Origin: Methylocella sp.
GTDB taxonomy: Bacteria; Pseudomonadota; Alphaproteobacteria; Rhizobiales; Beijerinckiaceae
NCBI GenBank assembly: GCA_037200525.1
Contig: JBBCGG010000001.1
Location: 273,526-337,525 of the forward strand
Length of the DNA stretch: 64,000 bases
Reading direction: 5' to 3'
A program made the translations under genes and the position numbers. Positions 1-64,000 of this stretch are shown here, in pieces (within the stretch, counting starts at the first letter, position 1; each line of letters begins with the position of its first letter). The notes under the pieces were generated by a model. That model made no database searches and was not told where the DNA came from. It was given only the letters and a program-made list of their open reading frames with translations.

Positions 1-1
1 C

Positions 2-697
2 GTCGAGAAAGCGGCTGAATCGATTGACGCCGAGAAGGCGCAGCGCATCGCGGAGCGCATGCGCAAGGGCAAGTTCGATCTCGAGGATCTCTCCGAACAA
101 CTGGCGCAGGTCGAGAAGATCGGCGGCCTCGGCGGCATCATGGGCATGCTGCCCGGCATCGCCAAGATGAAAGATCAGCTCGCCTCCGCCAATTTGGACG
201 ATCGCATCATCAAACGTCAGCGCGCGATCATTTCGTCGATGACCCGCCAGGAGCGGCGCAACCCTGATCTGCTCAAGGCCTCGCGAAAAAAGCGCGTTGC
301 GGCGGGCTCCGGCGTCAAGGTCGAAGACGTCAACAAGCTGCTCAAACAGCACCGTCAGATGGCCGACATGATGAAATCCATGGGCGGGGCCAACAAACGC
401 GGCGGCGCCATGGGCAAGATGGCCTCGATGTTTGGGCTTCCGGGCGGCGGCATGGGCGCCATGCCGCAACCAACGCCCGAACAAATCGCCGCTTTGCAGA
501 AGCAATTCGGGCCAATGCCGGGCGGACCGAGCGCTTCCGGCCCGGCCCCTAAGCCGGCGGTCCTTCCGCCGCCGCCGCCCGGCTTGGTCAGCGCCGCGCC
601 GAAATTGCCGGGCCTTGGCGGCGGGGCGCCCGGAAAGCTTCCGGGACTCGGCGGCGGACTTTTGAGCGGGCTCAACCCGTTTGGAAAGAAGAAGTGA
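2..697 (+). CDS. ffh: Signal recognition particle protein Ffh (SRP54), C-terminal part
   Basis: The reading frame is open from the left edge, so the NG GTPase domain and true start lie outside the window. What remains is the end of the G domain and the methionine-rich M domain, which binds the SRP RNA and the signal sequence of nascent inner-membrane proteins. Visible marks are the MGMLPGIAKMK segment and the RNA-binding stretch TRQERRNPDLLKASRKKR followed by VAAGSG. After the M domain comes a proline/glycine-rich tail with PGLGGG-type repeats ending in NPFGKKK, a variable extension seen in alphaproteobacterial Ffh. rpsP follows 75 nt downstream, the usual neighbour. Confidence 0.96.
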   Translation, partial: VEKAAESIDAEKAQRIAERMRKGKFDLEDLSEQLAQVEKIGGLGGIMGMLPGIAKMKDQLASANLDDRIIKRQRAIISSMTRQERRNPDLLKASRKKRVAAGSGVKVEDVNKLLKQHRQMADMMKSMGGANKRGGAMGKMASMFGLPGGGMGAMPQPTPEQIAALQKQFGPMPGGPSASGPAPKPAVLPPPPPGLVSAAPKLPGLGGGAPGKLPGLGGGLLSGLNPFGKKK

Positions 698-772
698 ATT
701 TACCTACCGCCAACCAACTCTGAAACCTCAACTTAACGCCGAATGCTTCGGCCAAATTGGAGAACTCGCATC

Positions 773-1150
773 ATGCCCTTGAAAATTCGTCTGGCGCGCG
801 GCGGCGCGAAGAAGCGCCCGTTTTATCGCGTTGTGGTCGCCGATTCGCGCATGCCGCGCGATGGCCGCTTCATCGAGCGTCTCGGCGTTTTTGACCCGTT
901 GAAGGCCAAGGATTCCGCTGAACGGCTTGTGCTCGATCAGGACAAGGCGAAGGCCTGGATCGCCAAGGGCGCACAGCCGACCGATCGCGTCGCGCGGTTG
1001 CTTGACGGTCTCGGCGTTCTGACGCGCGAGGCGCGCAACAATCCGAAGAGGGCTCTGCCGAAGAAGAAGGCGCAGGAGCGCGCCACTGCAACCGCCGCCG
1101 CCGCCGAAAAAGCCGCCGCCGCGGCGGCTGCAGACGCCCCCGCAAACTGA
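773..1150 (+). CDS. rpsP: 30S ribosomal protein S16
   Basis: Starts [31 protein letters not shown], which is diagnostic of S16, a small-subunit protein that binds 16S rRNA and helps 30S assembly. The ATG at 773 is chosen because the family begins at this methionine; an upstream in-frame ATG at 743 adds ten unconserved residues. The C-terminus has an alanine/lysine-rich tail of about 40 residues, common in alphaproteobacterial S16. In relatives rpsP is normally followed by rimM, trmD and rplS; here it is followed at once by an asparaginase gene. Confidence 0.96.
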
Positions 1151-1168
1151 TTGACAGGCGGCGCTTCG

Positions 1169-2155
1169 ATGACATCTTCGCGGCGCCCTCGCCTGATCTT
1201 TTTGTCGACAGGCGGCACCATAGCGATGGCCGCGTCATCCTCGGATGGCGCTGTGCTTCGCTTTGGCGCTGGGGATCTTGTCGGCGCCGTCCCGCAGCTC
1301 AAAGACCTCGCCGACATCGAAGCGCGCGACGTGTTAGCGAAGCCGAGCGCTGGCTTCACGCTCGCCGACATCGCCTTGATCGCCAAGGCCGCAGTTGAGG
1401 CCGCGCTATCCTTTGATGGAGTGGTCATCACGCATGGAACGGATACGCTCGAGGAAACCGCCTTCGCGCTATCCGTGCTGACCCAAACCGACGCTCCGAT
1501 CGTCTTGACGGCCGCCATGCGCCGGCCGGATCAACCGGGCGCTGATGGTCCGGCCAATGTTTTGGCCGCCGCGCGGGTCGCCGCCTCGGAATCGGCGCGC
1601 GGCAAGGGCCCGCTTGTCGTGATCGATGATGAAATCCATGCGGGCGCGCTGGTTAGAAAGACGCATAGCTTCCGCATTCATGCGTTCTCGTCTCTCCCGT
1701 TCGGGCCGATCGGCTATGTCGCGGAAGATCGCGTCCGTTTTGCGTTGGCGCTCGCCGCGCGTCCGCCGCAGTTGCGTTACGGCGGACGCGCGGCGGTCGT
1801 CCCGATCATCGAGGCGGGCCCAGGCCTGGAGCCGCAGACAATCGCCGCTTTGGCGGCGGGCGGCGTTGATGGCCTGGTGTTGAGCCTTCCTGGGGCCGGG
1901 CATGTCGCAGCCGAAGCGGTTCCAGTCCTCGAGAAACTTGCGGCGCGGATGCCGGTTGTTTTCGCAACTCGCACAGGCGCCGGCGAAACGCTTCGCGCCT
2001 CCTATGGCTTTCCCGGCGGCGAGATCGATTTGATCGCGCGCGGTCTTATCCCGGCGCAAATGCTCGATCCCCGCAAGGCGCGGATCGCGGTGCTGCTGCT
2101 GCTGTCGGATGGCGCCGATCTCGCGCAGATCCGCGCCATGTTTGATCGCTTCTAA
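1169..2155 (+). CDS. L-asparaginase (bacterial AnsA/AnsB-type)
   Basis: About 328 residues, the usual length of the class. Hydrolyses L-asparagine to aspartate and ammonia. The N-terminal nucleophile motif STGGTIA is at residues 13-19 and the second active-site motif HGTDTLEET is near residues 89-97. The conserved AMRRPDQPGADGPANV segment follows. No signal peptide is visible, so it is probably cytoplasmic. ATG at 1169 places STGGTIA at the expected distance; a TTG at 1151 directly abutting the rpsP stop is the alternative. It could be co-transcribed with rpsP, since only 18 nt separate them. Confidence 0.88.
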   Translation: MTSSRRPRLIFLSTGGTIAMAASSSDGAVLRFGAGDLVGAVPQLKDLADIEARDVLAKPSAGFTLADIALIAKAAVEAALSFDGVVITHGTDTLEETAFALSVLTQTDAPIVLTAAMRRPDQPGADGPANVLAAARVAASESARGKGPLVVIDDEIHAGALVRKTHSFRIHAFSSLPFGPIGYVAEDRVRFALALAARPPQLRYGGRAAVVPIIEAGPGLEPQTIAALAAGGVDGLVLSLPGAGHVAAEAVPVLEKLAARMPVVFATRTGAGETLRASYGFPGGEIDLIARGLIPAQMLDPRKARIAVLLLLSDGADLAQIRAMFDRF

Positions 2156-2324
2156 ACCCTCGGCTTTGGGCAAGGTCGGCCAAACGTAATCCTCAAAACG
2201 CAGAGGCGGCCGCTCAAAGATGCCCACGAGACCAGGGGTCAAGAGCGGCGATCGCCAGCCTTCGCTCACGCTCGAAACAGCCCGGATAGAACGATTGCAA
2301 GCTACGGTCGATCATGTAAAAGTT

Positions 2325-2341
2325 ACGTTATGATATAACGT
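2325..2341 (+). promoter_or_regulatory. Probable Zur operator before the COG0523 GTPase
   Basis: A perfect 7-bp inverted repeat with a 3-nt centre, ACGTTAT-GAT-ATAACGT, lies 17 nt before the ATG of the downstream gene. Core GTTAT...ATAAC arms are the pattern of alphaproteobacterial Zur boxes, and COG0523/ZigA-type genes are classic Zur targets. That it binds Zur is inference from sequence form and neighbour. Confidence 0.65.
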
Positions 2342-2357
2342 TCATAGCGAGTCATTG

Positions 2358-3581
2358 ATGACATCCAGTTCGCAGAACCCCCGCCTTCCGGTCACAGTGA
2401 TTTCAGGCTTCCTTGGAGCGGGCAAGACGACGCTTCTCAATCACGTCCTCAACAATCGCGAAGGCCGGAAAGTCGCGGTCATCGTGAACGATATGTCGGA
2501 GGTCAATATCGACGCGGACCTCCTTCGCGAAGGCGGCGCCGACCTCTCCCGCACCGACGAAAAACTGGTGGAGATGAGCAATGGCTGCATTTGCTGCACC
2601 TTGCGGGACGATCTTCTCCTTGAGGTCCGCCGCCTCGCGGATGAGGGCCGGTTCGACTACCTTCTGATCGAGAGCACGGGCGTTTCGGAACCGCTGCCGG
2701 TGGCGGCCACCTTCGACTTTCGCGATGAAGAAGGCCAATCATTGAGCGACATCGCGCGGCTAGACGCCCTGGTCACCGTCGTCGACGCCATCAACCTCCT
2801 AAAAGACTACAGCTCCCACGATCTCCTGCGCGATCGGGGCGAGACGGCCGGAGATAATGATGGTCGCACGCTCGCTGACCTTCTCGTGGAGCAAATTGAG
2901 TTCGCAGATATCGTGGTCATCAATAAGGCGGCAGAGGTCGCTCCAGATCAGCTCGAAGAGGTGCGACGGGTCGTGCGCGGTCTCAACGCCGATGCGAAGA
3001 TCGTCGAAACCGCGTTTGGCAAGGCGCCTCTCGACGCCATACTGAATACGGGCCTTTACAGTGAAGAGCGAGCGCAGTCGCATCCGCTCTGGCACAAGGA
3101 GCTTTACGACTTCGCCAATCACACGCCGGAGACGGAGGAATATGGGGTCCGCTCGTTCGTCTACCGCGCGCGCCGGCCGTTCCACCCGGCAAAGCTGCAC
3201 GCCTTGCTGAATGCCGGATTTAAGGGCGTATTCCGCGCCAAAGGGCATTTCTGGATCGCCACGCGGCCGGCATGGCTCGCAGAGCTTTCGATCGCTGGAA
3301 GAATCGTCAGGACCGAAGGCCTCGGTCGCTGGTGGGCGGCGGCGCCGAAGGAGCGTTGGCCGACCGACGAGGATTCCGTCGCGCGCATGCGCCAGAACTG
3401 GACGCCAACATGGGGCGATCGGCGTCAGGAGCTCGTCTTCATTGGCGGAGCTGAGATGGACCAAGCGGCGATTCAATCCGCTCTTGATGACTGCCTTCAT
3501 GGCAGCGTAACCACGGGCCTCGCCAAATCCCATGCGTGGCTGGACGATCCTTTTCCGGTTTGGGGACAAGCGGCCGAGTGA
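2358..3581 (+). CDS. COG0523 (CobW/ZigA-like) metal-chaperone GTPase
   Basis: G3E-family GTPase of 407 residues. The Walker A motif [15 protein letters not shown] is near residues 17-31, the metal-binding CxCC motif [13 protein letters not shown] near 75-87, and [12 protein letters not shown] follows. NKAAEV is the NKxD-like base-recognition motif, and a CobW C-terminal domain ends the protein. Members of this subfamily deliver zinc to client proteins during zinc shortage. Start ATG at 2358 is preferred over the adjacent TTG. The Zur-like palindrome immediately upstream argues for a zinc role rather than cobalamin; the true cobW paralogue is at 46.5 kb. Confidence 0.85.
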
Positions 3582-3957
3582 TTGCTTTCGCGACATTTCG
3601 TAGGCTTGCAATTCACCATGTAAAAAGCTGTTGGAGACTTTCGCGCAAGCCTGCGCTTTTATGCTGACGAAGTTGGTCTCGACTGTTGTCGAGGTCAGCT
3701 TCAATTAGGAGAAGCAGCGTTTGCGCGAAGCCATCTCCTGCGCCGCAGACTGGGCTGACGCCCGGTCGCCTATGCGAGGGCGCCAGAATCGGTCAGCGCC
3801 AGCGCTTTATCTCCCGCATCCAGAGCGGCTGCGTGAGCCGCTCGCCTTCGCGCATATTTCCGCTTGAACCCTTCGACTCTTTCGGCAAGGCGTCGTACGT
3901 TGCGACTCGCCGGTTAGCCCGTTCAGCGCTCGACTGAATGGCCGGGGAGGTTTCACT
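3582..3957. other. Intergenic stretch without a recognisable gene
   Basis: About 375 nt between the COG0523 gene and the secreted cytochrome. Short reading frames here resemble no family. I see no RNA gene and no clear repeat; it presumably holds the promoter of the cytochrome gene. Confidence 0.5.
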
Positions 3958-5496
3958 ATGCCAAGCCGAATCCGCATGTCTCTCGCCGCTCTGGCGCTTT
4001 CCTGCCTGGGGGCCAGCCTCCTTCTTGGATCTGGAGCCGCGCGCGCAAACGACGACGTGGTTCGCAACCAGCTGGCGAATAAGAGCTGCGTCCGCGGCGC
4101 GTTCAAGGATTATTATCGGCAAGGGCAAGGCGGCGATCCGGGGCCAGGCTATGCCGGACGCGTGTTCAAACTCAGCCAGGACTATCCAAATGAGTTGCCG
4201 CCAATGGAAGATTATCCATGGCTCAAAATCGATTTCAAGAATGGCGGCCCCGCCGATCCAAGGGCGTATCTTCAGGCCCTTCTCGATTATGGGTTGGAGG
4301 GCAATGTCGCGGTCGACTTCTACGTCGAGGACAACAAAGTGCGGAAATGGTACGGGACGCCATGGATGGACTGGAACACGGAGGTTGCTTCAGACTGGCC
4401 AGGAACGGATGGCCGCGAATTCGTCCACGGCCTCACTCATGAGTTCGATTCTTCCGGCAAGACGCTCAGCACTCTTCAGCACGACTTCGTCGACACTTGG
4501 TCAGGCGGCTATCTCAACGATCGCGCGGCCTTCGGCATAGGACAGGTGTATTGCAATCCCGACAATCCGAAGCCGGGAGCGCTGAACCCCGACCCGACGG
4601 GCCTCAACAACTTCCCGAACGGCTCATTCGTCATCAAACTCCTCTTTTCGACAGTGACCGAAAAGGAGTTGCCGATCGCGAAAAATGCGCTTGAGTGGAA
4701 GGCGGATGTCTTTGTGAATGACGATCCGAGCTGGCGGAACAAGGGCCCGATCTCTCGCTTCGAACGCGCCATAGGGACGGTTCGCCTGATTCAAATCGAT
4801 GTCTCGGTGCGCGACGACCGCAGCATCACAGGATGGCTTCTCGGGACCTTCGGTTATGATGGAAACGCGAAGGGAGATACGCCTTGGGAGCGGATGACTC
4901 CGCTTGGCATTCAATGGGGAAATAATCCTAAGGTCGCTTTTGCGGAAACCTGCTCCGGTCCCGATGGGCCTTGCGACCGGGAAAAGCTGACTGAACAATG
5001 GATCAACGAACAGGCGGTCAAAGACCTTGCGACGCCGCCGCTCAATTTCGATCATCTTGGCTATGGAGGGCGTCTTGCCGGGCCCGTCGACAACGCGAAA
5101 GCGTCCTGCATGGGGTGCCATCAGACCGCCGGTTTTCCATCCGTGCCGATCCTGCCGGAGTTTTCCGCCAATGGCGCGCTCCTGAAGCTCGATGCCGGCA
5201 GGCAGCCTGGAAGCGAACAAAGCCTGCGGATGATGTATTACGGCAACATCGCTTCGGGAGCAGTGTTTAGCGATGAACAGCTCTATTCATCGGACTTTTC
5301 GCTACAGCTTTCGATGAGCCTTCAGAACTTCGTTTCTCTTCGTTGCGCCAACAAGTCTGACGAGGCGAGCGCGTCGAAGCCCGCGATCTGCGAGCAGCTC
5401 GCCGAATGGTCGAAAGCGCAGAGAAAGTCGATTGGCGATATCCTCACTTTCGGCTCGCCTGGACCGGACGGCGGACCCATGCAGTCCAACAATTAG
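3958..5496 (+). CDS. Secreted mono-heme c-type cytochrome protein of unknown function
   Basis: 512 residues. The N-terminus MPSRIRMSLAALALSCLGAS with a following GAARA-ND site is a clear Sec signal peptide, so the protein is periplasmic. A single heme c attachment motif, CMGCH, lies at residues 384-388, unusually far from the N-terminus. The preceding ~360 residues contain many aromatic and acidic residues but no domain I recognise; no membrane helix follows the signal. Start ATG at 3958 directly precedes the basic signal region. Its neighbours give no functional clue. Perhaps a periplasmic oxidoreductase or electron carrier, but substrate and partner cannot be told from sequence. Confidence 0.8.
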   Translation: MPSRIRMSLAALALSCLGASLLLGSGAARANDDVVRNQLANKSCVRGAFKDYYRQGQGGDPGPGYAGRVFKLSQDYPNELPPMEDYPWLKIDFKNGGPADPRAYLQALLDYGLEGNVAVDFYVEDNKVRKWYGTPWMDWNTEVASDWPGTDGREFVHGLTHEFDSSGKTLSTLQHDFVDTWSGGYLNDRAAFGIGQVYCNPDNPKPGALNPDPTGLNNFPNGSFVIKLLFSTVTEKELPIAKNALEWKADVFVNDDPSWRNKGPISRFERAIGTVRLIQIDVSVRDDRSITGWLLGTFGYDGNAKGDTPWERMTPLGIQWGNNPKVAFAETCSGPDGPCDREKLTEQWINEQAVKDLATPPLNFDHLGYGGRLAGPVDNAKASCMGCHQTAGFPSVPILPEFSANGALLKLDAGRQPGSEQSLRMMYYGNIASGAVFSDEQLYSSDFSLQLSMSLQNFVSLRCANKSDEASASKPAICEQLAEWSKAQRKSIGDILTFGSPGPDGGPMQSNN

Positions 5497-5531
5497 AGGC
5501 TCGGGCCAAGCGAAAACCGCTATGTTTACGT

Positions 5532-5557
5532 CCCGACCGGCCTTGGCGCCGGTCGGG
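5532..5557. terminator. Hairpin between convergent genes
   Basis: A 10-bp perfect GC-rich stem (CCCGACCGGC / GCCGGTCGGG) with a 6-nt loop lies between the convergent cytochrome and SDR genes. The following T-run is short, so termination strength is uncertain; it could act on both strands. Confidence 0.5.
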
Positions 5558-5577
5558 TTCGCGTCTCAGCCCTTGGG

Positions 5578-6296
5578 TCAGACCAGCAGCCCGCCTCCAT
5601 CGACGACGATAACCTGGCCGGTGCTGAAGTTCTGCCGCATCAGGTAAAGATAGGTCTCCGCGATCTCCGAGGCCTCTCCGACGCGGCCAACAAGCAATTT
5701 GGCGCCCACGTCGCGGTACAAGGCCTCCCGGGCGTCCTCCGGCAACTGATCCCACATTTCGGTTTTCACCACGCCGGGCGAAATGATGTTGACGCGGATG
5801 GGAGCCAGCTCCATCGCTAGCGCGCGAGTCAATGCCTCCATCGCGCCAAGGATGCTCGAAGGGACCACCCAGCCTTTGGGCGGCCGTTGCCCGGCGATGC
5901 CGGTCGTCAGTACGATCGAACCTCCCGTCCGGATATGGGGCGCGCCATAATCGCAGCCGTCAGCGCCCCCCAGAAACGCACGTCGAACGCGCGGCGCGCA
6001 TCGGCGATGCTTGTTGTTGAGAATTCGCCGAGCAGCAATGGATCGCCGGCGGTATACACGAGGTGGTCAAAATCGCCGACGCGATCAAAGAAGCCGCTCA
6101 CCTGATCTTCATTCGTGACATCCACCACGTGGCCGTCCGAGCCTTTCGGCAGCGCGCTCAGAGCGCGTGAGACGCGTTCCTTCTTGCCCAATGCGATAAC
6201 CACGCTGGCGCCTTCGCGCGCCGCTGCTTCCGCCGTCGCGAAACCGAGGCCGGACGTGCCCCCAAGGATCACGATCCGCTTACCTTTTAAAGTCAT
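5578..6296 (-). pseudogene. Short-chain dehydrogenase/reductase, frameshifted
   Basis: The N-terminal half (6296 down to about 5950) has the Rossmann motif VILGGTSGLGFATAEAAAREGA and VYTAGDP. The C-terminal half (to 5578) has the SPGVVKTEMW and DGGG ends of an SDR. They lie in different frames. Translating across the junction in the second frame gives YGAPHIRTGGSIVLTTGIAG, which continues the family alignment, so one base is missing near 5947-5953. The catalytic YxxxK tyrosine appears lost (PSSILGAMEAL instead of the usual YxxxK). An IS element sits 4 nt upstream of the ATG and has removed the Shine-Dalgarno. A sequencing error could explain the frameshift but not the IS insertion. Confidence 0.75.
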
Positions 6297-6300
6297 ACTA

Positions 6301-7138
6301 GGGCCCAGACCCATAAAATGGTTGGCGTGACAGGCGGATTGTGATTCACAGCTTCCGAAAGGAAGCGACTATGAATCGGGATCAATTCTGGCTGACGGAC
6401 GCGCAGTTCGCGAAGATCGCGCCGCATCTTCCCACGGACACGCGCGGCAAGGCGGGCGTCGATGATCGCCGGGTGGTCAGCGGGATCATTCATGTGCTGA
6501 AATCTGGCGGACGCTGGATTGACGCGCCGCTGGAGTACGGGCCAAAGAAGACTCTCTACAATCGCTACGTTCGCTGGGCTGCTAAGGGCGTTTGGATCGA
6601 TCTGTTCCACGCGCTTGCGCAAGCAGGCGGGCCGCCGGCGCAGGTCCTCATCGACTCCTCGGCGGTCAAGGCGCATCGCTCGGCCAGTGGCGGCAAAGGG
6701 GGGAGAAGAATCAGGCCATCGGCCGTTCGCGCGGCGGGCGCACAACCAAAATCCACGCATTGACCGATGCGGACTGCCGCCCGCTGTCTTTCATGCTCAC
6801 CGGCGGCCAAATCGCCGATTGCTCGGCGGGCGCGGAGCTTATCGCGCGACTTCCTCCTTGCGAAATCCTCCATGGCGACAAGGGCTACGACGCAAATGCG
6901 ATCCGTCGGCAGGTCGAGGAGCGCGGAGCTATGCCGAATATCCCGCCCAAGGCCAATCGCAGGTGGAAGAACTGCTTCTCGCCCTTCCTCTATCGAAACC
7001 GCAACGCCATCGAACGCATGTTCTGCCGCCTGAAAGACTTCAGGCGCGTGGCTACCCGCTACGACCGAAACGCCATAAACTTCCTCGCCACAGTCTGCAT
7101 CGCCGCTACCGTTTGCTACTGGTTGTGAGTCTGGACCC
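6301..7138 (+). mobile_element. IS5-family insertion sequence (IS427-group type), 838 bp
   Basis: Imperfect terminal inverted repeats: GGGCCCAGACCCA at the left end matches GGGTCCAGACTCA read inward from the right end. Both ends are flanked by TA (6299-6300 and 7139-7140), the 2-bp target duplication typical of this group. The element carries one transposase split over two frames. It is inserted between the ribosome binding site and start codon of the adjacent SDR gene. Confidence 0.9.
6371..7128 (+). CDS. IS5-family DDE transposase, two-frame (programmed -1 frameshift)
   Basis: The first frame (6371-6763) begins MNRDQFWLTDAQFAKIAPHLP and contains the first catalytic aspartate in VLIDSSAVKAHR. 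The second frame, entered by a -1 shift, continues EKNQAIGRSRGGRTTKIHAL, HGDKGYDAN (second Asp) and RNRNAIERMFCRLKDFRRVATRYDR (catalytic Glu), ending CYWL at 7128. The slippery sequence AAAGGGGGG is at 6695-6703. This is the known expression strategy of IS427-type elements, so the split does not imply inactivation; the full DDE triad is present. Confidence 0.88.
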
Positions 7139-7634
7139 TAATCTCCCGGCAGATCCGATGTGTCTGCGTCAAATGATGCAGCCTTGCTATAGCAATGTTG
7201 GCGAGTTCGGAAAGAGCCGCAGAGAACGGATGACGACTCATTGAGCGGCTACGGCTTTACAGTGCGTCTGGAGCAAGCCGCCCTGAATGTTACAATTGTA
7301 AAGAAATTTACCTGCGACGTAATCGCGCAATGGCGAAGTCGTCATTTTTGCTCGCCGCGCCTTGAAGTTTGGGAGCAAAAGCGTTCAGCGATTGGATTTG
7401 TGGCGCTCTAGCTGATTTAATTGAATCATTCTAAATATGAAATATTCAAAGTTTAGAATAAATATAAATCATACACGTTTGCACGATCGTCGCCGGCGAT
7501 GTAAGTCGAGCCCATGATGAATTGGAACTGGACTTAAGTCCTGCCAGTCGCTCATGGGACGGAAACTCCAATTACTGCTGTCTTGTCCGATCGGCCGCAA
7601 TCCGGCCGCTTTGTCGCATTTTGAGGCCCTATTC
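7139..7634. other. AT-rich intergenic region before the TonB receptor
   Basis: No gene recognised. The region between 7411 and 7480 is strikingly AT-rich and holds an 8-bp inverted repeat, ATTCTAAA (7428-7435) and TTTAGAAT (7452-7459), 16 nt apart. It is a candidate promoter/operator for the receptor gene; iron-responsive control by an Irr- or Fur-type regulator is possible but unproven. Confidence 0.45.
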
Positions 7635-10040
7635 ATGCCCCGATCTATGCAACTTCTCTCTCCGCTGCGATCTCGCCCGGTGGGCGTGCGTCGGTTACAA
7701 TCAAACCGCACCAGCAATGGCGCATCGCGGGATCCGAGTCGGGGCGGCCTCGGCCTGCCGAGTGCGTCGATTCTCGGGCTTCTACTCGGCGCGGCCTTTT
7801 GGCAATCGCCTGCCGCCGCGCAAGGTGTTTCGCCCGATGGCTCCATCGTCCTGCCGACCCTTGAAGTCGACGCCCCGGCGGCGCCTGCCGCGCCCCCCGC
7901 GCCGACAACTCCAACGCCAGCCCTCGATCAGCCGGCAGGAGAGACTACCTATACGCAATCGAGCGACAGCTATCGCGACAAGCCCGCGCTCACCGTGCGC
8001 GACATGCTGGACCAGACGCCCGGCGTCACCTTCCAGGGCGGCAACGGACCGCGCGATATTTCGATATCGGTTCGCGGCTCCAACGATCACCAGGCCTTCG
8101 GAATCCGCAACATTCAGATGCTGGAGGACGGATTTCCGTTGATCCAGCCCGATGGCCGCGGCCGCACCGACCTGATCGACCCGCACGCCTATCGCAGCAT
8201 TGACGCGTTCCAGGGTCCGGCCTCCACGCTATATGGCAATTTCGCGATCGGCGGAGCCCTGTTCCTGCACACGCGGAATGGGGCCGACATAAACGGCGTC
8301 GAGCTCGGCAGCGATTTCGGCAGCTTTGGCACGATCAACAATTACGCGACGATAGGTTTTGCGGGACAGAACTACGATTTCATGTTCTTCGGCAGCAATG
8401 TGCGCGGCTCCACCGCCACAGCGCACACCGATTACGACACGCCGACGCAGAACGCTCGCATTCGCGTCGACGTCACGCCAACCGACCGCCTGATATTCAA
8501 ATTCATCAACAACAATACCTTCACCGACCAGTCGGTGCGTCTGTCGCTCAATCAGTTCAACATCAACCCCTATCAAAGCGGCTGCGCGGCGCTGCAGAGC
8601 GCGGGCTGCGGCAGCGTCTCCGTGTTCCGCAACGGCGCCGCCGGGGCCACAGTCAATATCAGCCCCGAGCAGGCAGGCCTGCAGCGCGACGACAGACGGA
8701 CTTTGGGCGGCGTGCGTTGGGAGCACGACATCGACGGCAGCACGCTGTGGACCTCGCAATTCAGCTACGACCAACTCGATATCGATCAGCCGAACACGGC
8801 CATCGCGGAAGAAGGGAAGTTCGATTCATTCGATATCCGCTCGGACGTAACGCACAAGGGCTCGATCTTAAACATGCCCCTCACCACCTACATAGGCGGC
8901 GGCTTCGCTTTCCTCGATTTTGGCGATCATTTCCACAATCTGAACCCGGAAGGAGGAAACTCGCTGGGTCCGCTGTCCCAAACCATCTACGGCCATCAAG
9001 CGAATGCGAGTCTGCGCTTCCAAGAGGATTTGCAGTTCGCGCAGAATTGGCGGTTCGTGACCGGGCTCGGCGGCGAGTATTCGAACATCGGCGCGACGGA
9101 AACCAATTTCGACCCGACGCAACCGGGCGACGTGGTGAGCGGCATCATTCCGGCCAATCGCACCTTCTTCAATCTGGCGCCCGAGGCTGCGCTGATCTAC
9201 ACGCCGACCTCGGACTGGACGCTGCACACCCGGCTTGGCACTGGTTACGGCACGCCGCAACCGCAAAGTCTGTTCGTCACCTCTCAAGGCACATTCGGCA
9301 ACAACACGCAGTTGAAGACGCAGACCAATATCGGCATCGATCTTGGCGCCGCATGGGAGCACACGCCGGCGCTGCATCTTCAGGCGACGGGTTTCTATGA
9401 ATTCTACCGCAACGAGCAAGTGACGGAGAGCGCCGGCGCCGGACTGCAGAACTTCACGTTCAACGCTCCCGCGTCGGAGCATCGCGGCGTTGAGCTTGCG
9501 GCAAGCTGGCATCCTCTTATGGAGACCCTGCCGGGCGCGCGCATCCAATTGTCTTATCTCTACGACAATCAGATTTACACCAATTTCACCGATACGCTGT
9601 CGAGTCCAACTGCGTCCGCCAGCTTCAACCGGGATGGCAAGACCATCCCTGGGGTCGTGCCGCACTTCCTCGATGCGCGCGTGCTTTATGACCAGGATCA
9701 TGGCCCCCTGCAGGGCGTTGGCGGTTTCGCCGAGCTGGTCTACCGCAGCTCCTTCAACCTCGACAACGCCAACGAGCTCCAGGCGCCAGGGTACGCCATC
9801 GTCAATCTCGGGCTGCATTACGACCCGCCTGCGAACCTTGGTCTGGCGCATGGCATGCACATCTATTTCGAAGTGCAGAATGTGTCCAACACAACCTATG
9901 TGGGATCGGCCTCCAACATCACCGATACGCTCGGCGCAAATGGACAGGTTGGCAATGCCGCCACCCTCGCGGCCCACACGGGCTCGATATTCGCGGGCAA
10001 TCCGCGCACTTTCTTCGGAGGCGTCCGCGTCACATTCTGA
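7635..10040 (+). CDS. TonB-dependent outer-membrane receptor (FecA/siderophore type)
   Basis: About 801 residues from the ATG at 7635; an in-frame ATG at 7554 would add 27 residues. A hydrophobic segment ASILGLLLGAAFW ending in PAAAQG is the signal peptide after a long basic n-region. A proline/alanine linker leads to the plug domain (VRDMLDQTPGVTFQGGNGPRD, ISVRGS, GPASTLYGNFAIGGA). A long beta-barrel then ends in a terminal phenylalanine (TFFGGVRVTF), the outer-membrane insertion signal. It likely imports a ferric siderophore or another large chelate with TonB-ExbBD energy; the ligand cannot be told. It stands alone, without a neighbouring ABC transporter or sigma/anti-sigma pair. Confidence 0.85.
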   Translation: MPRSMQLLSPLRSRPVGVRRLQSNRTSNGASRDPSRGGLGLPSASILGLLLGAAFWQSPAAAQGVSPDGSIVLPTLEVDAPAAPAAPPAPTTPTPALDQPAGETTYTQSSDSYRDKPALTVRDMLDQTPGVTFQGGNGPRDISISVRGSNDHQAFGIRNIQMLEDGFPLIQPDGRGRTDLIDPHAYRSIDAFQGPASTLYGNFAIGGALFLHTRNGADINGVELGSDFGSFGTINNYATIGFAGQNYDFMFFGSNVRGSTATAHTDYDTPTQNARIRVDVTPTDRLIFKFINNNTFTDQSVRLSLNQFNINPYQSGCAALQSAGCGSVSVFRNGAAGATVNISPEQAGLQRDDRRTLGGVRWEHDIDGSTLWTSQFSYDQLDIDQPNTAIAEEGKFDSFDIRSDVTHKGSILNMPLTTYIGGGFAFLDFGDHFHNLNPEGGNSLGPLSQTIYGHQANASLRFQEDLQFAQNWRFVTGLGGEYSNIGATETNFDPTQPGDVVSGIIPANRTFFNLAPEAALIYTPTSDWTLHTRLGTGYGTPQPQSLFVTSQGTFGNNTQLKTQTNIGIDLGAAWEHTPALHLQATGFYEFYRNEQVTESAGAGLQNFTFNAPASEHRGVELAASWHPLMETLPGARIQLSYLYDNQIYTNFTDTLSSPTASASFNRDGKTIPGVVPHFLDARVLYDQDHGPLQGVGGFAELVYRSSFNLDNANELQAPGYAIVNLGLHYDPPANLGLAHGMHIYFEVQNVSNTTYVGSASNITDTLGANGQVGNAATLAAHTGSIFAGNPRTFFGGVRVTF

Positions 10041-10065
10041 CGCGGACTGCGAACTGCAGATTCGG

Positions 10066-10083
10066 AGTAGGCTCCCGCCTACT
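10066..10083 (+). terminator. Possible terminator after the TonB receptor
   Basis: AGTAGGC-TCCC-GCCTACT makes a 7-bp perfect stem with a 4-nt loop followed by TCTT, 26 nt after the receptor stop and before the convergent porin gene. Confidence 0.5.
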
Positions 10084-10132
10084 TCTTCGTCCGCCTGCGT
10101 TTGGCGAGCGAGGCGAGCATGAGCAGTCCCGC

Positions 10133-11878
10133 CTAGAACGGATAGAAGCGGAGGCTGCCCATGACGATGTTTTCCGTGGCCTTCGGCGCTCCGCCGATGC
10201 CATTGAAGCCATATTTCTCGGTGAAGGAATATTGCAGACCGGTCCGGAACGATCCGAATGGTCCCTGGTAGATCTTATCCCAGAAGCCGGCGGTGAGCTG
10301 CCGGATCAAATGGACGTTTCCGTTGCAAACCGTGGAGCCTGGGGTCGTGCATCCCGCATTCGAGAAAAGCGGATTGCCATAGCCGAAGGCGTTGACGGTC
10401 CTCCCCGTCGTCGTATCGGAGAAGCTTGCCTGTTCGTCTTCTTGCCCGGCATATCCGTAGATGTCGAGCTCTGGCGAAGCGTGATAGACTAGGCCGGTGA
10501 GGAGCATGGTTTCTTTGAGCGGCGCGATGGTGCCATTCCAGTTGAAAGTGACGTCGGAGAGTTGTCCCGCGCCATAGCGTCCGATGCCGCGGCCAGTCAG
10601 GCCCGAGAACTGAAACTCAAGAGTTTTCGGAATGATCGGCACCAGTATGGAGCCGCCGACGCCGCCGCCGAAGACATCCTGATTCTGGCCATTAACTTGA
10701 CTATAGAAATCGCGCATCAGGCCGAAGGCCTCCATGTGGATATGGCGATCCTCGAACGACGGGTCCCAGGCGACCTTGCCGATGATGTCCGGCACATGAT
10801 TGAGAGAGATCGCATTTCCAGAATTGAACAGAGACCCGCCAACCGGAACGACGGTGTTGACCAACGAGTCCGGAAGCGTCGCCGGCGTTGTGCCAGCCGT
10901 GGTGAAGCCGCCGAAGGTCGTCGCTGGGTTTTCAGCCGATAAAGCGAACCACAACGTCTGGTCGAAATCCTTGACGACGCGGATCTGCGGATTGCGCGTC
11001 CAGACAAAACCGGGGACGTACTGCGCGTCGATCTGCAGAGGAATATTCTCTTGGCGGGGCATGATGCCTTGGCTGTTCATCGTGGCGAGGGACCAAGTCT
11101 GACCGGCGAGGAGATGAGCGCCGAAATCATCTTGATCAATCGCGGCGTAAAGGTTTCGAATGCGTGGGGTAAAGGAATTGCTCTCGTTTAAATTGGCGGT
11201 TTGAGCAGCGCCTTCGAAGTCAAGATCGAGGAAGCCGGATATATGCGTTGTAGGATTGACGTCGCCTTTCACGAGAAGCGAGGGACGGCTCTGACGCGCG
11301 GTGAACCGGAACTCGTTGGCGTAGCCCGAACGGACGTTTCCGAAAGGAATGTTTTGAAACGGCGTGCCGATGTCGGCGCCGATGAAATGGCTGCGGTACA
11401 AGCCCGTGAGCTCGATGAAGCCGCCGGGCGTGATGCTGACGCCGTTAATATAGAGACTGGGAGCGCCAGCAACGGGCAGCCCTCGAATTTCTGACTGTAT
11501 CGCAGTAGCGCCTGTGAGCGGGGCTCCTCCGGCAAGCGGCGCAATTCCAACGCCAGGCAGCGATGGCGCTGCGGCTCCGCCATATGGCAATCCGCCTGCT
11601 TGCGGCATTGGCTGCGCGGCGGCGTTGCGCTGACCCGCGACAGGAGCAACTTCTCTAATGACGACCTCTTTGCGGCCGATATGTTTCATTCTTTCGCGAA
11701 GCTCGGCATTCTCTTTTGCAAGGCGCGCGTTATTCTTCTCGATCTCCGCGTCGCGCTTTTCCATCGCATCGAGACGCTTCATGACGTCATCCATCGTCGC
11801 AGCGGCAAAGCCTGCATGCGGCGCCAGCGCAAGAGCAAAAACTGCCGTCGCCGTTCCGATAAGAAACTTAGCTCTCAT
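10133..11878 (-). CDS. Outer-membrane porin with N-terminal coiled coil (DcaP-like)
   Basis: 581 residues. Signal peptide MRAKFLIGTATAVFALALAP ending GFAAA. Residues ~28-70 (DDVMKRLDAMEKRDAEIEKNNARLAKENAELRERM) form a coiled coil of the kind that trimerises porins. A proline/glycine/alanine-rich linker follows. The rest is a beta-barrel rich in aromatic and glycine residues (FIELTGLYRSHFIGADIG, GFLDLDFEG, HLLAGQTWSLATM), closing with MGSLRFYPF and a terminal Phe. The order resembles DcaP-type diffusion channels for small organic acids; the substrate is unknown. Confidence 0.78.
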   Translation of the reverse strand: MRAKFLIGTATAVFALALAPHAGFAAATMDDVMKRLDAMEKRDAEIEKNNARLAKENAELRERMKHIGRKEVVIREVAPVAGQRNAAAQPMPQAGGLPYGGAAAPSLPGVGIAPLAGGAPLTGATAIQSEIRGLPVAGAPSLYINGVSITPGGFIELTGLYRSHFIGADIGTPFQNIPFGNVRSGYANEFRFTARQSRPSLLVKGDVNPTTHISGFLDLDFEGAAQTANLNESNSFTPRIRNLYAAIDQDDFGAHLLAGQTWSLATMNSQGIMPRQENIPLQIDAQYVPGFVWTRNPQIRVVKDFDQTLWFALSAENPATTFGGFTTAGTTPATLPDSLVNTVVPVGGSLFNSGNAISLNHVPDIIGKVAWDPSFEDRHIHMEAFGLMRDFYSQVNGQNQDVFGGGVGGSILVPIIPKTLEFQFSGLTGRGIGRYGAGQLSDVTFNWNGTIAPLKETMLLTGLVYHASPELDIYGYAGQEDEQASFSDTTTGRTVNAFGYGNPLFSNAGCTTPGSTVCNGNVHLIRQLTAGFWDKIYQGPFGSFRTGLQYSFTEKYGFNGIGGAPKATENIVMGSLRFYPF

Positions 11879-12357
11879 TCTCTCCCTCCTGAATCGTCCA
11901 GCTTTTTTTGCTGGTCTCGCCGATCCGTGAGCGCCTTTTGATTAAGACGGAGCGTATCTTCGGATCGACAGGCATTTCCCCATCGCAGTGACCTTACTTC
12001 CTCTGCGAAAATTTGTTCGAAGTCACCCTGTTGTCATGATGCTGCGGCAACTGGCGACTGATTAGGTCCTGACGTGACTTTTTTATCACGTTTGGCTTAA
12101 GCCTGTTGAGCCTGCCGCGCGTCAATGCAGTCACCCGCAGCTGCGAGACCATTGCGCTTTTCTCATGTGAAAAAACGGCCTTCCCTACAGGTCAAACCAT
12201 TTTCGCCGATGGCGGCGCAGCGACCTCGTGAATCCTGCGGCGCTGCGCGCGCGTTATCGAAAGCGCCGCATGAAAAGATCCATTGCAAAAATGTGAGCCC
12301 GGTCAGAAGCTGGGCGCCGCGGCGGGCCGCCGCATGTCGAGGAAGGAGTGCGAAGCC
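11879..12357. other. Intergenic region between divergent porin and DUF427 genes
   Basis: About 480 nt without a convincing gene. It contains a 20-bp palindromic element at 12072-12091 (6-bp arms, 8-nt AT-rich centre), listed separately. The rest shows no recognisable RNA or repeat. Confidence 0.4.
12072..12091. promoter_or_regulatory. Palindrome upstream of the porin gene
   Basis: ACGTGA-CTTTTTTA-TCACGT: perfect 6-bp arms around eight A/T-rich bases, about 195 nt before the porin start. The arms recall GTGA/TCAC half-sites of CRP/FNR-family operators, but the centre is 8 nt rather than the usual 6, so regulator identity is open. Confidence 0.35.
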
Positions 12358-12741
12358 ATGACAGCCAAGCCGATCAAGGTCCCCGGGCCCGATCATCCAA
12401 TCGTCATTCAGCGCAACCCGGCGCGAATTCTTGTATCCGTCGCGGGGCGCGTCATCGCAGACACCAAAGACGCCCTGACGCTCCGCGAAGCGTCATATCC
12501 AGCGGTCCATTATATCCCGCGCAAAGACGTCGACATGTCGCTTTTGCAGCGGACGGATCAGGCCACCTATTGCCCCTACAAGGGCGATTGCGCCTACTAC
12601 AGCATCCCCCTCGGAGGCGATCGGTCCGCGAACGCCGTATGGACGTATGAACTCCCATCCCCTGCCGTCATCGAGATCAAAGACCATCTCGCTTTCTACC
12701 CCGACCGCGTCGATGCATTCGAGGAGCGGCCTGCGGCCTGA
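12358..12741 (+). CDS. DUF427 domain protein
   Basis: 127 residues, matching the small single-domain DUF427 family. Recognised by NPARILVSVAGRVIADTKDALTLREASYPAVHYIPRKDVDMSLL and TYCPYKGDCAYYSI. The biochemical role of the family is not established. The ATG at 12358 follows an AGGAAGGAG Shine-Dalgarno at a normal spacing, which decides it over upstream alternatives. It is convergent with the response-regulator gene only 10 nt downstream. Confidence 0.85.
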   Translation: MTAKPIKVPGPDHPIVIQRNPARILVSVAGRVIADTKDALTLREASYPAVHYIPRKDVDMSLLQRTDQATYCPYKGDCAYYSIPLGGDRSANAVWTYELPSPAVIEIKDHLAFYPDRVDAFEERPAA

Positions 12742-12751
12742 GGCCTCCTCG

Positions 12752-13486
12752 TCAGAGCCGCTCTACCATCGGAGCAAACATGTAGCCGACGCCGCGCTCG
12801 GTCTGAATGACCTGCGGCGCGCTTGGATCGACCTCCAGTTTGCGCCGAAGCCGAAGAACCTGGACGTCGATGCTTCGATCGAAGACATCCTCATGCACGC
12901 GGGTCGCCTGAAGAAGGTGCTCGCGGGAGAGCGGCCGTTGCGGCGCGTCGAGGAAGGCGGTCAGCAAGGCATACTCGCCCTTGGTCAAAGAGACCGGAAT
13001 TTCATCCGGGTCGGTCAGTCGGCGCGCGCGCCGGTCCAGCTGCCAGCCGCTGAAACGGCACCGGCCTCTCTCGCGACTTCGCTGAGGCTGCGGGCTTCCG
13101 ATTTCCACCCGCCGCAGCACAGCCCGGACTCGCGCAAGGAGTTCACGGAGGCCGAACGGCATGGTGAGATAATCGTCGGCGCCGAGCTCTAATCCAACTA
13201 CGCAATCAACTTCATCGGATCGATGGTCAGCGATGATGATCACAGGGACGTTGGAGCGAGACCGGATCTCACGCAGCAATTCTGGCCCGTTCTCCTGGCC
13301 GACCCGCAGATCAAGAATCACCAGGCTGGGTTCGTTGCCCGTGAAATGGCGAACCATATCCTGACGTCCTCTAGCCGAGACGACTCGCATGTCATTTTTT
13401 TTAAGATAGTCGATGACAGTGCGCGTCATGGCCACATCGCCGTCGATGACGAGGATGCTTGTCAGCTGGTTGATTTCGTCGTTCAT
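12752..13486 (-). CDS. OmpR-family response regulator with degenerate receiver
   Basis: 244 residues: receiver (about 10-120) and winged-helix DNA-binding domain (about 140-240, SLTKGEYALLTAFLDAP...VLRLRRKLEVDPSAPQVIQTERGVGYMF). The phospho-acceptor Asp59 (VILDL) and acidic residues Asp15 and Asp17 are present. However, the near-invariant lysine of the KPF motif is Met109 (YLTMPFG), and the conserved switch Thr/Ser is replaced (IIIADHR). The codon at this site reads ATG clearly. No sensor kinase lies adjacent. It may act without classic phosphorylation; the targets are unknown. Confidence 0.85.
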   Translation of the reverse strand: MNDEINQLTSILVIDGDVAMTRTVIDYLKKNDMRVVSARGRQDMVRHFTGNEPSLVILDLRVGQENGPELLREIRSRSNVPVIIIADHRSDEVDCVVGLELGADDYLTMPFGLRELLARVRAVLRRVEIGSPQPQRSRERGRCRFSGWQLDRRARRLTDPDEIPVSLTKGEYALLTAFLDAPQRPLSREHLLQATRVHEDVFDRSIDVQVLRLRRKLEVDPSAPQVIQTERGVGYMFAPMVERL

Positions 13487-14086
13487 ATCTCACTCCTTTC
13501 GTCAGACACGCCGCGACCAACATCCGTGGTGGATGAGCCAGCATCGCGTCTGCCCGGCGACAGAGATCGCATCGATCGACAATCAGCTCGTGTAACCGAT
13601 CACACTGAGCGGAAGCTCGGGTTTTCGTTCACGCGCGGAATGCGTGGCGAGCTGACCTCATCGCGTGATCAAGGAGATTCATCGGCGCATTACAATCGCA
13701 ACGGTTTCCCGCTGTCGCGCAATCGCGCAGTAACGCAGTCGCATCATGATCGGTATGAGCTTAACCCATTGTAGCCGGGCGACTCGCGTTGCGGCTTTTG
13801 CTTGTTCGATCGGCTTTGAGATGAAAGGAGGGACCGATGGCGGGCTTCCTTCGTTGCGACGATCATTGCGATCGCGCCGCATTTTCTGTTTGGGTTCAAT
13901 GTGAGCTTGTCGGGTCGAGGCTTGATGAGCTTTTCGTCAGATTGGCCATGCGATGACGTACGGTCGACCGCAATTAGCCGAATGATGCGTCGTCCGCCGG
14001 CTCTCAAAGCATAGCTGAGGCGTTGCAGTTTAGATGCTTGGCGCAAATGCGGGAAAATAAGGGCGAGATTTGGTCAATTTTTTGTG

Positions 14087-14115
14087 TTGACTCGTTTTGA
14101 TGCATTTGCTTCAAT
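14087..14115 (+). promoter_or_regulatory. Sigma-70-like promoter before a small ORF
   Basis: TTGACT (14087-14092), 17-nt spacer, TTCAAT (14110-14115), in an AT-rich patch 45 nt before the ATG of the small ORF. The -35 matches 5 of 6 and the -10 matches 4 of 6 consensus bases. Confidence 0.4.
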
Positions 14116-14160
14116 AAAAAATTAACCGCTAAGCTAACTACACAATGAAAGGGCATAACG

Positions 14161-14295
14161 ATGCAGAGATACTCCGCGATTTATTCGTTAATTGCTTTCA
14201 TTACGGTAGCTATTGCAATTTTTACTATAAGCCAAGCCTTTAGGCAAAGTGAATTGATAGACCTTGTTACTCACCATAACATACGCCCAGTCTGA
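14161..14295 (+). CDS. Candidate small single-pass membrane protein (44 aa)
   Basis: Encodes a short peptide starting MQRYSAIYSLIAFITVAIAI, with one hydrophobic helix over residues 5-24, then a polar tail rich in Gln, His and Asp ending HHNIRPV. AAAGGG lies about 7 nt before the ATG, and a promoter-like TTGACT/TTCAAT pair lies upstream. No family is recognised. Codons are AT-rich, unlike the neighbours, so it is either a foreign or regulatory small gene or a chance frame. Confidence 0.4.
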   Translation: MQRYSAIYSLIAFITVAIAIFTISQAFRQSELIDLVTHHNIRPV

Positions 14296-14844
14296 TATAT
14301 AACGACCGCCCGCTAATTGATATCGTCATCGGCTGACGAACAGCGGCGATGGAGCCTGTTTTACTATGGCGCTCCAGCTAAGCGGCTGGTTGCGCGTGGG
14401 CTGATTGCTGCGTCGCGGCGCGGCAGGACGCTCCCGCCAGAAACAGCGCCATGCCATCATGCCTCCAAAATTGAAGCCGCTGTTGGCGATGCACGACAAA
14501 ATGGTGCTCGTGCTCCGCGATGATCGCGGCGGCGACCGGTCAGCGTAAGTCATGCGCGCGACGAGATCCTCGTGCTCCGCAATAATCGCGTCCCTGAAGG
14601 CGAACGCAGGAAAACGGACCTCTGGATGTGCGAGCGATGGTTGGATTAAAGAAAAAATCAGCTCTGAGCCTAAGCTAAGAGTTGCGCGCGGCCGATGCCA
14701 TCGTGTGAGCGGTTATCGAAAAGACTTCAATCGGCCGAGGGGTCATGATCTTTAGAACCCAGCATCAGCCGCAACGCCGGGCTCTCAATGGGTCGCTCTA
14801 TTATTGCCCCAGAGAAACGATGACGCGAAGATAACTTTTTCGAT

Positions 14845-15315
14845 TCACGGTTGTTGCCCCGTCCACGGGATGATCGGCACCGTGCTGATGGCGTTGGCGG
14901 GCGAACCGTTGATGATCTTCGAACTGCTCGCCAAATAAACCAATGTATTGTGCTTCTTGTCGATGACCCTATAAATGCGCGTCGCCTTGAAAAAGATGCT
15001 TGTCTTCTCGCTGAACGCCTCTTCATTGTCGGTCAGTTTTGAGATATCGACTGTAATGGGGCCGGTTTGACGACAGGAAATGGCGAAATTTGACGGGTCT
15101 TCATTGAGGCCGAAAGGCTGACCCCATCCACCCGTTCGAGCTTGCGAGATATAGCAGGTCACGCCCGAAACTTTCGGGTCTTCAAAAGAGGTGACGCAGA
15201 CCTTATCGTTAGGCGACAGCAAATTGAATGTCGTGCTGATGCAAGCCAAATCATCCGCCCTTGCAAGAGGAGATGCCGCAAGGACAAATGCCGTCGCGAT
15301 AAAAAACAGTTTCAC
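14845..15315 (-). CDS. creA: CreA family periplasmic protein
   Basis: 156 residues with signal peptide ending PLARADD. The CreA signature VCVTSFEDPKVSGVTCYISQARTGG is present, then AISCRQTGPI, with conserved cysteines. The family is widespread in proteobacteria but its function is not defined. The start is a GTG at 15315-15313 preceded by GGAGAT at correct spacing on the minus strand. It stands alone between intergenic regions. Confidence 0.88.
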   Translation of the reverse strand: MKLFFIATAFVLAASPLARADDLACISTTFNLLSPNDKVCVTSFEDPKVSGVTCYISQARTGGWGQPFGLNEDPSNFAISCRQTGPITVDISKLTDNEEAFSEKTSIFFKATRIYRVIDKKHNTLVYLASSSKIINGSPANAISTVPIIPWTGQQP

Positions 15316-15650
15316 TTTCGATCTCCAGTTCCGACGCCTTGGAGCGTCGCAGCAAAAGCAGGCCTCGGCTAGTCCATTCTGAAGCTGCTCTGCATTATGA
15401 CCGATCCTCCATCCGAGGTGAAACGCCCGCGGAGGCGCTTCGGACGAGGGCTGACAAGCGATTGGATCAGCATTCTTCTTATCAGCAATTGAGATAAGCG
15501 ATTAGGCCGCGCGGCGCACTGCGATCATCTGGAATGACGGGCTCCGATAAGGCCATGGAGCCCCGTGGAGCTGTCCGCCCTATGTGCCATACGCATATAC
15601 CGTCCAAACTTAGCCGAAGACTCTTCTTCTTCCAACCGATTGATCTAAAT
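15316..15650. other. Intergenic region between divergent creA and HAD phosphatase
   Basis: About 335 nt; no gene or RNA recognised. Presumably carries divergent promoters. Confidence 0.4.
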
Positions 15651-16298
15651 ATGAAACTAGTGATTTTTGATTTGGACGGGACGCTGGTCGACAGTCAGGA
15701 ATTCATCCTTGAGGCGCAAAAGCGAGCATTCTCGGCGCATCAGATCGCGCCGCCGAGCCGAGAGGCTGCGCTCTCGATTGTCGGACTCTCGCTCCACGAG
15801 GCCTTTACTATTCTGGCGGGAGCGCACGGCCCGATTGAAAGTCTAGCGAAAGCCTATCGCGATGCCTGGGGCGCGATGCGCGCCGACCCCGCCTTCGAGG
15901 AGCCGCTCTATCCGGGCGCGCGCGAGGCCATCGCGGCGCTCGCCGCCAATGATGATGTGATGCTCGGCATCGCCACAGGAAAGGCGCGCCGGGGCGTCGT
16001 CCATCTTCTCGAGCGAACCGGTTGGCGCGATTGGTTCGCGACGGTGCAGACTGCCGACGACCATCCATCGAAGCCCGCCCCGAACATGATCCTATCAGCC
16101 TTGACGGAGACCGGCGCAGCTCCGAACTCAACCTACATGATCGGCGACACCAGCTATGACATGGAGATGGGTCGGGCGGCGGGCGTGCATCCGATCGGCG
16201 TCGCGTGGGGCTATCATTCCGGAACCGAACTGCGGGAGGCCGGCGCGGAGCGGATTGTTGCGGACTTCGCCGAACTATTGCATCTCATCGAGATGTAA
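15651..16298 (+). CDS. HAD-superfamily phosphatase (phosphoglycolate phosphatase-like)
   Basis: 215 residues. HAD motif I FDLDGTLVDS at residues 5-14 with nucleophile Asp; motif II ATGKARRG; motif III lysine in HPSKPAPNMI; motif IV IGDTSYDMEMGRAAG. The cap domain places it with phosphoglycolate/beta-phosphoglucomutase-like hydrolases. The exact substrate is uncertain. Start ATG at 15651 puts motif I at the usual position; longer in-frame starts add an unconserved leader. Likely co-transcribed with the ATP12 gene 32 nt downstream, a pairing common in Hyphomicrobiales. Confidence 0.87.
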   Translation: MKLVIFDLDGTLVDSQEFILEAQKRAFSAHQIAPPSREAALSIVGLSLHEAFTILAGAHGPIESLAKAYRDAWGAMRADPAFEEPLYPGAREAIAALAANDDVMLGIATGKARRGVVHLLERTGWRDWFATVQTADDHPSKPAPNMILSALTETGAAPNSTYMIGDTSYDMEMGRAAGVHPIGVAWGYHSGTELREAGAERIVADFAELLHLIEM

Positions 16299-16330
16299 GG
16301 CTGTCCTGTCGAGACGGAAAGGGCCATCCA

Positions 16331-17176
16331 ATGCCGGACAAAACCATCCGCGACGATCTCGCTCCAACTTCAGGCGAGCTTTCCGGGCAAGGCGTTCAGC
16401 CGATCGACCCCTTGGCTATGGCCCGGCGCGACCTGCAAAAATCTCTGCCCAAGCGTTTTTATAAAGAGGCGAGCGCGGAGCCTCGCGACGGAGCCTTCGC
16501 TCTCTTGCTTGATGGACGCCCTGCGAAAACTCCCGCCAAAAACGCCTTGGCTGCGCCAACCTTGGCTGCGGCGGAGGATCTCGCGGCGGAATGGGCGCGG
16601 CAGACGGAGGTGATCGAGCCAGCTTCAATGCCTCTCACCCGGATCGTCAATTCGGCGATCGACGGTGTCGCGAAGCAAATGGACGCAACGGTCGAGGAAA
16701 TCGCCAAATATGGCGAATCCGATCTGATCTGCTATCGCGCCAAAGCGCCCGAAGGTCTGGCGCAGGCGCAGGCGGCAAGCTGGGACCGCATTCTCGATTT
16801 CGCCCGCGAAAAGCTCGGCGCGCGCCTTTTCTGCGCCGAGGGGGTGATCTTCGTCGAACAGCCCGAGGCGGCCCGTCGCGCCCTGCTCGCGGCGGTAAGG
16901 CAAGTCGCAGAGGATGGGCCAGGGGCGCCGTTTGCGCTGGCCGCACTGCATGTCATGACCACGCTTACCGGCTCGGCCTTGCTCGCGCTGGCCATCGCGC
17001 ATGGAGAAATGACGCCGGAGGAGGCTTGGGCGGCTGCGCATGTCGACGAAGATTTCCAGATGAAAATCTGGGGGGCCGATGAAGAAGCGCTTCGCCGCCG
17101 CGCGCGGCGCTGGACGGAGATGGAGGCAGCGGCGCGGCTGTTTCGGTCGGTCCGCCCCAAGCCGGAACAGGCCTGA
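16331..17176 (+). CDS. ATP12 family F1-ATPase assembly chaperone
   Basis: 281 residues. Recognised by PKRFYKEASAEPRDGAFALLLDGRPAKTPAKN and the conserved AEWARQ...PASMPLTRIVNSAIDGV block, then SDLICYRAKAPEGLAQ. It assists assembly of the F1 alpha subunit; found in alphaproteobacteria and mitochondria. The ATG at 16331 is used because the preceding frame is unconserved and GGAAAGG lies just upstream. Confidence 0.9.
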   Translation: MPDKTIRDDLAPTSGELSGQGVQPIDPLAMARRDLQKSLPKRFYKEASAEPRDGAFALLLDGRPAKTPAKNALAAPTLAAAEDLAAEWARQTEVIEPASMPLTRIVNSAIDGVAKQMDATVEEIAKYGESDLICYRAKAPEGLAQAQAASWDRILDFAREKLGARLFCAEGVIFVEQPEAARRALLAAVRQVAEDGPGAPFALAALHVMTTLTGSALLALAIAHGEMTPEEAWAAAHVDEDFQMKIWGADEEALRRRARRWTEMEAAARLFRSVRPKPEQA

Positions 17177-17281
17177 GCGCAGCGTCTTGCGGCGTCTGAA
17201 TAGAAGCGATGACGGCTTTTAGCAAAGCAAGTCGATGCACCGCGGATCGGCCGAAAGACTCCAGGGGCTGAGCCACGTCAC

Positions 17282-17689
17282 TTATGCCCGCGCTTGATCC
17301 TCGCTGCGGGCGCCGATGCGGCCAAGGTGAGTGGAGGTGAAGGCGTCGCCGTATTTCACATAGCCGAGCGCGCGATCGATGCCGATATGCGCGCTCCAGA
17401 TCAGCGCGATTGCAATTCCAGTCGGGGACGCCAAGGCCGCGGCGCCGCCAAGGAGGGCGAGCGGGCCAAGATAAATATGAACGGCGTTGTAGGCGGCGGC
17501 GCCAAGGCGCGGTCCTGCGAGATAGACGAGCATCGAAAGGTCGGGCGCGAGGATTAACGTCGCAAAGAGGAGCCAGGAGCCATCGATCCGGCCGAAAGCT
17601 GCGATGGAGGCGACGGCGACGGCGAGCCCTTCGGCCCGCAACAAGAGGCGCGGCGCGCCGTTGACGAAGTTCTGCGCTTTGGCGATCAT
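17282..17689 (-). CDS. DUF4260 membrane protein
   Basis: 135 residues, mostly hydrophobic, with about four predicted membrane helices (AEGLAVAVASIAAFG, WLLFATLILAPDLSMLVYLAGP, IYLGPLALLGGAAAL, IAIALIWSAHIGIDRALGYV). The DLSMLVYLAGPRLGAAAYN and HIGIDRALGYVKY segments fit DUF4260. Function unknown. No obvious operon partner. Confidence 0.8.
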   Translation of the reverse strand: MIAKAQNFVNGAPRLLLRAEGLAVAVASIAAFGRIDGSWLLFATLILAPDLSMLVYLAGPRLGAAAYNAVHIYLGPLALLGGAAALASPTGIAIALIWSAHIGIDRALGYVKYGDAFTSTHLGRIGARSEDQARA

Positions 17690-17855
17690 TCGATTAGAGT
17701 CTCCTTGGCGTGCCCCAGGGCAGGATTTCTCTTGAGAACGGCCGATCGCCCAAGCGCAGAAGTTGCAGATCTTTCAGATAAGATCATGCTCGAGACGAAG
17801 CAGATAGATCATGATCGCTTCAACTTGAATTGACCGCCAGGCCGGGACAGGTTCA

Positions 17856-19388
17856 ATGAAACATATTCTTCAACAGCTCGATGAGCGCCGCGCCGAAGCA
17901 AAAGCCGGCGGCGGAAGGCTGCGCACCCTGGCGCAGCACAAACGCGGAAAACTCACCGCGCGCGAACGAATCGAGCTTCTGCTCGATCATGGCTCGTTCG
18001 AAGAATTCGACATGTTCGTGCAGCACCGCGCGACCGATTTCGGCATGGATCAGCAGCATATTCCCGGCGATGGCGTCGTCACGGGCTGGGGCACCGTCAA
18101 TGGCCGCACGGTCTACGTCTACGCCAAGGATTTCACCGTCTTCGGCGGCTCGCTGTCCGAAACTCATGCGCGCAAAATCACCAAGGTGCAGGACATGGCG
18201 CTGCGCAACCGCGCCCCGATCATTGGCCTCTTCGACTCCGGCGGCGCCCGCATCCAGGAGGGCGTCGCAGCGCTCGCCGGCTATGGCGAAGTCTTCCAGC
18301 GCAATGTTCTGGCTTCCGGCGTCATCCCGCAGATCTCGCTGATCATGGGGCCTTGCGCCGGCGGCGACGTCTATTCTCCGGCGATGACCGATTTCATATT
18401 CATGGTGCAGGGCACGAGCTACATGTTCGTAACCGGCCCCGAAGTCGTCAAGACCGTCACAAATGAGAGCGTCAGCGCGGAAGAGCTGGGCGGCGCCTCG
18501 GTGCATGCGGTCAAAACGGCGGTCGCCGATCGCGCCTACGCCAACGACGTCGAGGCGTTGTTGCAAATGCGCCGCCTCATCGATTTTTTGCCTTCATCCA
18601 ACACCGATGACGTTCCCGAGTGGCCGAGCTTCGATGATGCGAACCGGCTCGATCCCTCGCTCGACACCTTGGCCCCGGACCATCCGAACCTTTCCTACGA
18701 CATCAAGGAACTCATCGCGAAAACCGTCGACGAAGGCGATTTTTTTGAAATACAGGAAGCTCATGCGCGCAACATCGTGACGGCTTTCGGACGCATTGAA
18801 GGACGCACGGTCGGCTTCGTCGCCAATCAGCCGATGGTTCTCGCCGGCGTGCTCGATTCCGACGCCTCGCGCAAAGCGGCCCGTTTCGTGCGGTTTTGCG
18901 ATTGTTTCAATATTCCGATCGTCAGTTTCGTCGACGTGCCGGGCTTCCTGCCCGGAGTGGCGCAGGAATATGGCGGCCTCATCAAGCATGGCGCGAAACT
19001 GCTTTTTGCCTATGCCGAGGCGACGGTGCCGAAGGTCACGATCATCACGCGAAAGGCGTTCGGCGGCGCTTATGACGTGATGGCCTCGAAACATTTGCGC
19101 GGCGACATCAATTTCGCCTGGCCGACGGCGCAAATCGCGGTCATGGGCGCGAAGGGCGCGGTTGAGATCATTTTCCGGCAGGACATGAATGATCCGGCGA
19201 AAATCGCCGAGCGCACGCGTGAATATGAAGAGCGCTTTCTCTCGCCCTTCGTCGCTGCGGAGCGCGGCTACATCGACGAGGTCATTATGCCGCATGCGAC
19301 GCGCAAGCGAGTCGCATGCGCCCTCGCGATGCTCCGGCACAAGGAGCTGGAGAACCCCTGGAAGAAACACGACAATATCCCTCTGTGA
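17856..19388 (+). CDS. pccB: Propionyl-CoA carboxylase beta subunit
   Basis: 510 residues, the standard length. Carboxyltransferase half of propionyl-CoA carboxylase, moving CO2 from biotin to propionyl-CoA to make methylmalonyl-CoA. Marks: [72 protein letters not shown], and the C-terminal AYGG-type [18 protein letters not shown] and [17 protein letters not shown]. No pccA gene is adjacent. The product pathway needs B12-dependent methylmalonyl-CoA mutase, matching the biotin and cobalamin genes in this window. Confidence 0.94.
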
Positions 19389-19651
19389 TTTTGGCGCTCC
19401 AAGGGGGCGCGTCTCTCCTCGCAAAATCTCCGATCCCTTGAGCCTGGGGGCATTGCGCCGGTTTCGCCGCAATCGCACGCCTTGGAAACTGTGACGTGTG
19501 GCGGCGCTGCACTTGCTCGGCGAGAGAGCATCGTTTACCTAACGCCAAGCTTACGATTTAGCTTGGCTATAATTGTTCCTGCGCAAGCGGAACCGTTTCC
19601 ACCGCCAAGCTGTTATAGGCGGGCGCGGCGTTCGAATTTGGATATGAATAC

Positions 19652-19855
19652 ATGATCAGAGTTGCTTCGGTTTTTGGCTTTGTGATCATTCTTGCTCTGA
19701 TGTTTGCCGCTTACACGGGAACGCCCGAGGCTTCCGTAGCCGACGCGCAATCAGACGCCGCACCGAGCAAGGGTTGCGTGACGCATCAGGTTTCCCTCGA
19801 CGAGGGTTACGCTGTGACCCGCACCGAGACGCGGACTGTCTGCGCCGGCGACTGA
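19652..19855 (+). CDS. Small secreted or membrane-anchored hypothetical protein
   Basis: 67 residues: N-terminal hydrophobic helix VASVFGFVIILALMFAAYTG followed by a polar segment with two cysteines (KGCVTHQ and TVCAGD) that could form a disulfide. A weak GGAT Shine-Dalgarno lies 9 nt upstream. It ends two bases before the convergent bioA stop. No family recognised; the clear hydrophobic-then-polar pattern supports a real gene. Confidence 0.55.
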   Translation: MIRVASVFGFVIILALMFAAYTGTPEASVADAQSDAAPSKGCVTHQVSLDEGYAVTRTETRTVCAGD

Positions 19856-19857
19856 TT

Positions 19858-21141
19858 CTACCTCGCCTCGCGCGTCCACTCCTGCAAAACTGAAACGATC
19901 GAGCCGGTGAGCCGCTGTAAATCGGCCTCGTCGATGGTGAAGGCTGGAGTCAAATACACGATATTGCGAAACGGGCGCACCCAGACGCCCGCCTCGATGA
20001 AACGGCGCTTCAAATCATTCATGTCGTCTATGCGGTCGAGTTCGACGACGCCGATCGCGCCTTTGACCCTCACATCTCGGACGCGCGATAAATTGCGGCA
20101 TGGTTCGAGATCGCGGGCAAGAATCTCGGCGATCTTCGCGACCTGCCCAAGGCGGGGCTCGCTCTCGAATAGGTCGAGCGAGGCGTTGGCGGCGGCGCAA
20201 GCGAGCGGATTTGCCATAAAAGTCGGGCCATGCATCAGGGCGTGCGTCGGCTCGGTCGAGAGGAACGCCTCGAACACCGCGCTGGTCGCGATGGTCGCGG
20301 CAAGACCCATGGTTCCGCCGGTAAGCGCCTTCGACAAAGTGATGATGTCCGGCACAACGCCCGCCGCTTCGCAAGCAAACAGCGTTCCGGTGCGGCCAAA
20401 GCCGGTGAAGACCTCATCGAAAATCAACAGAATGCCGCGCCGGTCGGCCGCGCGTCTGAGTTTTTGCAAAACCTCAGGGGAATGAAAAATCATGCCGCCC
20501 GCGCCTTGAGCTATTGGCTCGACTAAAATGGCGGCCAATTCAGAAGCATGGGTATCGAGCAACGCCTCAAACGCCACCTCGCTCGCAGCGTCGACGGGCA
20601 GGTCGGCGGTGATCTGCTGGGTCAGCGCTTTGGAGAAAAGGGCGTGCATTCCTTCTTCCGGATCGCAAACCGCCATGGTCGCGAATGTATCGCCGTGGTA
20701 GCCGCCCCTGAACGCCAGAAAGCGCGTGCGCTGGCTGGCGCCCTTGTTCAGCCAGAACTGCACGGCCATTTTCATCGCCACCTCGACAGCGACGGAGCCG
20801 CTGTCGGAGAAAAACACGCGATCAAGGGGCTTTGGCAGCAGATTGACGAGACGGCGCGCTAAAGTCAGCGCCGGCTCGTGCACGAGGCCGCCGAACATGA
20901 TATGCGGCATCGCATGCAGCTGGCGGGTGACGGCTTCGGCGATATGAGGATGATTATAGCCGTGGCAGGCGGTCCACCAGCTGGCGATTCCATCAATAAG
21001 CTCGCGGCCGTCGGCGAGCGTTATCCGCGAACCATTCGTGCGGACGACAGGCAAAGGCGGGGTCGCGGTCCGCATCTGCGTATAAGGCAGCCAGATATGC
21101 GGGAGTCCCTCGGTAAACCAATCCGGCGGTTGACAGCTCAT
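19858..21141 (-). CDS. bioA: Adenosylmethionine-8-amino-7-oxononanoate aminotransferase
   Basis: 427 residues. PLP-dependent class III aminotransferase making 7,8-diaminopelargonate in biotin synthesis. Marks: HIWLPYTQM, ELIDGIASWWTACHGYNHPHI, VFFSDSGSVAVEVAMKMAVQFW, RGGYHGDTFATMAVCDP, FDEVFTGFGRTG and the PLP-lysine motif TLSKALTGG. The ATG at 21141 is preferred because GGAGG lies 7 nt upstream on the minus strand. Divergent from bioF, about 86 nt apart. Confidence 0.94.
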   Translation of the reverse strand: MSCQPPDWFTEGLPHIWLPYTQMRTATPPLPVVRTNGSRITLADGRELIDGIASWWTACHGYNHPHIAEAVTRQLHAMPHIMFGGLVHEPALTLARRLVNLLPKPLDRVFFSDSGSVAVEVAMKMAVQFWLNKGASQRTRFLAFRGGYHGDTFATMAVCDPEEGMHALFSKALTQQITADLPVDAASEVAFEALLDTHASELAAILVEPIAQGAGGMIFHSPEVLQKLRRAADRRGILLIFDEVFTGFGRTGTLFACEAAGVVPDIITLSKALTGGTMGLAATIATSAVFEAFLSTEPTHALMHGPTFMANPLACAAANASLDLFESEPRLGQVAKIAEILARDLEPCRNLSRVRDVRVKGAIGVVELDRIDDMNDLKRRFIEAGVWVRPFRNIVYLTPAFTIDEADLQRLTGSIVSVLQEWTREAR

Positions 21142-21227
21142 AAGTTCGCCTCCGGCCTTGGTGCTTTTGCCCAAGGCTTCGCCTAATCCAGCGCTACTCC
21201 CGCGTCAACGAGGCTAAACGACCGAAC

Positions 21228-22376
21228 ATGCAGTCCCTTGACGACTTCGCCTCGGCAAAACTGGCCGAACTCGATTCAAAGCGCCTCCGCCGCACCCTCA
21301 TTGAAAGCGCGCGCGAGGACGGTCTCTGGATCACCCGCGGAAACCGCAGGCTGTTGTCCTTCTCCTGCAATGATTATCTCAATCTCACGCATCATCCGGC
21401 GGTCAAAGCCGCCGCCTCGGCCGCCATCGCGCTTTATGGCGTTGGGGCCGGGGCGTCGCGCCTCGTCACCGGCAATCATCCTTTGTTCCAGGAACTGGAA
21501 AGCCGCCTCGCCCGCATCAAAGGGACGGAAGCAGCCTGCGTTTTCGGTTCGGGCTATCTCGCCAATGCCGGCATCATTCCGACCCTCGCGGGGCCAAATG
21601 ACCTCATACTGATCGACGAACTGGCGCACGCCTGCCTCTTTGCGGGGGCTCAGTTATCGCCGGGCAAAACCGTAATCTTCCGGCATAATGACGTTGCGCA
21701 TGCCGGGGAATTGCTCAGCGCCAACCGCGCCGGATTCGTCCGTGCGCTGCTGGTCACCGACGGGATTTTCTCCATGGACGGCGATCGCGCGCCTCTGGCG
21801 GAGCTTGCCGCGCTTTGCGCCTCCCATGATGTCTGGCTGATGAGCGATGACGCGCATGGGCTAGGGGTCGTCGGCGGGGGACGCGGCTCGGTGGCGGCGG
21901 CGGGCGACCCGCCGGTTCCATTGCAAATGGGAACCTTGTCGAAGGCGATCGGCGGCTATGGCGGCTATTTGTGCGCCTCGCAACCGGTGATCGACCTCAT
22001 CAAGACCCGCGCGCGGACCTTTATCTATTCAACTGGGCTCCCTCCCGCCTCGGCCGCCGCCGCTATCGCCGCGCTGAAAATTATCGAGACACAGCCGGAG
22101 CTCGTTCAGAAACCGCTGGCCAAGGCCCGCGTCTTTACCGCCCATCTCGGGCTGCCGGAGGCGCAAAGCCCCATCGTCCCGCTAATCATCGGCGAGCCGG
22201 AGGCGACCTTGGCCGCCTCTCGCCAATTGGCGGACGCGGGCTTTCTCGTGACTGCGATCCGCCCTCCGACGGTTCCAACCGGCACCGCGCGGCTGCGCTT
22301 TGCCTTCACAGCCATGCACAAGGACGAAGACATCGCCCTACTCGCGGAGGTTTTGCGCTCGGTTCTGGAGGTCTGA
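21228..22376 (+). CDS. bioF: 8-amino-7-oxononanoate synthase
   Basis: 382 residues. PLP-dependent alpha-oxoamine synthase condensing pimeloyl thioester with alanine. Marks: FSCNDYLNLTHHPAVKAA, GAGASRLVTGNHPLFQELE, HNDVAHAGELL, SDDAHGLGVVG and the PLP-lysine region MGTLSKAIGGYGGYL. First gene of a bioFD pair; its stop overlaps the start region of bioD. Confidence 0.94.
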   Translation: MQSLDDFASAKLAELDSKRLRRTLIESAREDGLWITRGNRRLLSFSCNDYLNLTHHPAVKAAASAAIALYGVGAGASRLVTGNHPLFQELESRLARIKGTEAACVFGSGYLANAGIIPTLAGPNDLILIDELAHACLFAGAQLSPGKTVIFRHNDVAHAGELLSANRAGFVRALLVTDGIFSMDGDRAPLAELAALCASHDVWLMSDDAHGLGVVGGGRGSVAAAGDPPVPLQMGTLSKAIGGYGGYLCASQPVIDLIKTRARTFIYSTGLPPASAAAAIAALKIIETQPELVQKPLAKARVFTAHLGLPEAQSPIVPLIIGEPEATLAASRQLADAGFLVTAIRPPTVPTGTARLRFAFTAMHKDEDIALLAEVLRSVLEV

Positions 22377-22377
22377 C

Positions 22378-23052
22378 ATGACTGCATTTTTTGTCACGGG
22401 CTCAGGAACGGATGTCGGCAAAACCTTCGTGACCGCGGGGCTTATCCGCCATCTGCGAGGCCAAGGCCGCATCGTCGAAGCCCTGAAACCCATCGTCAGC
22501 GGCTTTGATCCGGCGCAGCCCGCCGGCAGCGACCCCGCCATCCTGCTCTGCGCTCTCGCGCGGGCGGCAACCGAGCGAGAACTGGCGCAAATCTCGCCCT
22601 GGCGCTTCAAGGCGCCGCTGTCTCCAGACATGGCGGCGGACGCCGAGGCGCGGGCAATCGACATGGCGGAGGTTGAAAGCTTTTGCAAAAAAGCGATTCT
22701 TGCGGCCGAAGACGTGCTGCTGATCGAGGGCGTCGGAGGCGTCATGGTTCCGATCAATCGCGTCGCCACCCAACTCGATCTGATGGTCGCGCTCGACTTG
22801 CCGCTGATTTTCGTCGGCGGCAGCTATCTCGGCGCGATCAGCCACACATTGTCGGCGCTCGAAACGCTGCGGCTGCATGGCCTCAGGGCGCAGGCGATCG
22901 CGATCAGCGAGACGCCAGGATCTTCGGTTGATTTAGACGCAACCCTTGCGACGCTCGGCAATTTTGTGGCGGCGCCTTTGGTGGCCTTGCGGCGGGATGC
23001 CTCCCCCAGCGCGAACGAAGCCGCATTCGCGCAGTTGAGCGCGTCGATCTAG
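22378..23052 (+). CDS. bioD: Dethiobiotin synthetase
   Basis: 224 residues. ATP-dependent ring closure of diaminopelargonate with CO2. The P-loop-like TGSGTDVGKTFVTAGLI sits at residues 7-23, KPIVSG follows and EGVGGVMVPI is the conserved mid-motif. ATG at 22378 is one base after the bioF stop. The TAG stop codon at 23050-23052 lies in a CTAG that is the target site of the adjacent IS element; its T and A are the target duplication and its G is the first IS base. The reading frame stays intact. Confidence 0.92.
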   Translation: MTAFFVTGSGTDVGKTFVTAGLIRHLRGQGRIVEALKPIVSGFDPAQPAGSDPAILLCALARAATERELAQISPWRFKAPLSPDMAADAEARAIDMAEVESFCKKAILAAEDVLLIEGVGGVMVPINRVATQLDLMVALDLPLIFVGGSYLGAISHTLSALETLRLHGLRAQAIAISETPGSSVDLDATLATLGNFVAAPLVALRRDASPSANEAAFAQLSASI

Positions 23053-23917
23053 GCAGTAGTGACGAATTACCTGAGCATGATAGCAATAGCGGCGAGCAAT
23101 ACGAAGCCTCGGTAGTTTGCGAGGAGCTTGTCGTATCGGGTTGCGACGCGCCGGAACTGCTTCAGTTTATTGAAGAAACGCTCGACGAGATTGCGCTCCT
23201 TGTAGAGCGCCTTGTCGTAGGGGAGCGGCGCGCGGCGATTGGATTTTGATGGGATCACCGGCTCAGCCTCACGCATAAGAACAGCCTTGCGCAAGTGATT
23301 GGCGTCATAACCTTTATCGGCGATGATCGCATCGGCCGCAAAGCCTTCGATCAGGGCGTGCGCTTTTGTGATGTCGTTGCGCTGCCCAGGTCCGAGAAGG
23401 AGCCGAACGGGGTTGCCGAGCGCGTCTGTCGCGGCGTGGATTTTGGTGCTCAAACCACCGCGAGAGCGGCCCAGGCCTTGGGCATCCGCCCCCCTTTGGC
23501 GATCCTTGCGCCGGCCGCGTGCTGATGGGCGCGCACGATTGTTGAGTCGATCATCAGCCATTCGAGATCGGCCTCGGCGGTGAATGCCTCAAGAAATCCG
23601 TCCAAGGCGCCGCGCTCGATCCAGCGATAGTAGCGGCGTTTCACCGCCTGATGGTCGCCGAAGCGTTCGGGCAGATCGCGCCAGCGGCCGCCCGAGCGGG
23701 CCATCCATAACAGCGCGTCGACGAAGCGTCGATTGTCGCAGCGCGGCCCGCGCTGGCCGGCTCTTCCGCCTGGCACAAGATCACAAAGCCGCTCCCATTG
23801 ATCGTCTCGCAGCGCATCGACATCCCGAATCATCAAGGCTGATCTCCAAAAATCAGCCTTGAATCATGGAAAGATCCTCGCGAGAATCCCCCAAACGCCG
23901 AATTCGTCACAACGGCC
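23052..23917 (-). mobile_element. IS5-family insertion sequence in the bioD stop codon, 866 bp
   Basis: With the flanking CTA the ends read CTAGGCAGTAGTGACGAATT on the left and, inward from the right, CTAGGCCGTTGTGACGAATT: 18 of 20 positions match. Target site CTAG with TA duplicated (23050-23051 and 23918-23919). The transposase is on the minus strand. The element separates bioD from the end of the tetR gene, which stops 4 nt beyond it. Confidence 0.88.
23067..23833 (-). CDS. IS5-family DDE transposase, two-frame (programmed -1 frameshift)
   Basis: First frame from 23833: MIRDVDALRDDQWERLCDLVPG, with SGGRWRDLPERFG and first catalytic Asp in WLMIDSTIVRAHQHAAGAR. After AAAGGGGGG (23489-23497, minus strand) a -1 shift continues ADAQGLGRSRGGLSTKIHAATDALG, then ADKGYDAN (second Asp) and YKERNLVERFFNKLKQFRRVATRYDK (catalytic Glu), ending near 23067 inside the terminal repeat region. 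The full triad is present, so the element may be active. It is a different element from the one at 6.3-7.1 kb. Confidence 0.86.
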
Positions 23918-23922
23918 TAGCC

Positions 23923-24483
23923 TCAGCGCGAAAGAAGCCGTTCCTCGATGCGAGCCATTCCCCGCTCGAATACGTCGGTATCGCAGAGCGCGCGCGAGAG
24001 CACTATAACGCCCTGTATGTTGGCGACGGCTTCTTCGGCAAGCCTAAGCGCTCTTGCGGGATCTTCGCCGTCTCTTTCCAGCGCGCCGGCGAGCGCTTCG
24101 TTCCAGGCCGCAAAATAGTTGCGGATTCGTACGGCGAAACGGTCGCGCACATTATCCAACGCGAAGACGCCGACGAGACACACTCTCCGGCCGGAGTGGA
24201 AATAATCGGCGACAGACCGGCTCATGGCCTTGATGGCGGCGCGAGGATCGTCAGCCTCGCGCAACGGCCGATAGATATTCTCCTCAAACCAGCCGCCGAT
24301 ATCCTGGAGCACGGCGGCCGCCATATCCTCTTTCCCGCCGGGAAACAGGTAATAGAGACTGCCCTTTCCAAGACCGGTCTTTTGACTGATCAGCGCGAGG
24401 CTCGCGCCCTCAAAACCATTCTCGCGAAAGATCTCCGCCAGTGAGGCGACTATATCGGCGCGCTCAGTGGCGACCCTCGCCAT
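23923..24483 (-). CDS. TetR/AcrR-family transcriptional repressor
   Basis: 186 residues. N-terminal helix-turn-helix: IVASLAEIFRENGFEGASLALISQKTGLGKGSLYYLFPGGKEDM (residues ~10-54) is a textbook TetR DNA-binding domain; the C-terminal half is the ligand-binding domain. It lies 5 nt downstream of the DUF1348 gene on the same strand, so the two form an operon. A palindrome before that operon is its likely own operator. The ligand is unknown. Confidence 0.88.
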   Translation of the reverse strand: MARVATERADIVASLAEIFRENGFEGASLALISQKTGLGKGSLYYLFPGGKEDMAAAVLQDIGGWFEENIYRPLREADDPRAAIKAMSRSVADYFHSGRRVCLVGVFALDNVRDRFAVRIRNYFAAWNEALAGALERDGEDPARALRLAEEAVANIQGVIVLSRALCDTDVFERGMARIEERLLSR

Positions 24484-24488
24484 CGCTG

Positions 24489-24962
24489 TCAGAGACCGAG
24501 GTCGGAAAGGCCCGGATGGTCAGCGGGGCGGGCGCCGAGAGGCCAGAAGAATTTGCGCTCGGATTCCTTGATCGGCAGGTCATTGATGCAGGCGAAGCGT
24601 TTCTGCATCAGCCCGTCCTCGCCAAATTCCCAATTCTCATTACCGTAGGAACGGAACCAGTTGCCAGAGTCGTCATGGCATTCATAGGCGAAGCGGACGG
24701 CGATTCTATTTCCGGTAAACGCCCAAAGTTCTTTGATCAATCGGTAGTCGAGCTCTCTGGTCCATTTGCGCGTCAAAAATTCAACGATCGCCGGCCTACC
24801 GACGATAAATTCGGCGCGGTTGCGCCAATAGCTGTCCACTGTGTACACGAGCGAGACTCGGGCAGGGTCGCGGCTGTTCCAGCCGTCCTCTGCCCCGCGC
24901 ACTTTCTGAACGGCGGTCTCATGGGTAAAGGGCGGTAGCGGCGGCCGTTGTTCGTTCGACAT
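24489..24962 (-). CDS. DUF1348 / NTF2-like protein
   Basis: 157 residues. Recognised by [82 protein letters not shown] and [16 protein letters not shown], the DUF1348 pattern with an NTF2-like alpha+beta cone fold. Biochemical role unknown. The ATG at 24962 is chosen because GGGAGA lies 7 nt upstream; an in-frame ATG at 24977 overlaps that site. Operon with tetR. Confidence 0.88.
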
Positions 24963-24991
24963 GGCTTGGTCTCCCATCTTCGCGTTGATCT

Positions 24992-25007
24992 TGTACCGAA
25001 TGGTACA
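24992..25007. promoter_or_regulatory. Probable TetR-type operator
   Basis: TGTACC-GAAT-GGTACA, perfect 6-bp arms around 4 nt, 30 nt before the DUF1348 start codon, in the promoter position of the DUF1348-tetR operon. Size and symmetry fit TetR-family operators. Binding by the adjacent regulator is inference. Confidence 0.6.
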
Positions 25008-25074
25008 GACCGACGAAGCGGTACTCTCGAGCCAACACCCTGTCAATGTCCAAGCTGCGCCCAACCGTGCGCAA

Positions 25075-25569
25075 TCAGTTGGCGGCGCCTTTATCGGGTT
25101 TGGCTTTCTTAGCCGCATCCGTCGCTGCTGCCTGCGGCGATTTCGGAGCCGTGCGCTGCCCGGTCCGCGCCCCATTATGCGCGAGTGCGTCTTCAAGTTC
25201 GGTCTGGAGCGCCTCGAGTTCGGCCTTGGTTCTGAGCTTTGGCCGTTGCGGATCAGTTCCGGTGGTTGGCTGATAATCGAGCTTGTCGGTTGGCGTGCGC
25301 GATTGACGAACGAAATCCCTGGCCTCCGGCACGTCCGCCCAAATCCGGGTGTTCTTTATGGTGTCTAGCGGAGTGCCGGCTGTTTTTTTGGGCGCAGCTT
25401 TGGCTGCGGGCGCTGGGGTTTTTGGCGCTTGTTGCTGCGGCTCCTGCGGGCTGACAGTCTCAGCCTGCAGACTCTGCGGATAGAGACACAGCCCCGCACA
25501 GGCCAAAACGGCCAGCAAAGCCGCCCATGCCGCGCTCGATCCCGAATATTGAAGCCGTTTTCGTTTCAT
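25075..25569 (-). CDS. Secreted hypothetical protein, Pro/Ala/Lys-rich
   Basis: 164 residues: basic N-terminus, hydrophobic helix [18 protein letters not shown], probable cleavage after SLQAE. A low-complexity P/A/K/Q segment follows, then a charged region [29 protein letters not shown] and a short helical [13 protein letters not shown]. Homologous-looking proteins of unknown function occur in Hyphomicrobiales. Start ATG at 25569. Confidence 0.65.
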
Positions 25570-25893
25570 CAAGCGGCGATGGTCCCCAGAGTGCTTAATT
25601 CAGTTAACTTGCTGCGCGGCTATTATGTCAGAAACGCGATGGGCTCTCCACGTACGGCGCTTTGAAATTCTACCCCTTTGATTTCAGGCATTTTTATTGC
25701 GGCGGCCAGTTTCCTCTTCGCGCAAATGCATTATGATCGGCTTGGCAAGCAGAGCAACGCGCGTTTGCGGCTCAAAACGTCGCATTACGCTCTTATATAT
25801 GAGCTAATGCGCAGGATGCCAAAGCGACGGAAAAACGCTCGACTCGGCGTTTCCCCGCAGCGCTAATCCGAAAACGCTAACGATGGGAACGCC
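25570..25893. other. Intergenic region before phaC
   Basis: About 320 nt between divergent genes; short frames here resemble nothing known. Presumably the phaC promoter lies here. Confidence 0.4.
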
Positions 25894-27900
25894 ATGAGGC
25901 CTAAAAAAACCAGCAGCCTCGGTGAGGCCGGAGGGCGCAAGCGCAAGACCCGAATCTCAGCCAGTAATGTGAAAAAGCGGGCCGAAGCTAAAGCGTTGGC
26001 GGAGAAAAAGCTTCGCGCGGCTGCGGTCGAGAGCGCGCCTCAAGAAACCGCGGCCGCCGCGACGTCCATGCTGCATCCGGCGATGGCGGCCTTCGCTCCA
26101 ACTTTGGCGAAGATCGCGGACCCAAGCGCTCCGAAGCCGGATTTTGAGCGCATGGCCTATAATATCGCTCGCTTCGTCGAGCAAGGGAGCAAGGCGGTCG
26201 CAGCCTCCCTGAAACCGCCGGAGAATGGCGAATCGAAGAGCGACCTCTCGAACGAACTCTCTGACGCGTTGCGCTCGATTGGTCGCGTCGCCGAATATTG
26301 GCTCAGCGACCCGGCCAAGACCGTCGAGGCTCAATCCGCCCTTACGGCGAATTTCCTCGGCCTTTTCGCCAACACCTTGCGGCGGCTTTCCGGCGAGTTG
26401 GAGACTCCAGTCGTCCCCTATGATCCTTCCGATAAAAGATTTTCCGCCCCTGAATGGCGCGAAAGTCCTTTCTTCGATTTCCTGCGTCAGGCGCACGCGA
26501 TAGGCTGGCATTGGGCGAATGATCTTGCCGATCGCTCAGGCCCGCTTGATCCTCGCGTCCGGGAAAAAGCCAAATTCTATATTCGGCAAATGGCGAGCGC
26601 TTTTTCTCCGTCGAATTTCTTCGCCACCAATCCCGAGGTGCTGAAGGAAACCTGGACCTCGAATGGCGAGAATCTCGTCCGCGGCGCCTCGATGCTCGCG
26701 CAGGATATCGAGGCCGGTAATGGACGGCTCAAAATCACCCGCTACGATTCGTCGAAGTTCGAAGTTGGCGTGAATCTCGCGGCGACGCCCGGCAAAGTCA
26801 TCTTCCGCAACGATCTCATCGAACTGATTCAATATGCGCCGACGACGGATAGCGTCTACAAGCGGCCTTTGCTGATCGTGCCGCCGTGGATCAACAAATT
26901 CTATATCCTTGATCTCAACCCCGACAAAAGCTTCGTGCGCTATGCGGTCTCGCAAGGCCTGACGGTGTTCATCGTCTCCTGGGTCAACCCTGATTCGCGC
27001 CATCGCGACAAGGGCTTTGAAGATTATATGCGCGAAGGCATTTTCGCCGCGCTCGACGCCATTGAAAAGGCGACCGACGAAAAAAAGGTCACGGCGATCG
27101 GCTACTGTATCGGCGGAACTCTGCTCGCCATGACTCTCGCCTATATGAAAGAGATCGGGGACGACCGGATCGAAAGCGCGTCTTTCTTTACGACCCAAAC
27201 CGATTTCAGCCAGGCCGGCGATCTCAGGATCTTCGTCGACGAGGAGCATCTCGGCGATCTCGAGCAGAGAATGGCTGCGAACGGCTATCTTGAAGCCTCA
27301 ACCATGTCGACGGCTTTCAACATGCTGCGGCCGGACGATCTTATCTGGTCCTATGTTGTCAATAATTACATGAAAGGCAAACCGCCGCTCGCCTTCGATC
27401 TTCTCGCGTGGAACTCGGACTCGACGCGGATGACCGCCGCCAATCACATCGCCTATCTGCGCGGCTGCTATCTGGAGAACCGTCTGGCGCGCGGCGACGC
27501 CAAATTCGATGGTAAAACGCTTGATCTAAAGAAAATTACGATGCCGGTCTACCATTTGGCGACGCGCGAGGATCATATCGCGCCGGCAAATTCGGTCTTC
27601 ATCGGAGCAAAACTCCTCGGCGGCGACGTCCGCTATGTCCTTGCCGGCTCCGGTCACATCGCGGGCGTCATCAATCCCGTCGGCAAGCCCAAATATCAAT
27701 ATTGGCTGGGCGAGCCTCCAACTGGCTCATTCGCGGATTGGTTGAAAACCGCCGTCGAACATAAAGGCAGCTGGTGGCCCGATTGGATCCAGTGGGTAAC
27801 GCAGCAGTCGCCCGAACGGGTGACGCCGCGTCTGCCCGGCGATGGCGAACTGCCGCCGCTCGGCGATGCGCCCGGCGAATATGTCAAGGTGCGGTACTGA
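25894..27900 (+). CDS. phaC: Class I poly(3-hydroxyalkanoate) synthase
   Basis: 668 residues, longer than the common 560-600. Polymerises hydroxyacyl-CoA into storage polyester granules. The lipase-box-like GYCIGGT holds catalytic Cys405; Asp560 (REDHIAP) and His588 (GSGHIAG) complete the triad. Other family blocks are FDFLRQAHAIGWHWANDL, NLVRGASMLAQDIE, PLLIVPPWINKFYILDL and the end WPDWIQWV. The first ~60 residues are a Lys/Arg/Ala-rich extension of unknown role. No phaA, phaB or phasin gene is adjacent. Confidence 0.94.
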   Translation: MRPKKTSSLGEAGGRKRKTRISASNVKKRAEAKALAEKKLRAAAVESAPQETAAAATSMLHPAMAAFAPTLAKIADPSAPKPDFERMAYNIARFVEQGSKAVAASLKPPENGESKSDLSNELSDALRSIGRVAEYWLSDPAKTVEAQSALTANFLGLFANTLRRLSGELETPVVPYDPSDKRFSAPEWRESPFFDFLRQAHAIGWHWANDLADRSGPLDPRVREKAKFYIRQMASAFSPSNFFATNPEVLKETWTSNGENLVRGASMLAQDIEAGNGRLKITRYDSSKFEVGVNLAATPGKVIFRNDLIELIQYAPTTDSVYKRPLLIVPPWINKFYILDLNPDKSFVRYAVSQGLTVFIVSWVNPDSRHRDKGFEDYMREGIFAALDAIEKATDEKKVTAIGYCIGGTLLAMTLAYMKEIGDDRIESASFFTTQTDFSQAGDLRIFVDEEHLGDLEQRMAANGYLEASTMSTAFNMLRPDDLIWSYVVNNYMKGKPPLAFDLLAWNSDSTRMTAANHIAYLRGCYLENRLARGDAKFDGKTLDLKKITMPVYHLATREDHIAPANSVFIGAKLLGGDVRYVLAGSGHIAGVINPVGKPKYQYWLGEPPTGSFADWLKTAVEHKGSWWPDWIQWVTQQSPERVTPRLPGDGELPPLGDAPGEYVKVRY

Positions 27901-28143
27901 CCGGAAGGGCGCGCGATAGGGCGCAGCGCCTGCAACTGGCGGAGTTCCGGGCGATCATCAAATTCGTTCACGACGCATTGAGAATGACGAAACTCCATTC
28001 GCCTCGGGCTGCGCAACCCGGTATATTTTGATTCGCGACTGTGGATTTGGACCTATTTCGGCTTCCAGTCCTGTCGCGCGGATCTTGGCGAACGGTCGCG
28101 ACTCCCCCGGCCGCGCGCATTGTCTTCGGCTTGGGCCCAAATC

Positions 28144-29040
28144 ATGACGCGGTCTTTTTCAAACCACGTTTTCCGTTTCGCCCCGTCGTCCAATGGCTAT
28201 CTTCATCTCGGTCACGCCTATTCAGCCCTGCTGAACAGCGACATGGCGGAGGCCTGCGGCGGCCGATTTCTGCTGCGCATCGAGGATATCGACATCGATC
28301 GCTGCCGTCCCGAATTTGAACAGGCGATTTACGAAGACCTGAGCTGGCTGGGGCTGAAGTGGGAAATGCCGGTTCGGCGCCAATCGGAACATTTTTCCGA
28401 TTATGCCGGCGCTCTCAAAAGGCTCCAAGACCAAGGGCTGACCTATCCCTGCTTCTGTTCTCGCGGCGAAATTATGAGCGCCGTCGCGGGAAAGCCTGAT
28501 TGGCCGCGCGATCCGGACGGCTCGCCGCTCTATCCGGGACTTTGCAAGCATCTCTCGAAAGTGGAGCGTGCGCGGCGATTGGCGAGCGGTCTGCAGGCGG
28601 CTCAGCGGATCGACATGGACGCCGCCCTTGCCCGCGTAGGCGTCAACCTCGACTGGCGCGATCTTGGCGCAGGCGGCCAAGGCCGCGACATCGCCGCCGA
28701 TCCGGCCCTCTGGGGGGACGCCGTGCTGTCGCGCAAGGACATTCACACCAGCTATCATATCGCTGTTGTCGTCGACGATGCGCTACAGGGCGTGAGCGAC
28801 ATCGTGCGCGGCGAGGACTTGTTCATGGCGACGCATCTGCATCGCTTGCTGCAAGCGCTGCTCGATCTCCCGGCGCCCGCCTATTATCATCATAGGCTTC
28901 TGCGCGACGCTTCAGGGCACAAATTATCCAAAAGCACGCGCGCAAAGTCGTTGCGCGCGTTACGTCAGGAGGGGCTCTCACCCGCCGCGGCGCGGCGGAA
29001 ACTGGCAAGCGAATTGATCGCCGCGCCAGCGCCGCCCTAA
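28144..29040 (+). CDS. gluQ: Glutamyl-Q tRNA(Asp) synthetase
   Basis: 298 residues: a truncated glutamyl-tRNA synthetase without anticodon-binding domain. It activates glutamate and attaches it to queuosine in tRNA(Asp). The HIGH motif appears as YLHLGHAYSAL, the KMSKS motif as HKLSKS, and RIEDIDIDRCRPEFEQAI is conserved; TYPCFCSRGEI contains cysteines of the metal site region. The ATG at 28144 is chosen as closest to the RFAPSSNG start; an in-frame start 24 nt upstream is possible. Confidence 0.92.
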   Translation: MTRSFSNHVFRFAPSSNGYLHLGHAYSALLNSDMAEACGGRFLLRIEDIDIDRCRPEFEQAIYEDLSWLGLKWEMPVRRQSEHFSDYAGALKRLQDQGLTYPCFCSRGEIMSAVAGKPDWPRDPDGSPLYPGLCKHLSKVERARRLASGLQAAQRIDMDAALARVGVNLDWRDLGAGGQGRDIAADPALWGDAVLSRKDIHTSYHIAVVVDDALQGVSDIVRGEDLFMATHLHRLLQALLDLPAPAYYHHRLLRDASGHKLSKSTRAKSLRALRQEGLSPAAARRKLASELIAAPAPP

Positions 29041-29206
29041 AACCGCCGCTCCACGATTTTATAGTCTAGCTAAAGCCTAATTCATTAGATAAATAGATAA
29101 AAAGTCTGCCATTATGGCGAAATAAAGAACTCACGAAGCAGGATTGACCAAAAATGGGCGCTTTTGCTGTGCAAACTCGGGACCTAACGCAAATAACGGT
29201 GGTGAC

Positions 29207-29944
29207 ATGAGATCTTTTGGCGCTGTGCTTACCGTCCTGGCCGCTGTCTCGCCTTTCGCGATATCTCCTGCTTTTGCCGATCCTCCGGCGCATAGCGATT
29301 CCGCGACCCGCGTCGACGCAGCGCGCCCAGATTCCACCCACGCAACGGCTCCTGCCTTGCCCCCCAAGGCTCATCAGGCCTTCGATATCCTACGCCAGGG
29401 CGACAAGATTGGCTCCGATGCGCTCGATATCGATCATCAGGCCGATGCGACGACCGTCAAGACCAAGACGAATATTTCCGTCAAGGTGATGTTCATCGAG
29501 GCTTACCGGTACGAGCATAATTGCAGCGAAACCTGGAAGAACGGTCAATTGACCGCTTTCAAATCGCAAACAGACGACAACGGAACAAAACACGCGGTCG
29601 AGATTGCTCCTTCACCGACCCCGGACAAGCTCACGCTGATCGTAGACGGGAAGAAGAGCGAGGTGTCGAAGGCTATCGCGCCCGCCAGCCTTTGGAGCAA
29701 GGAGCTCGTCACCAGGACCGAGCTGTTCGACCCTGCCGACGGAAAACTCATAACGATCGCCGTCAAAGATTTGGGCGACGAGACTTTGACCATTCAAGGC
29801 GTGAACCATAAAACCCGTCACTTCAAACTTTCTGAAAAGTCGCCAGGCGACTTCGACCGCGATCTTTGGTTTGAGGGCGACAGCCTGGTTCGGATGAAGA
29901 TGATCGGTTCCGACCATTCGACGATCCTTTCGGACTTGCGTTGA
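29207..29944 (+). CDS. Secreted protein, DUF6134/DUF3108-like
   Basis: 245 residues. Signal peptide MRSFGAVLTVLAAVSPFAI ending PAFADPP. After a Ser/Ala/Pro linker, FDILRQGDKIGSDALDI and KVMFIEAYRYEHNCSETWKNGQL begin a beta-rich periplasmic domain, ending WFEGDSLVRMKMIGSDHSTILSDLR. This pattern fits the DUF6134-type family of unknown function. The ATG at 29207 follows a GGTGG ribosome binding site; a longer frame from 29144 lacks a signal-like start. Confidence 0.7.
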   Translation: MRSFGAVLTVLAAVSPFAISPAFADPPAHSDSATRVDAARPDSTHATAPALPPKAHQAFDILRQGDKIGSDALDIDHQADATTVKTKTNISVKVMFIEAYRYEHNCSETWKNGQLTAFKSQTDDNGTKHAVEIAPSPTPDKLTLIVDGKKSEVSKAIAPASLWSKELVTRTELFDPADGKLITIAVKDLGDETLTIQGVNHKTRHFKLSEKSPGDFDRDLWFEGDSLVRMKMIGSDHSTILSDLR

Positions 29945-30074
29945 CGCAGAGTTGCGTTGACGTCAGTCTGCGAAGAGTCGCGCGCTCAAGAGACAGATCG
30001 CGCGGCTCGAAAGGCCTTGACCTATAAAAAGGGTAAAGACGACTAAAATAGCGTTGCGGAAAAAGCCTAGCGCG

Positions 30075-32090
30075 CTATCTGGTCGGCTGTTCGGCGACTT
30101 TATCCTGCTGATCCGTGGTCGGCGCCTTGGCCAGCAGCGCATCGATGCGATCGCGTTCGCGCTTGAAATTGGCGAGCATGGCGCCATCGAACTCGCGGGT
30201 CCGCGCCAGCTTGACGCGCATCGGATCGACGAAATGGCCGTTGACCATGACTTCATAGTGAAGATGCGGGCCGGTCGCGAGGCCGGTCTGACCCAGATAG
30301 CCAATGACCTGCCCCTGGCGAACGCGGGTTCCTTCGACGGCTCCCCGGGCGAACCCCGACATATGATTATATGTCGTAACGTAGCCGTTCGCGTGCTGGA
30401 TCTCGATGCGGCGGCCGTAGCCTGAATCCCAACCCGCCTGGGTGATCGTGCCGTTGCCCGCCGCAAAGATGGGCGTGCCGATGGGGGCCGCCCAATCAAC
30501 GCCCGTATGCGGGCGCGAATAACCAAGAATTGGGTGGAAACGGAGGCCAAAGCCCGAGGTGAATCGGGCGTTTATAATTGGCGTGCGCACCAGAAATTTG
30601 CGCGTCGAACGGCCGTCTTGATCGTAAAAGTCGAGAAGACCGTCATCGGGCGTCTGAAACCGATAGTAATGGTAGGTTTCATTGCGCGCGGTTATGGTTG
30701 CATAGAGCAGCTGATTATGTCCGTCGCCTTCTTCGCTCTCATCGTAAAAAGCCTCAAAAGAGTCGCCGCCGGCGACTGGCCGCTGGAAATCAACGTCATT
30801 GGCGAAGATGCGGACGAGATCATCAATGATCGGGCGAGGAATTTCTTGTTTCAGCGCGGTCTCGTAAAGCGAATCATAGAGCCGCATCCCGTCTGGATCA
30901 TCTTCTTCATCGCTGTCCGGCGTCGGCTGTTTGGCGGGGTGCTGCGGCGCCGTCACCCGCACATAGTCGCCCTGGTCATCAATGGCGACGCTGCTTTCCA
31001 GGGTCTCATCGGAGTAGATGGAAAGCCGAGCGAGCGTGCTGGCTTGCCCGGACCCATCTAGATCGGTGAAAAGAAGTTTGACGCGGCGGCCCTCGGTTGC
31101 GGCCACTTCGTTGCGTTTGAGCGCGAAAGCTCCGATCACGGCGGCGATTTTGTCTTTCGTCAACCCCGCCGCGCGGAGAACATCCTCGAGCGTTTCGCCG
31201 TGCCGCACCACGACAAGCCGCTCCTCCATTTGCGTTGGCTGCGGGCTCTGCGGCGAACGCGCGACGTTGCTCACATTCTCAGGAACCATGCGCACTTCAA
31301 TTGCGGAGAAGGGCGTCGCCTTGATCTGCCCGGCGGGATTGGCGTAAGCGAGCGCGCCGGGGAAATTAGTGTGGCTTGTGCGCATCAAAAGAAGTTGCGG
31401 CGGCAGCGCAATCGGCGTCGACCCCGCGGTCGTCGTATCTTTGACCTGTTCGGCCACCTGCGCCCGAACCTCATCATCGGTCAGGCCGATCGCCGACAGA
31501 TTCTCGGCTGCGATGTCGCGGATCGACCATGAAACTTCGGCGTCGTCTTGAACCGGCTCCGGCGTCGCATCGATCGGGCTGCGCGCATCGGCCAGAATCT
31601 TCAGAGGATTGAAAGGCGGGACGTCGTCGGTAAAGCCCGCGCTCGCCAGAACGAGGCCCGTTTCGACTCGCGTAAAGGTGTGAATCCGCATCACTTCCTT
31701 GTCGCCGACCTTGATCGCCGTAGGCGCGCGGAAGGTTTGTTTCGCTGCGACGATGTCGACCGACTGCACCAGCCGATCGCCTTTATGCTGATTGACGCCG
31801 AAATCGATGTTGATTTCCTTGCGCGGCGCGAGCGAGGGCGCCTCGGCGAAATAGGCTTGATTGCCGAGCGCCGCATAAATCGCCGCGCCGATCAGCGCGC
31901 CGCCGGAGAGGCCGGTCAAAATCGTGCCGGAAAACCAACGCAGCGATATGCGCCGCCGGTCGAACGACGAATGGCGCTCGCCATCGGCTTCTATAGCGGG
32001 CTCGTGGCCAAGATCCATGCCGCCATGAAAGCGGGCGGACCAAAGGCCCACCGCAAGCGGATGACTTCGCAAGTGCGAATCCATTGTCAT
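30075..32090 (-). CDS. M23-family metallopeptidase, membrane-anchored
   Basis: 671 residues. One N-terminal membrane helix (FSGTILTGLSGGALIGAAIYAAL, residues ~53-75), then a long periplasmic region with an OapA/LysM-like segment (HGETLEDVLRAAGLTKDKIAAVIGAF). The C-terminal M23 domain has zinc motifs HTGVDWAAPIGTPIFA (HxxxD) and GPHLHYEV (HxH). It likely cuts peptidoglycan cross-links. An alternative ATG lies two codons inside. It stands alone, with no division genes nearby. Confidence 0.9.
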   Translation of the reverse strand: MTMDSHLRSHPLAVGLWSARFHGGMDLGHEPAIEADGERHSSFDRRRISLRWFSGTILTGLSGGALIGAAIYAALGNQAYFAEAPSLAPRKEINIDFGVNQHKGDRLVQSVDIVAAKQTFRAPTAIKVGDKEVMRIHTFTRVETGLVLASAGFTDDVPPFNPLKILADARSPIDATPEPVQDDAEVSWSIRDIAAENLSAIGLTDDEVRAQVAEQVKDTTTAGSTPIALPPQLLLMRTSHTNFPGALAYANPAGQIKATPFSAIEVRMVPENVSNVARSPQSPQPTQMEERLVVVRHGETLEDVLRAAGLTKDKIAAVIGAFALKRNEVAATEGRRVKLLFTDLDGSGQASTLARLSIYSDETLESSVAIDDQGDYVRVTAPQHPAKQPTPDSDEEDDPDGMRLYDSLYETALKQEIPRPIIDDLVRIFANDVDFQRPVAGGDSFEAFYDESEEGDGHNQLLYATITARNETYHYYRFQTPDDGLLDFYDQDGRSTRKFLVRTPIINARFTSGFGLRFHPILGYSRPHTGVDWAAPIGTPIFAAGNGTITQAGWDSGYGRRIEIQHANGYVTTYNHMSGFARGAVEGTRVRQGQVIGYLGQTGLATGPHLHYEVMVNGHFVDPMRVKLARTREFDGAMLANFKRERDRIDALLAKAPTTDQQDKVAEQPTR

Positions 32091-32463
32091 TACGATTGTG
32101 CGAACCTAGCCAATGCCTGCTCTTCGAATATTCAAAGGCCCACATGCGAGCCGGACAGTTTTATAAGCGCGGGACGTGAGCCCGGATCGATATTCGGAAC
32201 CTCGAGGCGATTTTCTCGGAATTCTATTTCGTAAAACAGGCCTCGCGTGAAGGGCGTAGCCGCGGCGGGAATGGCGGACGCGACTTAATCCGCTTAGAGG
32301 TCAAAGCTCTCTGCACAATCGCGCCAGACCCGATCATGCTCCCGCTTTGATTTCAATGCACTCCTTGATTGTAGAGACAAAGCCTGCTGAAGATGGCCCA
32401 AATGCGGCGCATGTTTTTTGGGAGCCATTTCGCCCCGAAACTCCTGGGCGGCCTCGGAAGCGG

Positions 32464-32492
32464 TTGACAACAAGCGCGCGTTTTTGTAACAG
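32464..32492 (+). promoter_or_regulatory. Sigma-70 promoter of rplU-rpmA
   Basis: TTGACA (32464-32469), exactly 17 nt, TAACAG (32487-32492). The -35 is perfect consensus. Transcription would begin near 32499, giving a leader of about 185 nt before the rplU ATG. Confidence 0.7.
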
Positions 32493-32502
32493 ACTAACCC
32501 TG

Positions 32503-32526
32503 CGCGGCGCTTTGGCCGCGTTTTTT
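32503..32526 (+). terminator. Terminator-like hairpin at the 5' end of the rplU leader
   Basis: CGCGGC-GCTTTG-GCCGCG followed by TTTTTT and C: a 6-bp perfect GC stem, 6-nt loop and six T residues, an intrinsic-terminator form. It begins only a few nucleotides after the predicted transcription start, so it may act as an attenuator or as a 5' stabilising hairpin for the L21/L27 mRNA. Confidence 0.6.
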
Positions 32527-32683
32527 CGTTTGCGCCGTTCAAATTCATGTGCCTTCGGACCAAAATTCCGGTCGCGCAGAATGATTTTGCCGGCATACGA
32601 AATACGGCTTTGCGACAACTGCTAAGAAGCCGGCCGCCGGAGCCTCCGCTCCGGAAGAGCCGGATCGAACATAAGGGAAAACA

Positions 32684-33058
32684 ATGTTCGCAGTGATCAA
32701 AACCGGCGGCAAGCAATATAGCGTCGCCGCCGAAGACACGATAACAGTTATGAGCCTCGCTGGCGCGCCCGGCGATGTGGTGACGTTCGACAATGTTCTG
32801 ATGCTCAGCGGAGAGGGCGAACCGACGATCGGCGCGCCTTTTATCGAAGGAGCCAGCGTCGCTGGCGAGATCGTCGCACAGAAGCGCGGCCCCAAGGTCC
32901 TCGCCTTCAAGAAGCGGCGGCGCAAGAATTCGAAGCGCAAGCGCGGCCATCGCCAAGACTTGACTCTGGTGCGGATCACCGGCCTTTCGACCGGCGGCGC
33001 CCAGCGTTCCTCGGCGGCCCCTGTTTCAGCCGAGACTGCAAACGTCCCGGCGGAATGA
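32684..33058 (+). CDS. rplU: 50S ribosomal protein L21
   Basis: 124 residues. Begins MFAVIKTGGKQYSVAAEDTI; the RNA-binding block KVLAFKKRRRKNSKRKRGHRQDLTLVRI is typical. Large-subunit assembly protein. A C-terminal extension after ITGLSTGG is alphaproteobacterial in style. First gene of the rplU-rpmA unit. Confidence 0.97.
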   Translation: MFAVIKTGGKQYSVAAEDTITVMSLAGAPGDVVTFDNVLMLSGEGEPTIGAPFIEGASVAGEIVAQKRGPKVLAFKKRRRKNSKRKRGHRQDLTLVRITGLSTGGAQRSSAAPVSAETANVPAE

Positions 33059-33152
33059 GCTTCCGCGCTCTTTGAGCCCTGCGGATTGTTAGTTATAATG
33101 GTTTGGTGTGCGGCGACGCGCATCCATCGTTGGAAAATTTGGAGCCAGATCG

Positions 33153-33428
33153 ATGGCGCATAAAAAGGCAGGCGGTTCGTCCCGCAACGGCCGCGACTCC
33201 GCGGGCCGACGTCTCGGCGTGAAGAAATTCGGCGGCGAGTCCGTGATCGGGGGCAATATTATTGTGCGCCAGCGCGGCACAACCTGGCATCCCGGCGACA
33301 ATGTCGGGATGGGAACGGATCATACGCTGTTTGCCCTGGTCGAAGGCAAAATCAAGTTTGTGACCAAAGCCAGCGGACGCGCTTACGTGTCGGTAGTTCC
33401 ACATCCACAAGTAGAAGCCGCAGAATAG
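33153..33428 (+). CDS. rpmA: 50S ribosomal protein L27
   Basis: 91 residues starting [28 protein letters not shown], diagnostic of L27, whose N-terminus reaches the peptidyl-transferase centre. The ATG at 33153 matches the family start; there is no Firmicutes-type cleavable leader. It follows rplU by 94 nt. Confidence 0.97.
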
Positions 33429-33440
33429 AGGTGGGGATAA

Positions 33441-33489
33441 CAGAAAACCTCCACCTGATCCCACAGACCTGGTGGACTTGGTTTTCTTC
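33441..33489 (+). terminator. Possible terminator after rpmA
   Basis: An imperfect stem pairs AAAACC-T-CCACC (from 33443) with GGTGG-ACTT-GGTTTT (to about 33485), followed by CTTC. It lies 15 nt after the rpmA stop. The stem has an internal bulge and a loop of about 15 nt, so it is only a moderate candidate. Confidence 0.4.
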
Positions 33490-33624
33490 AATTGAAGACC
33501 CCCTGCAGTTTTAGGGAATAAAGTCCGGAAAGCCGCATAAGCGGCTTAAAAAGGGGTGGGGTGCCATGCCATCGCTCTTTTTTGGTGCAAAGTCTCAGCA
33601 TGAGATTCGCATACCGGAGCCCAC

Positions 33625-34281
33625 ATGTTCCCGGATTTAACTTCTGACGATATTTTCCGTCTCGAGACCAAGCGGCTGTGGCTGCGCTGGCCTCGAGCTA
33701 GCGACGCTGCGTCAATCGCGAGCTTCGCCCAGCGACCCGAAATCGCGCGGATGACTGCGACGATTCCCCATCCCTATCCGGCTGGCGAAGCGGAGCAGTT
33801 TGTCCTCAAAGCGCGCGCCGATAACGCCAATGGCAAAGCGCTAATCCTGGTGATCAGCCAAAAAGGCGGCTCGCGGCCAATCATTGGACTCGTCAGCGCG
33901 ACCATGTCGGATGACGGTGAAATCGAGTTCGGCTTTGTGCTGGCCCCGGCGGCGTGGGGCAAGGGCTTCGCCACAGAGGCCGCCCGGGCGACGGTCGAGG
34001 CGGTTCTTGCGCTGACCAAAGCCGACCGCATTGTCGCCAATGCGCGGACGATCAACCCCGCCTCTCGCCGCGTGCTCGAGAAGTGCGGCTTCATCTATAT
34101 CGATTCCGGGCTTGATCTGCTTCCCGCGCGCGGCGGTCTGCATCCTTGCGACCGGTTCCAGCTCGGCCGGAAACAATGGGCGATGAGCCGTTCGAGCCCG
34201 AATTTGCCGCCTATGCCGCATCAAACCCCTGACGTAAGCGACGGGGCCGCCCTCGCCGCGTCGCCGTGCGTCGAAGCATGA
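33625..34281 (+). CDS. GNAT-family N-acetyltransferase (RimJ/RimL-like)
   Basis: 218 residues. Begins with LETKRLWLRWPRASDAASIASFA, the RimJ/RimL-type opening, then the acetyl-CoA-binding region FVLAPAAWGKGFATEAARATVEAVL and NPASRRVLEKCGFI. Target protein or small molecule unknown. It is placed between rpmA and obgE, where alphaproteobacteria often carry such a gene. Confidence 0.86.
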   Translation: MFPDLTSDDIFRLETKRLWLRWPRASDAASIASFAQRPEIARMTATIPHPYPAGEAEQFVLKARADNANGKALILVISQKGGSRPIIGLVSATMSDDGEIEFGFVLAPAAWGKGFATEAARATVEAVLALTKADRIVANARTINPASRRVLEKCGFIYIDSGLDLLPARGGLHPCDRFQLGRKQWAMSRSSPNLPPMPHQTPDVSDGAALAASPCVEA

Positions 34282-34437
34282 GGGGCGGACTTTCGGCATG
34301 GGATCTTGCGGTAAGGCAAAGAGATTAAAAAGCATGATCAGGAACGATCATGCGATGTCGTTCGCCGCCGGCGCTTGCGTCGCCGGACCGGCGCCGGCGA
34401 TTTGGAATAATTGCTTCTCGTTGGGCGAAAACTTGCG

Positions 34438-35475
34438 ATGAAATTTCTGGATGAGGCTAAGGTCTATACGCGGTCCGGCGATGGCGGAGCCGGCTGTCTT
34501 TCGTTTCGCCGCGAAAAGTTCATCGAATTCGGCGGTCCGAACGGCGGCGATGGCGGACGCGGCGGCGATGTCGTCATCGAATGCGTCGGCGGCCTCAACA
34601 CGTTGATCGATTATCGCTATCAGCAACACTTCAAGGCGAAGACCGGAACGCACGGCATGGGCCAGAACCGCGCTGGCGGCAGAGGCGATGACGCGGTTTT
34701 GAAGGTTCCGGCCGGCACCCAGGTTTTCGACGAAGAGGGCGAGGTCCTGCTGGCCGATCTGACCGAGATCGGTCAGCGTTTTGTGCTCGCGCGGGGCGGC
34801 AATGGCGGCTTCGGCAACGCTCATTTCAAGACATCGACAAATCGCGCGCCCCGACGCGTCAATCCGGGTCAGGAGGGGGAGGAGCGCATCATTTGGCTGC
34901 GGCTGAAGCTCATCGCCGACGCGGGGCTCATCGGTCTGCCCAATGCCGGCAAATCGACCTTCCTCTCTACCGTCAGCGCGGCGCGGCCAAAAATTGCCGA
35001 TTACCCCTTTACGACCTTGCATCCGAACCTTGGCGTCGTCGCCTGCGATGATCGCGAATTCGTTCTCGCCGATCTTCCGGGCCTGATTGAAGGCGCGCAT
35101 GACGGCGTTGGCCTCGGCGACAGGTTTTTGGGACATGTCGAGCGTTGCCGCGTGTTGCTCCACCTCGTCGACGCTAATACGGAACATGCCGGCAAAGCCT
35201 ATAAAATCGTCCGCCACGAGCTCGATGCCTATGGCGGAGGTCTGGCTGACAAGCCCGAAATCGTCGCGCTGTCCAAAGTCGACAGCGTCGATGCCGACAC
35301 CCTCAAACAGCAGATGGCGCGCCTGAAACGCGCGGCCAAATGCACGCCGCTAAAGATTTCGGCCGCGACCAACACCAATCTGCGCGAGGCGTTGCGTGAA
35401 ATTCTTGCATTGATCGACGCCGGCCAACCGAAAAAAGAGATGCCAGACGATGTCGCCGTCGAGTGGCGCCCTTGA
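34438..35475 (+). CDS. obgE: GTPase ObgE/CgtA
   Basis: 345 residues. The glycine-rich Obg domain ([44 protein letters not shown]...) is followed by the G domain: [62 protein letters not shown], and LSKVD. It is involved in 50S assembly and stress signalling. The ATG at 34438 matches the family start. The 3' end overlaps the proB start. Confidence 0.97.
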
Positions 35476-36632
35476 GCCTTGATCAGCATTCCACAGCGAC
35501 GCCGGCAAGCACGCTGCCGCGCCTCAAGGATTTCCGGCGGATCGTCATCAAAGTCGGATCATCCCTGCTCATCGATCGGGCGCAGGGCCGCGTCAAACGC
35601 GAATGGCTGGAGTCTTTGGCGCAGGATATAGCGGCGCTGCATGGCCCAGGCGCCGATCTTCTTGTGGTCTCCTCCGGCTCGATCGCGCTCGGACGCACGG
35701 TGCTCGACCTGCCCGACGGCGATCTGAAGCTCGAAGACAGCCAGGCTGCCGCCGCCGTCGGGCAGATCGCTCTGGCTCGAATCTGGGCCGAGGTTCTGGC
35801 TGACCGCGCCATCACCGCGGGGCAAATTCTCGTCACTTTCGGCGATACCGAGGAGCGCCGCCGCTATCTCAATGCGCGGGCGACGATCGGGCGCCTCCTT
35901 GACCTGCGCGCCGTCCCCGTCATCAACGAAAACGATACGGTGGCGACGTCCGAAATCCGTTACGGCGACAATGATCGCCTCGCCGCGCGCGTTGCGACTA
36001 TGGCCAGCGCCGATCTTTTGATTCTACTGTCCGATGTTCCCGGCCTCTACACAGCGCCCCCGAACGAGAACCCGAACGCGGCGCTGATTCCGGTGGTCTC
36101 GCGCGTGACGGCGGAGATCGAGGCCATGGCCGGCGGCGCGGCCTCGCAACTCTCGCGCGGCGGCATGCGCACGAAGATTGAGGCCGCCAAAATCGCGACG
36201 ACAGGCGGCGCCCATATGCTGATCACTGACGGACGGGTCGCCCATCCCGTGGCGCGGATCGACGCTGGGGCGCCCTGCACTTGGTTCCTCACCGGCTCCA
36301 GCCCCGTGACCGCTCGCAAAAAATGGATTGCCGGATCGCTCGAACCGCGCGGGGCGTTGCATATAGACGCGGGAGCCGAACGGGCGATCATCGCCGGCAA
36401 GAGCCTCCTTCCGGCCGGGGTCACTCGGGTGGAGGGCAATTTCGCCCGCGGCGATTGCGTTTTGATGCGCAATCCGCTGGGCGGCGAAATCGGGCGAGGC
36501 CTCGTCGCCTATGACGCCAGCGAAGCGATCTTGATTGCCGGGCGCAATTCGCAAGATATAGAAGCAGTGCTCGGCGAACCGGGACGGGCGGCGATCATCC
36601 ACCGCGATGACATGGTCGTCGCTGGAGACTAG
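35463..36632 (+). CDS. proB: Glutamate 5-kinase
   Basis: 389 residues with the amino-acid kinase domain ([62 protein letters not shown]) and a C-terminal PUA domain. First step of proline synthesis. The GTG at 35463 lies inside the obgE 3' end (13-nt overlap); a TTG at 35472 is the next in-frame candidate, and the exact start is uncertain. Followed by proA. Confidence 0.94.
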
Positions 36633-36677
36633 ACTGAAAGCGGCGAAGCGACGCCGTCACAGCGAAAGCAAAGAGCG

Positions 36678-37976
36678 ATGGACAATCTGAAACGCGCCGA
36701 TAGCAGCTCCGGCCAAGAGGATGTCGCGCTGCTGATGGCGGATCTCGGCCGCTCGGCTCGGACAGCCGCGCACGCGCTTTCATTGGCTTCCACGGACGCC
36801 AAAAATTTCGCGCTTTTGTCCGCCGCCAAAGCCGTCCGAGAGAATGCGGGAGCCATTCTCTCGGCCAACGCGCAAGATGTCGCGGCGGCGCAAAACAATG
36901 GCGTCGCAAGCGCCTTCCTTGATCGGCTTCTCCTCGACGCTAAGCGCATAGAAGCAATGGCCAAGGGTCTCGAGGAGATCGCCGCCCTGCCTGATCCCAT
37001 CGGGCGTCAGCTCGCCCGTTTCGAGCGCCCGAACGGACTTGTCATCGAACGCGTCGCAACCCCGCTCGGCGTCGTCGGCATGATTTATGAAAGTCGCCCG
37101 GCGGTGACGGCGGATGCCGGAGCGCTCTGCCTCAAGTCCGGCAACGCCGTGATTCTGCGCGGCGGCTCTGAAAGCAGCCGGTCGACGCGAGCAATCCATC
37201 AAAGTCTGGTAGCCGGGCTTGCCGAGGCCGGTCTCCCCACGGCCGCCATAACCCTCGTGCCCGTCACGGATCGCGCCGCCGTCGGCGAAATGCTCAAGGG
37301 CCTTGGCGGAAACATCGATGTGATCGTGCCGCGCGGAGGCAAAAGCCTCGTCGCCCGCGTGCAGAGCGAGGCGCGCGTTCCGGTCTTCGCGCATCTTGAG
37401 GGAGTCGTTAGCATCTTCGTCCATCGCGACGCCGATCTCGCCAAAGCCAAAACGATCGTTCTCAACGCGAAACTACGCCGCACCGGCGTTTGCGGCGCGG
37501 TGGAAACCCTTCTCGTCGACCGCGCCTGCGCTCCGACCTATCTTGCTCCACTCGTTAAGCTTTTGCTCGATAACGGCTGCGCGGTGAGAGGCGACGAGGC
37601 GACGCGCAAAACTGACTCGCGCGTCGCCCCCGCGACCGAGGAGGATTGGCGCACTGAATATCTCGACGCGATCATCGCCGTACGGGTCGTCGATGGACTC
37701 GAACAAGCGATCGAACATATCGAGAGCTTCGGCTCGCATCACACCGATTGCATCCTGACCGAAGATCAAGGGGCCGCCGACCGCTTCCTGCGGGAAGTCG
37801 ATTCCGCCATCGTCATGCACAATGCCTCAACCCAATTTGCCGATGGCGGCGAATTCGGCTTCGGTGCCGAAATCGGCATCGCGACCGGCCGCATGCATGC
37901 GCGGGGACCCGTGGGGCTTGAACAGCTCACTTCGTTTAAATACCGGGTGCATGGCAGCGGGCAGATTCGTCCGTGA
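36678..37976 (+). CDS. proA: Gamma-glutamyl phosphate reductase
   Basis: 432 residues. NADPH-dependent reduction of glutamyl-5-phosphate. Marks: [55 protein letters not shown], the catalytic cysteine in [15 protein letters not shown], and [31 protein letters not shown]. Its TGA stop overlaps the nadD GTG start by 4 nt. Confidence 0.96.
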
Positions 37977-38599
37977 ATGCAGGGCCGCCGCATCCGAGCG
38001 GTTTTGTCGCCCTGCCCCCGCATAAAGCCGGTTTGCGGGTTGGCCTGTTTGGCGGGAGTTTTAACCCGCCGCACATGGGCCACAGGGAAGCCAGCCTGCT
38101 CGCCCTGCGGCGGCTGCGGCTCGATTGCGTCTGGTGGCTCGTCAGCCCCGGCAATCCCCTTAAGGACAAGCGCGAGCTGGCGCCGCTTTCGGCGCGCATC
38201 GCCGCTGCGCAGAAGATTGCGAACCATCCGTCGATAAAAGTCACGGGGTTGGAAACCACGATCGGCGCGACCTACACGTTCGAGACGATCGCCTATCTGA
38301 AGCAGCGTTGTCCGGGCGTCCGCTTCGTCTGGGTGATGGGCGCCGACAACCTTCCTGGCTTTCACCGCTGGAAGCGTTGGCGCGACATCATCGATCTTGT
38401 GCCGATCGCGATCATCGATCGTCCGGGCTCGACGCTGAAAGCGCCGTTTGCGCGTGCGGCGCATGTATTGGGGCGCTATCGGCTTGACGAGGCGCGGGCG
38501 GCCTGCCTTGCCGACGCCGAGCCGCCGGCTTTCGTTTTTCTGCACGGACCACGCTCGGCGCTGTCGTCGACGGCGCTGCGCGGTTCCCCCCGCTCCTGA
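37973..38599 (+). CDS. nadD: Nicotinate-nucleotide adenylyltransferase
   Basis: 208 residues. [22 protein letters not shown] holds the nucleotidyltransferase GxFxPxHxGH motif; the second motif is near the C-terminus ([13 protein letters not shown], ISSTxIR-like). It forms NaAD from NaMN in NAD synthesis. The GTG start at 37973 overlaps the proA stop. In relatives rsfS and rlmH usually follow; here the opposite-strand iron operon follows directly. Confidence 0.93.
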
Positions 38600-38603
38600 A
38601 ATC

Positions 38604-40052
38604 TCACCAGATCCAGAACAGCAAAACCCAACTGAAGACGCCAATCGAAACTGCGAGCGCGACGCATGAGGTTGCGGCGGATCGCGCAAGGCTGTTCTTT
38701 GTCCAGCGGCCGGCGATGCTCCAGGAAAGAGCGACCGACCAGATCGCCGCCCCGGCCAGCATGGCGGCGCGAAGCAAGCTGAGGAAGCCGAATGAAACGC
38801 CTTCAGCCCGCAACAGCGAAACGGTGGTCGCGCTCAACCCAAGAAAAACACCGCAGGCGGCGATCGGAATGAGGCTCTGGGCAAGATGATGAAAGCGCGC
38901 CGACGACCATGAGCCGAGGCTGCGCGTCGCCGCCCGAAGGCAAACCGAGACGAGCGCGCCAATCGCTAGGGCTGTCCCCAGGATATAGAAAACCATGACG
39001 GCGCCGTCGAGAAGGGTCAGCTGGTCGTTGACCTCGGCGTAGTTGGTGAAGATCCACCACGGCGCATGCAGCTGCAAAGGCCACATGGCGTTCTGATCGA
39101 TGAGCCATGTCGCCACTGCCTGCTTGATGTCGATATACCAGGGGCTGGCGCTCCAATGGAAAGCGCCCGCTGCAACGCCCATCAACCCGAAAACGATCAG
39201 CAGCGTCTCGATCGGCTTTGGCGCCGACCCTGCGACATGGACAATCTCATGGTTCGGCGCGCGGGGCGCCAGTTCAATGGCGTCGCGAAAGCCGCTGCAG
39301 CGGCCGCACATATGGCAATCATGATTGCCATTCATCGTCTTGAACGGCACCAGCGGCGCGCAATTGACCGCGGCGAAGTGCTCGTGGCCGGTGCGGCGGG
39401 AACGCGTCCAGGCCTCTTCATCGACGTTGAAATGCATCGGGGCGAGCTTCGCCAGAAGGCCGAAGACGCCGTTTACCGGACAAAGATAGCGGCACCAGAC
39501 CCGCTTGTTGCGGCCGTAAAGATAGCCGACTGCGATTGCCCCTGCCGTCGAGCCGCCAAGAATCAACAGCGTCGGCTTTGGATATTGGTAGACGCTGACC
39601 ATTTGGCCATAAATCGTCGTGCAGACGAAAGCGACGAACGGCCAACCTTTCCAGGTCAGCCAACGCGGAATCGCGAGTCCGCGACTGTACTTGCTGGTCA
39701 TCTCCGTCAGAGCTCCCTCCGGACAGAAAATGCCGCACCAGGCGCGTCCGACGAGAACCATGCTGACGAGAACAAGGGGCCACCAGATGCCCCAAAACGC
39801 GAATTGCGCGAATAGCGTAAGATTGGTCCAGATATGCGCGAGCCGTCCCGGCAAAGGCATGAAAGCCGGCACAGCGACCAGAACGATATAGGCGACGACG
39901 ACGATCCATTGGAGGCGCTGGATCAGTTTTTGGTTCCGCCGCAACCAATTCCCAAGGCGGCTCAAGGCCAGCGCGAAAGGCGCTCGGCGCGGCTCGCCAG
40001 GCCGCCCTCCCACTCCCGCGTTTGTCTCGGCCGCAGCCTGTAGAACCGCCAT
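38604..40052 (-). CDS. Polyferredoxin of FtrABCD-type iron uptake (FtrD-like)
   Basis: 482 residues, integral membrane (about eight or more helices). Three cysteine clusters: CGIFCPEGALTE, CRYLCPVNGVFG and CHMCGRCSGFRDAIELAP, the pattern of NapH/CcoG-like 4Fe-4S membrane proteins. In Brucella and Bordetella FtrD, such a protein supplies electrons for ferrous iron transport. It is the last gene of a minus-strand operon with the P19-like and cupredoxin genes. ATG at 40052 follows a GGGGA site. The link to iron rests on these neighbours. Confidence 0.82.
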   Translation of the reverse strand: MAVLQAAAETNAGVGGRPGEPRRAPFALALSRLGNWLRRNQKLIQRLQWIVVVAYIVLVAVPAFMPLPGRLAHIWTNLTLFAQFAFWGIWWPLVLVSMVLVGRAWCGIFCPEGALTEMTSKYSRGLAIPRWLTWKGWPFVAFVCTTIYGQMVSVYQYPKPTLLILGGSTAGAIAVGYLYGRNKRVWCRYLCPVNGVFGLLAKLAPMHFNVDEEAWTRSRRTGHEHFAAVNCAPLVPFKTMNGNHDCHMCGRCSGFRDAIELAPRAPNHEIVHVAGSAPKPIETLLIVFGLMGVAAGAFHWSASPWYIDIKQAVATWLIDQNAMWPLQLHAPWWIFTNYAEVNDQLTLLDGAVMVFYILGTALAIGALVSVCLRAATRSLGSWSSARFHHLAQSLIPIAACGVFLGLSATTVSLLRAEGVSFGFLSLLRAAMLAGAAIWSVALSWSIAGRWTKNSLARSAATSCVALAVSIGVFSWVLLFWIW

Positions 40053-40168
40053 GAAAATCCTATTCCCCAGCCTTCATTATGCGCCCCGGATGCCGCTGCG
40101 GCCAGTTTTCGTTCGCAAACTTCGCTTTTTTCGCACCTAGCGGAGCGCGGCGCGGCTGGCTGTGCGCC

Positions 40169-40507
40169 TCATTTGGCGACGAGCACTGCTTTGGGCGCGT
40201 CCGGGTGAAAATCGTCAAAAAACTCATATTCGCCCGGATCCAACGTCCTGAAGACGAGGATCGACGTTGAGTCCGGCGCGAGAACCTTCTCCTTGCGCAG
40301 TTCATTGCTCTCGAACTCCGCCGGCGTCACGCCCGAATTACGCAATTCGAGTTTGAACCGCGTGTTGGCTGGGACCTCCACCCGCAGGGGCGCGATCTTA
40401 CCGTCGTGAAACTCGAGCGTGAAGACGGGCTCCTCCTCCGCGCGCAGAGAGCCGGCGACGCTGAGAAGCAGAAAAGAAGTTAGCAAAATCGTCGCGTTCT
40501 TGGACAA
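40169..40507 (-). CDS. Periplasmic cupredoxin-like protein (FtrB-like)
   Basis: About 112 residues. Signal peptide LSKNATILLTSFLLLSVAG ending SLRAEEEP. A cupredoxin-like beta-sandwich follows: LEFHDGKIAPLRVEVPANTRFKLELRNSGVTPAEFESNELRKEKVLAPDS, then TLDPGEYEFFDDFHPDAPKAVLVAK. FtrB/cupredoxin partners oxidise iron for P19-type uptake. The start is taken as TTG at 40507, 25 nt after the upstream stop with AAAGG 7 nt before it, because it yields a proper signal peptide; longer in-frame starts overlap the P19 gene. Confidence 0.75.
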   Translation of the reverse strand: MSKNATILLTSFLLLSVAGSLRAEEEPVFTLEFHDGKIAPLRVEVPANTRFKLELRNSGVTPAEFESNELRKEKVLAPDSTSILVFRTLDPGEYEFFDDFHPDAPKAVLVAK

Positions 40508-40532
40508 GGCAGTGCCTTTCGCGCGCCGTGGT

Positions 40533-41078
40533 TCAGTAAGCGCCCTTTTTCCCAGGCCCCGCGTAGATGAACTCATATTCGATGGTGAAGGGCTTAAACC
40601 AAGGACCAACGCCAGTCTCCTTGTCGACGTGGCGGCCAAAATGCGCATGCGGATTGTCGCTGGGCGGCGCGATGGTCAGCGCCAACCTGTATTTGCCGGG
40701 GCCCATCATTTTCACGTTGTCCCCATAATGAGGGCCATCATTCGCAACCATCGGCATAAAACTGCCCTTTTGAGACTGGTTGTCGTCGAGCTTGGTCAAT
40801 TCATAATCGACGACGAGATATGGAATCCAATCGCCTTGCGCAAATCCATTCGCATTGTCTTTTGCGGCCTTGATGTCGGCCTCAAGATGTATGTCGGAAT
40901 CCTTCGCCGGACGCATCACGTCGGGCGGATCCATCTCGATCGGCTGCAAGTAGACGGCTCCGATTTCGAGGCCGTTGCTTTCCTGCGCCTTGCCGACCGG
41001 ATATTCTTTCGCCGCCGCTGTGAGCCCCATGAGGGCGGCGCCTGCGGCAAAAGCCAAAACAAAACCGAGTCGCTTCAT
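40533..41078 (-). CDS. Periplasmic iron-binding P19/Tp34-family protein (FtrA-like)
   Basis: 181 residues. Signal peptide MKRLGFVLAFAAGAALMGL. The P19/Tp34 pattern is clear: IGAVYLQPIEMDPPDVM, DIHLEADIKAAKDNANGFAQGDWIPYLVVDYEL, MPMVANDGPHYGDNVKMMGPGKYRLALTI and HAHFGRHVDKETGVGPWFKPF. Histidine- and methionine-rich metal sites bind iron and copper. It is the first gene of the operon. ATG at 41078 is preferred, with AAGGGA upstream; an in-frame start at 41150 lacks a signal-like sequence. Confidence 0.88.
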   Translation of the reverse strand: MKRLGFVLAFAAGAALMGLTAAAKEYPVGKAQESNGLEIGAVYLQPIEMDPPDVMRPAKDSDIHLEADIKAAKDNANGFAQGDWIPYLVVDYELTKLDDNQSQKGSFMPMVANDGPHYGDNVKMMGPGKYRLALTIAPPSDNPHAHFGRHVDKETGVGPWFKPFTIEYEFIYAGPGKKGAY

Positions 41079-41253
41079 TTTTCCCTTGGGAGGTTTCGGC
41101 GTCCCACGCTTCCCCGCCAGTAACGACAAGCGACGATCATGTTTCCGCATTGGAGATTATTCATAGAACAAAGCAACCACGCCTGCAATTAATGCACGCA
41201 ATTTTATAAACGTTTTAATATAACGGGCTTAAAACGGTTTAAACTGGAAACGT

Positions 41254-42291
41254 TCAATCACGCTTCTTTGATGCGATGCCAAGCGCCAGCCTAAGACGAG
41301 CGCGATCGGCTTCGGAGCCGGGCAAACCGAACCTAAGCCAGTCCGGCTGCATTTCGAAACGACGCACCCAGATTCCTGACTTCGCCAATGCTTCGAAGCG
41401 GCGCGGCGCGTCTGCAGCCTTCGCCAACTTGAACAGTAAACCCTCGCGAGACGAAAAACCCGCAGCGGCGAGAATCTCCCTTAACGCCGCAGCAGCAGCC
41501 TCAACCTTTGCGCGCGTCGATCGGAGCCAGAACGCGTCCGCCAGCGCCTGCGCTCCGATCGCGATGGCCGGACCCGACACCGGCCAGCAGCCGAGGGCGG
41601 TCCGAAGTTTCGCAGCAAGGTTTTTGGGGGCAATTGCAAAGCCGAGCCTCAGCCCAGGCAAGCCATAAGCCTTGCCAAACGATCGCAAAATGACGACGCC
41701 GCTTTCCGGCATATCCGGGACAAGGCTGGCCTCGGGACCAAGGAAATCCACAAAAGCTTCGTCGACGATCAAAACGCCGCCGCGTTGACTGAGATCGCTC
41801 GCCAGCGCCAGAAGGTCTCCGACCGCGAGCAGCCGGCCATCCGGGTTGTTAGGATTGACGATGACGGCGACGTCCGCGCTTTTGAGATCATCAATATGGT
41901 CGACAATAGATACGGCCGCCCCGCTGTTGCGCCACGCCCTCGCGTGTTCAGAATAGGTGAAGCCCAAAATGCCGACCCGGCGCGCCGGAAAGAGAAAGGG
42001 CAGCCAGTTGATGATCGCCTGTGTTCCGGGCGCCGCGACCGCTTCGGCGCCGGCTGGAACTCGATACGCCCGCGCCGCGACCCTCTCCAAACCGGCGAGC
42101 GCGGCGGGGTCGGGCAGGCGCGTCCAACTCTCCCCAGGAGGCTCGGCAAAAGGGTAGGCGTAAGGATTGACGCCGGTCGAGAGATCAAGCCAGGGCTCCG
42201 GCGCGTTTGGAAAGGCGCGCCGCGCGGCGGACAGATCGCCGCCATGCTCTTCTCCCGCTCGAGCAGGATTGCATTGAAGTGAATCAAGCAT
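41254..42291 (-). CDS. cobD: Threonine-phosphate decarboxylase (cobalamin synthesis)
   Basis: 345 residues. PLP-dependent class I/II aminotransferase fold: LDLSTGVNPYAYP, APGTQAIINWLPFLFP, VNPNNPDGRLL, VDEAFVDFLGPEASL and the PLP-lysine motif ILRSFGKAYGLPGLRLGFAIAP. It makes (R)-1-aminopropan-2-ol phosphate, the linker of the B12 lower loop; called CobC in the Pseudomonas denitrificans scheme. Divergent from cbiB with about 47 nt between starts. Confidence 0.9.
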   Translation of the reverse strand: MLDSLQCNPARAGEEHGGDLSAARRAFPNAPEPWLDLSTGVNPYAYPFAEPPGESWTRLPDPAALAGLERVAARAYRVPAGAEAVAAPGTQAIINWLPFLFPARRVGILGFTYSEHARAWRNSGAAVSIVDHIDDLKSADVAVIVNPNNPDGRLLAVGDLLALASDLSQRGGVLIVDEAFVDFLGPEASLVPDMPESGVVILRSFGKAYGLPGLRLGFAIAPKNLAAKLRTALGCWPVSGPAIAIGAQALADAFWLRSTRAKVEAAAAALREILAAAGFSSREGLLFKLAKAADAPRRFEALAKSGIWVRRFEMQPDWLRFGLPGSEADRARLRLALGIASKKRD

Positions 42292-42338
42292 CCGTTTTAT
42301 CTCTTTAGTTTGATGCTTTCGTGCATGATGGTGGCGTC

Positions 42339-43322
42339 ATGAATTTCAACGAAACCCTGGAGCTTGCGGCGCTCGCTGTGGCGATCGAGGCCGGACTTGG
42401 TTATCCGAAACGCCTCGATAAAGCGATCGGCCATCCGGTCAGCTGGATCGGGGCATTGATCGGCCTTGCCGACGTCCGGTTCAACCGGGCTGATCAATCT
42501 TTCGCGCAAAGGCGCTTGATGGGCGTCCTCGCGCTTGGCCTCGTTCTAGCCATCGCCTGGGGCGGCGCCCTTCTTGCCAGCGGATTGGTTACGCATATCG
42601 GCCTTCCGAGTCCGATCTCTCTTGTCCTCCTTGCGCTTATCGCTTCGAGCCTCATTGCGCAACGAAGCCTCGATTCGCATGTCCAGGCAGTTGCGGATGC
42701 CCTGTATCACAAAGGGCTCGCGGGCGGTCGCGCGAAGGTCGCCGCCATCGTCGGGCGCGATGTGCGAACGCTCGATGAAGCCGGCGTCGCCCGCGCGGCG
42801 ATTGAAAGCCTCGCTGAAAATTTTTCCGACGGAATTGTCGCGCCCGCGTTCTGGCTCGCGTTCGGCGGGCTCCCCGGCGGGGTTTTGTACAAAACGATCA
42901 ATACGGCCGACAGCATGATCGGCCACCGCACCGAACGCTTCGAGGCCTTCGGTTTCGCCGCCGCGAAGATCGACGATCTCGCCAATTTTCTTCCCGCGCG
43001 GCTCTCCGCTGTGTGGATAACGATTGCAGCCCTGTTGGTTCCGGGCGGATCCGCGACCGTGGCGTGGCGGGTGGTGCGGCGCGACGCGCGGGGACATCCA
43101 TCGCCCAATGCGGGCTGGCCAGAGGCGGCCTTCGCCGGCGCTCTCAACCTGAAGCTCGGCGGCCCGCGATTTTATGCAGAAACAGAGATCGACGACGCTT
43201 GGATCGGTTCTGGCGAGGCCCGCGCAACGAGCGCCGATATTTTTCGCGCCCTCGTGCTTTATCGCCGCGCTTGCCTCATTCACTGGTGCGCGCTGGCGCT
43301 GCTCGCGCTGTTAACTCGCTAG
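42339..43322 (+). CDS. cbiB: Adenosylcobinamide-phosphate synthase
   Basis: 327 residues, integral membrane. Marks: [99 protein letters not shown] and [11 protein letters not shown]. It attaches the aminopropanol phosphate to adenosylcobyrate (CobD in P. denitrificans naming). The ATG at 42339 follows GGTGG; an ATG 18 nt upstream is possible. Its 3' end overlaps cobQ by 12 nt, tail to tail. Confidence 0.93.
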
Positions 43323-44789
43323 GGTCAGAAGCCGGTCGAGGTCCATGTGCGCCTCAAGATGCGCCGCAACGGCGTCGAACGCGTCTTCGAGCGTTTGGTC
43401 ATAGGAGGCCCCGGAGGCTGCGGCGCCGAGCCGGTCCAACAAAGCGCTGCGCTGCGCCGGATCGCTAAAAAGCCCATGCACATAGCAGCCGCTGACCTTC
43501 CCGTCGGCCGAGATCGCGCCATCCTTGCGTCCGTCATCGAAGGCAAGCAGCGGCTTTTCGCAACCGGGTCCAAAGGTCCGTCCAATATGCATTTCGTAGC
43601 CTTGGAAGGGCGCTTGATCCGCGAGGCCAACCCCTTTCACAGGCGTCAGCACTTTGTCGCCGCCAAAGACGGTATCGATATCGAGCAAGCCAAGCCCCGG
43701 CGCCTCGCCGGGCGCTCCCTCCAAGCCTTGAGGGTCGCGGAGCGTCCTGCCCAGCATCTGATATCCGCCGCAGAGCCCAAAAACATGGCCCCCGCGCCGC
43801 AGATGAGCCGCAAGGTCAATGCCCCAACCCTCGCGCCGGAACGCCGCGAGATCGGCGATCGTCGTTTTCGAGCCGGGCAAAAGGACCAGCGCGGCGTCGA
43901 CCGGCAAGGTTTCGCCGCGCTCGACCATGACGAGCCGAACTTCGCTCTCCAGCGCCCACGGGTCGAGATCATCGAAATTGGCGATCCCTGGCAGCACAGG
44001 TATCGCGATGGTGATCTTGCCATCTTCCGACGGCTTTTGGCCTGAGCTTTTCTTGGCGGAAAGACCAAAGGAATCCTCGGCCGGCAGACGCGCGGCGTCG
44101 GGAGAAAACGGGATAAGACCCAGCCCCGCCCAGCCCGTCATCTTCTCGATCAGGACCATGCCATCGGCGAACAGCGCCGGATCGCCGCGAAATTTGTTGA
44201 CGATAAAGCCCCTGATCATCTCCGCGTCGGCCGGGTCGAGGACGGTTTTCGTTCCGACGATCTGGGCGATGACGCCGCCGCGATCGATGTCGCCAAGAAG
44301 GATCACCGGAACGCCGGCGGCGCGGGCAAAGCCCATATTGGCGATGTCGTTCCTGCGCAGATTGATCTCCGACGCGCTGCCGGCTCCTTCGACAAGAACA
44401 AGATCGGAGTTTTCGGCAAGCCGCTCGAAACTCTCGATCACGGCGCCGAGCAGCTTCGGTTTCCAATCCTGATAGGCGCGCGCCTCCGCGTTGCCGATGA
44501 CTTTGCCGCGCAACACAATCTGGGCCCCGGTTCCGCTCTGCGGCTTCAACAGGACCGGATTCATATCGATGCTGGGCAGGACGCCGCAGGCCCTCGCCTG
44601 AACCGCCTGCGCGCGGCCGATCTCGCCGCCGTCCTGCGTCACTGCGGCGTTATTCGACATATTTTGCGGCTTGAACGGCAAAACCGCGAGACCGCGATTG
44701 CGGTAGGCGCGGCACAGCCCGGCGACTATCAGCGATTTGCCGACATCGGACCCCGTCCCCTGAAGCATCAAGGCTTTCGCCCGCCGCAT
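43311..44789 (-). CDS. cobQ: Cobyric acid synthase
   Basis: 492 residues. The N-terminal synthetase domain ([58 protein letters not shown]) is followed by a class I glutamine-amidotransferase-like domain ([12 protein letters not shown] with the Cys nucleophile; GCYVHGLF with His). It amidates four side chains of adenosylcobyrinic acid diamide. The start abuts the cobO stop (1-nt sharing), so the two are coupled. Confidence 0.96.
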
Positions 44790-45409
44790 CAGAATTCGAT
44801 GCCTTGCTGCGCCTTCACCCCGGCCTTGAAATGATGTTTGACGAGCGTCATCTCAGTCACGAGATCGGCGGCGTCCACCAATTCCGGCTTGGCGTTGCGG
44901 CCAGTGACGACAACATGCAGATCCGGCCTGCGTCCGCGCAGCGCTTCCACGACCTCGGCGAGCGGCAGGTAATCGTAGCGCAAGGCGATGTTCAATTCAT
45001 CGAGCACCACCAATCTGATGGCGGGATCGGCCATCAGCTCGAGCGCCTTGTCCCATGCCGCCTCGGCGGCTGCGACGTCGCGAGCGCGATCCTGCGTCTC
45101 CCAGGTAAAGCCCTCGCCCATGGTACGCCAGGCCACGAGTTCAGGAAAACGGCTTAAGGCGTTGCGCTCGCCGGTCTGCCAGGCGCCTTTAATGAATTGC
45201 ACCACGCCGCAGCGCCAGCCATGGCCAAGGCCGCGCATCAAGAGCCCGAAAGCCGCCGTCGATTTGCCTTTGCCGGGCCCGGTGTGGACAATCAACAGGC
45301 CTTTCTCGGCAATCGTTTTGCCGGCGACCTCGGCGTCCTGAACGGCTTTGCGCTTGATCATTTTTTCGCGATGTCGGAGCGCTTCCGCCTCGTCCAGCAA
45401 TTCAGTCAT
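44789..45409 (-). CDS. cobO: Corrinoid adenosyltransferase
   Basis: 206 residues. CobA/CobO-type P-loop [28 protein letters not shown] near residues 38-65; [27 protein letters not shown] and [21 protein letters not shown] are conserved. It transfers the 5'-deoxyadenosyl group of ATP to cob(I)yrinic acid a,c-diamide. First gene of the cobO-cobQ minus-strand pair. Confidence 0.95.
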
Positions 45410-45615
45410 TGAGCCTAACTCCGGAAAAAGTCATGGAAGGCGGGAAATCTCAATTGCGTACCCTGCATCGCGGCGGCCTCGCTTGAATAGCAGGGAACAA
45501 AAGGAAGCCGGATCGGCTTCGACGCATAACTCCGATTCATGGCGGCTATGATTATGATTTTGCGGCGGACGCGGCTACAACCTCTAACCCGAATTCGGGA
45601 CTTGGGAGCACATCA

Positions 45616-46137
45616 ATGAAGACAAAGGCTTTGTTTTTCGGCCTGATCGCCGCTGGCGCCCTCTTCGGCGGAATTGCGGCTCGTGCGGACGGGGCCGGCG
45701 ATCCGACGCCCGTTACCTCGACGAACGGGGAATATTTCGACAAACAGGGCAACCAAACCTACAAAATCGACAAAGACGGCACCGTCGATTGGTACACCTA
45801 TATCGGCTATCAGCAATATGGCGCGAATTGTCTGCAATGCCATGGGCCCGACGCGCTGGGCTCAAGCTACGCGCCATCTCTGGTCGACGCGCTGAAGTCA
45901 ATGAGCACGTCCGATGTGATGGGAATCATCATAGGCGGGATGCAAAATGTCAGCGCTTCGCAGGATCTCGTGATGCCTGCCTTCGGCACCAACAAGAACG
46001 TCATGTGCTATATCGACGCTATCTACATCTATTTGCGCGCGCGTTCCGATGACGCGCTCGGTCGCGACAGGCCGGAGAAATATGCGCCAAGGCCGGAGGC
46101 GTATGAAAAAAGCCTCGATTCGTGCTTCGGCGGCTAG
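45616..46137 (+). CDS. C-type cytochrome, methanol-metabolism-related four-Cys family
   Basis: 173 residues. Signal peptide MKTKALFFGLIAAGALFGG ending ARADG. One heme motif CLQCH at residues 72-76 and two more cysteines (NVMCYID; LDSCFGG at the C-terminus), giving the four-Cys pattern of cytochromes found with methanol dehydrogenase systems in methylotrophs. Acts in the periplasm; the donor is probably a PQQ alcohol dehydrogenase, an inference as no mxa or xox gene is here. It sits alone between cobO and the B12 riboswitch. Confidence 0.8.
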   Translation: MKTKALFFGLIAAGALFGGIAARADGAGDPTPVTSTNGEYFDKQGNQTYKIDKDGTVDWYTYIGYQQYGANCLQCHGPDALGSSYAPSLVDALKSMSTSDVMGIIIGGMQNVSASQDLVMPAFGTNKNVMCYIDAIYIYLRARSDDALGRDRPEKYAPRPEAYEKSLDSCFGG

Positions 46138-46182
46138 CCCAAGCAATAAAAGACCGAAAATCGCCGCTAGAGCCTGGCCCGA

Positions 46183-46210
46183 TTGACATAGCGCTCAGTC
46201 GGTCTAGTGT
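46183..46210 (+). promoter_or_regulatory. Promoter before the cobalamin riboswitch
   Basis: TTGACA (46183-46188), 16-nt spacer, TAGTGT (46205-46210). The -35 is perfect; the -10 is weak. The start would fall just before the riboswitch. Confidence 0.5.
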
Positions 46211-46215
46211 CGCGC

Positions 46216-46412
46216 CCGTAACGGTCCCTCTTTTCGAGGGGTAAATGGGAATGTGGTCCGGCGTCCTCGGATGCTTTACGCCGCAGCTGCCCCCGCAACT
46301 GTAAGCGGGTAGTCGCACGCCAAAACGCCACTGGGAGCCGATCGAGGGTCCTGGGAAGGGGGCATGCGACGCCGATCCGCGAGCCAGGAAACCTGCCGTT
46401 CGATCGAGCACA
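46216..46412 (+). promoter_or_regulatory. Cobalamin riboswitch
   Basis: The leader contains the invariant B12-box elements in order: GCCGCAGCTGCCCCCGCAAC near 46279-46298, TGTAAGCGG, CGCCACTGGGAG at 46326, CCTGGGAAGGGGG near 46350, and GAGCCAGGAAACCTGCC at 46381-46397. This aptamer binds adenosylcobalamin and shuts off expression. It lies between a promoter and cobW, so it likely controls cobW-cobN-cobG-cobH-cobI-cobJ. The stretch after it can form a GCCGG/CCGGC stem without a T-run, so control may act on translation. Confidence 0.93.
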
Positions 46413-46539
46413 GGCCGGCGGGGCGCTCCGGCTTATATCGATGCTGAGCGGTTTTCCGCTCGGCGAAGAACGCCGCGTCATCGCGGCGCTCCAGTTAGGC
46501 GCCCGCGCGATGAAACCGCAAAGCGGAATCGGGGGCCTT

Positions 46540-47574
46540 ATGAATTCTCTCGCCAAAATTCCAGCGACCATCATCACCGGCTTTCTCGGGGCCGGGAAGA
46601 CGACCTTGATCCGCCATATTTTGGCGAGCGCCAAGGGGCGGCGGCTGGCGCTGATCATCAACGAATTTGGCGACATTGGCGTTGACGGCGACATATTGAA
46701 AGGCTGCGGCGATCTCGCCTGTCCGGAAGACAATATCATCGAACTCGCCAACGGTTGCATCTGCTGCACCGTCGCCGATGATTTTCTGCCGGCGATCGAA
46801 CGGCTTCTGGCGCTTGAGCCGCCGCCCGAGCATATCATCATCGAGACCTCTGGCCTCGCCTTGCCAAAACCGCTGGTGAAAGCCTTCGACTGGCCGAGCG
46901 TTCGCGCCAAACTGACCGTCGATGGCGTGATCGCCGTCGTCGATGGCGCAGCCGTCTCGGACGGCCGTTTCGCTGACGACCCCTCCAAGCTGGAGGCTCA
47001 GCGCAAAGCTGACCCTTCGATCGAGCATGATAATCCGCTCGAAGAAGTGTTCGAGGACCAATTGCTTTGCGCCGACCTCATCGTTCTGAACAAGTCGGAC
47101 CTTGTAGCGGCAAAGGATCAGGCGCGCATTTCGGCGGACATCAAAGCGCTGGTTCCGCGCGCGGTAAAGGTCATCGCCTCGCATGAAGGGCGAATCGACG
47201 CCTCGATCCTGCTCGGTCTTGGCGCCGCAGCGGAAGACGATGTATCCAACCGCCGCTCGCATCATGACGACGAACCGGAGCATGATCACGATGATTTCGA
47301 AAGCATCATCGTCGAGGTCGGCGCCATCGACGACAGCGCCGCGTTTCTCCGCAAATTGGCCGGCATCGCCGAAGCGCATGACGTGCTGCGAATCAAAGGC
47401 TTTGTCGAGGTGCGCGGCAAGCCGATGCGGCTTCTCGTGCAAGGCGTCGGCGCTAGGCTGCAACAGAGCTTTGACCGGCCGTGGCGGGCGGAGGAGCCGC
47501 GCCGGGGGCGTCTCGTGATCATTGGCGAAAAGGGTCTCGATGCGCCGGCGATCGGAAGCCTTTTGGAGTCCTGA
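46540..47574 (+). CDS. cobW: CobW GTPase (cobalamin locus)
   Basis: 344 residues. G3E GTPase: [19 protein letters not shown] (Walker A), CxCC motif ANGCICCTVADDFL, ETSGLALPKPLVKAFDWP, LNKSDLV. A His/Asp-rich loop RRSHHDDEPEHDHDDFES fits metal handling. It is proposed to deliver cobalt to CobN-S-T. The ATG at 46540 follows GGGGG; in-frame ATG 46510 is an alternative. It ends directly at the cobN start. First gene after the riboswitch. Confidence 0.92.
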   Translation: MNSLAKIPATIITGFLGAGKTTLIRHILASAKGRRLALIINEFGDIGVDGDILKGCGDLACPEDNIIELANGCICCTVADDFLPAIERLLALEPPPEHIIIETSGLALPKPLVKAFDWPSVRAKLTVDGVIAVVDGAAVSDGRFADDPSKLEAQRKADPSIEHDNPLEEVFEDQLLCADLIVLNKSDLVAAKDQARISADIKALVPRAVKVIASHEGRIDASILLGLGAAAEDDVSNRRSHHDDEPEHDHDDFESIIVEVGAIDDSAAFLRKLAGIAEAHDVLRIKGFVEVRGKPMRLLVQGVGARLQQSFDRPWRAEEPRRGRLVIIGEKGLDAPAIGSLLES

Positions 47575-50500
47575 ATGCATCTGCTCCGCACGGAAAGCCG
47601 ATCGCTTGACGAAGCTGATGCCGCCGTCGATCTCGCGCAGACATCGGCCGACCTCGTATTCCTCTCGTTTTCAGACAGCGATCTTGGCGCCGTCGCGGGG
47701 GCGGCGAAACTGCGCGCCAATAGCGCAATGAGCCTTCGGCTGGCCAATATCGGCCAGCTCAAACATCCTTATTCCGTCGATCTCTACATCGAGAAGGTCG
47801 TCGCCAAATCCCGTTTCGTCCTGGTTCGCCTGCTCGGCGGCGTCGATTATTGGCGCTATGGCGTCGATGAATTTTCTCGCGCCGCAAGGGAGCATGGCGT
47901 CATCCTCGCCATCGTCTCCGGCAATGCGATGCAGGATGCGCGTCTTGACGCCGCTTCGAACTTGCCGAGCGCCGACCTCCACGAGATTTTTACGCGGCTC
48001 CAGACGGGCGGCGGCGCAAACATTAAAGCGATTCTCGATTGGATCGAGGAGCGGCTGCATCAGCCGACAGCCTCTATCCCGTGGCGGTCGCCGCAAGCGA
48101 TTGCTGCTGCGGGAAGCTTCGAAGTCGGGCGCCGCGCGCCGCCCGAAGCCAAGGGCCAGGCGCTGATCGTTTTCTACCGATCCTATCTGCTCGCCGACGA
48201 TACGGCCCCGATTCTAGCCCTAGTGGACGCGCTTGCCTCGCGCGGCATTGGCGCGCGTTCGATCTTCGTGACGAGCCTCAAAGACCAACAAGCGATCAGC
48301 TTTATTCGCGGCGAAATCAAGCGCGAGAAGCCCGACGTGGTCTTGAATGCGACCGCTTTTTCGAGCCGCCTCGATGACGAGCAAAGCGTGCTGGATTGCG
48401 CCGACGCGCCGGTCCTCCAAGTGATTTTTTCCAGCGCCGCGCAAGCGCAATGGGAGGCAGATCCACGCGGCCTCGGCGCCGCCGATCTCGCGATGAACGT
48501 CGTGCTGCCGGAAATGGACGGCCGTTTGATCACCCGCGCCATCGCCGTCAAGATGGACGCCGGTCGTCATTCCGATCTCGAATTCACGCCGCTCATTCAT
48601 GCGGCTCTCCCTTCCCGCATCAACTTTGTCGCCGATCTCGCGAGCACCTGGGTGCGCTTGCGCAAAACTTCACCTTCGCAACGCAGGATTGCTTGCATCC
48701 TTTCAGACTATCCCGGCAAAGCGGGGCGCGGAGGCTACGCCGTTGGCCTCGACACAGCCAAAAGCGTCGCCTCGATCGCCGCGCTGTTAGGCGGCGCTGG
48801 TTACGCCATGGGGGCTTTGCCGGACGCTGTTCATCTCATGCGCGCGCTCGAGACGAACGGCGGGAGTGAGCAATTGAGTCTTGCCGATTACAAAGAAGCG
48901 CTGCAAACAATGCCGCGGTCCTTTGTCGAAACGCTTTATGCGCAGTGGGGCGAGCCTGAGATGGACGCCGCCGCGCATTCGGGCGTCTTCTCATTCTCGG
49001 TTTTACGCGCCGAAAACTTTCTCGTCGCGCTGCAGCCGGATCGCGGATCGAACGCGGATCGTAAGGCGCAGTATCATAACTCCGCTCTGGCGCCGCGCCA
49101 TTCCTATGTCGCATTCTATCTGTGGCTGCGCCATCGCGCGAAGATCGACGCCATGATTCATTGCGGTACGCATGGCACGCTCGAATGGCTACCGGGCAAG
49201 GCAGCGGCGCTCACGGAGCATTGCGCGCCGGAAGTTGTGCTTGGCTCAACGCCCGTCATCTATCCATTCATCGTCAACAATCCGGGCGAGGCGGCGCAGG
49301 CCAAGCGTCGCATCTGCGCGCTGACCATCGGCCATCTGACGCCGCCTTTGATGCAGGCCGGGAGTCACGGCGCGGCGCAAGAAATCGAAGCCCTCCTCGA
49401 TGAATATGCGAGCGCGGAAACGCTCGATCCCCGACGCGCGCGGTTGCTGGCGCAAGCGATTTTGGATCGGGCCAAAGATACCGGACTGGCGCAAGACTGC
49501 GGGCTGAGCGATGAAGCCGACCCAATCGTCGCCTTGCAGCGCCTCGACGCGTGGCTTTGCGATCTGAAAGACATGCGGATCGGCGATGGCCTGCATGTCT
49601 TTGGCCAGTCGTCGGGCGGCGCTTTGCGCGATGCTGCGATGGTCAGTCTGCTGCCTGCCGGCGGCGAGGAGCGCGTTGACGCGGAGGCGTCGGAGCGCAT
49701 CGCGGCGCTTATCGACGGCTGCGGCGACATGGAAAGCAGGGGCCTGCTCGCGGCCCTTGATGGCCGCTTCGTCGCGCCAGGGCCCGGCGGAGCGCCGTCG
49801 CGCGGACGCGTTGACGTGCTTCCCACGGGACGCAATCTCTATGGGGTCGATCCGCGCGCGGTTCCGACCCGCACCGCATGGGAGATCGGCCAACGCGCCG
49901 CTCGCGAAGTCCTAGACCGCTTTGCGCAGGATCATGGCGAATGGCCGAAGCGGATCGTCATGGACCTTTGGGCGAGCGCGACCATGCGTACGGGCGGGGA
50001 TGATCTGGCTCAAGCGTTTGCGCTGCTGGGCGTCAAGCCGATCTGGGATCACGCCTCATCGCGCGTCACGGGATTTGAGATCATTTCTCCAGCCCGGCTC
50101 GAGCGGCCCCGCGTGGACGTGACGTTGCGCATTTCGGGACTGTTCCGCGATGTCTTCCCGACGCAGATCGCTTTGTTCGATCAGGCGGTGAGCGCAGTCA
50201 GCCAGTGCGACGAGGACGAGGAGTTCAATCCCTTGGCGGCTGCGCGGCGAGGAACGGGCGAAGCCCCGTTGCGCATCTTCGGCGCCGCGCCCTCGACCTA
50301 TGGCCTTGGCCTGTCGCGCGCTATCGATGCGGAGTCCGCGCCATCGCGCGAAAAACTCGGCCGGCTCTACCTTGATGCGACTTCGCACGCCTATGGCGGA
50401 GCGCAAGGGGAGGGCGTCGCAACGCCTGCTTTCGTCGATCGGGTTGCAAGCGCCGACGCCATGATTCATGTTCAGGATCAGGACGAGCAGGACCTGCTCG

Positions 50501-50970
50501 ACTCCGACGCCATCGTCGATCATGAAGGAGGCTTTGCCGCCGCCGCGCAAATGCTCGGCAATAATGCTCCGGTCTATCATGTCGAAACCGCTCGGCCCGG
50601 CGCGATAAAAGTCCGCACGCTGCCGGAGGAAGTCGCTCGCATTGTGCGCGGCAGAGCGAGCAACCCGCGCTGGATCGCGGGGCAGATGCGGCATGGCCAT
50701 CGCGGCGGCGCGGAAATCGCCGAGACCATCGATCATCTCTTCGCTTTGGCGGTGTTGACCGACGCAGTCGCCAGCCGGCATTTCGAACTCATTTTTGAGG
50801 CGACCTGCGGCGCTCCCGACGTGCGCGAATTTCTTATCAAGGCTAACCCAAAAGCGGCCCTCTCCATCGTCGCGCGTTTTGAAGATGCGCAACGCCGGGG
50901 CTTTTGGCACAGCAGGCGCAACTCAAGCCTTGATTGCCTCGCATCGATGCGGGAAAGTCTCACATGTTGA
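47575..50970 (+). CDS. cobN: Aerobic cobaltochelatase subunit CobN
   Basis: 1131 residues. Large subunit of the ATP-dependent chelatase inserting Co2+ into hydrogenobyrinic acid diamide, homologous to magnesium chelatase ChlH. Marks: RLLGGVDYWRYGVDEF, DYPGKAGRGGYAVGLDTAKS, IDAMIHCGTHGTLEWLPGKAAAL, PVIYPFIVNNPGEAAQAKRR and ATSHAYGGAQGE. The CobS and CobT partners are not in the window. The start follows the cobW stop without gap; its stop overlaps cobG by 7 nt. Confidence 0.96.
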   Translation: MHLLRTESRSLDEADAAVDLAQTSADLVFLSFSDSDLGAVAGAAKLRANSAMSLRLANIGQLKHPYSVDLYIEKVVAKSRFVLVRLLGGVDYWRYGVDEFSRAAREHGVILAIVSGNAMQDARLDAASNLPSADLHEIFTRLQTGGGANIKAILDWIEERLHQPTASIPWRSPQAIAAAGSFEVGRRAPPEAKGQALIVFYRSYLLADDTAPILALVDALASRGIGARSIFVTSLKDQQAISFIRGEIKREKPDVVLNATAFSSRLDDEQSVLDCADAPVLQVIFSSAAQAQWEADPRGLGAADLAMNVVLPEMDGRLITRAIAVKMDAGRHSDLEFTPLIHAALPSRINFVADLASTWVRLRKTSPSQRRIACILSDYPGKAGRGGYAVGLDTAKSVASIAALLGGAGYAMGALPDAVHLMRALETNGGSEQLSLADYKEALQTMPRSFVETLYAQWGEPEMDAAAHSGVFSFSVLRAENFLVALQPDRGSNADRKAQYHNSALAPRHSYVAFYLWLRHRAKIDAMIHCGTHGTLEWLPGKAAALTEHCAPEVVLGSTPVIYPFIVNNPGEAAQAKRRICALTIGHLTPPLMQAGSHGAAQEIEALLDEYASAETLDPRRARLLAQAILDRAKDTGLAQDCGLSDEADPIVALQRLDAWLCDLKDMRIGDGLHVFGQSSGGALRDAAMVSLLPAGGEERVDAEASERIAALIDGCGDMESRGLLAALDGRFVAPGPGGAPSRGRVDVLPTGRNLYGVDPRAVPTRTAWEIGQRAAREVLDRFAQDHGEWPKRIVMDLWASATMRTGGDDLAQAFALLGVKPIWDHASSRVTGFEIISPARLERPRVDVTLRISGLFRDVFPTQIALFDQAVSAVSQCDEDEEFNPLAAARRGTGEAPLRIFGAAPSTYGLGLSRAIDAESAPSREKLGRLYLDATSHAYGGAQGEGVATPAFVDRVASADAMIHVQDQDEQDLLDSDAIVDHEGGFAAAAQMLGNNAPVYHVETARPGAIKVRTLPEEVARIVRGRASNPRWIAGQMRHGHRGGAEIAETIDHLFALAVLTDAVASRHFELIFEATCGAPDVREFLIKANPKAALSIVARFEDAQRRGFWHSRRNSSLDCLASMRESLTC

Positions 50971-52274
50971 CGCGCGAACAATTGCGGAGGGGGCGCTGCC
51001 CCGGCGCGCTTTCGCCCATGCAGGCGCAAGATGGACTGCTCGTGCGCTTGCGCATCAGCGGCGGGACTGTCGCCGCCTCAACGATGCGCCGCCTCGCCGA
51101 AGCCGGGCGGGAATATGGCAATGGATTGTTCGACCTTTCCTCGCGCGGCAATCTGCAATTGCGCGGATTAACGGACAAAACCTTGCCCTCTCTCATCGGG
51201 ACGCTCGCAGATCTCGGCCTGATCGACGACGAACCCGCAGCGGAAGCCGTGCGCAATGTTTTGACCAGCCCGCTCGCGGGTTTTGGCGCGGCGATCGATG
51301 TCGCGCCAATCGGCAACGCGCTTGAAGCCGCGCTCGTTCGCGCCAGGGATTTGCATGATCTTCCCGGCAAATTCTGCTTTCTGATCGATGATGGCGGTCC
51401 TTTTTCCCTGGCTTTAATTCCCGCCGATGTAAGATTTCTCCTTCGACCAAACTGTGACGATTTCATCGTCTCAATCGGCGGCGACGCAAGCGACGCAATT
51501 GATCTTGGCGCATGCGACTCCGGCATGATCGTGGATATCGCCTTGCGCTTGGCCCGCACGTTTCGAGACCTCAGCGCGTCAATGTCCGAACCGCCGCGCA
51601 GAATGCGCGAGCTTGTCTCTCGTTGCGGCCCGCTGGCGATCGCCAATGCGACAGGCCTCTCTTTGGCCCCGGCGGGGAGGCGCAAGGTCCAGGACGAGCT
51701 CTCCGCCGTCGGGCTGTTGGATATTGGCGCAGGGATCTCCGGCTTTGGCGCAGGCGCAGCATTTGGCCGCCTCACCGCAACGATGCTCGATGCGGCGGCG
51801 GACGCTGCGGAGATTTTTGGCCTCGGCGAAATCAGGCTGACGCCCTGGCGCGCGCTCATCGCGCCGCACATCGATGCGCGGCGCTGCGAGGCTTTGCGCC
51901 AGCATTTCGCAGCGGCGGGCTTCATCATTGATAGCGAAGACCCGAGGCTTGCAGTCGCCGCCTGCGGCGGCGCGCCGGCCTGCGCGCGCGGAACGACGGA
52001 CTCCCACTCGGACGCATTGGCTCTGGCCTCAATCGCCCGGCGTCTGCAGAGAAGCGGCGTCGCACTGCATGTGTCGGGGTGCTGCAAAGGCTGCGCCAAG
52101 CCAAGCGCGACGCCATACACGCTCGTCGCCAACGCGGGCCTCTACGATCTTGCCTTCAACGCGACGACCCACGATCCCAGCCTCACCCAAGGCCTCACTC
52201 TGGCGGCCGCCCGCGACATGTTGGGCGCGGCTGCAGGGCGGGCCGAAGACAACGCAAAACGCGACATCTCATGA
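50964..52274 (+). CDS. cobG: Precorrin-3B synthase CobG
   Basis: 436 residues. Nitrite/sulfite reductase-like fold with ferredoxin-like repeats (GRCPGALSPMQAQDGLLVRLRISGG, NGLFDLSSRGNLQLRGL). The 4Fe-4S cysteines are in AACGGAPACARG and SGCCKGCAKPS. It uses O2 to hydroxylate precorrin-3A, marking the aerobic route; no CobZ-like gene is seen. The ATG at 50964 overlaps the cobN end. Its stop overlaps the cobH ATG (ATGA). Confidence 0.9.
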   Translation: MLTREQLRRGRCPGALSPMQAQDGLLVRLRISGGTVAASTMRRLAEAGREYGNGLFDLSSRGNLQLRGLTDKTLPSLIGTLADLGLIDDEPAAEAVRNVLTSPLAGFGAAIDVAPIGNALEAALVRARDLHDLPGKFCFLIDDGGPFSLALIPADVRFLLRPNCDDFIVSIGGDASDAIDLGACDSGMIVDIALRLARTFRDLSASMSEPPRRMRELVSRCGPLAIANATGLSLAPAGRRKVQDELSAVGLLDIGAGISGFGAGAAFGRLTATMLDAAADAAEIFGLGEIRLTPWRALIAPHIDARRCEALRQHFAAAGFIIDSEDPRLAVAACGGAPACARGTTDSHSDALALASIARRLQRSGVALHVSGCCKGCAKPSATPYTLVANAGLYDLAFNATTHDPSLTQGLTLAAARDMLGAAAGRAEDNAKRDIS

Positions 52275-52921
52275 ACGCCAAGCAAGAACAATCGAGCCGC
52301 TTTGATTACATTCGCGATGGAGCGGAAATCTACCGCCGCTCTTTTGCGACGATACGCGCTGAGGCTGATCTCAAACGATTCACCAAGGCTGAAGAGAGCG
52401 TCGCGGTGCGCATCATCCACGCCTGCGGCATGGTTGAGGTCGCCGCCGATCTTGCTTTCTCTCCCGAGGTTGTCTTGCAAGCGCGGCGCGCACTGCAATC
52501 CGGCGCGCCGATCTTGTGCGATTCCAAAATGGTCGCGCAGGGCGTGACGAAAGCGCGGCTTCCGAAAAATAATGACGTAGTGTGCACGCTGGGTGACCCC
52601 GCGACCGCAAAGCTCGCGGCGCGGATCGGCAATACGCGCAGCGCGGCGGCGCTCGAACTCTGGCGCGACCGGCTTGATGGCGCGATCGTCGCCATCGGCA
52701 ACGCCCCCACCGCCTTGTTCCATTTGCTCGACATGCTTGATCATGGCGCAGCGCGCCCCGCCTGCATTATCGGAATGCCGGTCGGCTTTGTCGGCGCCGC
52801 CGAATCGAAGGAGGCACTGATCCTCTCATCGCCCGCGCCTTTTATCGCCGTGCGCGGACGCAAGGGCGGCAGCGCGATGGCCGCGGCGACGCTCAATGCG
52901 CTTGCGAGCGAAACCGAATGA
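52271..52921 (+). CDS. cobH: Precorrin-8X methylmutase
   Basis: 216 residues. Marks: YIRDGAEIYRRSFATIRAEADL, RIIHACGMVEVA with the catalytic histidine, ILCDSKMVAQGVTKARLP, GNAPTALFHLLDML and IGMPVGFVGAAESKEAL. It moves the C11 methyl to C12 to give hydrogenobyrinic acid. Four-nt overlaps on both sides imply coupled translation. Confidence 0.96.
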   Translation: MNAKQEQSSRFDYIRDGAEIYRRSFATIRAEADLKRFTKAEESVAVRIIHACGMVEVAADLAFSPEVVLQARRALQSGAPILCDSKMVAQGVTKARLPKNNDVVCTLGDPATAKLAARIGNTRSAAALELWRDRLDGAIVAIGNAPTALFHLLDMLDHGAARPACIIGMPVGFVGAAESKEALILSSPAPFIAVRGRKGGSAMAAATLNALASETE

Positions 52922-53661
52922 GCGCCCAGCCGCAACGCGAGGGCCGTCTCTATGGCGTCGGGCTCGGGCCGGGCGATCCCGATCTATTGACCATCAAGGC
53001 GACGAAGATTCTCGGATCCGCCCCGGTCGTCGCTTTTTTCGCAAAGAAAGGCAGGCGCGGAAGGGCACGCGCGATCGTCGATCGCTGGCTTCCGCGACAT
53101 TGCATCGAACTGCCGCTGCTCTATCCTCTGACGACGGAAGCGCATTTCTCCAGTCCGGTCTATATCGAGGAGCTGCGCGCCTTCTATAGCGATGCAACGC
53201 AAGCGATAGCCGAACATCTCATCGCGGGGAGGGACGTCGCCCTCATTTGCGAAGGCGATCCTTTGTTCTACGGTTCATTCATGCATCTTTATGTGCGGCT
53301 GAAAGATCGTTTCGACATCGAGGTCGTTCCTGGCGTCACGGGCATGTCGGGGTGCTGGAGCGCGGCAAAAACGCCGATCAGCTGGGGCGATGACGTCTTC
53401 AGCGTTCTACCCGGAACACTGGATCAACCAACGCTCGTGCGCCATCTCGAGTCGAGCGACGCCGCAATCATCATCAAGCTCGGCGCCAACCTCGGCAAAG
53501 TCCGCGCCGCGATCATGCAAGCGGGGCGCGAAAAATCCGCGATCTACGTTGAGCATGGCACGCAACAAGCCGAGAAAATATTGACCCTCGATGACAAGAC
53601 CGACGACGTCGCGCCTTATTTTTCGATGATCCTCATTCCTGGCCAAGGCAGGCGGCCATGA
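52918..53661 (+). CDS. cobI: Precorrin-2 C20-methyltransferase
   Basis: 247 residues. SAM-dependent tetrapyrrole methylase: GRLYGVGLGPGDPDLLTIKA, DVALICEGDPLFYGSFMHLYVRL and VVPGVTGMSGCWSAAKTPISWGDD are the family blocks. Methylates C20 of the corrin precursor. ATG overlaps the cobH stop by 4 nt. Confidence 0.95.
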   Translation: MSAQPQREGRLYGVGLGPGDPDLLTIKATKILGSAPVVAFFAKKGRRGRARAIVDRWLPRHCIELPLLYPLTTEAHFSSPVYIEELRAFYSDATQAIAEHLIAGRDVALICEGDPLFYGSFMHLYVRLKDRFDIEVVPGVTGMSGCWSAAKTPISWGDDVFSVLPGTLDQPTLVRHLESSDAAIIIKLGANLGKVRAAIMQAGREKSAIYVEHGTQQAEKILTLDDKTDDVAPYFSMILIPGQGRRP

Positions 53662-54422
53662 GCGCGGGCAGCCTGCGGATCGTCGGACTGGGTCCAGGCT
53701 TTGAAGGCTGGATCACGCCCGAAGTTTTGAGCCTCCTCACTGACGCCACCGATCTCGTCGGTTATGCGCCTTATCTCGATAGACTTCCGATTCAGGCCGC
53801 CCAGACTCGGCACGGCAGCGACAACAGGGTCGAGCTGAAGCGCGCCGAACACGCATTGCGCCTCGCGCAGCAAGGCCGCCGCGTCGCTGTCGTCTCAGGC
53901 GGCGATCCGGGCGTCTTCGCGATGGCCGCAGCGGTGTTCGAGGCGATTGATCTTGGCGAACCCGCGTGGCGCGAAATCGATGTTGCCGTGTGCCCGGGCA
54001 TATCCGCGATGCAAGCGGCGGCGGCGCGGATCGGCGCGCCCCTGGGCCATGATTTCTGCGCGATTTCCTTATCTGACAATCTCAAACCTTGGGCGCTTGT
54101 CGAGCGCAGACTTCTGGCGGCGGCGCAGGGAGATTTCGTCATCGCTCTCTACAATCCAGCCTCAAAAACACGGCCTGATCAGATCCATGCAGGCTTTTCT
54201 TTGCTGCGCCAACATAAGGCTAGCGCGACGCCGGTGGTCTTCGCCCGCGCTATCGGGCGGCCAGATGAACAAATCACCATCACGACGCTCGAGGCGGCGG
54301 ACCCCGCGCTCGCCGATATGAGCACGCTCGTCATCATTGGATCGAGCGCGACGAGAATTATCACGCGCGGCGCCGCGCAGCCCTTCATCTATACGCCGCG
54401 CAGCGCGGAGATCGCTCCATGA
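53658..54422 (+). CDS. cobJ: Precorrin-3B C17-methyltransferase
   Basis: 254 residues. Marks: LRIVGLGPGFEGWITPEV, DLVGYAPYLDRLP, AVVSGGDPGVFAMAAAVFEA, CPGISAMQAAAARIGAPLGHDFCAISLSD and ALYNPASKTR. It carries out the ring-contraction step. Overlaps cobI by 4 nt; its 3' end overlaps the opposite-strand cobK by 34 nt. Last gene of the riboswitch-led run. Confidence 0.95.
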   Translation: MSAGSLRIVGLGPGFEGWITPEVLSLLTDATDLVGYAPYLDRLPIQAAQTRHGSDNRVELKRAEHALRLAQQGRRVAVVSGGDPGVFAMAAAVFEAIDLGEPAWREIDVAVCPGISAMQAAAARIGAPLGHDFCAISLSDNLKPWALVERRLLAAAQGDFVIALYNPASKTRPDQIHAGFSLLRQHKASATPVVFARAIGRPDEQITITTLEAADPALADMSTLVIIGSSATRIITRGAAQPFIYTPRSAEIAP

Positions 54423-55147
54423 CGCAGGATGAAGGTAATGACATCCGTCGGATCATGCACGGCCTGCGCCCCAATCGGGGGTCGCTCGATCATGATTACA
54501 GGCACGCCAAGCCGACGCGCGGCGAGAATTTTGCCGAACACCGCCGCTGCGCCGCTGTTCTTGGCGACGATGACGTCGATTTTTTCCGCGCGCAAAAGAT
54601 GCTCCTCAGCTTCAACGGCGAAAGGTCCTCTCGCGGCGATCATGCGATGATGCGGCAGGTTCAGCGGCGCCGCGCTGGGATCGATGCTGCGAATGAGATA
54701 GAAGTGTTGCGGCGCAGCCTCGAAAGCCTGCAATTGCAGACGCCCTACGGTGAGAAACACACGCTTTGGCTCGCACCCCAACGCCGCGACAGCGCTCTCC
54801 ATATCGGATGCCTCGATCCAATCATCGCCCGCCTCGCGCGTCCACGCAGGGCGCGACAATGTAATGAGCGGAATATTGGTCTTGCCTGCGGCGATCGATG
54901 CGTTGCGCGAGATTCGATCAGCGAAGGGATGCGTGGCGTCGACGAGAATATCGATGCGCTCCGCCTTGAGATAGGCGGCAAGTCCATCGGGCCCGCCAAA
55001 GCCTCCGATGCGGAACGAGATCGGCGGCGCGACCGGCGCCACCGTGCGGCCCGCAAACGACAGCATGGCCTGAATATCGCGACGCCCGGCGAGCAAGACC
55101 GCCAGCTCGCTTGCCTGCGATGTTCCGCCGAGCACGAGAACCCGCAT
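54389..55147 (-). CDS. cobK: Precorrin-6A reductase
   Basis: 252 residues. Marks: MRVLVLGGTSQASELAVLLA, ILVDATHPFADRISRNA, LSRPAWTREAGDDWIEA, VFLTVGRLQLQAF and IVAKNSGAAAVFGKILAARRLGVPVIMIERP. NADPH-dependent reduction in the corrin pathway. It alone is on the minus strand inside the locus, overlapping cobJ tail to tail and starting 29 nt from the cobL start. Confidence 0.95.
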   Translation of the reverse strand: MRVLVLGGTSQASELAVLLAGRRDIQAMLSFAGRTVAPVAPPISFRIGGFGGPDGLAAYLKAERIDILVDATHPFADRISRNASIAAGKTNIPLITLSRPAWTREAGDDWIEASDMESAVAALGCEPKRVFLTVGRLQLQAFEAAPQHFYLIRSIDPSAAPLNLPHHRMIAARGPFAVEAEEHLLRAEKIDVIVAKNSGAAAVFGKILAARRLGVPVIMIERPPIGAQAVHDPTDVITFILRHGAISALRGV

Positions 55148-55176
55148 CGCGTCCCCTTTAAATTTGCGCCTCGCCC

Positions 55177-56385
55177 ATGACCGAGAAACAATGGCTATCG
55201 TTGATCGGCATTGGCGAAGATGGCCTTGACGGTCTCATCCCTGCCGCGCGAATGCATCTGGCGCAAGCCTGTTTCGTCATTGGCGGCGCGCGGCACCTTG
55301 AGCTCGCGGGTCCGCTCAGGGGCGAAACCATGACCTGGCCCTCGCCCATTGAGGCCGCCGCGCCGCAAATCCTTGCGCGCCGAGGCGAGCCGGTGTGCGT
55401 CCTTGCTTCGGGAGATCCCTTCTTCTACGGCATCGGCGCTTTGCTCAGCGCCCATGTGCCGCGAGATGAAATGCGCTGCATTCCGTCGCCCTCCAGTTTC
55501 AGCCTCGCCGCCGCGCGTTTGCATTGGAGCCTCCAGGACTGCGCTTTGATTTCGCTGCACGGGCGCGATTTCGAGCAAATCATTCCAGCGCTCCAGCCCG
55601 GAGCGAAAATCCTCTGTCTGTCCTGGGACGAAGCGACGCCGCCTCGCTTGGCGAAGCTGCTCTGCGAGCGAGGGCTCGGTAAATCCAGCATAACAGTCAT
55701 GGAAGCGATGGGCGGTCCGCGAGAGCGTCTGCGCAGCTCAGCGGCCGACGCTTTCAGCATAACTGACATTAATCCTCTTAATCTTGTCGCCATCGGGGTC
55801 AGCGCCGAGCCGCGTGAGCGCATGATTCCGATCAGCAGCGGTCTCGACGACATCTGGTTTGAGAACGACGGCCAGCTCACCAAACGCAACATTCGCGCGA
55901 TGACGTTGTCGGCGCTTGCGCCGCGGCGCGGAGGTTTGCTGTGGGACGTCGGCGCGGGCTCCGGTTCGATTGCGATCGAATGGCTTCTGCTCGATCCTGC
56001 CAATCGCGCCATTGCGATTGAAGCGCGTCCTGACCGCGCCGAGCGAATTTTGCGCAACGCCAAAAATCTCGGGGCGCCGCAAATCACGATCGTGACTGGC
56101 GCGGCGCCGGAAGCCTTCGCCAATCTGCCAAAGCCGCAGGCGATTTTCATTGGCGGCGGGGCCGGCGACAATGCTCTTGTCGATGCGGCTCTCGCTGCGC
56201 TTTCGCCGGGCGGACGCCTTGTCGTCAACGCCGTGACGCTTGAAACCGAGGCGAGCCTCATCGCCCATTTCAAAGCGCATGGCGGCGAACTTACGAAAAT
56301 CGAGATCGCCCACGCCGATCCGCTTGGAGATTTCCACGGTTGGCGACCCGCGATGCCGATCACGCAATGGGTCGTCATAAAATGA
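55177..56385 (+). CDS. cobL: Precorrin-6Y C5,15-methyltransferase (decarboxylating)
   Basis: 402 residues, the fused form. N-terminal CbiE-like methylase (LSLIGIGEDGLDGLIPAARMHLAQA, VLASGDPFFYGIGALLSAHV, PSPSSFSLAAARLHW) and C-terminal CbiT-like methyltransferase (LLWDVGAGSGSIAIEWLLLDPANRAIAIEA, IFIGGGAGDNALVDAALAALSPGGRLVVNAVT). Adds two methyl groups and decarboxylates C12. The stop overlaps the cobE ATG by 4 nt. Confidence 0.96.
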   Translation: MTEKQWLSLIGIGEDGLDGLIPAARMHLAQACFVIGGARHLELAGPLRGETMTWPSPIEAAAPQILARRGEPVCVLASGDPFFYGIGALLSAHVPRDEMRCIPSPSSFSLAAARLHWSLQDCALISLHGRDFEQIIPALQPGAKILCLSWDEATPPRLAKLLCERGLGKSSITVMEAMGGPRERLRSSAADAFSITDINPLNLVAIGVSAEPRERMIPISSGLDDIWFENDGQLTKRNIRAMTLSALAPRRGGLLWDVGAGSGSIAIEWLLLDPANRAIAIEARPDRAERILRNAKNLGAPQITIVTGAAPEAFANLPKPQAIFIGGGAGDNALVDAALAALSPGGRLVVNAVTLETEASLIAHFKAHGGELTKIEIAHADPLGDFHGWRPAMPITQWVVIK

Positions 56386-56762
56386 GAATCGCAATCGGCG
56401 TCGGATGCAAGCAAGGCTGCGCCAGCGAAGCGATCATCGCTGTGGTGCGGCGCGCGCTATCGAGCGCGCAGCGCTCAGACGCGGTGGCCCTCTTCACGCA
56501 TCAGGACAAGCAAGGCGAAGCCGGACTGATCGAGGCCGCTCGACGCCTTGCGCTGCCGCTGGTTTTTCTGGATAGGGCCGCCCTGCGCGAGGCCGCTCCG
56601 CGCGCCGTCACCTATTCGGCAAAAGTGATGGCGATGTTTGGCCTGCCTTCGATCGCCGAGACCGCCGCGCTCGCCGGGGCCGGCCCCGGCTCCATCCTGC
56701 TTGTCCCTCGCATTAGCGACGCGGGAGCAAGCTGCGCCATCGCCGGGACAAACGAGAGATGA
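56382..56762 (+). CDS. cobE: Cobalamin biosynthesis protein CobE
   Basis: 126 residues, resembling the C-terminal domain of Cbi[67 protein letters not shown] and [16 protein letters not shown]. The exact role in the aerobic pathway is unsettled; it can bind corrin intermediates. ATGA overlaps with cobL and cobM. Confidence 0.9.
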
Positions 56763-57520
56763 CCGTCCACTTTATTGGCGCGGGGCCGGGCGCGCCCGAT
56801 CTCATAACCGTGCGCGGCCGCGATCTGATAGCGACCTCGCCCGTTTGCCTCTTCGCGGGTTCGCTGGTGCCGCGCGCGCTGCTGGCGCATTGCCCGGCCG
56901 GGGCGCGCATCATCGATACGGCGGCGATGAATCTTGATGAAATCGTCGCGGAATTCTTGCGCGCGCATCAAGCCGGAGAAGATGTCGCGCGGCTGCATTC
57001 GGGGGATATCTCCATCTGGAGCGCCTTGGGCGAGCAGATCCGCCGCCTGGATGAACTCGCCATCCCTTATACGATCACGCCCGGCGTTCCGGCTTTCGCC
57101 GCCGCGGCGGCGGCGTTGGGCTGCGAACTGACCTTGCCGGAAGTCGCGCAATCGCTTGTCTTGACGCGTACGCAGGGCAGAGCTTCATCCATGCCCGAGC
57201 GCGAGACGCTTGCGGCTTTCGCGGCAACGCGGACAACGCTGGCGATTCATCTCTCGATTCACGCCATCGACCAAGTCGTCGCCGAACTGACCCCGCATTA
57301 TGGCCCCGATTGCCCTGTGGCGATCGTCTTTCGCGCTTCCTGGCCCGAGCAAAGAATCCTGCGCGGGACGCTGGCGTCGATCGCGGAGCAACTCGCCGCC
57401 GCCCCGATGGAGCGAACCGCTTTGATCTTCGTCGGACGGGTTCTGAAGACGCGCGACTTCCGCGATAGCGCCCTCTATGACGCCGATTACAAGCGCCGGT
57501 TTCGCGGAGAGCCTCAGTGA
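56759..57520 (+). CDS. cobM: Precorrin-4 C11-methyltransferase
   Basis: 253 residues. Marks: [86 protein letters not shown], and [17 protein letters not shown]. Methylates C11. Its TGA overlaps the cobB GTG start by 4 nt. Confidence 0.96.
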
Positions 57521-58890
57521 AGCGCGCACGTTTTTCTTCGCCGTCTTCGCCTAATCTGGCGCGCGGCCTCGTCATTGCCGCTCCGCGATCGGGCAGCGGC
57601 AAAACGCTGCTGACCCTTGGTCTCATGCGCGCGTTCAAAAACAAAGGCCTGCGCGTCGGCGGCGCCAAATGCGGACCAGATTACATCGATCCCGCTTTCC
57701 ATGCTGCGGCCACCGGACAGCAGAGCCTCAATCTCGACAGTTGGGCGATGTCGCCTCCGCTCCTCCGCGCGCTCGCCGGCGCCGCAAGCGAGACTTTAAG
57801 CGGAGAAGCCTGCGACCTCGTGCTCTGCGAGGGCTCGATGGGGCTCTTCGACGGCGTCGCGGGGGAGCCCGGGCGAACCGGGGCCTCAGCCGATGTCGCG
57901 GCGGCGCTCGGCTGGCCAGTCCTCCTCTGCGTCGACGTCAGCGGCCAAGCGCAATCGGCCGCCGCCATCGTTAAAGGCTGCGCGCTTTACGATCCGCGCA
58001 TAAGTATCGCGGGCGTGATCTTGAACCGCGTCGCCAGCGAGCGGCATCGGAAACTCGCGACGCAAGCCATCGAGGCGCTCGGCGTCCCGGTGTTCGGCGC
58101 GTTGCCCCGCGCGACAAAAATCGATCTGCCGGAGCGCCATCTTGGTCTCGTTCAGGCTGAGGAAACCGCCGATCTCGACAGCCTACTGGACAAGATCGCC
58201 GGCTTCGTCACCGAACATGCCGACATGAGCGCCATATTGCCTTACGCCCGCGCCGCGACCATTGCGCATGATGCGCCCGCAGTCGCTTTGCCCCCCCCCG
58301 CGCAACGCATCGCGATCGCGCGGGACGTCGCTTTTTCGTTTGTCTATCCGCATATTCTGGCCAGCTGGCGAAAAGCCGGCGCGGAGATCGCGTTCTTTTC
58401 GCCGCTTGACGATGAGCCGCCGCCGGAGCAAAGCGAGTTCTGCTGGCTGCCGGGCGGCTACCCTGAACTTCATGCTGGCCGGCTCGCCGACGCGCATAGG
58501 TTTTTCGACGGCCTGCGAAGGTTTGCGACAACGCGGCCGGTGCATGGCGAATGTGGCGGCTACATGGTTTTGGGCCAAAGCTTGATCGACCAGACCGGCC
58601 AGGCGCATCGCATGGCGGGATTGCTCAGCCCCTCCTTCAGTTTCGCCAAACGGACGCTGCATCTTGGCTATCGCGATGCGCGGCTCGCCGCCGATCATTC
58701 TTTGGGACCGGCCGATGCGCGCCTGCGCGGCCACGAGTTTCATTACGCAACGATCGAAGGTTCGAGCGAAGCCGATCCGCCTTTCGCCTTCGTTCGCGAC
58801 GCCCACGGGAATGTGGAGCAACCAGCGGGCGGCCGTCGGGGACTGGTGAGCGGCAGCTTTTTCCATGTCATCGCCGCGGAAGCGTTCTAA
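57517..58890 (+). CDS. cobB: Hydrogenobyrinic (cobyrinic) acid a,c-diamide synthase
   Basis: 457 residues. ATP-binding [23 protein letters not shown] and [46 protein letters not shown]. The C-terminal amidotransferase domain has the cysteine in [17 protein letters not shown] and the histidine in [11 protein letters not shown]. It amidates side chains a and c before cobalt insertion. Start GTG at 57517. Last gene of the cobL-cobE-cobM-cobB run. Confidence 0.95.
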
Positions 58891-59012
58891 CCCTTCCGCC
58901 CGCAAAGGGACGGCGCCGCCTCAGGCAATACCGGCGCAACGCCAATTCGGCATGGTGCAGCGCGGCGTCATTTGGCGTATTAGCTGATGCATTGAGGCTG
59001 GACCGTGAGCGC

Positions 59013-60383
59013 ATGAAAGACAACGAAGCCAATCGCTTTTCCGCCCGCGCGGCGCGCTATGCCCGCGTCGGCGCCAATGTCGGCGGAGTTGCTGCCCGTA
59101 TTGCAGGCGCCCGGCTGATGGGCGCCCGCAACGGCGACGCGGACCGCGCGGCGGCCCTGACGCAGGCGCTCGGCGGCCTAAAAGGGCCGATGATGAAAGT
59201 CGCGCAGATGCTGGCGACCATCCCCGATGCTCTGCCGCCCGAATATGCCGAGGAATTGCAGAAGTTGCAGAGCAACGCGCCGCCAATGGGCGCAGCTTTC
59301 GTCAAACGCCGCATGCAAGCGGAGCTTGGGCCGGATTGGCTGTCGCTGTTCAAAAGTTTTGATTACCATCCGGCGGCGGCGGCGTCGCTCGGCCAAGTGC
59401 ATCGCGCAGTCGCCAAAGACGGCGCGCTTCTCGCTTGCAAGCTGCAATATCCGGACATGAAATCGGCCGTCGAAGCCGATTTGAACCAACTCGACGTGGT
59501 GTTCGCGCTGCATCGCCGGCTCAATCCGGTAATCGATACGCGAGAGATCACGAAGGAAATTGCCGAACGCGTGCGCGAAGAGCTGGATTATCTCCGCGAA
59601 GCCAAGCATGCGGCGCTTTACCGCACCGCTCTCGCTCATGTCGCGGATGTGCGGGTTCCGCGCGTTGAGCCCGGTCTCTCAACCGCGCGCCTGTTGACGA
59701 TGGATTGGCTCGAAGGCACCAAACTGCTCAGCTTCACCAAGGCCGATGAGCACTCTCGCAACCGCATAGCCACCGCTATGTTCAAGGCTTGGTGGATTCC
59801 CTTCAGCCAATTGGGCGTCATCCACGGCGACCCGCACCTTGGCAATTACAGCGTTTTCAGCGATGGCGGCGACCCGCTCGAGGCGAGCGGCATCAACCTT
59901 CTCGATTACGGATGTATCCGGATTTTTACGTCGAAATTCGTCGGCGGCGTCATCGATCTTTACGAAGGCCTGCTGCACGATGATTTCGCGCGCACATTCC
60001 ATGCTTATGAAACCTGGGGCTTTCACGGCCTCACAAAGGATCTTGCCGAAATTCTGAACATCTGGGCTCGATTCATCTACGCGCCGCTGCTTGACGATCG
60101 CGTGCGCACCGTCGCCGACGGGGTCGCGCCTGGACAATATGGCCGCAAGCAGGCGTTCATGGTGCATCAGGCGCTAAAGCAGAGCGCCCCGGTCCGGGTG
60201 CCGCGCGAATTCGTCTTCATGGATCGCGCCGCAATCGGCCTAGGCGGCGCTTTTCTGCATCTTGATGCGCGGCTGAATTTCTATCGCTTGTTCAATGAAA
60301 CGATAGGCATTTTCTCAGCCGACGCCTTGCGCCAACGGCAGGCGACAGCCCTCGCCGCCGTCGGGCTTGTCCCGCCGGTCTGA
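59013..60383 (+). CDS. AarF/ABC1/UbiB-family atypical kinase
   Basis: 456 residues. Marks: ALGGLKGPMMKVAQMLATIPDALPPEYAEELQKLQSNAPPM (the KxGQ-type ABC1 signature region), PAAAASLGQVHRA, VACKLQYP-like lysine in LLACKLQYPD, and catalytic GVIHGDPHLGNYSV (HGDxHxxN) with NLLDYGCIRIF. This family supports ubiquinone synthesis or lipid handling; the role here is not fixed. The ATG at 59013 gives the natural start; a GTG 9 nt upstream is possible. Followed by a terminator. Confidence 0.88.
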   Translation: MKDNEANRFSARAARYARVGANVGGVAARIAGARLMGARNGDADRAAALTQALGGLKGPMMKVAQMLATIPDALPPEYAEELQKLQSNAPPMGAAFVKRRMQAELGPDWLSLFKSFDYHPAAAASLGQVHRAVAKDGALLACKLQYPDMKSAVEADLNQLDVVFALHRRLNPVIDTREITKEIAERVREELDYLREAKHAALYRTALAHVADVRVPRVEPGLSTARLLTMDWLEGTKLLSFTKADEHSRNRIATAMFKAWWIPFSQLGVIHGDPHLGNYSVFSDGGDPLEASGINLLDYGCIRIFTSKFVGGVIDLYEGLLHDDFARTFHAYETWGFHGLTKDLAEILNIWARFIYAPLLDDRVRTVADGVAPGQYGRKQAFMVHQALKQSAPVRVPREFVFMDRAAIGLGGAFLHLDARLNFYRLFNETIGIFSADALRQRQATALAAVGLVPPV

Positions 60384-60388
60384 CCTCT

Positions 60389-60414
60389 CGCCCGGCTCGA
60401 GCGGGCGGTTTTTT
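60389..60414 (+). terminator. Rho-independent terminator after the ABC1 kinase
   Basis: CGCCCG-GCTCGAG-CGGGCG then G and six T residues: 6-bp GC stem, 7-nt loop, T-run, starting 6 nt after the stop codon. Confidence 0.8.
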
Positions 60415-60524
60415 GGATCAAGCGGGCGCGTATAATCTCGCCTTTTGTTCTCGCTGCCCCCTTGCGCGGCGATAGATTCATTGCGAAAGGTTGCGTCGCA
60501 TACACTTGGCAGGAGCCTCACGCA

Positions 60525-60674
60525 ATGGCGAACGATTACGCGCAGTCTGTGGATCACCCCGCTATGGATTACGACGAGCACGAGCGGACCTATAAGCTTT
60601 TTCTTCGTCTGCTGAAGTTCTCCGTGATCGGCGTGATCTGCATTCTCATCCTTTTGGCCGTGATCGCCGGCTGA
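60525..60674 (+). CDS. aa3-type cytochrome c oxidase subunit IV
   Basis: 49 residues: a soluble N-terminus MANDYAQSVDHPAMDYDEHERTYKLFLRLLKFS, then a single helix VIGVICILILLAVIAG. This matches the short alphaproteobacterial subunit IV that packs against the core oxidase. The ATG at 60525 follows AGGAG; an in-frame start at 60462 adds unconserved residues. No other cox genes adjoin. Confidence 0.8.
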   Translation: MANDYAQSVDHPAMDYDEHERTYKLFLRLLKFSVIGVICILILLAVIAG

Positions 60675-60857
60675 TCGCCGCCAATCGGTCCCCCGTCCAG
60701 AGAGGCGCGACGCCTGGCCTTGCTTCTGGAGCGCGATTGCTTCCTTTTGAACCTCCACGCGCTCCATCTCTTTGTTTCAACGAATGATCTTGGGAAGCCT
60801 GCGGCTTTTCGGACCATGCTCTGGATCCAAAGCTCGATGATCGATCGGAGTTTCTAA

Positions 60858-62162
60858 ATGCGCATCGCCGTCCAAGCCGAGACCGACGCCAACGAAAGTC
60901 GCGTCGCAGCCACGCCCGAGACCGTGAAGTCGCTCATCGGCCTTGGCGCGGAAGTCGCAGTGGAGACCGGAGCCGGACGCAAATCCGGCATTTCAGACCA
61001 GGATTACGCGGACGCCGGAGCTTTGATCGCCGCCAACCCGCATTCGACGGTGAAGGACGCCGACATTGTTTTGCGCGTCCGGCGCCCGGACGCTTCTGAC
61101 ATCGCAGGCGTCAAGCCTGGCGCGGCCGTCGTCGCGATCATGGACCCCTACGGCCATATCGGCGCATTGCAATCGCTCGCCGCCGCGGGAGCCAGCGCCT
61201 TCGCGATGGAGCTGATTCCGCGAATCACGCGAGCGCAAACGATGGACGTGCTGTCGAGCCAGGCCAATCTCGCCGGCTATCGCGCCATCATCGACGCCGC
61301 CGCCGAATATGATCGCGCCATCCCCATGATGATGACGGCGGCCGGCGCGATTCAGCCGGCGCGCATCTTCATCATGGGCGTCGGCGTCGCGGGATTGCAG
61401 GCGATCGCCACCGCGCGGCGCATCGGCGGCGTCGTGACCGCGACCGACGTCAGGCCGGCGACGAAAGAGCAGGTTCTGTCGCTCGGCGCGAAATTCATCG
61501 CGGTCGAGGATGAGGAATTCGCCGCGGCGGAAACGGCGGCTGGCTACGCCAAACCGATGTCTCCCGAATATCTGGCGAAGCAGGCCGCGCTGACCGCCTC
61601 GCACATCGCCAAGCAGGATATCGTCGTTACAACAGCTTTGATCCCCGGCCGTCCCGCGCCCATTTTAATCACCGCCGCCATGGTCCAAACGATGCGGCCC
61701 GGATCCATCATCGTCGATTTGGCGGTCGAGCGCGGCGGCAATTGCGAATTGTCCAAGCCTGGCGAGACCGTCGTCAGCGAAAATGGCGTCAAGGTCATCG
61801 GCTATTTGAACGTTCCCGGACGCGTGGCCGCCACCGCATCGGCGCTTTATGCCCGAAACCTTTTGGCTTTCATCGAGCCCCTGATCGATGCGGCGTCTCA
61901 TTCTCTCGCGATCAATTGGGACGATGAGATCGTCAAGGCGACCTTGCTCACCAAGGATGGCGCGCTGGTCCATCCGGGCTTCCAGGCGGACCCCTCGGTC
62001 CAAGCCGAGCCCCCAGTCCAAGCGGAGTCATCGGTCCAAGCCGAGTCTCCGGCGCAAGCGACCGCCCCGACGCAAGCCGAACCGACCGACGAGCCCCAAG
62101 ATCGACCCAAAACAAGGCAAAGGCCTAAGCCGGCTAAAGGCCCGACTCAGTCAAACTCTTGA
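60858..62162 (+). CDS. pntAA: NAD(P) transhydrogenase alpha subunit part 1 (domain I)
   Basis: 434 residues. Soluble NAD(H)-binding domain I of the proton-pumping transhydrogenase: MRIAVQAETDANESRVAATPETVKSLIGLGAEVAVETGAG, DPYGHIGALQSLAAAGASAFAMELIPRITRAQTMDVLSSQANLAGY, FIMGVGVAGLQAIATARRIGGVVTATDVRP and LAVERGGNCELS. A ~60-residue tail after HPGFQAD has hexapeptide repeats (VQAEPP, VQAESS, VQAESP...) not typical of the family. First gene of a three-gene operon making NADPH. Confidence 0.94.
   Translation: MRIAVQAETDANESRVAATPETVKSLIGLGAEVAVETGAGRKSGISDQDYADAGALIAANPHSTVKDADIVLRVRRPDASDIAGVKPGAAVVAIMDPYGHIGALQSLAAAGASAFAMELIPRITRAQTMDVLSSQANLAGYRAIIDAAAEYDRAIPMMMTAAGAIQPARIFIMGVGVAGLQAIATARRIGGVVTATDVRPATKEQVLSLGAKFIAVEDEEFAAAETAAGYAKPMSPEYLAKQAALTASHIAKQDIVVTTALIPGRPAPILITAAMVQTMRPGSIIVDLAVERGGNCELSKPGETVVSENGVKVIGYLNVPGRVAATASALYARNLLAFIEPLIDAASHSLAINWDDEIVKATLLTKDGALVHPGFQADPSVQAEPPVQAESSVQAESPAQATAPTQAEPTDEPQDRPKTRQRPKPAKGPTQSNS
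61998..62069 (+). repeat. 18-bp tandem repeat in the pntAA 3' end
   Basis: GTCCAAGCCGAG-type units start at 61998, 62016 and 62034, with a diverged unit at 62052: period 18 bp, kept in frame, coding for the VQAExx hexapeptides. Confidence 0.75.
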
Positions 62163-62210
62163 CCGTTTGAAACTCTTGACCGTCTGCAAGTTCTTGACCG
62201 TCGGAAAGCG
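62158..62210 (+). repeat. Short tandem repeat spanning the pntAA stop codon
   Basis: CTTGACCGT occurs at 62158-62166, 62175-62183 and 62193-62201, each inside a 17-18-nt unit of the form CTTGACCGTyTGnAAnt. The pntAA TGA stop lies in the first unit. The repeats fill the gap to pntAB. Confidence 0.75.
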
Positions 62211-62252
62211 TGACGTGTTGAAGTCAAAAAATCCAAATAGGAGGTGGACGCG

Positions 62253-62681
62253 ATGGCAACCGAAATCGATCAATTAACGCTCGACAAGCTGCATTCGGCG
62301 GTCGCGGCGGCGCGGCAAGCCGCTGAAAGCGCGGAAACCTATGCCGATCAGCTCGCAGGAGGGGCTCACGCCCTCAGCGGGGGCGCGATCGATCCCTCCA
62401 TCTTCCGGCTGGCGATTTTCGCCCTCGCGATCGTCGTCGGTTACTATGTCGTTTGGTCGGTCACCCCGTCTTTGCACACGCCATTGATGTCGGTCACCAA
62501 CGCAATCTCTTCGGTTATCGTGGTTGGCGCATTGCTTTCAGCCGGCGTCTCGGATGCGGATGCCGGCGAGACCGCCGCCCGCATTTTCGGGTTCATCGCG
62601 TTGATCCTTGCTTCGGTCAATATATTCGGCGGTTTTCTCGTCACCGAACGCATGCTTGCCATGTACAAGAAAAAGGGCTGA
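62253..62681 (+). CDS. pntAB: NAD(P) transhydrogenase alpha subunit part 2 (membrane)
   Basis: 142 residues with three to four helices ([68 protein letters not shown]). The [24 protein letters not shown] block is diagnostic. The ATG at 62253 follows AGGAGGTGG. Three nt separate it from pntB. Confidence 0.94.
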
Positions 62682-62684
62682 CCG

Positions 62685-64000
62685 ATGAACGCCAATATCG
62701 CGGCTCTGCTCTATCTCGCCTCGGGTCTCCTATTCATCTTCGCGTTGCGCGGCCTGTCTTCGCCGGTCACCTCGCGGCGCGGCAACCACGCCGGCATGCT
62801 CGGCATGGCGATCGCGATCGGCACGACCTTGTTCTATCGGCCTCCGACGAGCCCCTTGTCTTATGCGCTCATCGCGATCGGCATCGCCATTGGCGCGGCG
62901 ATCGGCATCTGGCGGGCGCGCACGATTCAGATGACGGCGATGCCTCAGCTCGTCGCTCTGTTTCACGCGCTCGTCGGGCTTGCGGCCGTTCTCGTCGCTG
63001 CAAGCGCCCTCAACGCTCCGCAGGCCTTCGGACTTGGCGCCGGACATGAGATTCACGTTTCCAGTCTCATCGAGATGTCGATCGGCGCCGCGATCGGCGC
63101 GCTGACCTTCACGGGCTCGATCATCGCCTTCCTGAAACTCGATGGCCGGATGTCGGGCAGACCAATCCTTTTGCCGCAGCGCCATCTGATTAACATCGTC
63201 CTCGCCATCATTCTCGTCCTGTTCATCATCGCTTTTTCGATGTCGGCGGATCACGTTATTTTCTGGTCTATCGCCGTCGTTTCTTTCGCGCTCGGCGTTC
63301 TGTTGATCGTGCCTATCGGCGGCGCCGACATGCCCGTCGTCATTTCCATGCTCAACTCCTACTCCGGCTGGGCCGCCGCCGGCATCGGCTTCACGCTCGG
63401 CAATCTCGCCTTGATCATCACCGGGGCGCTGGTCGGCTCATCTGGCGCCATTCTGTCCTATGTCATGTGCAAGGGGATGAACCGGTCGTTTATTTCGGTC
63501 ATTCTCGGCGGATTTGGCGGCGAGACCGCCGCCCCCGCAGCCGGGGCCGGCGCGGTTGAGACGCGACCGGTCAAACAAGGCTCGCCGGAAGAAGCCGCCA
63601 AGATCCTGAAGGCGGCGAAATCCGTGATCATTGTGCCAGGCTATGGCATGGCGGTTGCGCAGGCGCAGCATGCTTTGCGCGAAATGGCGGATGCGCTCAA
63701 GAAAAACGGCGCGGACGTCAAATATGCGATCCATCCCGTCGCCGGCCGGATGCCCGGACACATGAACGTTTTGCTCGCCGAGGCGAACGTGCCCTATGAT
63801 GAGGTGTTCGAACTCAAAGAGATCAATCCCGAGTTCAGCCACACCGACGTCGCTTTCGTCATCGGGGCCAACGACGTCACAAATCCGGCCGCCAAAACGG
63901 ATCCGAAATCGCCGATCTATGGCATGCCGATCCTTGATGTCGAGCTCGCGAAGAACGTGCTTTTCGTCAAGCGCGGCATGGGGTCTGGCTATGCCGGCGT
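62685..64000 (+). CDS. pntB: NAD(P) transhydrogenase beta subunit (partial, runs off the right edge)
   Basis: Open frame from ATG at 62685 to the window end (about 438 residues; full PntB is near 460-480). Membrane helices (LLYLASGLLFIFALRGLSSPVTSRRGN onward), the conserved GGADMPVVISMLNSYSGWAAAGIGFTLGN, then domain III with the NADP-binding VIIVPGYGMAVAQAQHAL and HPVAGRMPGHMNVLLAEANVPYD, VIGANDVTNPAA and PILDVELAKNVLFVKRGMGSGYAG. Only the last residues are missing. Confidence 0.95.
   Translation, partial: MNANIAALLYLASGLLFIFALRGLSSPVTSRRGNHAGMLGMAIAIGTTLFYRPPTSPLSYALIAIGIAIGAAIGIWRARTIQMTAMPQLVALFHALVGLAAVLVAASALNAPQAFGLGAGHEIHVSSLIEMSIGAAIGALTFTGSIIAFLKLDGRMSGRPILLPQRHLINIVLAIILVLFIIAFSMSADHVIFWSIAVVSFALGVLLIVPIGGADMPVVISMLNSYSGWAAAGIGFTLGNLALIITGALVGSSGAILSYVMCKGMNRSFISVILGGFGGETAAPAAGAGAVETRPVKQGSPEEAAKILKAAKSVIIVPGYGMAVAQAQHALREMADALKKNGADVKYAIHPVAGRMPGHMNVLLAEANVPYDEVFELKEINPEFSHTDVAFVIGANDVTNPAAKTDPKSPIYGMPILDVELAKNVLFVKRGMGSGYAG

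Follow-up and report, generated by a model that had tools for sequence, protein, structure and literature searches.

We analysed a 64,000-nt stretch of Methylocella sp. DNA (hereafter the window) in which rplU, encoding ribosomal protein bL21 (32684..33058, + strand; PF00829, E 2e-35), is followed by rpmA, encoding ribosomal protein bL27 (33153..33428, + strand; PF01016, E 2.9e-38), and further on by a gene for an Obg-type GTPase; upstream of rplU lies a divergent M23 peptidase gene (30075-32090). The rplU promoter consists of a -35 box, TTGACA (32464..32469, +), and a -10 box, TAACAG (32487..32492, +), separated by 17 nt. Nearly all relatives have TTGAC upstream of rplU, and the position of the -10 box relative to the hairpin described below is kept in relatives as well. 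From a spacing of 4-7 nt past the -10 box, we predict that transcription starts within 32496..32499 (+); a start at A32496 or A32497 would leave 5-6 unpaired nucleotides before the stem and would place the U-run at about +26. A near-palindrome, ATGGCYCAAATNNGGC, lies ~50 bp upstream of the -35 box (window 32392-32408, GATGGCCCAAATGCGGC); 12 rplU upstream regions, the window's among them, carry it, some as the perfect GCCCAAATTGGGC, and the genome has one further exact copy (at G000:C1:2166732). It looks like a candidate transcription factor site that the divergent M23 peptidase gene shares with rplU.

Just past the -10 box, GCGCGGC-GCTTTG-GCCGCGT (32502..32521, +) folds into a hairpin of seven pairs, with stem arms at 32503-32508 and 32515-32520, the loop GCTTTG and an outermost G-U pair (G32502-U32521). 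Six T residues follow directly past the stem (32521-32526) and begin a U-rich tail, TTTTTTCGTTTG (32521..32532, +), which completes the form of an intrinsic terminator, that is, a stable GC-rich hairpin with an adjoining U-tract. When the first 32 nt of the predicted transcript are folded, the hairpin alone forms (88% of the ensemble, -14.4 kcal/mol, five unpaired 5' nucleotides), and the hairpin persists when the whole rplU 5' leader is folded. Its stability and the T-richness of its tail are at the level of gene-end terminators in the same genome, where the pattern GCGCGG-N4-10-CCGCGY-T5 has one other exact copy, right past a stop codon. The earlier note on this DNA had reported promoter, hairpin and T6 exactly to the base, in sequence and in coordinates; its description of the promoter as consensus holds for the perfect -35 box and fails for the weak -10 box, which matches TATAAT at only 3/6 positions without the last T and for that reason was missed by our promoter scan of the window.

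Several other identities for this structure were considered and rejected. A bidirectional terminator does not fit, since on the minus strand the stem is not followed by a U-run, and a tRNA gene does not account for the hairpin, as none lies within the window. An Rfam scan of the window returned a cobalamin riboswitch only (RF00174, 46204-46414, +, 101.8 bits), with no family and no riboswitch at the rplU hairpin, and L21_leader (RF00559) had no match in the window, while 20 related loci gave none at E <= 1. Attenuation by a leader peptide or a riboswitch was likewise rejected: because a leader ORF, an aptamer or an anti-terminator would not fit 5' of the stem, the anatomy excludes classical attenuation, barring a start further upstream.

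Conservation of the hairpin and its tail

We compared rplU upstream regions from 56 genomes of the same lineage and order, from 80 named genomes (including Methylocystis, Methylosinus, Chelatococcus, Bosea, Aureimonas, Bartonella, Phyllobacterium, Rhizobium and Ensifer) and from ~85 genomes across the class, scoring a hairpin when it reached <= -9 kcal/mol and started at most 20 nt past the -10 box. With promoters and starts predicted in all loci, and with the loci related by ancestry, we found the hairpin in 93/127 order and named leaders and in 49/82 class-wide leaders. In mononucleotide-shuffled leaders it appeared at ~20% (23-34/136 and 11-15/82). Both hairpin and U-rich tail (at least five T in eight, a threshold chosen after viewing the data) were present in 55/127 and 16/82 leaders, respectively, vs. 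0-1 (~1%) after shuffling. The earlier note had made its reading depend on conservation of hairpin and U-run in relatives; the hairpin is conserved, and the two together are found in the fractions just given, the U-run being absent in Rhizobium and Ensifer. Clustering the order and named leaders (<65% identity between clusters) left 27 clusters, 18 with the hairpin and seven with hairpin and tail (2-6 and 0-1 in dinucleotide shuffles).

The element is not a general feature of promoters, an explanation that we rejected on the own-genome background, for which we used the window and 20 sampled stretches (464 kb). Of the 157 TTGAC-type promoter-like sites there, rplU was the only one with a hairpin and T-run; generic promoter-like sites carried a hairpin at 27/136, close to what shuffling gives, and a hairpin with tail was seen at 0/156 others.

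In relatives, when the first 110 nt are searched, the strongest hairpin usually begins 6-17 nt past the -10 box, and mostly 9-14 nt past it, leaving mostly 2-7 unpaired 5' nucleotides before the stem if the predicted starts are right. The 10 nt past the stem contain 51% T, compared with 18% leader-wide, and T stays at ~40-60% by position over these 10 before returning to near the 18% baseline; because A reaches only 12% there, the tail is U-specific and not merely AU-rich. Across 40 relatives, two-sided changes occur in 5/7 stem pairs, and 92% of cells in the stem alignment are paired vs. 28-58% when the alignment is slid. The stem sequence itself, G(G)CGYGG..CCGCGCC, is rather conserved, and the loops vary widely. 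Judged by these sequence comparisons, the hairpin at the predicted start of the rplU mRNA is not a product of chance and is a real element for control or protection. Our literature search turned up no account of a 5' hairpin at rplU, and by that measure the element is so far undescribed.

The same comparisons bear on whether the hairpin could end a transcript arriving from upstream and so shield rplU from read-through, with the true rplU start elsewhere. Its terminator form does sit between the divergent gene and rplU; however, the M23 peptidase gene is divergent, so no recognised gene reads in, the position of the hairpin is tied to the -10 box throughout the order, and nearly every relative has a good promoter at the corresponding distance from it. 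We consider this explanation very improbable.

The hairpin tied to the message start extends through the Alphaproteobacteria, with variation in its tail. Methylosinus sporium is an example of a culturable member with the U-tailed form, and Sinorhizobium meliloti of one lacking the U-run. Rhizobium and Ensifer/Sinorhizobium keep the hairpin (GGUGUGG-loop-CCGUGCC) without the U-run, so termination cannot be its sole function, and the terminator form cannot be essential, because it is absent from two relatives of the same genus (L010 and L016). In other classes of the phylum a comparable hairpin was found at 2/19 loci, several with weak promoter calls, and none was found in the Escherichia coli rplU leader; we therefore rejected a phylum-wide feature, and absence outside the Alphaproteobacteria is only indicated.

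The hairpin at other ribosomal protein genes

The same placement recurs at other ribosomal protein genes of the order: rpsT carried the hairpin in 17/29 leaders (seven with tail) and rplM in 16/28 (five with tail), and rpmB in 6/27. In rpsT and rplM leaders such as L256, L257, L266, L344 and L369, the hairpin starts ~9-15 nt past the -10 box and is in some cases U-tailed. Read by eye, the rpsT and rplM leaders of the Methylocella genome itself do not have the layout. Controls, built on predicted promoters of uneven quality and thin on the non-ribosomal side, gave a hairpin at 1/6 ppa promoters and 0/6 rpoZ promoters and only one promoter for rpsP, too few to count. The hairpin is thus a feature of several ribosomal protein mRNAs in the Alphaproteobacteria, strongest at rplU, and because rpsT and rplM share the layout we rejected an L21-specific feature.

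This distribution weighs on the suggestion, made in the earlier note, that the hairpin links L21/L27 output to ribosome assembly. An autogenous attenuator of this kind, in which L21, L27 or an assembly intermediate would bind the nascent hairpin and set termination, is in keeping with the location in a ribosomal protein leader and with the rather conserved stem sequence. Against it stand the same layout at rpsT and rplM, loops that differ widely among relatives, and a mere ~5 nt 5' of the stem, where a sensor would have neither space nor time to form; the better candidate for protein binding is a separate covarying element beside the Shine-Dalgarno sequence. A review (PMC10931766) cites the E. 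coli rplU-rpmA operon as not responding to its own products, that is, as not feedback-regulated. Since other ribosomal protein genes share the layout and the loops vary, an L21-specific attenuator or sensor is unlikely, and we give the autogenous version little credence.

A second element near the Shine-Dalgarno sequence

The better-placed element, at 32617..32683 (+), reads ACUGCUAAGAAG - P1 - P2 - AGA - CGAACA - Shine-Dalgarno AAGGG, in which P1 is a helix (32631-32634/32659-32662, +) and P2 a hairpin (32637-32642/32649-32654, +). Its structure is supported by strong covariation across 36 relatives (84 two-sided changes vs. 35 in shuffles), with 85% of cells paired vs. 26-43% when slid, and these patterns make it a better r-leader candidate than the 5' hairpin. 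The corresponding region of Phyllobacterium, Rhizobium, Sinorhizobium and Bartonella matches the Rfam family BSnc140 at scores under the gathering threshold (E 3e-4 to 8e-3), and BSnc140 is listed in a review (PMC9751625) as a 94-nt, Northern-validated RNA of Brucella suis. We infer that BSnc140 is probably a fragment of the rplU leader, a translational bL21 r-leader of Hyphomicrobiales filed as a Brucella sRNA, and not a free sRNA.

In six loci of other Alphaproteobacteria (L022, L027, L032, L043, L047 and L048), the last 120 nt before rplU carry a different conserved pattern, GCGCTGCCCGAGGC ... AAGTCCGC ... GCGGCGCCGCAGGGCGCG, which is possibly another form of r-leader.

Discussion

We propose, with a probability of roughly 0.45, that the rplU element is a promoter-proximal intrinsic terminator and that its hairpin then forms the 5' end of the mRNA that reads through. 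RNA polymerase leaving the rplU promoter would have the hairpin complete at ~26-31 nt, when it stands on the U-run; some transcripts would be released at ~+26 to +31 as ~30-nt RNAs, and the remainder would read into rplU-rpmA. In the putative read-through mRNA, the hairpin would lie a few nucleotides from the 5' end and would hinder 5'-end-dependent decay (of the RppH/RNase E or RNase J type), and it would in this way both trim output very early and protect what passes. Termination would probably depend on the general state of elongation (polymerase speed, NTPs, NusA/NusG) and not on L21. Intrinsic termination ~30 nt past a start is unusual, and it may be inefficient. We favour a combined function because the U-specific tail is left unexplained by a pure stabiliser, and the lock to the start and the hairpins without U-runs are left unexplained by a pure terminator.

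The main rival holds that the hairpin is a 5'-terminal stabiliser and nothing else, slowing RppH, RNase E or RNase J by its nearness to the 5' triphosphate and prolonging the life of selected ribosomal protein mRNAs, with the U-run a by-product or an unstructured spacer. The cap-like stabiliser offered in the earlier note survives in this form as a live alternative, one to which 5' stem-loops known to stabilise mRNAs (ompA and papA, as cited in PMC3997798) lend plausibility. It accommodates the position of the hairpin, which is fixed tightly relative to the start and not to the gene, its retention without a U-run in Rhizobium and Ensifer, and the likewise placed hairpins of rpsT and rplM, in which the tail is weaker. 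It leaves unexplained why the tail should be rich in T and poor in A, and a purine start is predicted to put many of the stems 5-7 nt from the 5' end, as far as or farther than the spacing at which stabilisers in E. coli cease to work. A stem within ~4 nt of the 5' end would be expected of such a stabiliser; the predicted starts place it after 5-6 nt in the window and mostly after 2-7 nt in relatives. We hold this explanation to be possible and somewhat doubtful.

Extended to the class, the terminator reading would make these elements the 'earliest possible' attenuators of the Alphaproteobacteria: intrinsic terminators that would be finished at ~+30, fixed to the promoters of several ribosomal protein operons, deciding the fate of polymerase just past promoter escape and coupling output to general transcription conditions without a ligand or a leader peptide. 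We put this forward as a speculation that is rather unlikely to hold. Should the U-tailed form terminate, a large bacterial class would have a checkpoint on ribosomal protein mRNAs right past promoter escape, together with a layer of ~30-nt RNAs that standard RNA-seq libraries discard; should it act by 5' protection only, ribosomal mRNAs would have a stabiliser found across the class. In both cases, leader hairpins at single ribosomal protein genes are not to be assumed autogenous, and the element next to the Shine-Dalgarno sequence is pointed to as the likely r-leader of rplU.

Among known systems, BSnc140 (RF02623, filed as a Brucella sRNA) resembles the region just upstream of rplU in Hyphomicrobiales relatives, at a sub-gathering score, and the resemblance is to the Shine-Dalgarno-proximal element, not to the 5' hairpin. 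Ribosomal protein leaders such as that of Bacillus subtilis L20 and the L21_leader of Firmicutes (RF00559) share with the rplU leader a structured RNA with a terminator form; unlike them, the rplU hairpin has no preceding sensor domain, does not match RF00559 and is common to rplU, rpsT and rplM, and what is r-leader-like at rplU is the separate element near the Shine-Dalgarno sequence. The stabilising stem-loops of E. coli ompA and papA and of B. subtilis aprE likewise sit at the very 5' terminus of abundant mRNAs, in a position tied to the start; the rplU hairpin differs in being followed by a U-run and in its class-wide occurrence on ribosomal protein mRNAs, and its effect on decay is putative. 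Rho-independent terminators act at gene ends or after a regulatory leader, whereas the rplU hairpin lies ~5 nt past the predicted start of the transcript of an essential gene and its terminator function is a prediction; in anatomy, however, with a GC-rich stem of 6-7 bp, a 6-nt loop and six U directly after it, the rplU hairpin matches the gene-end terminators of its own genome.
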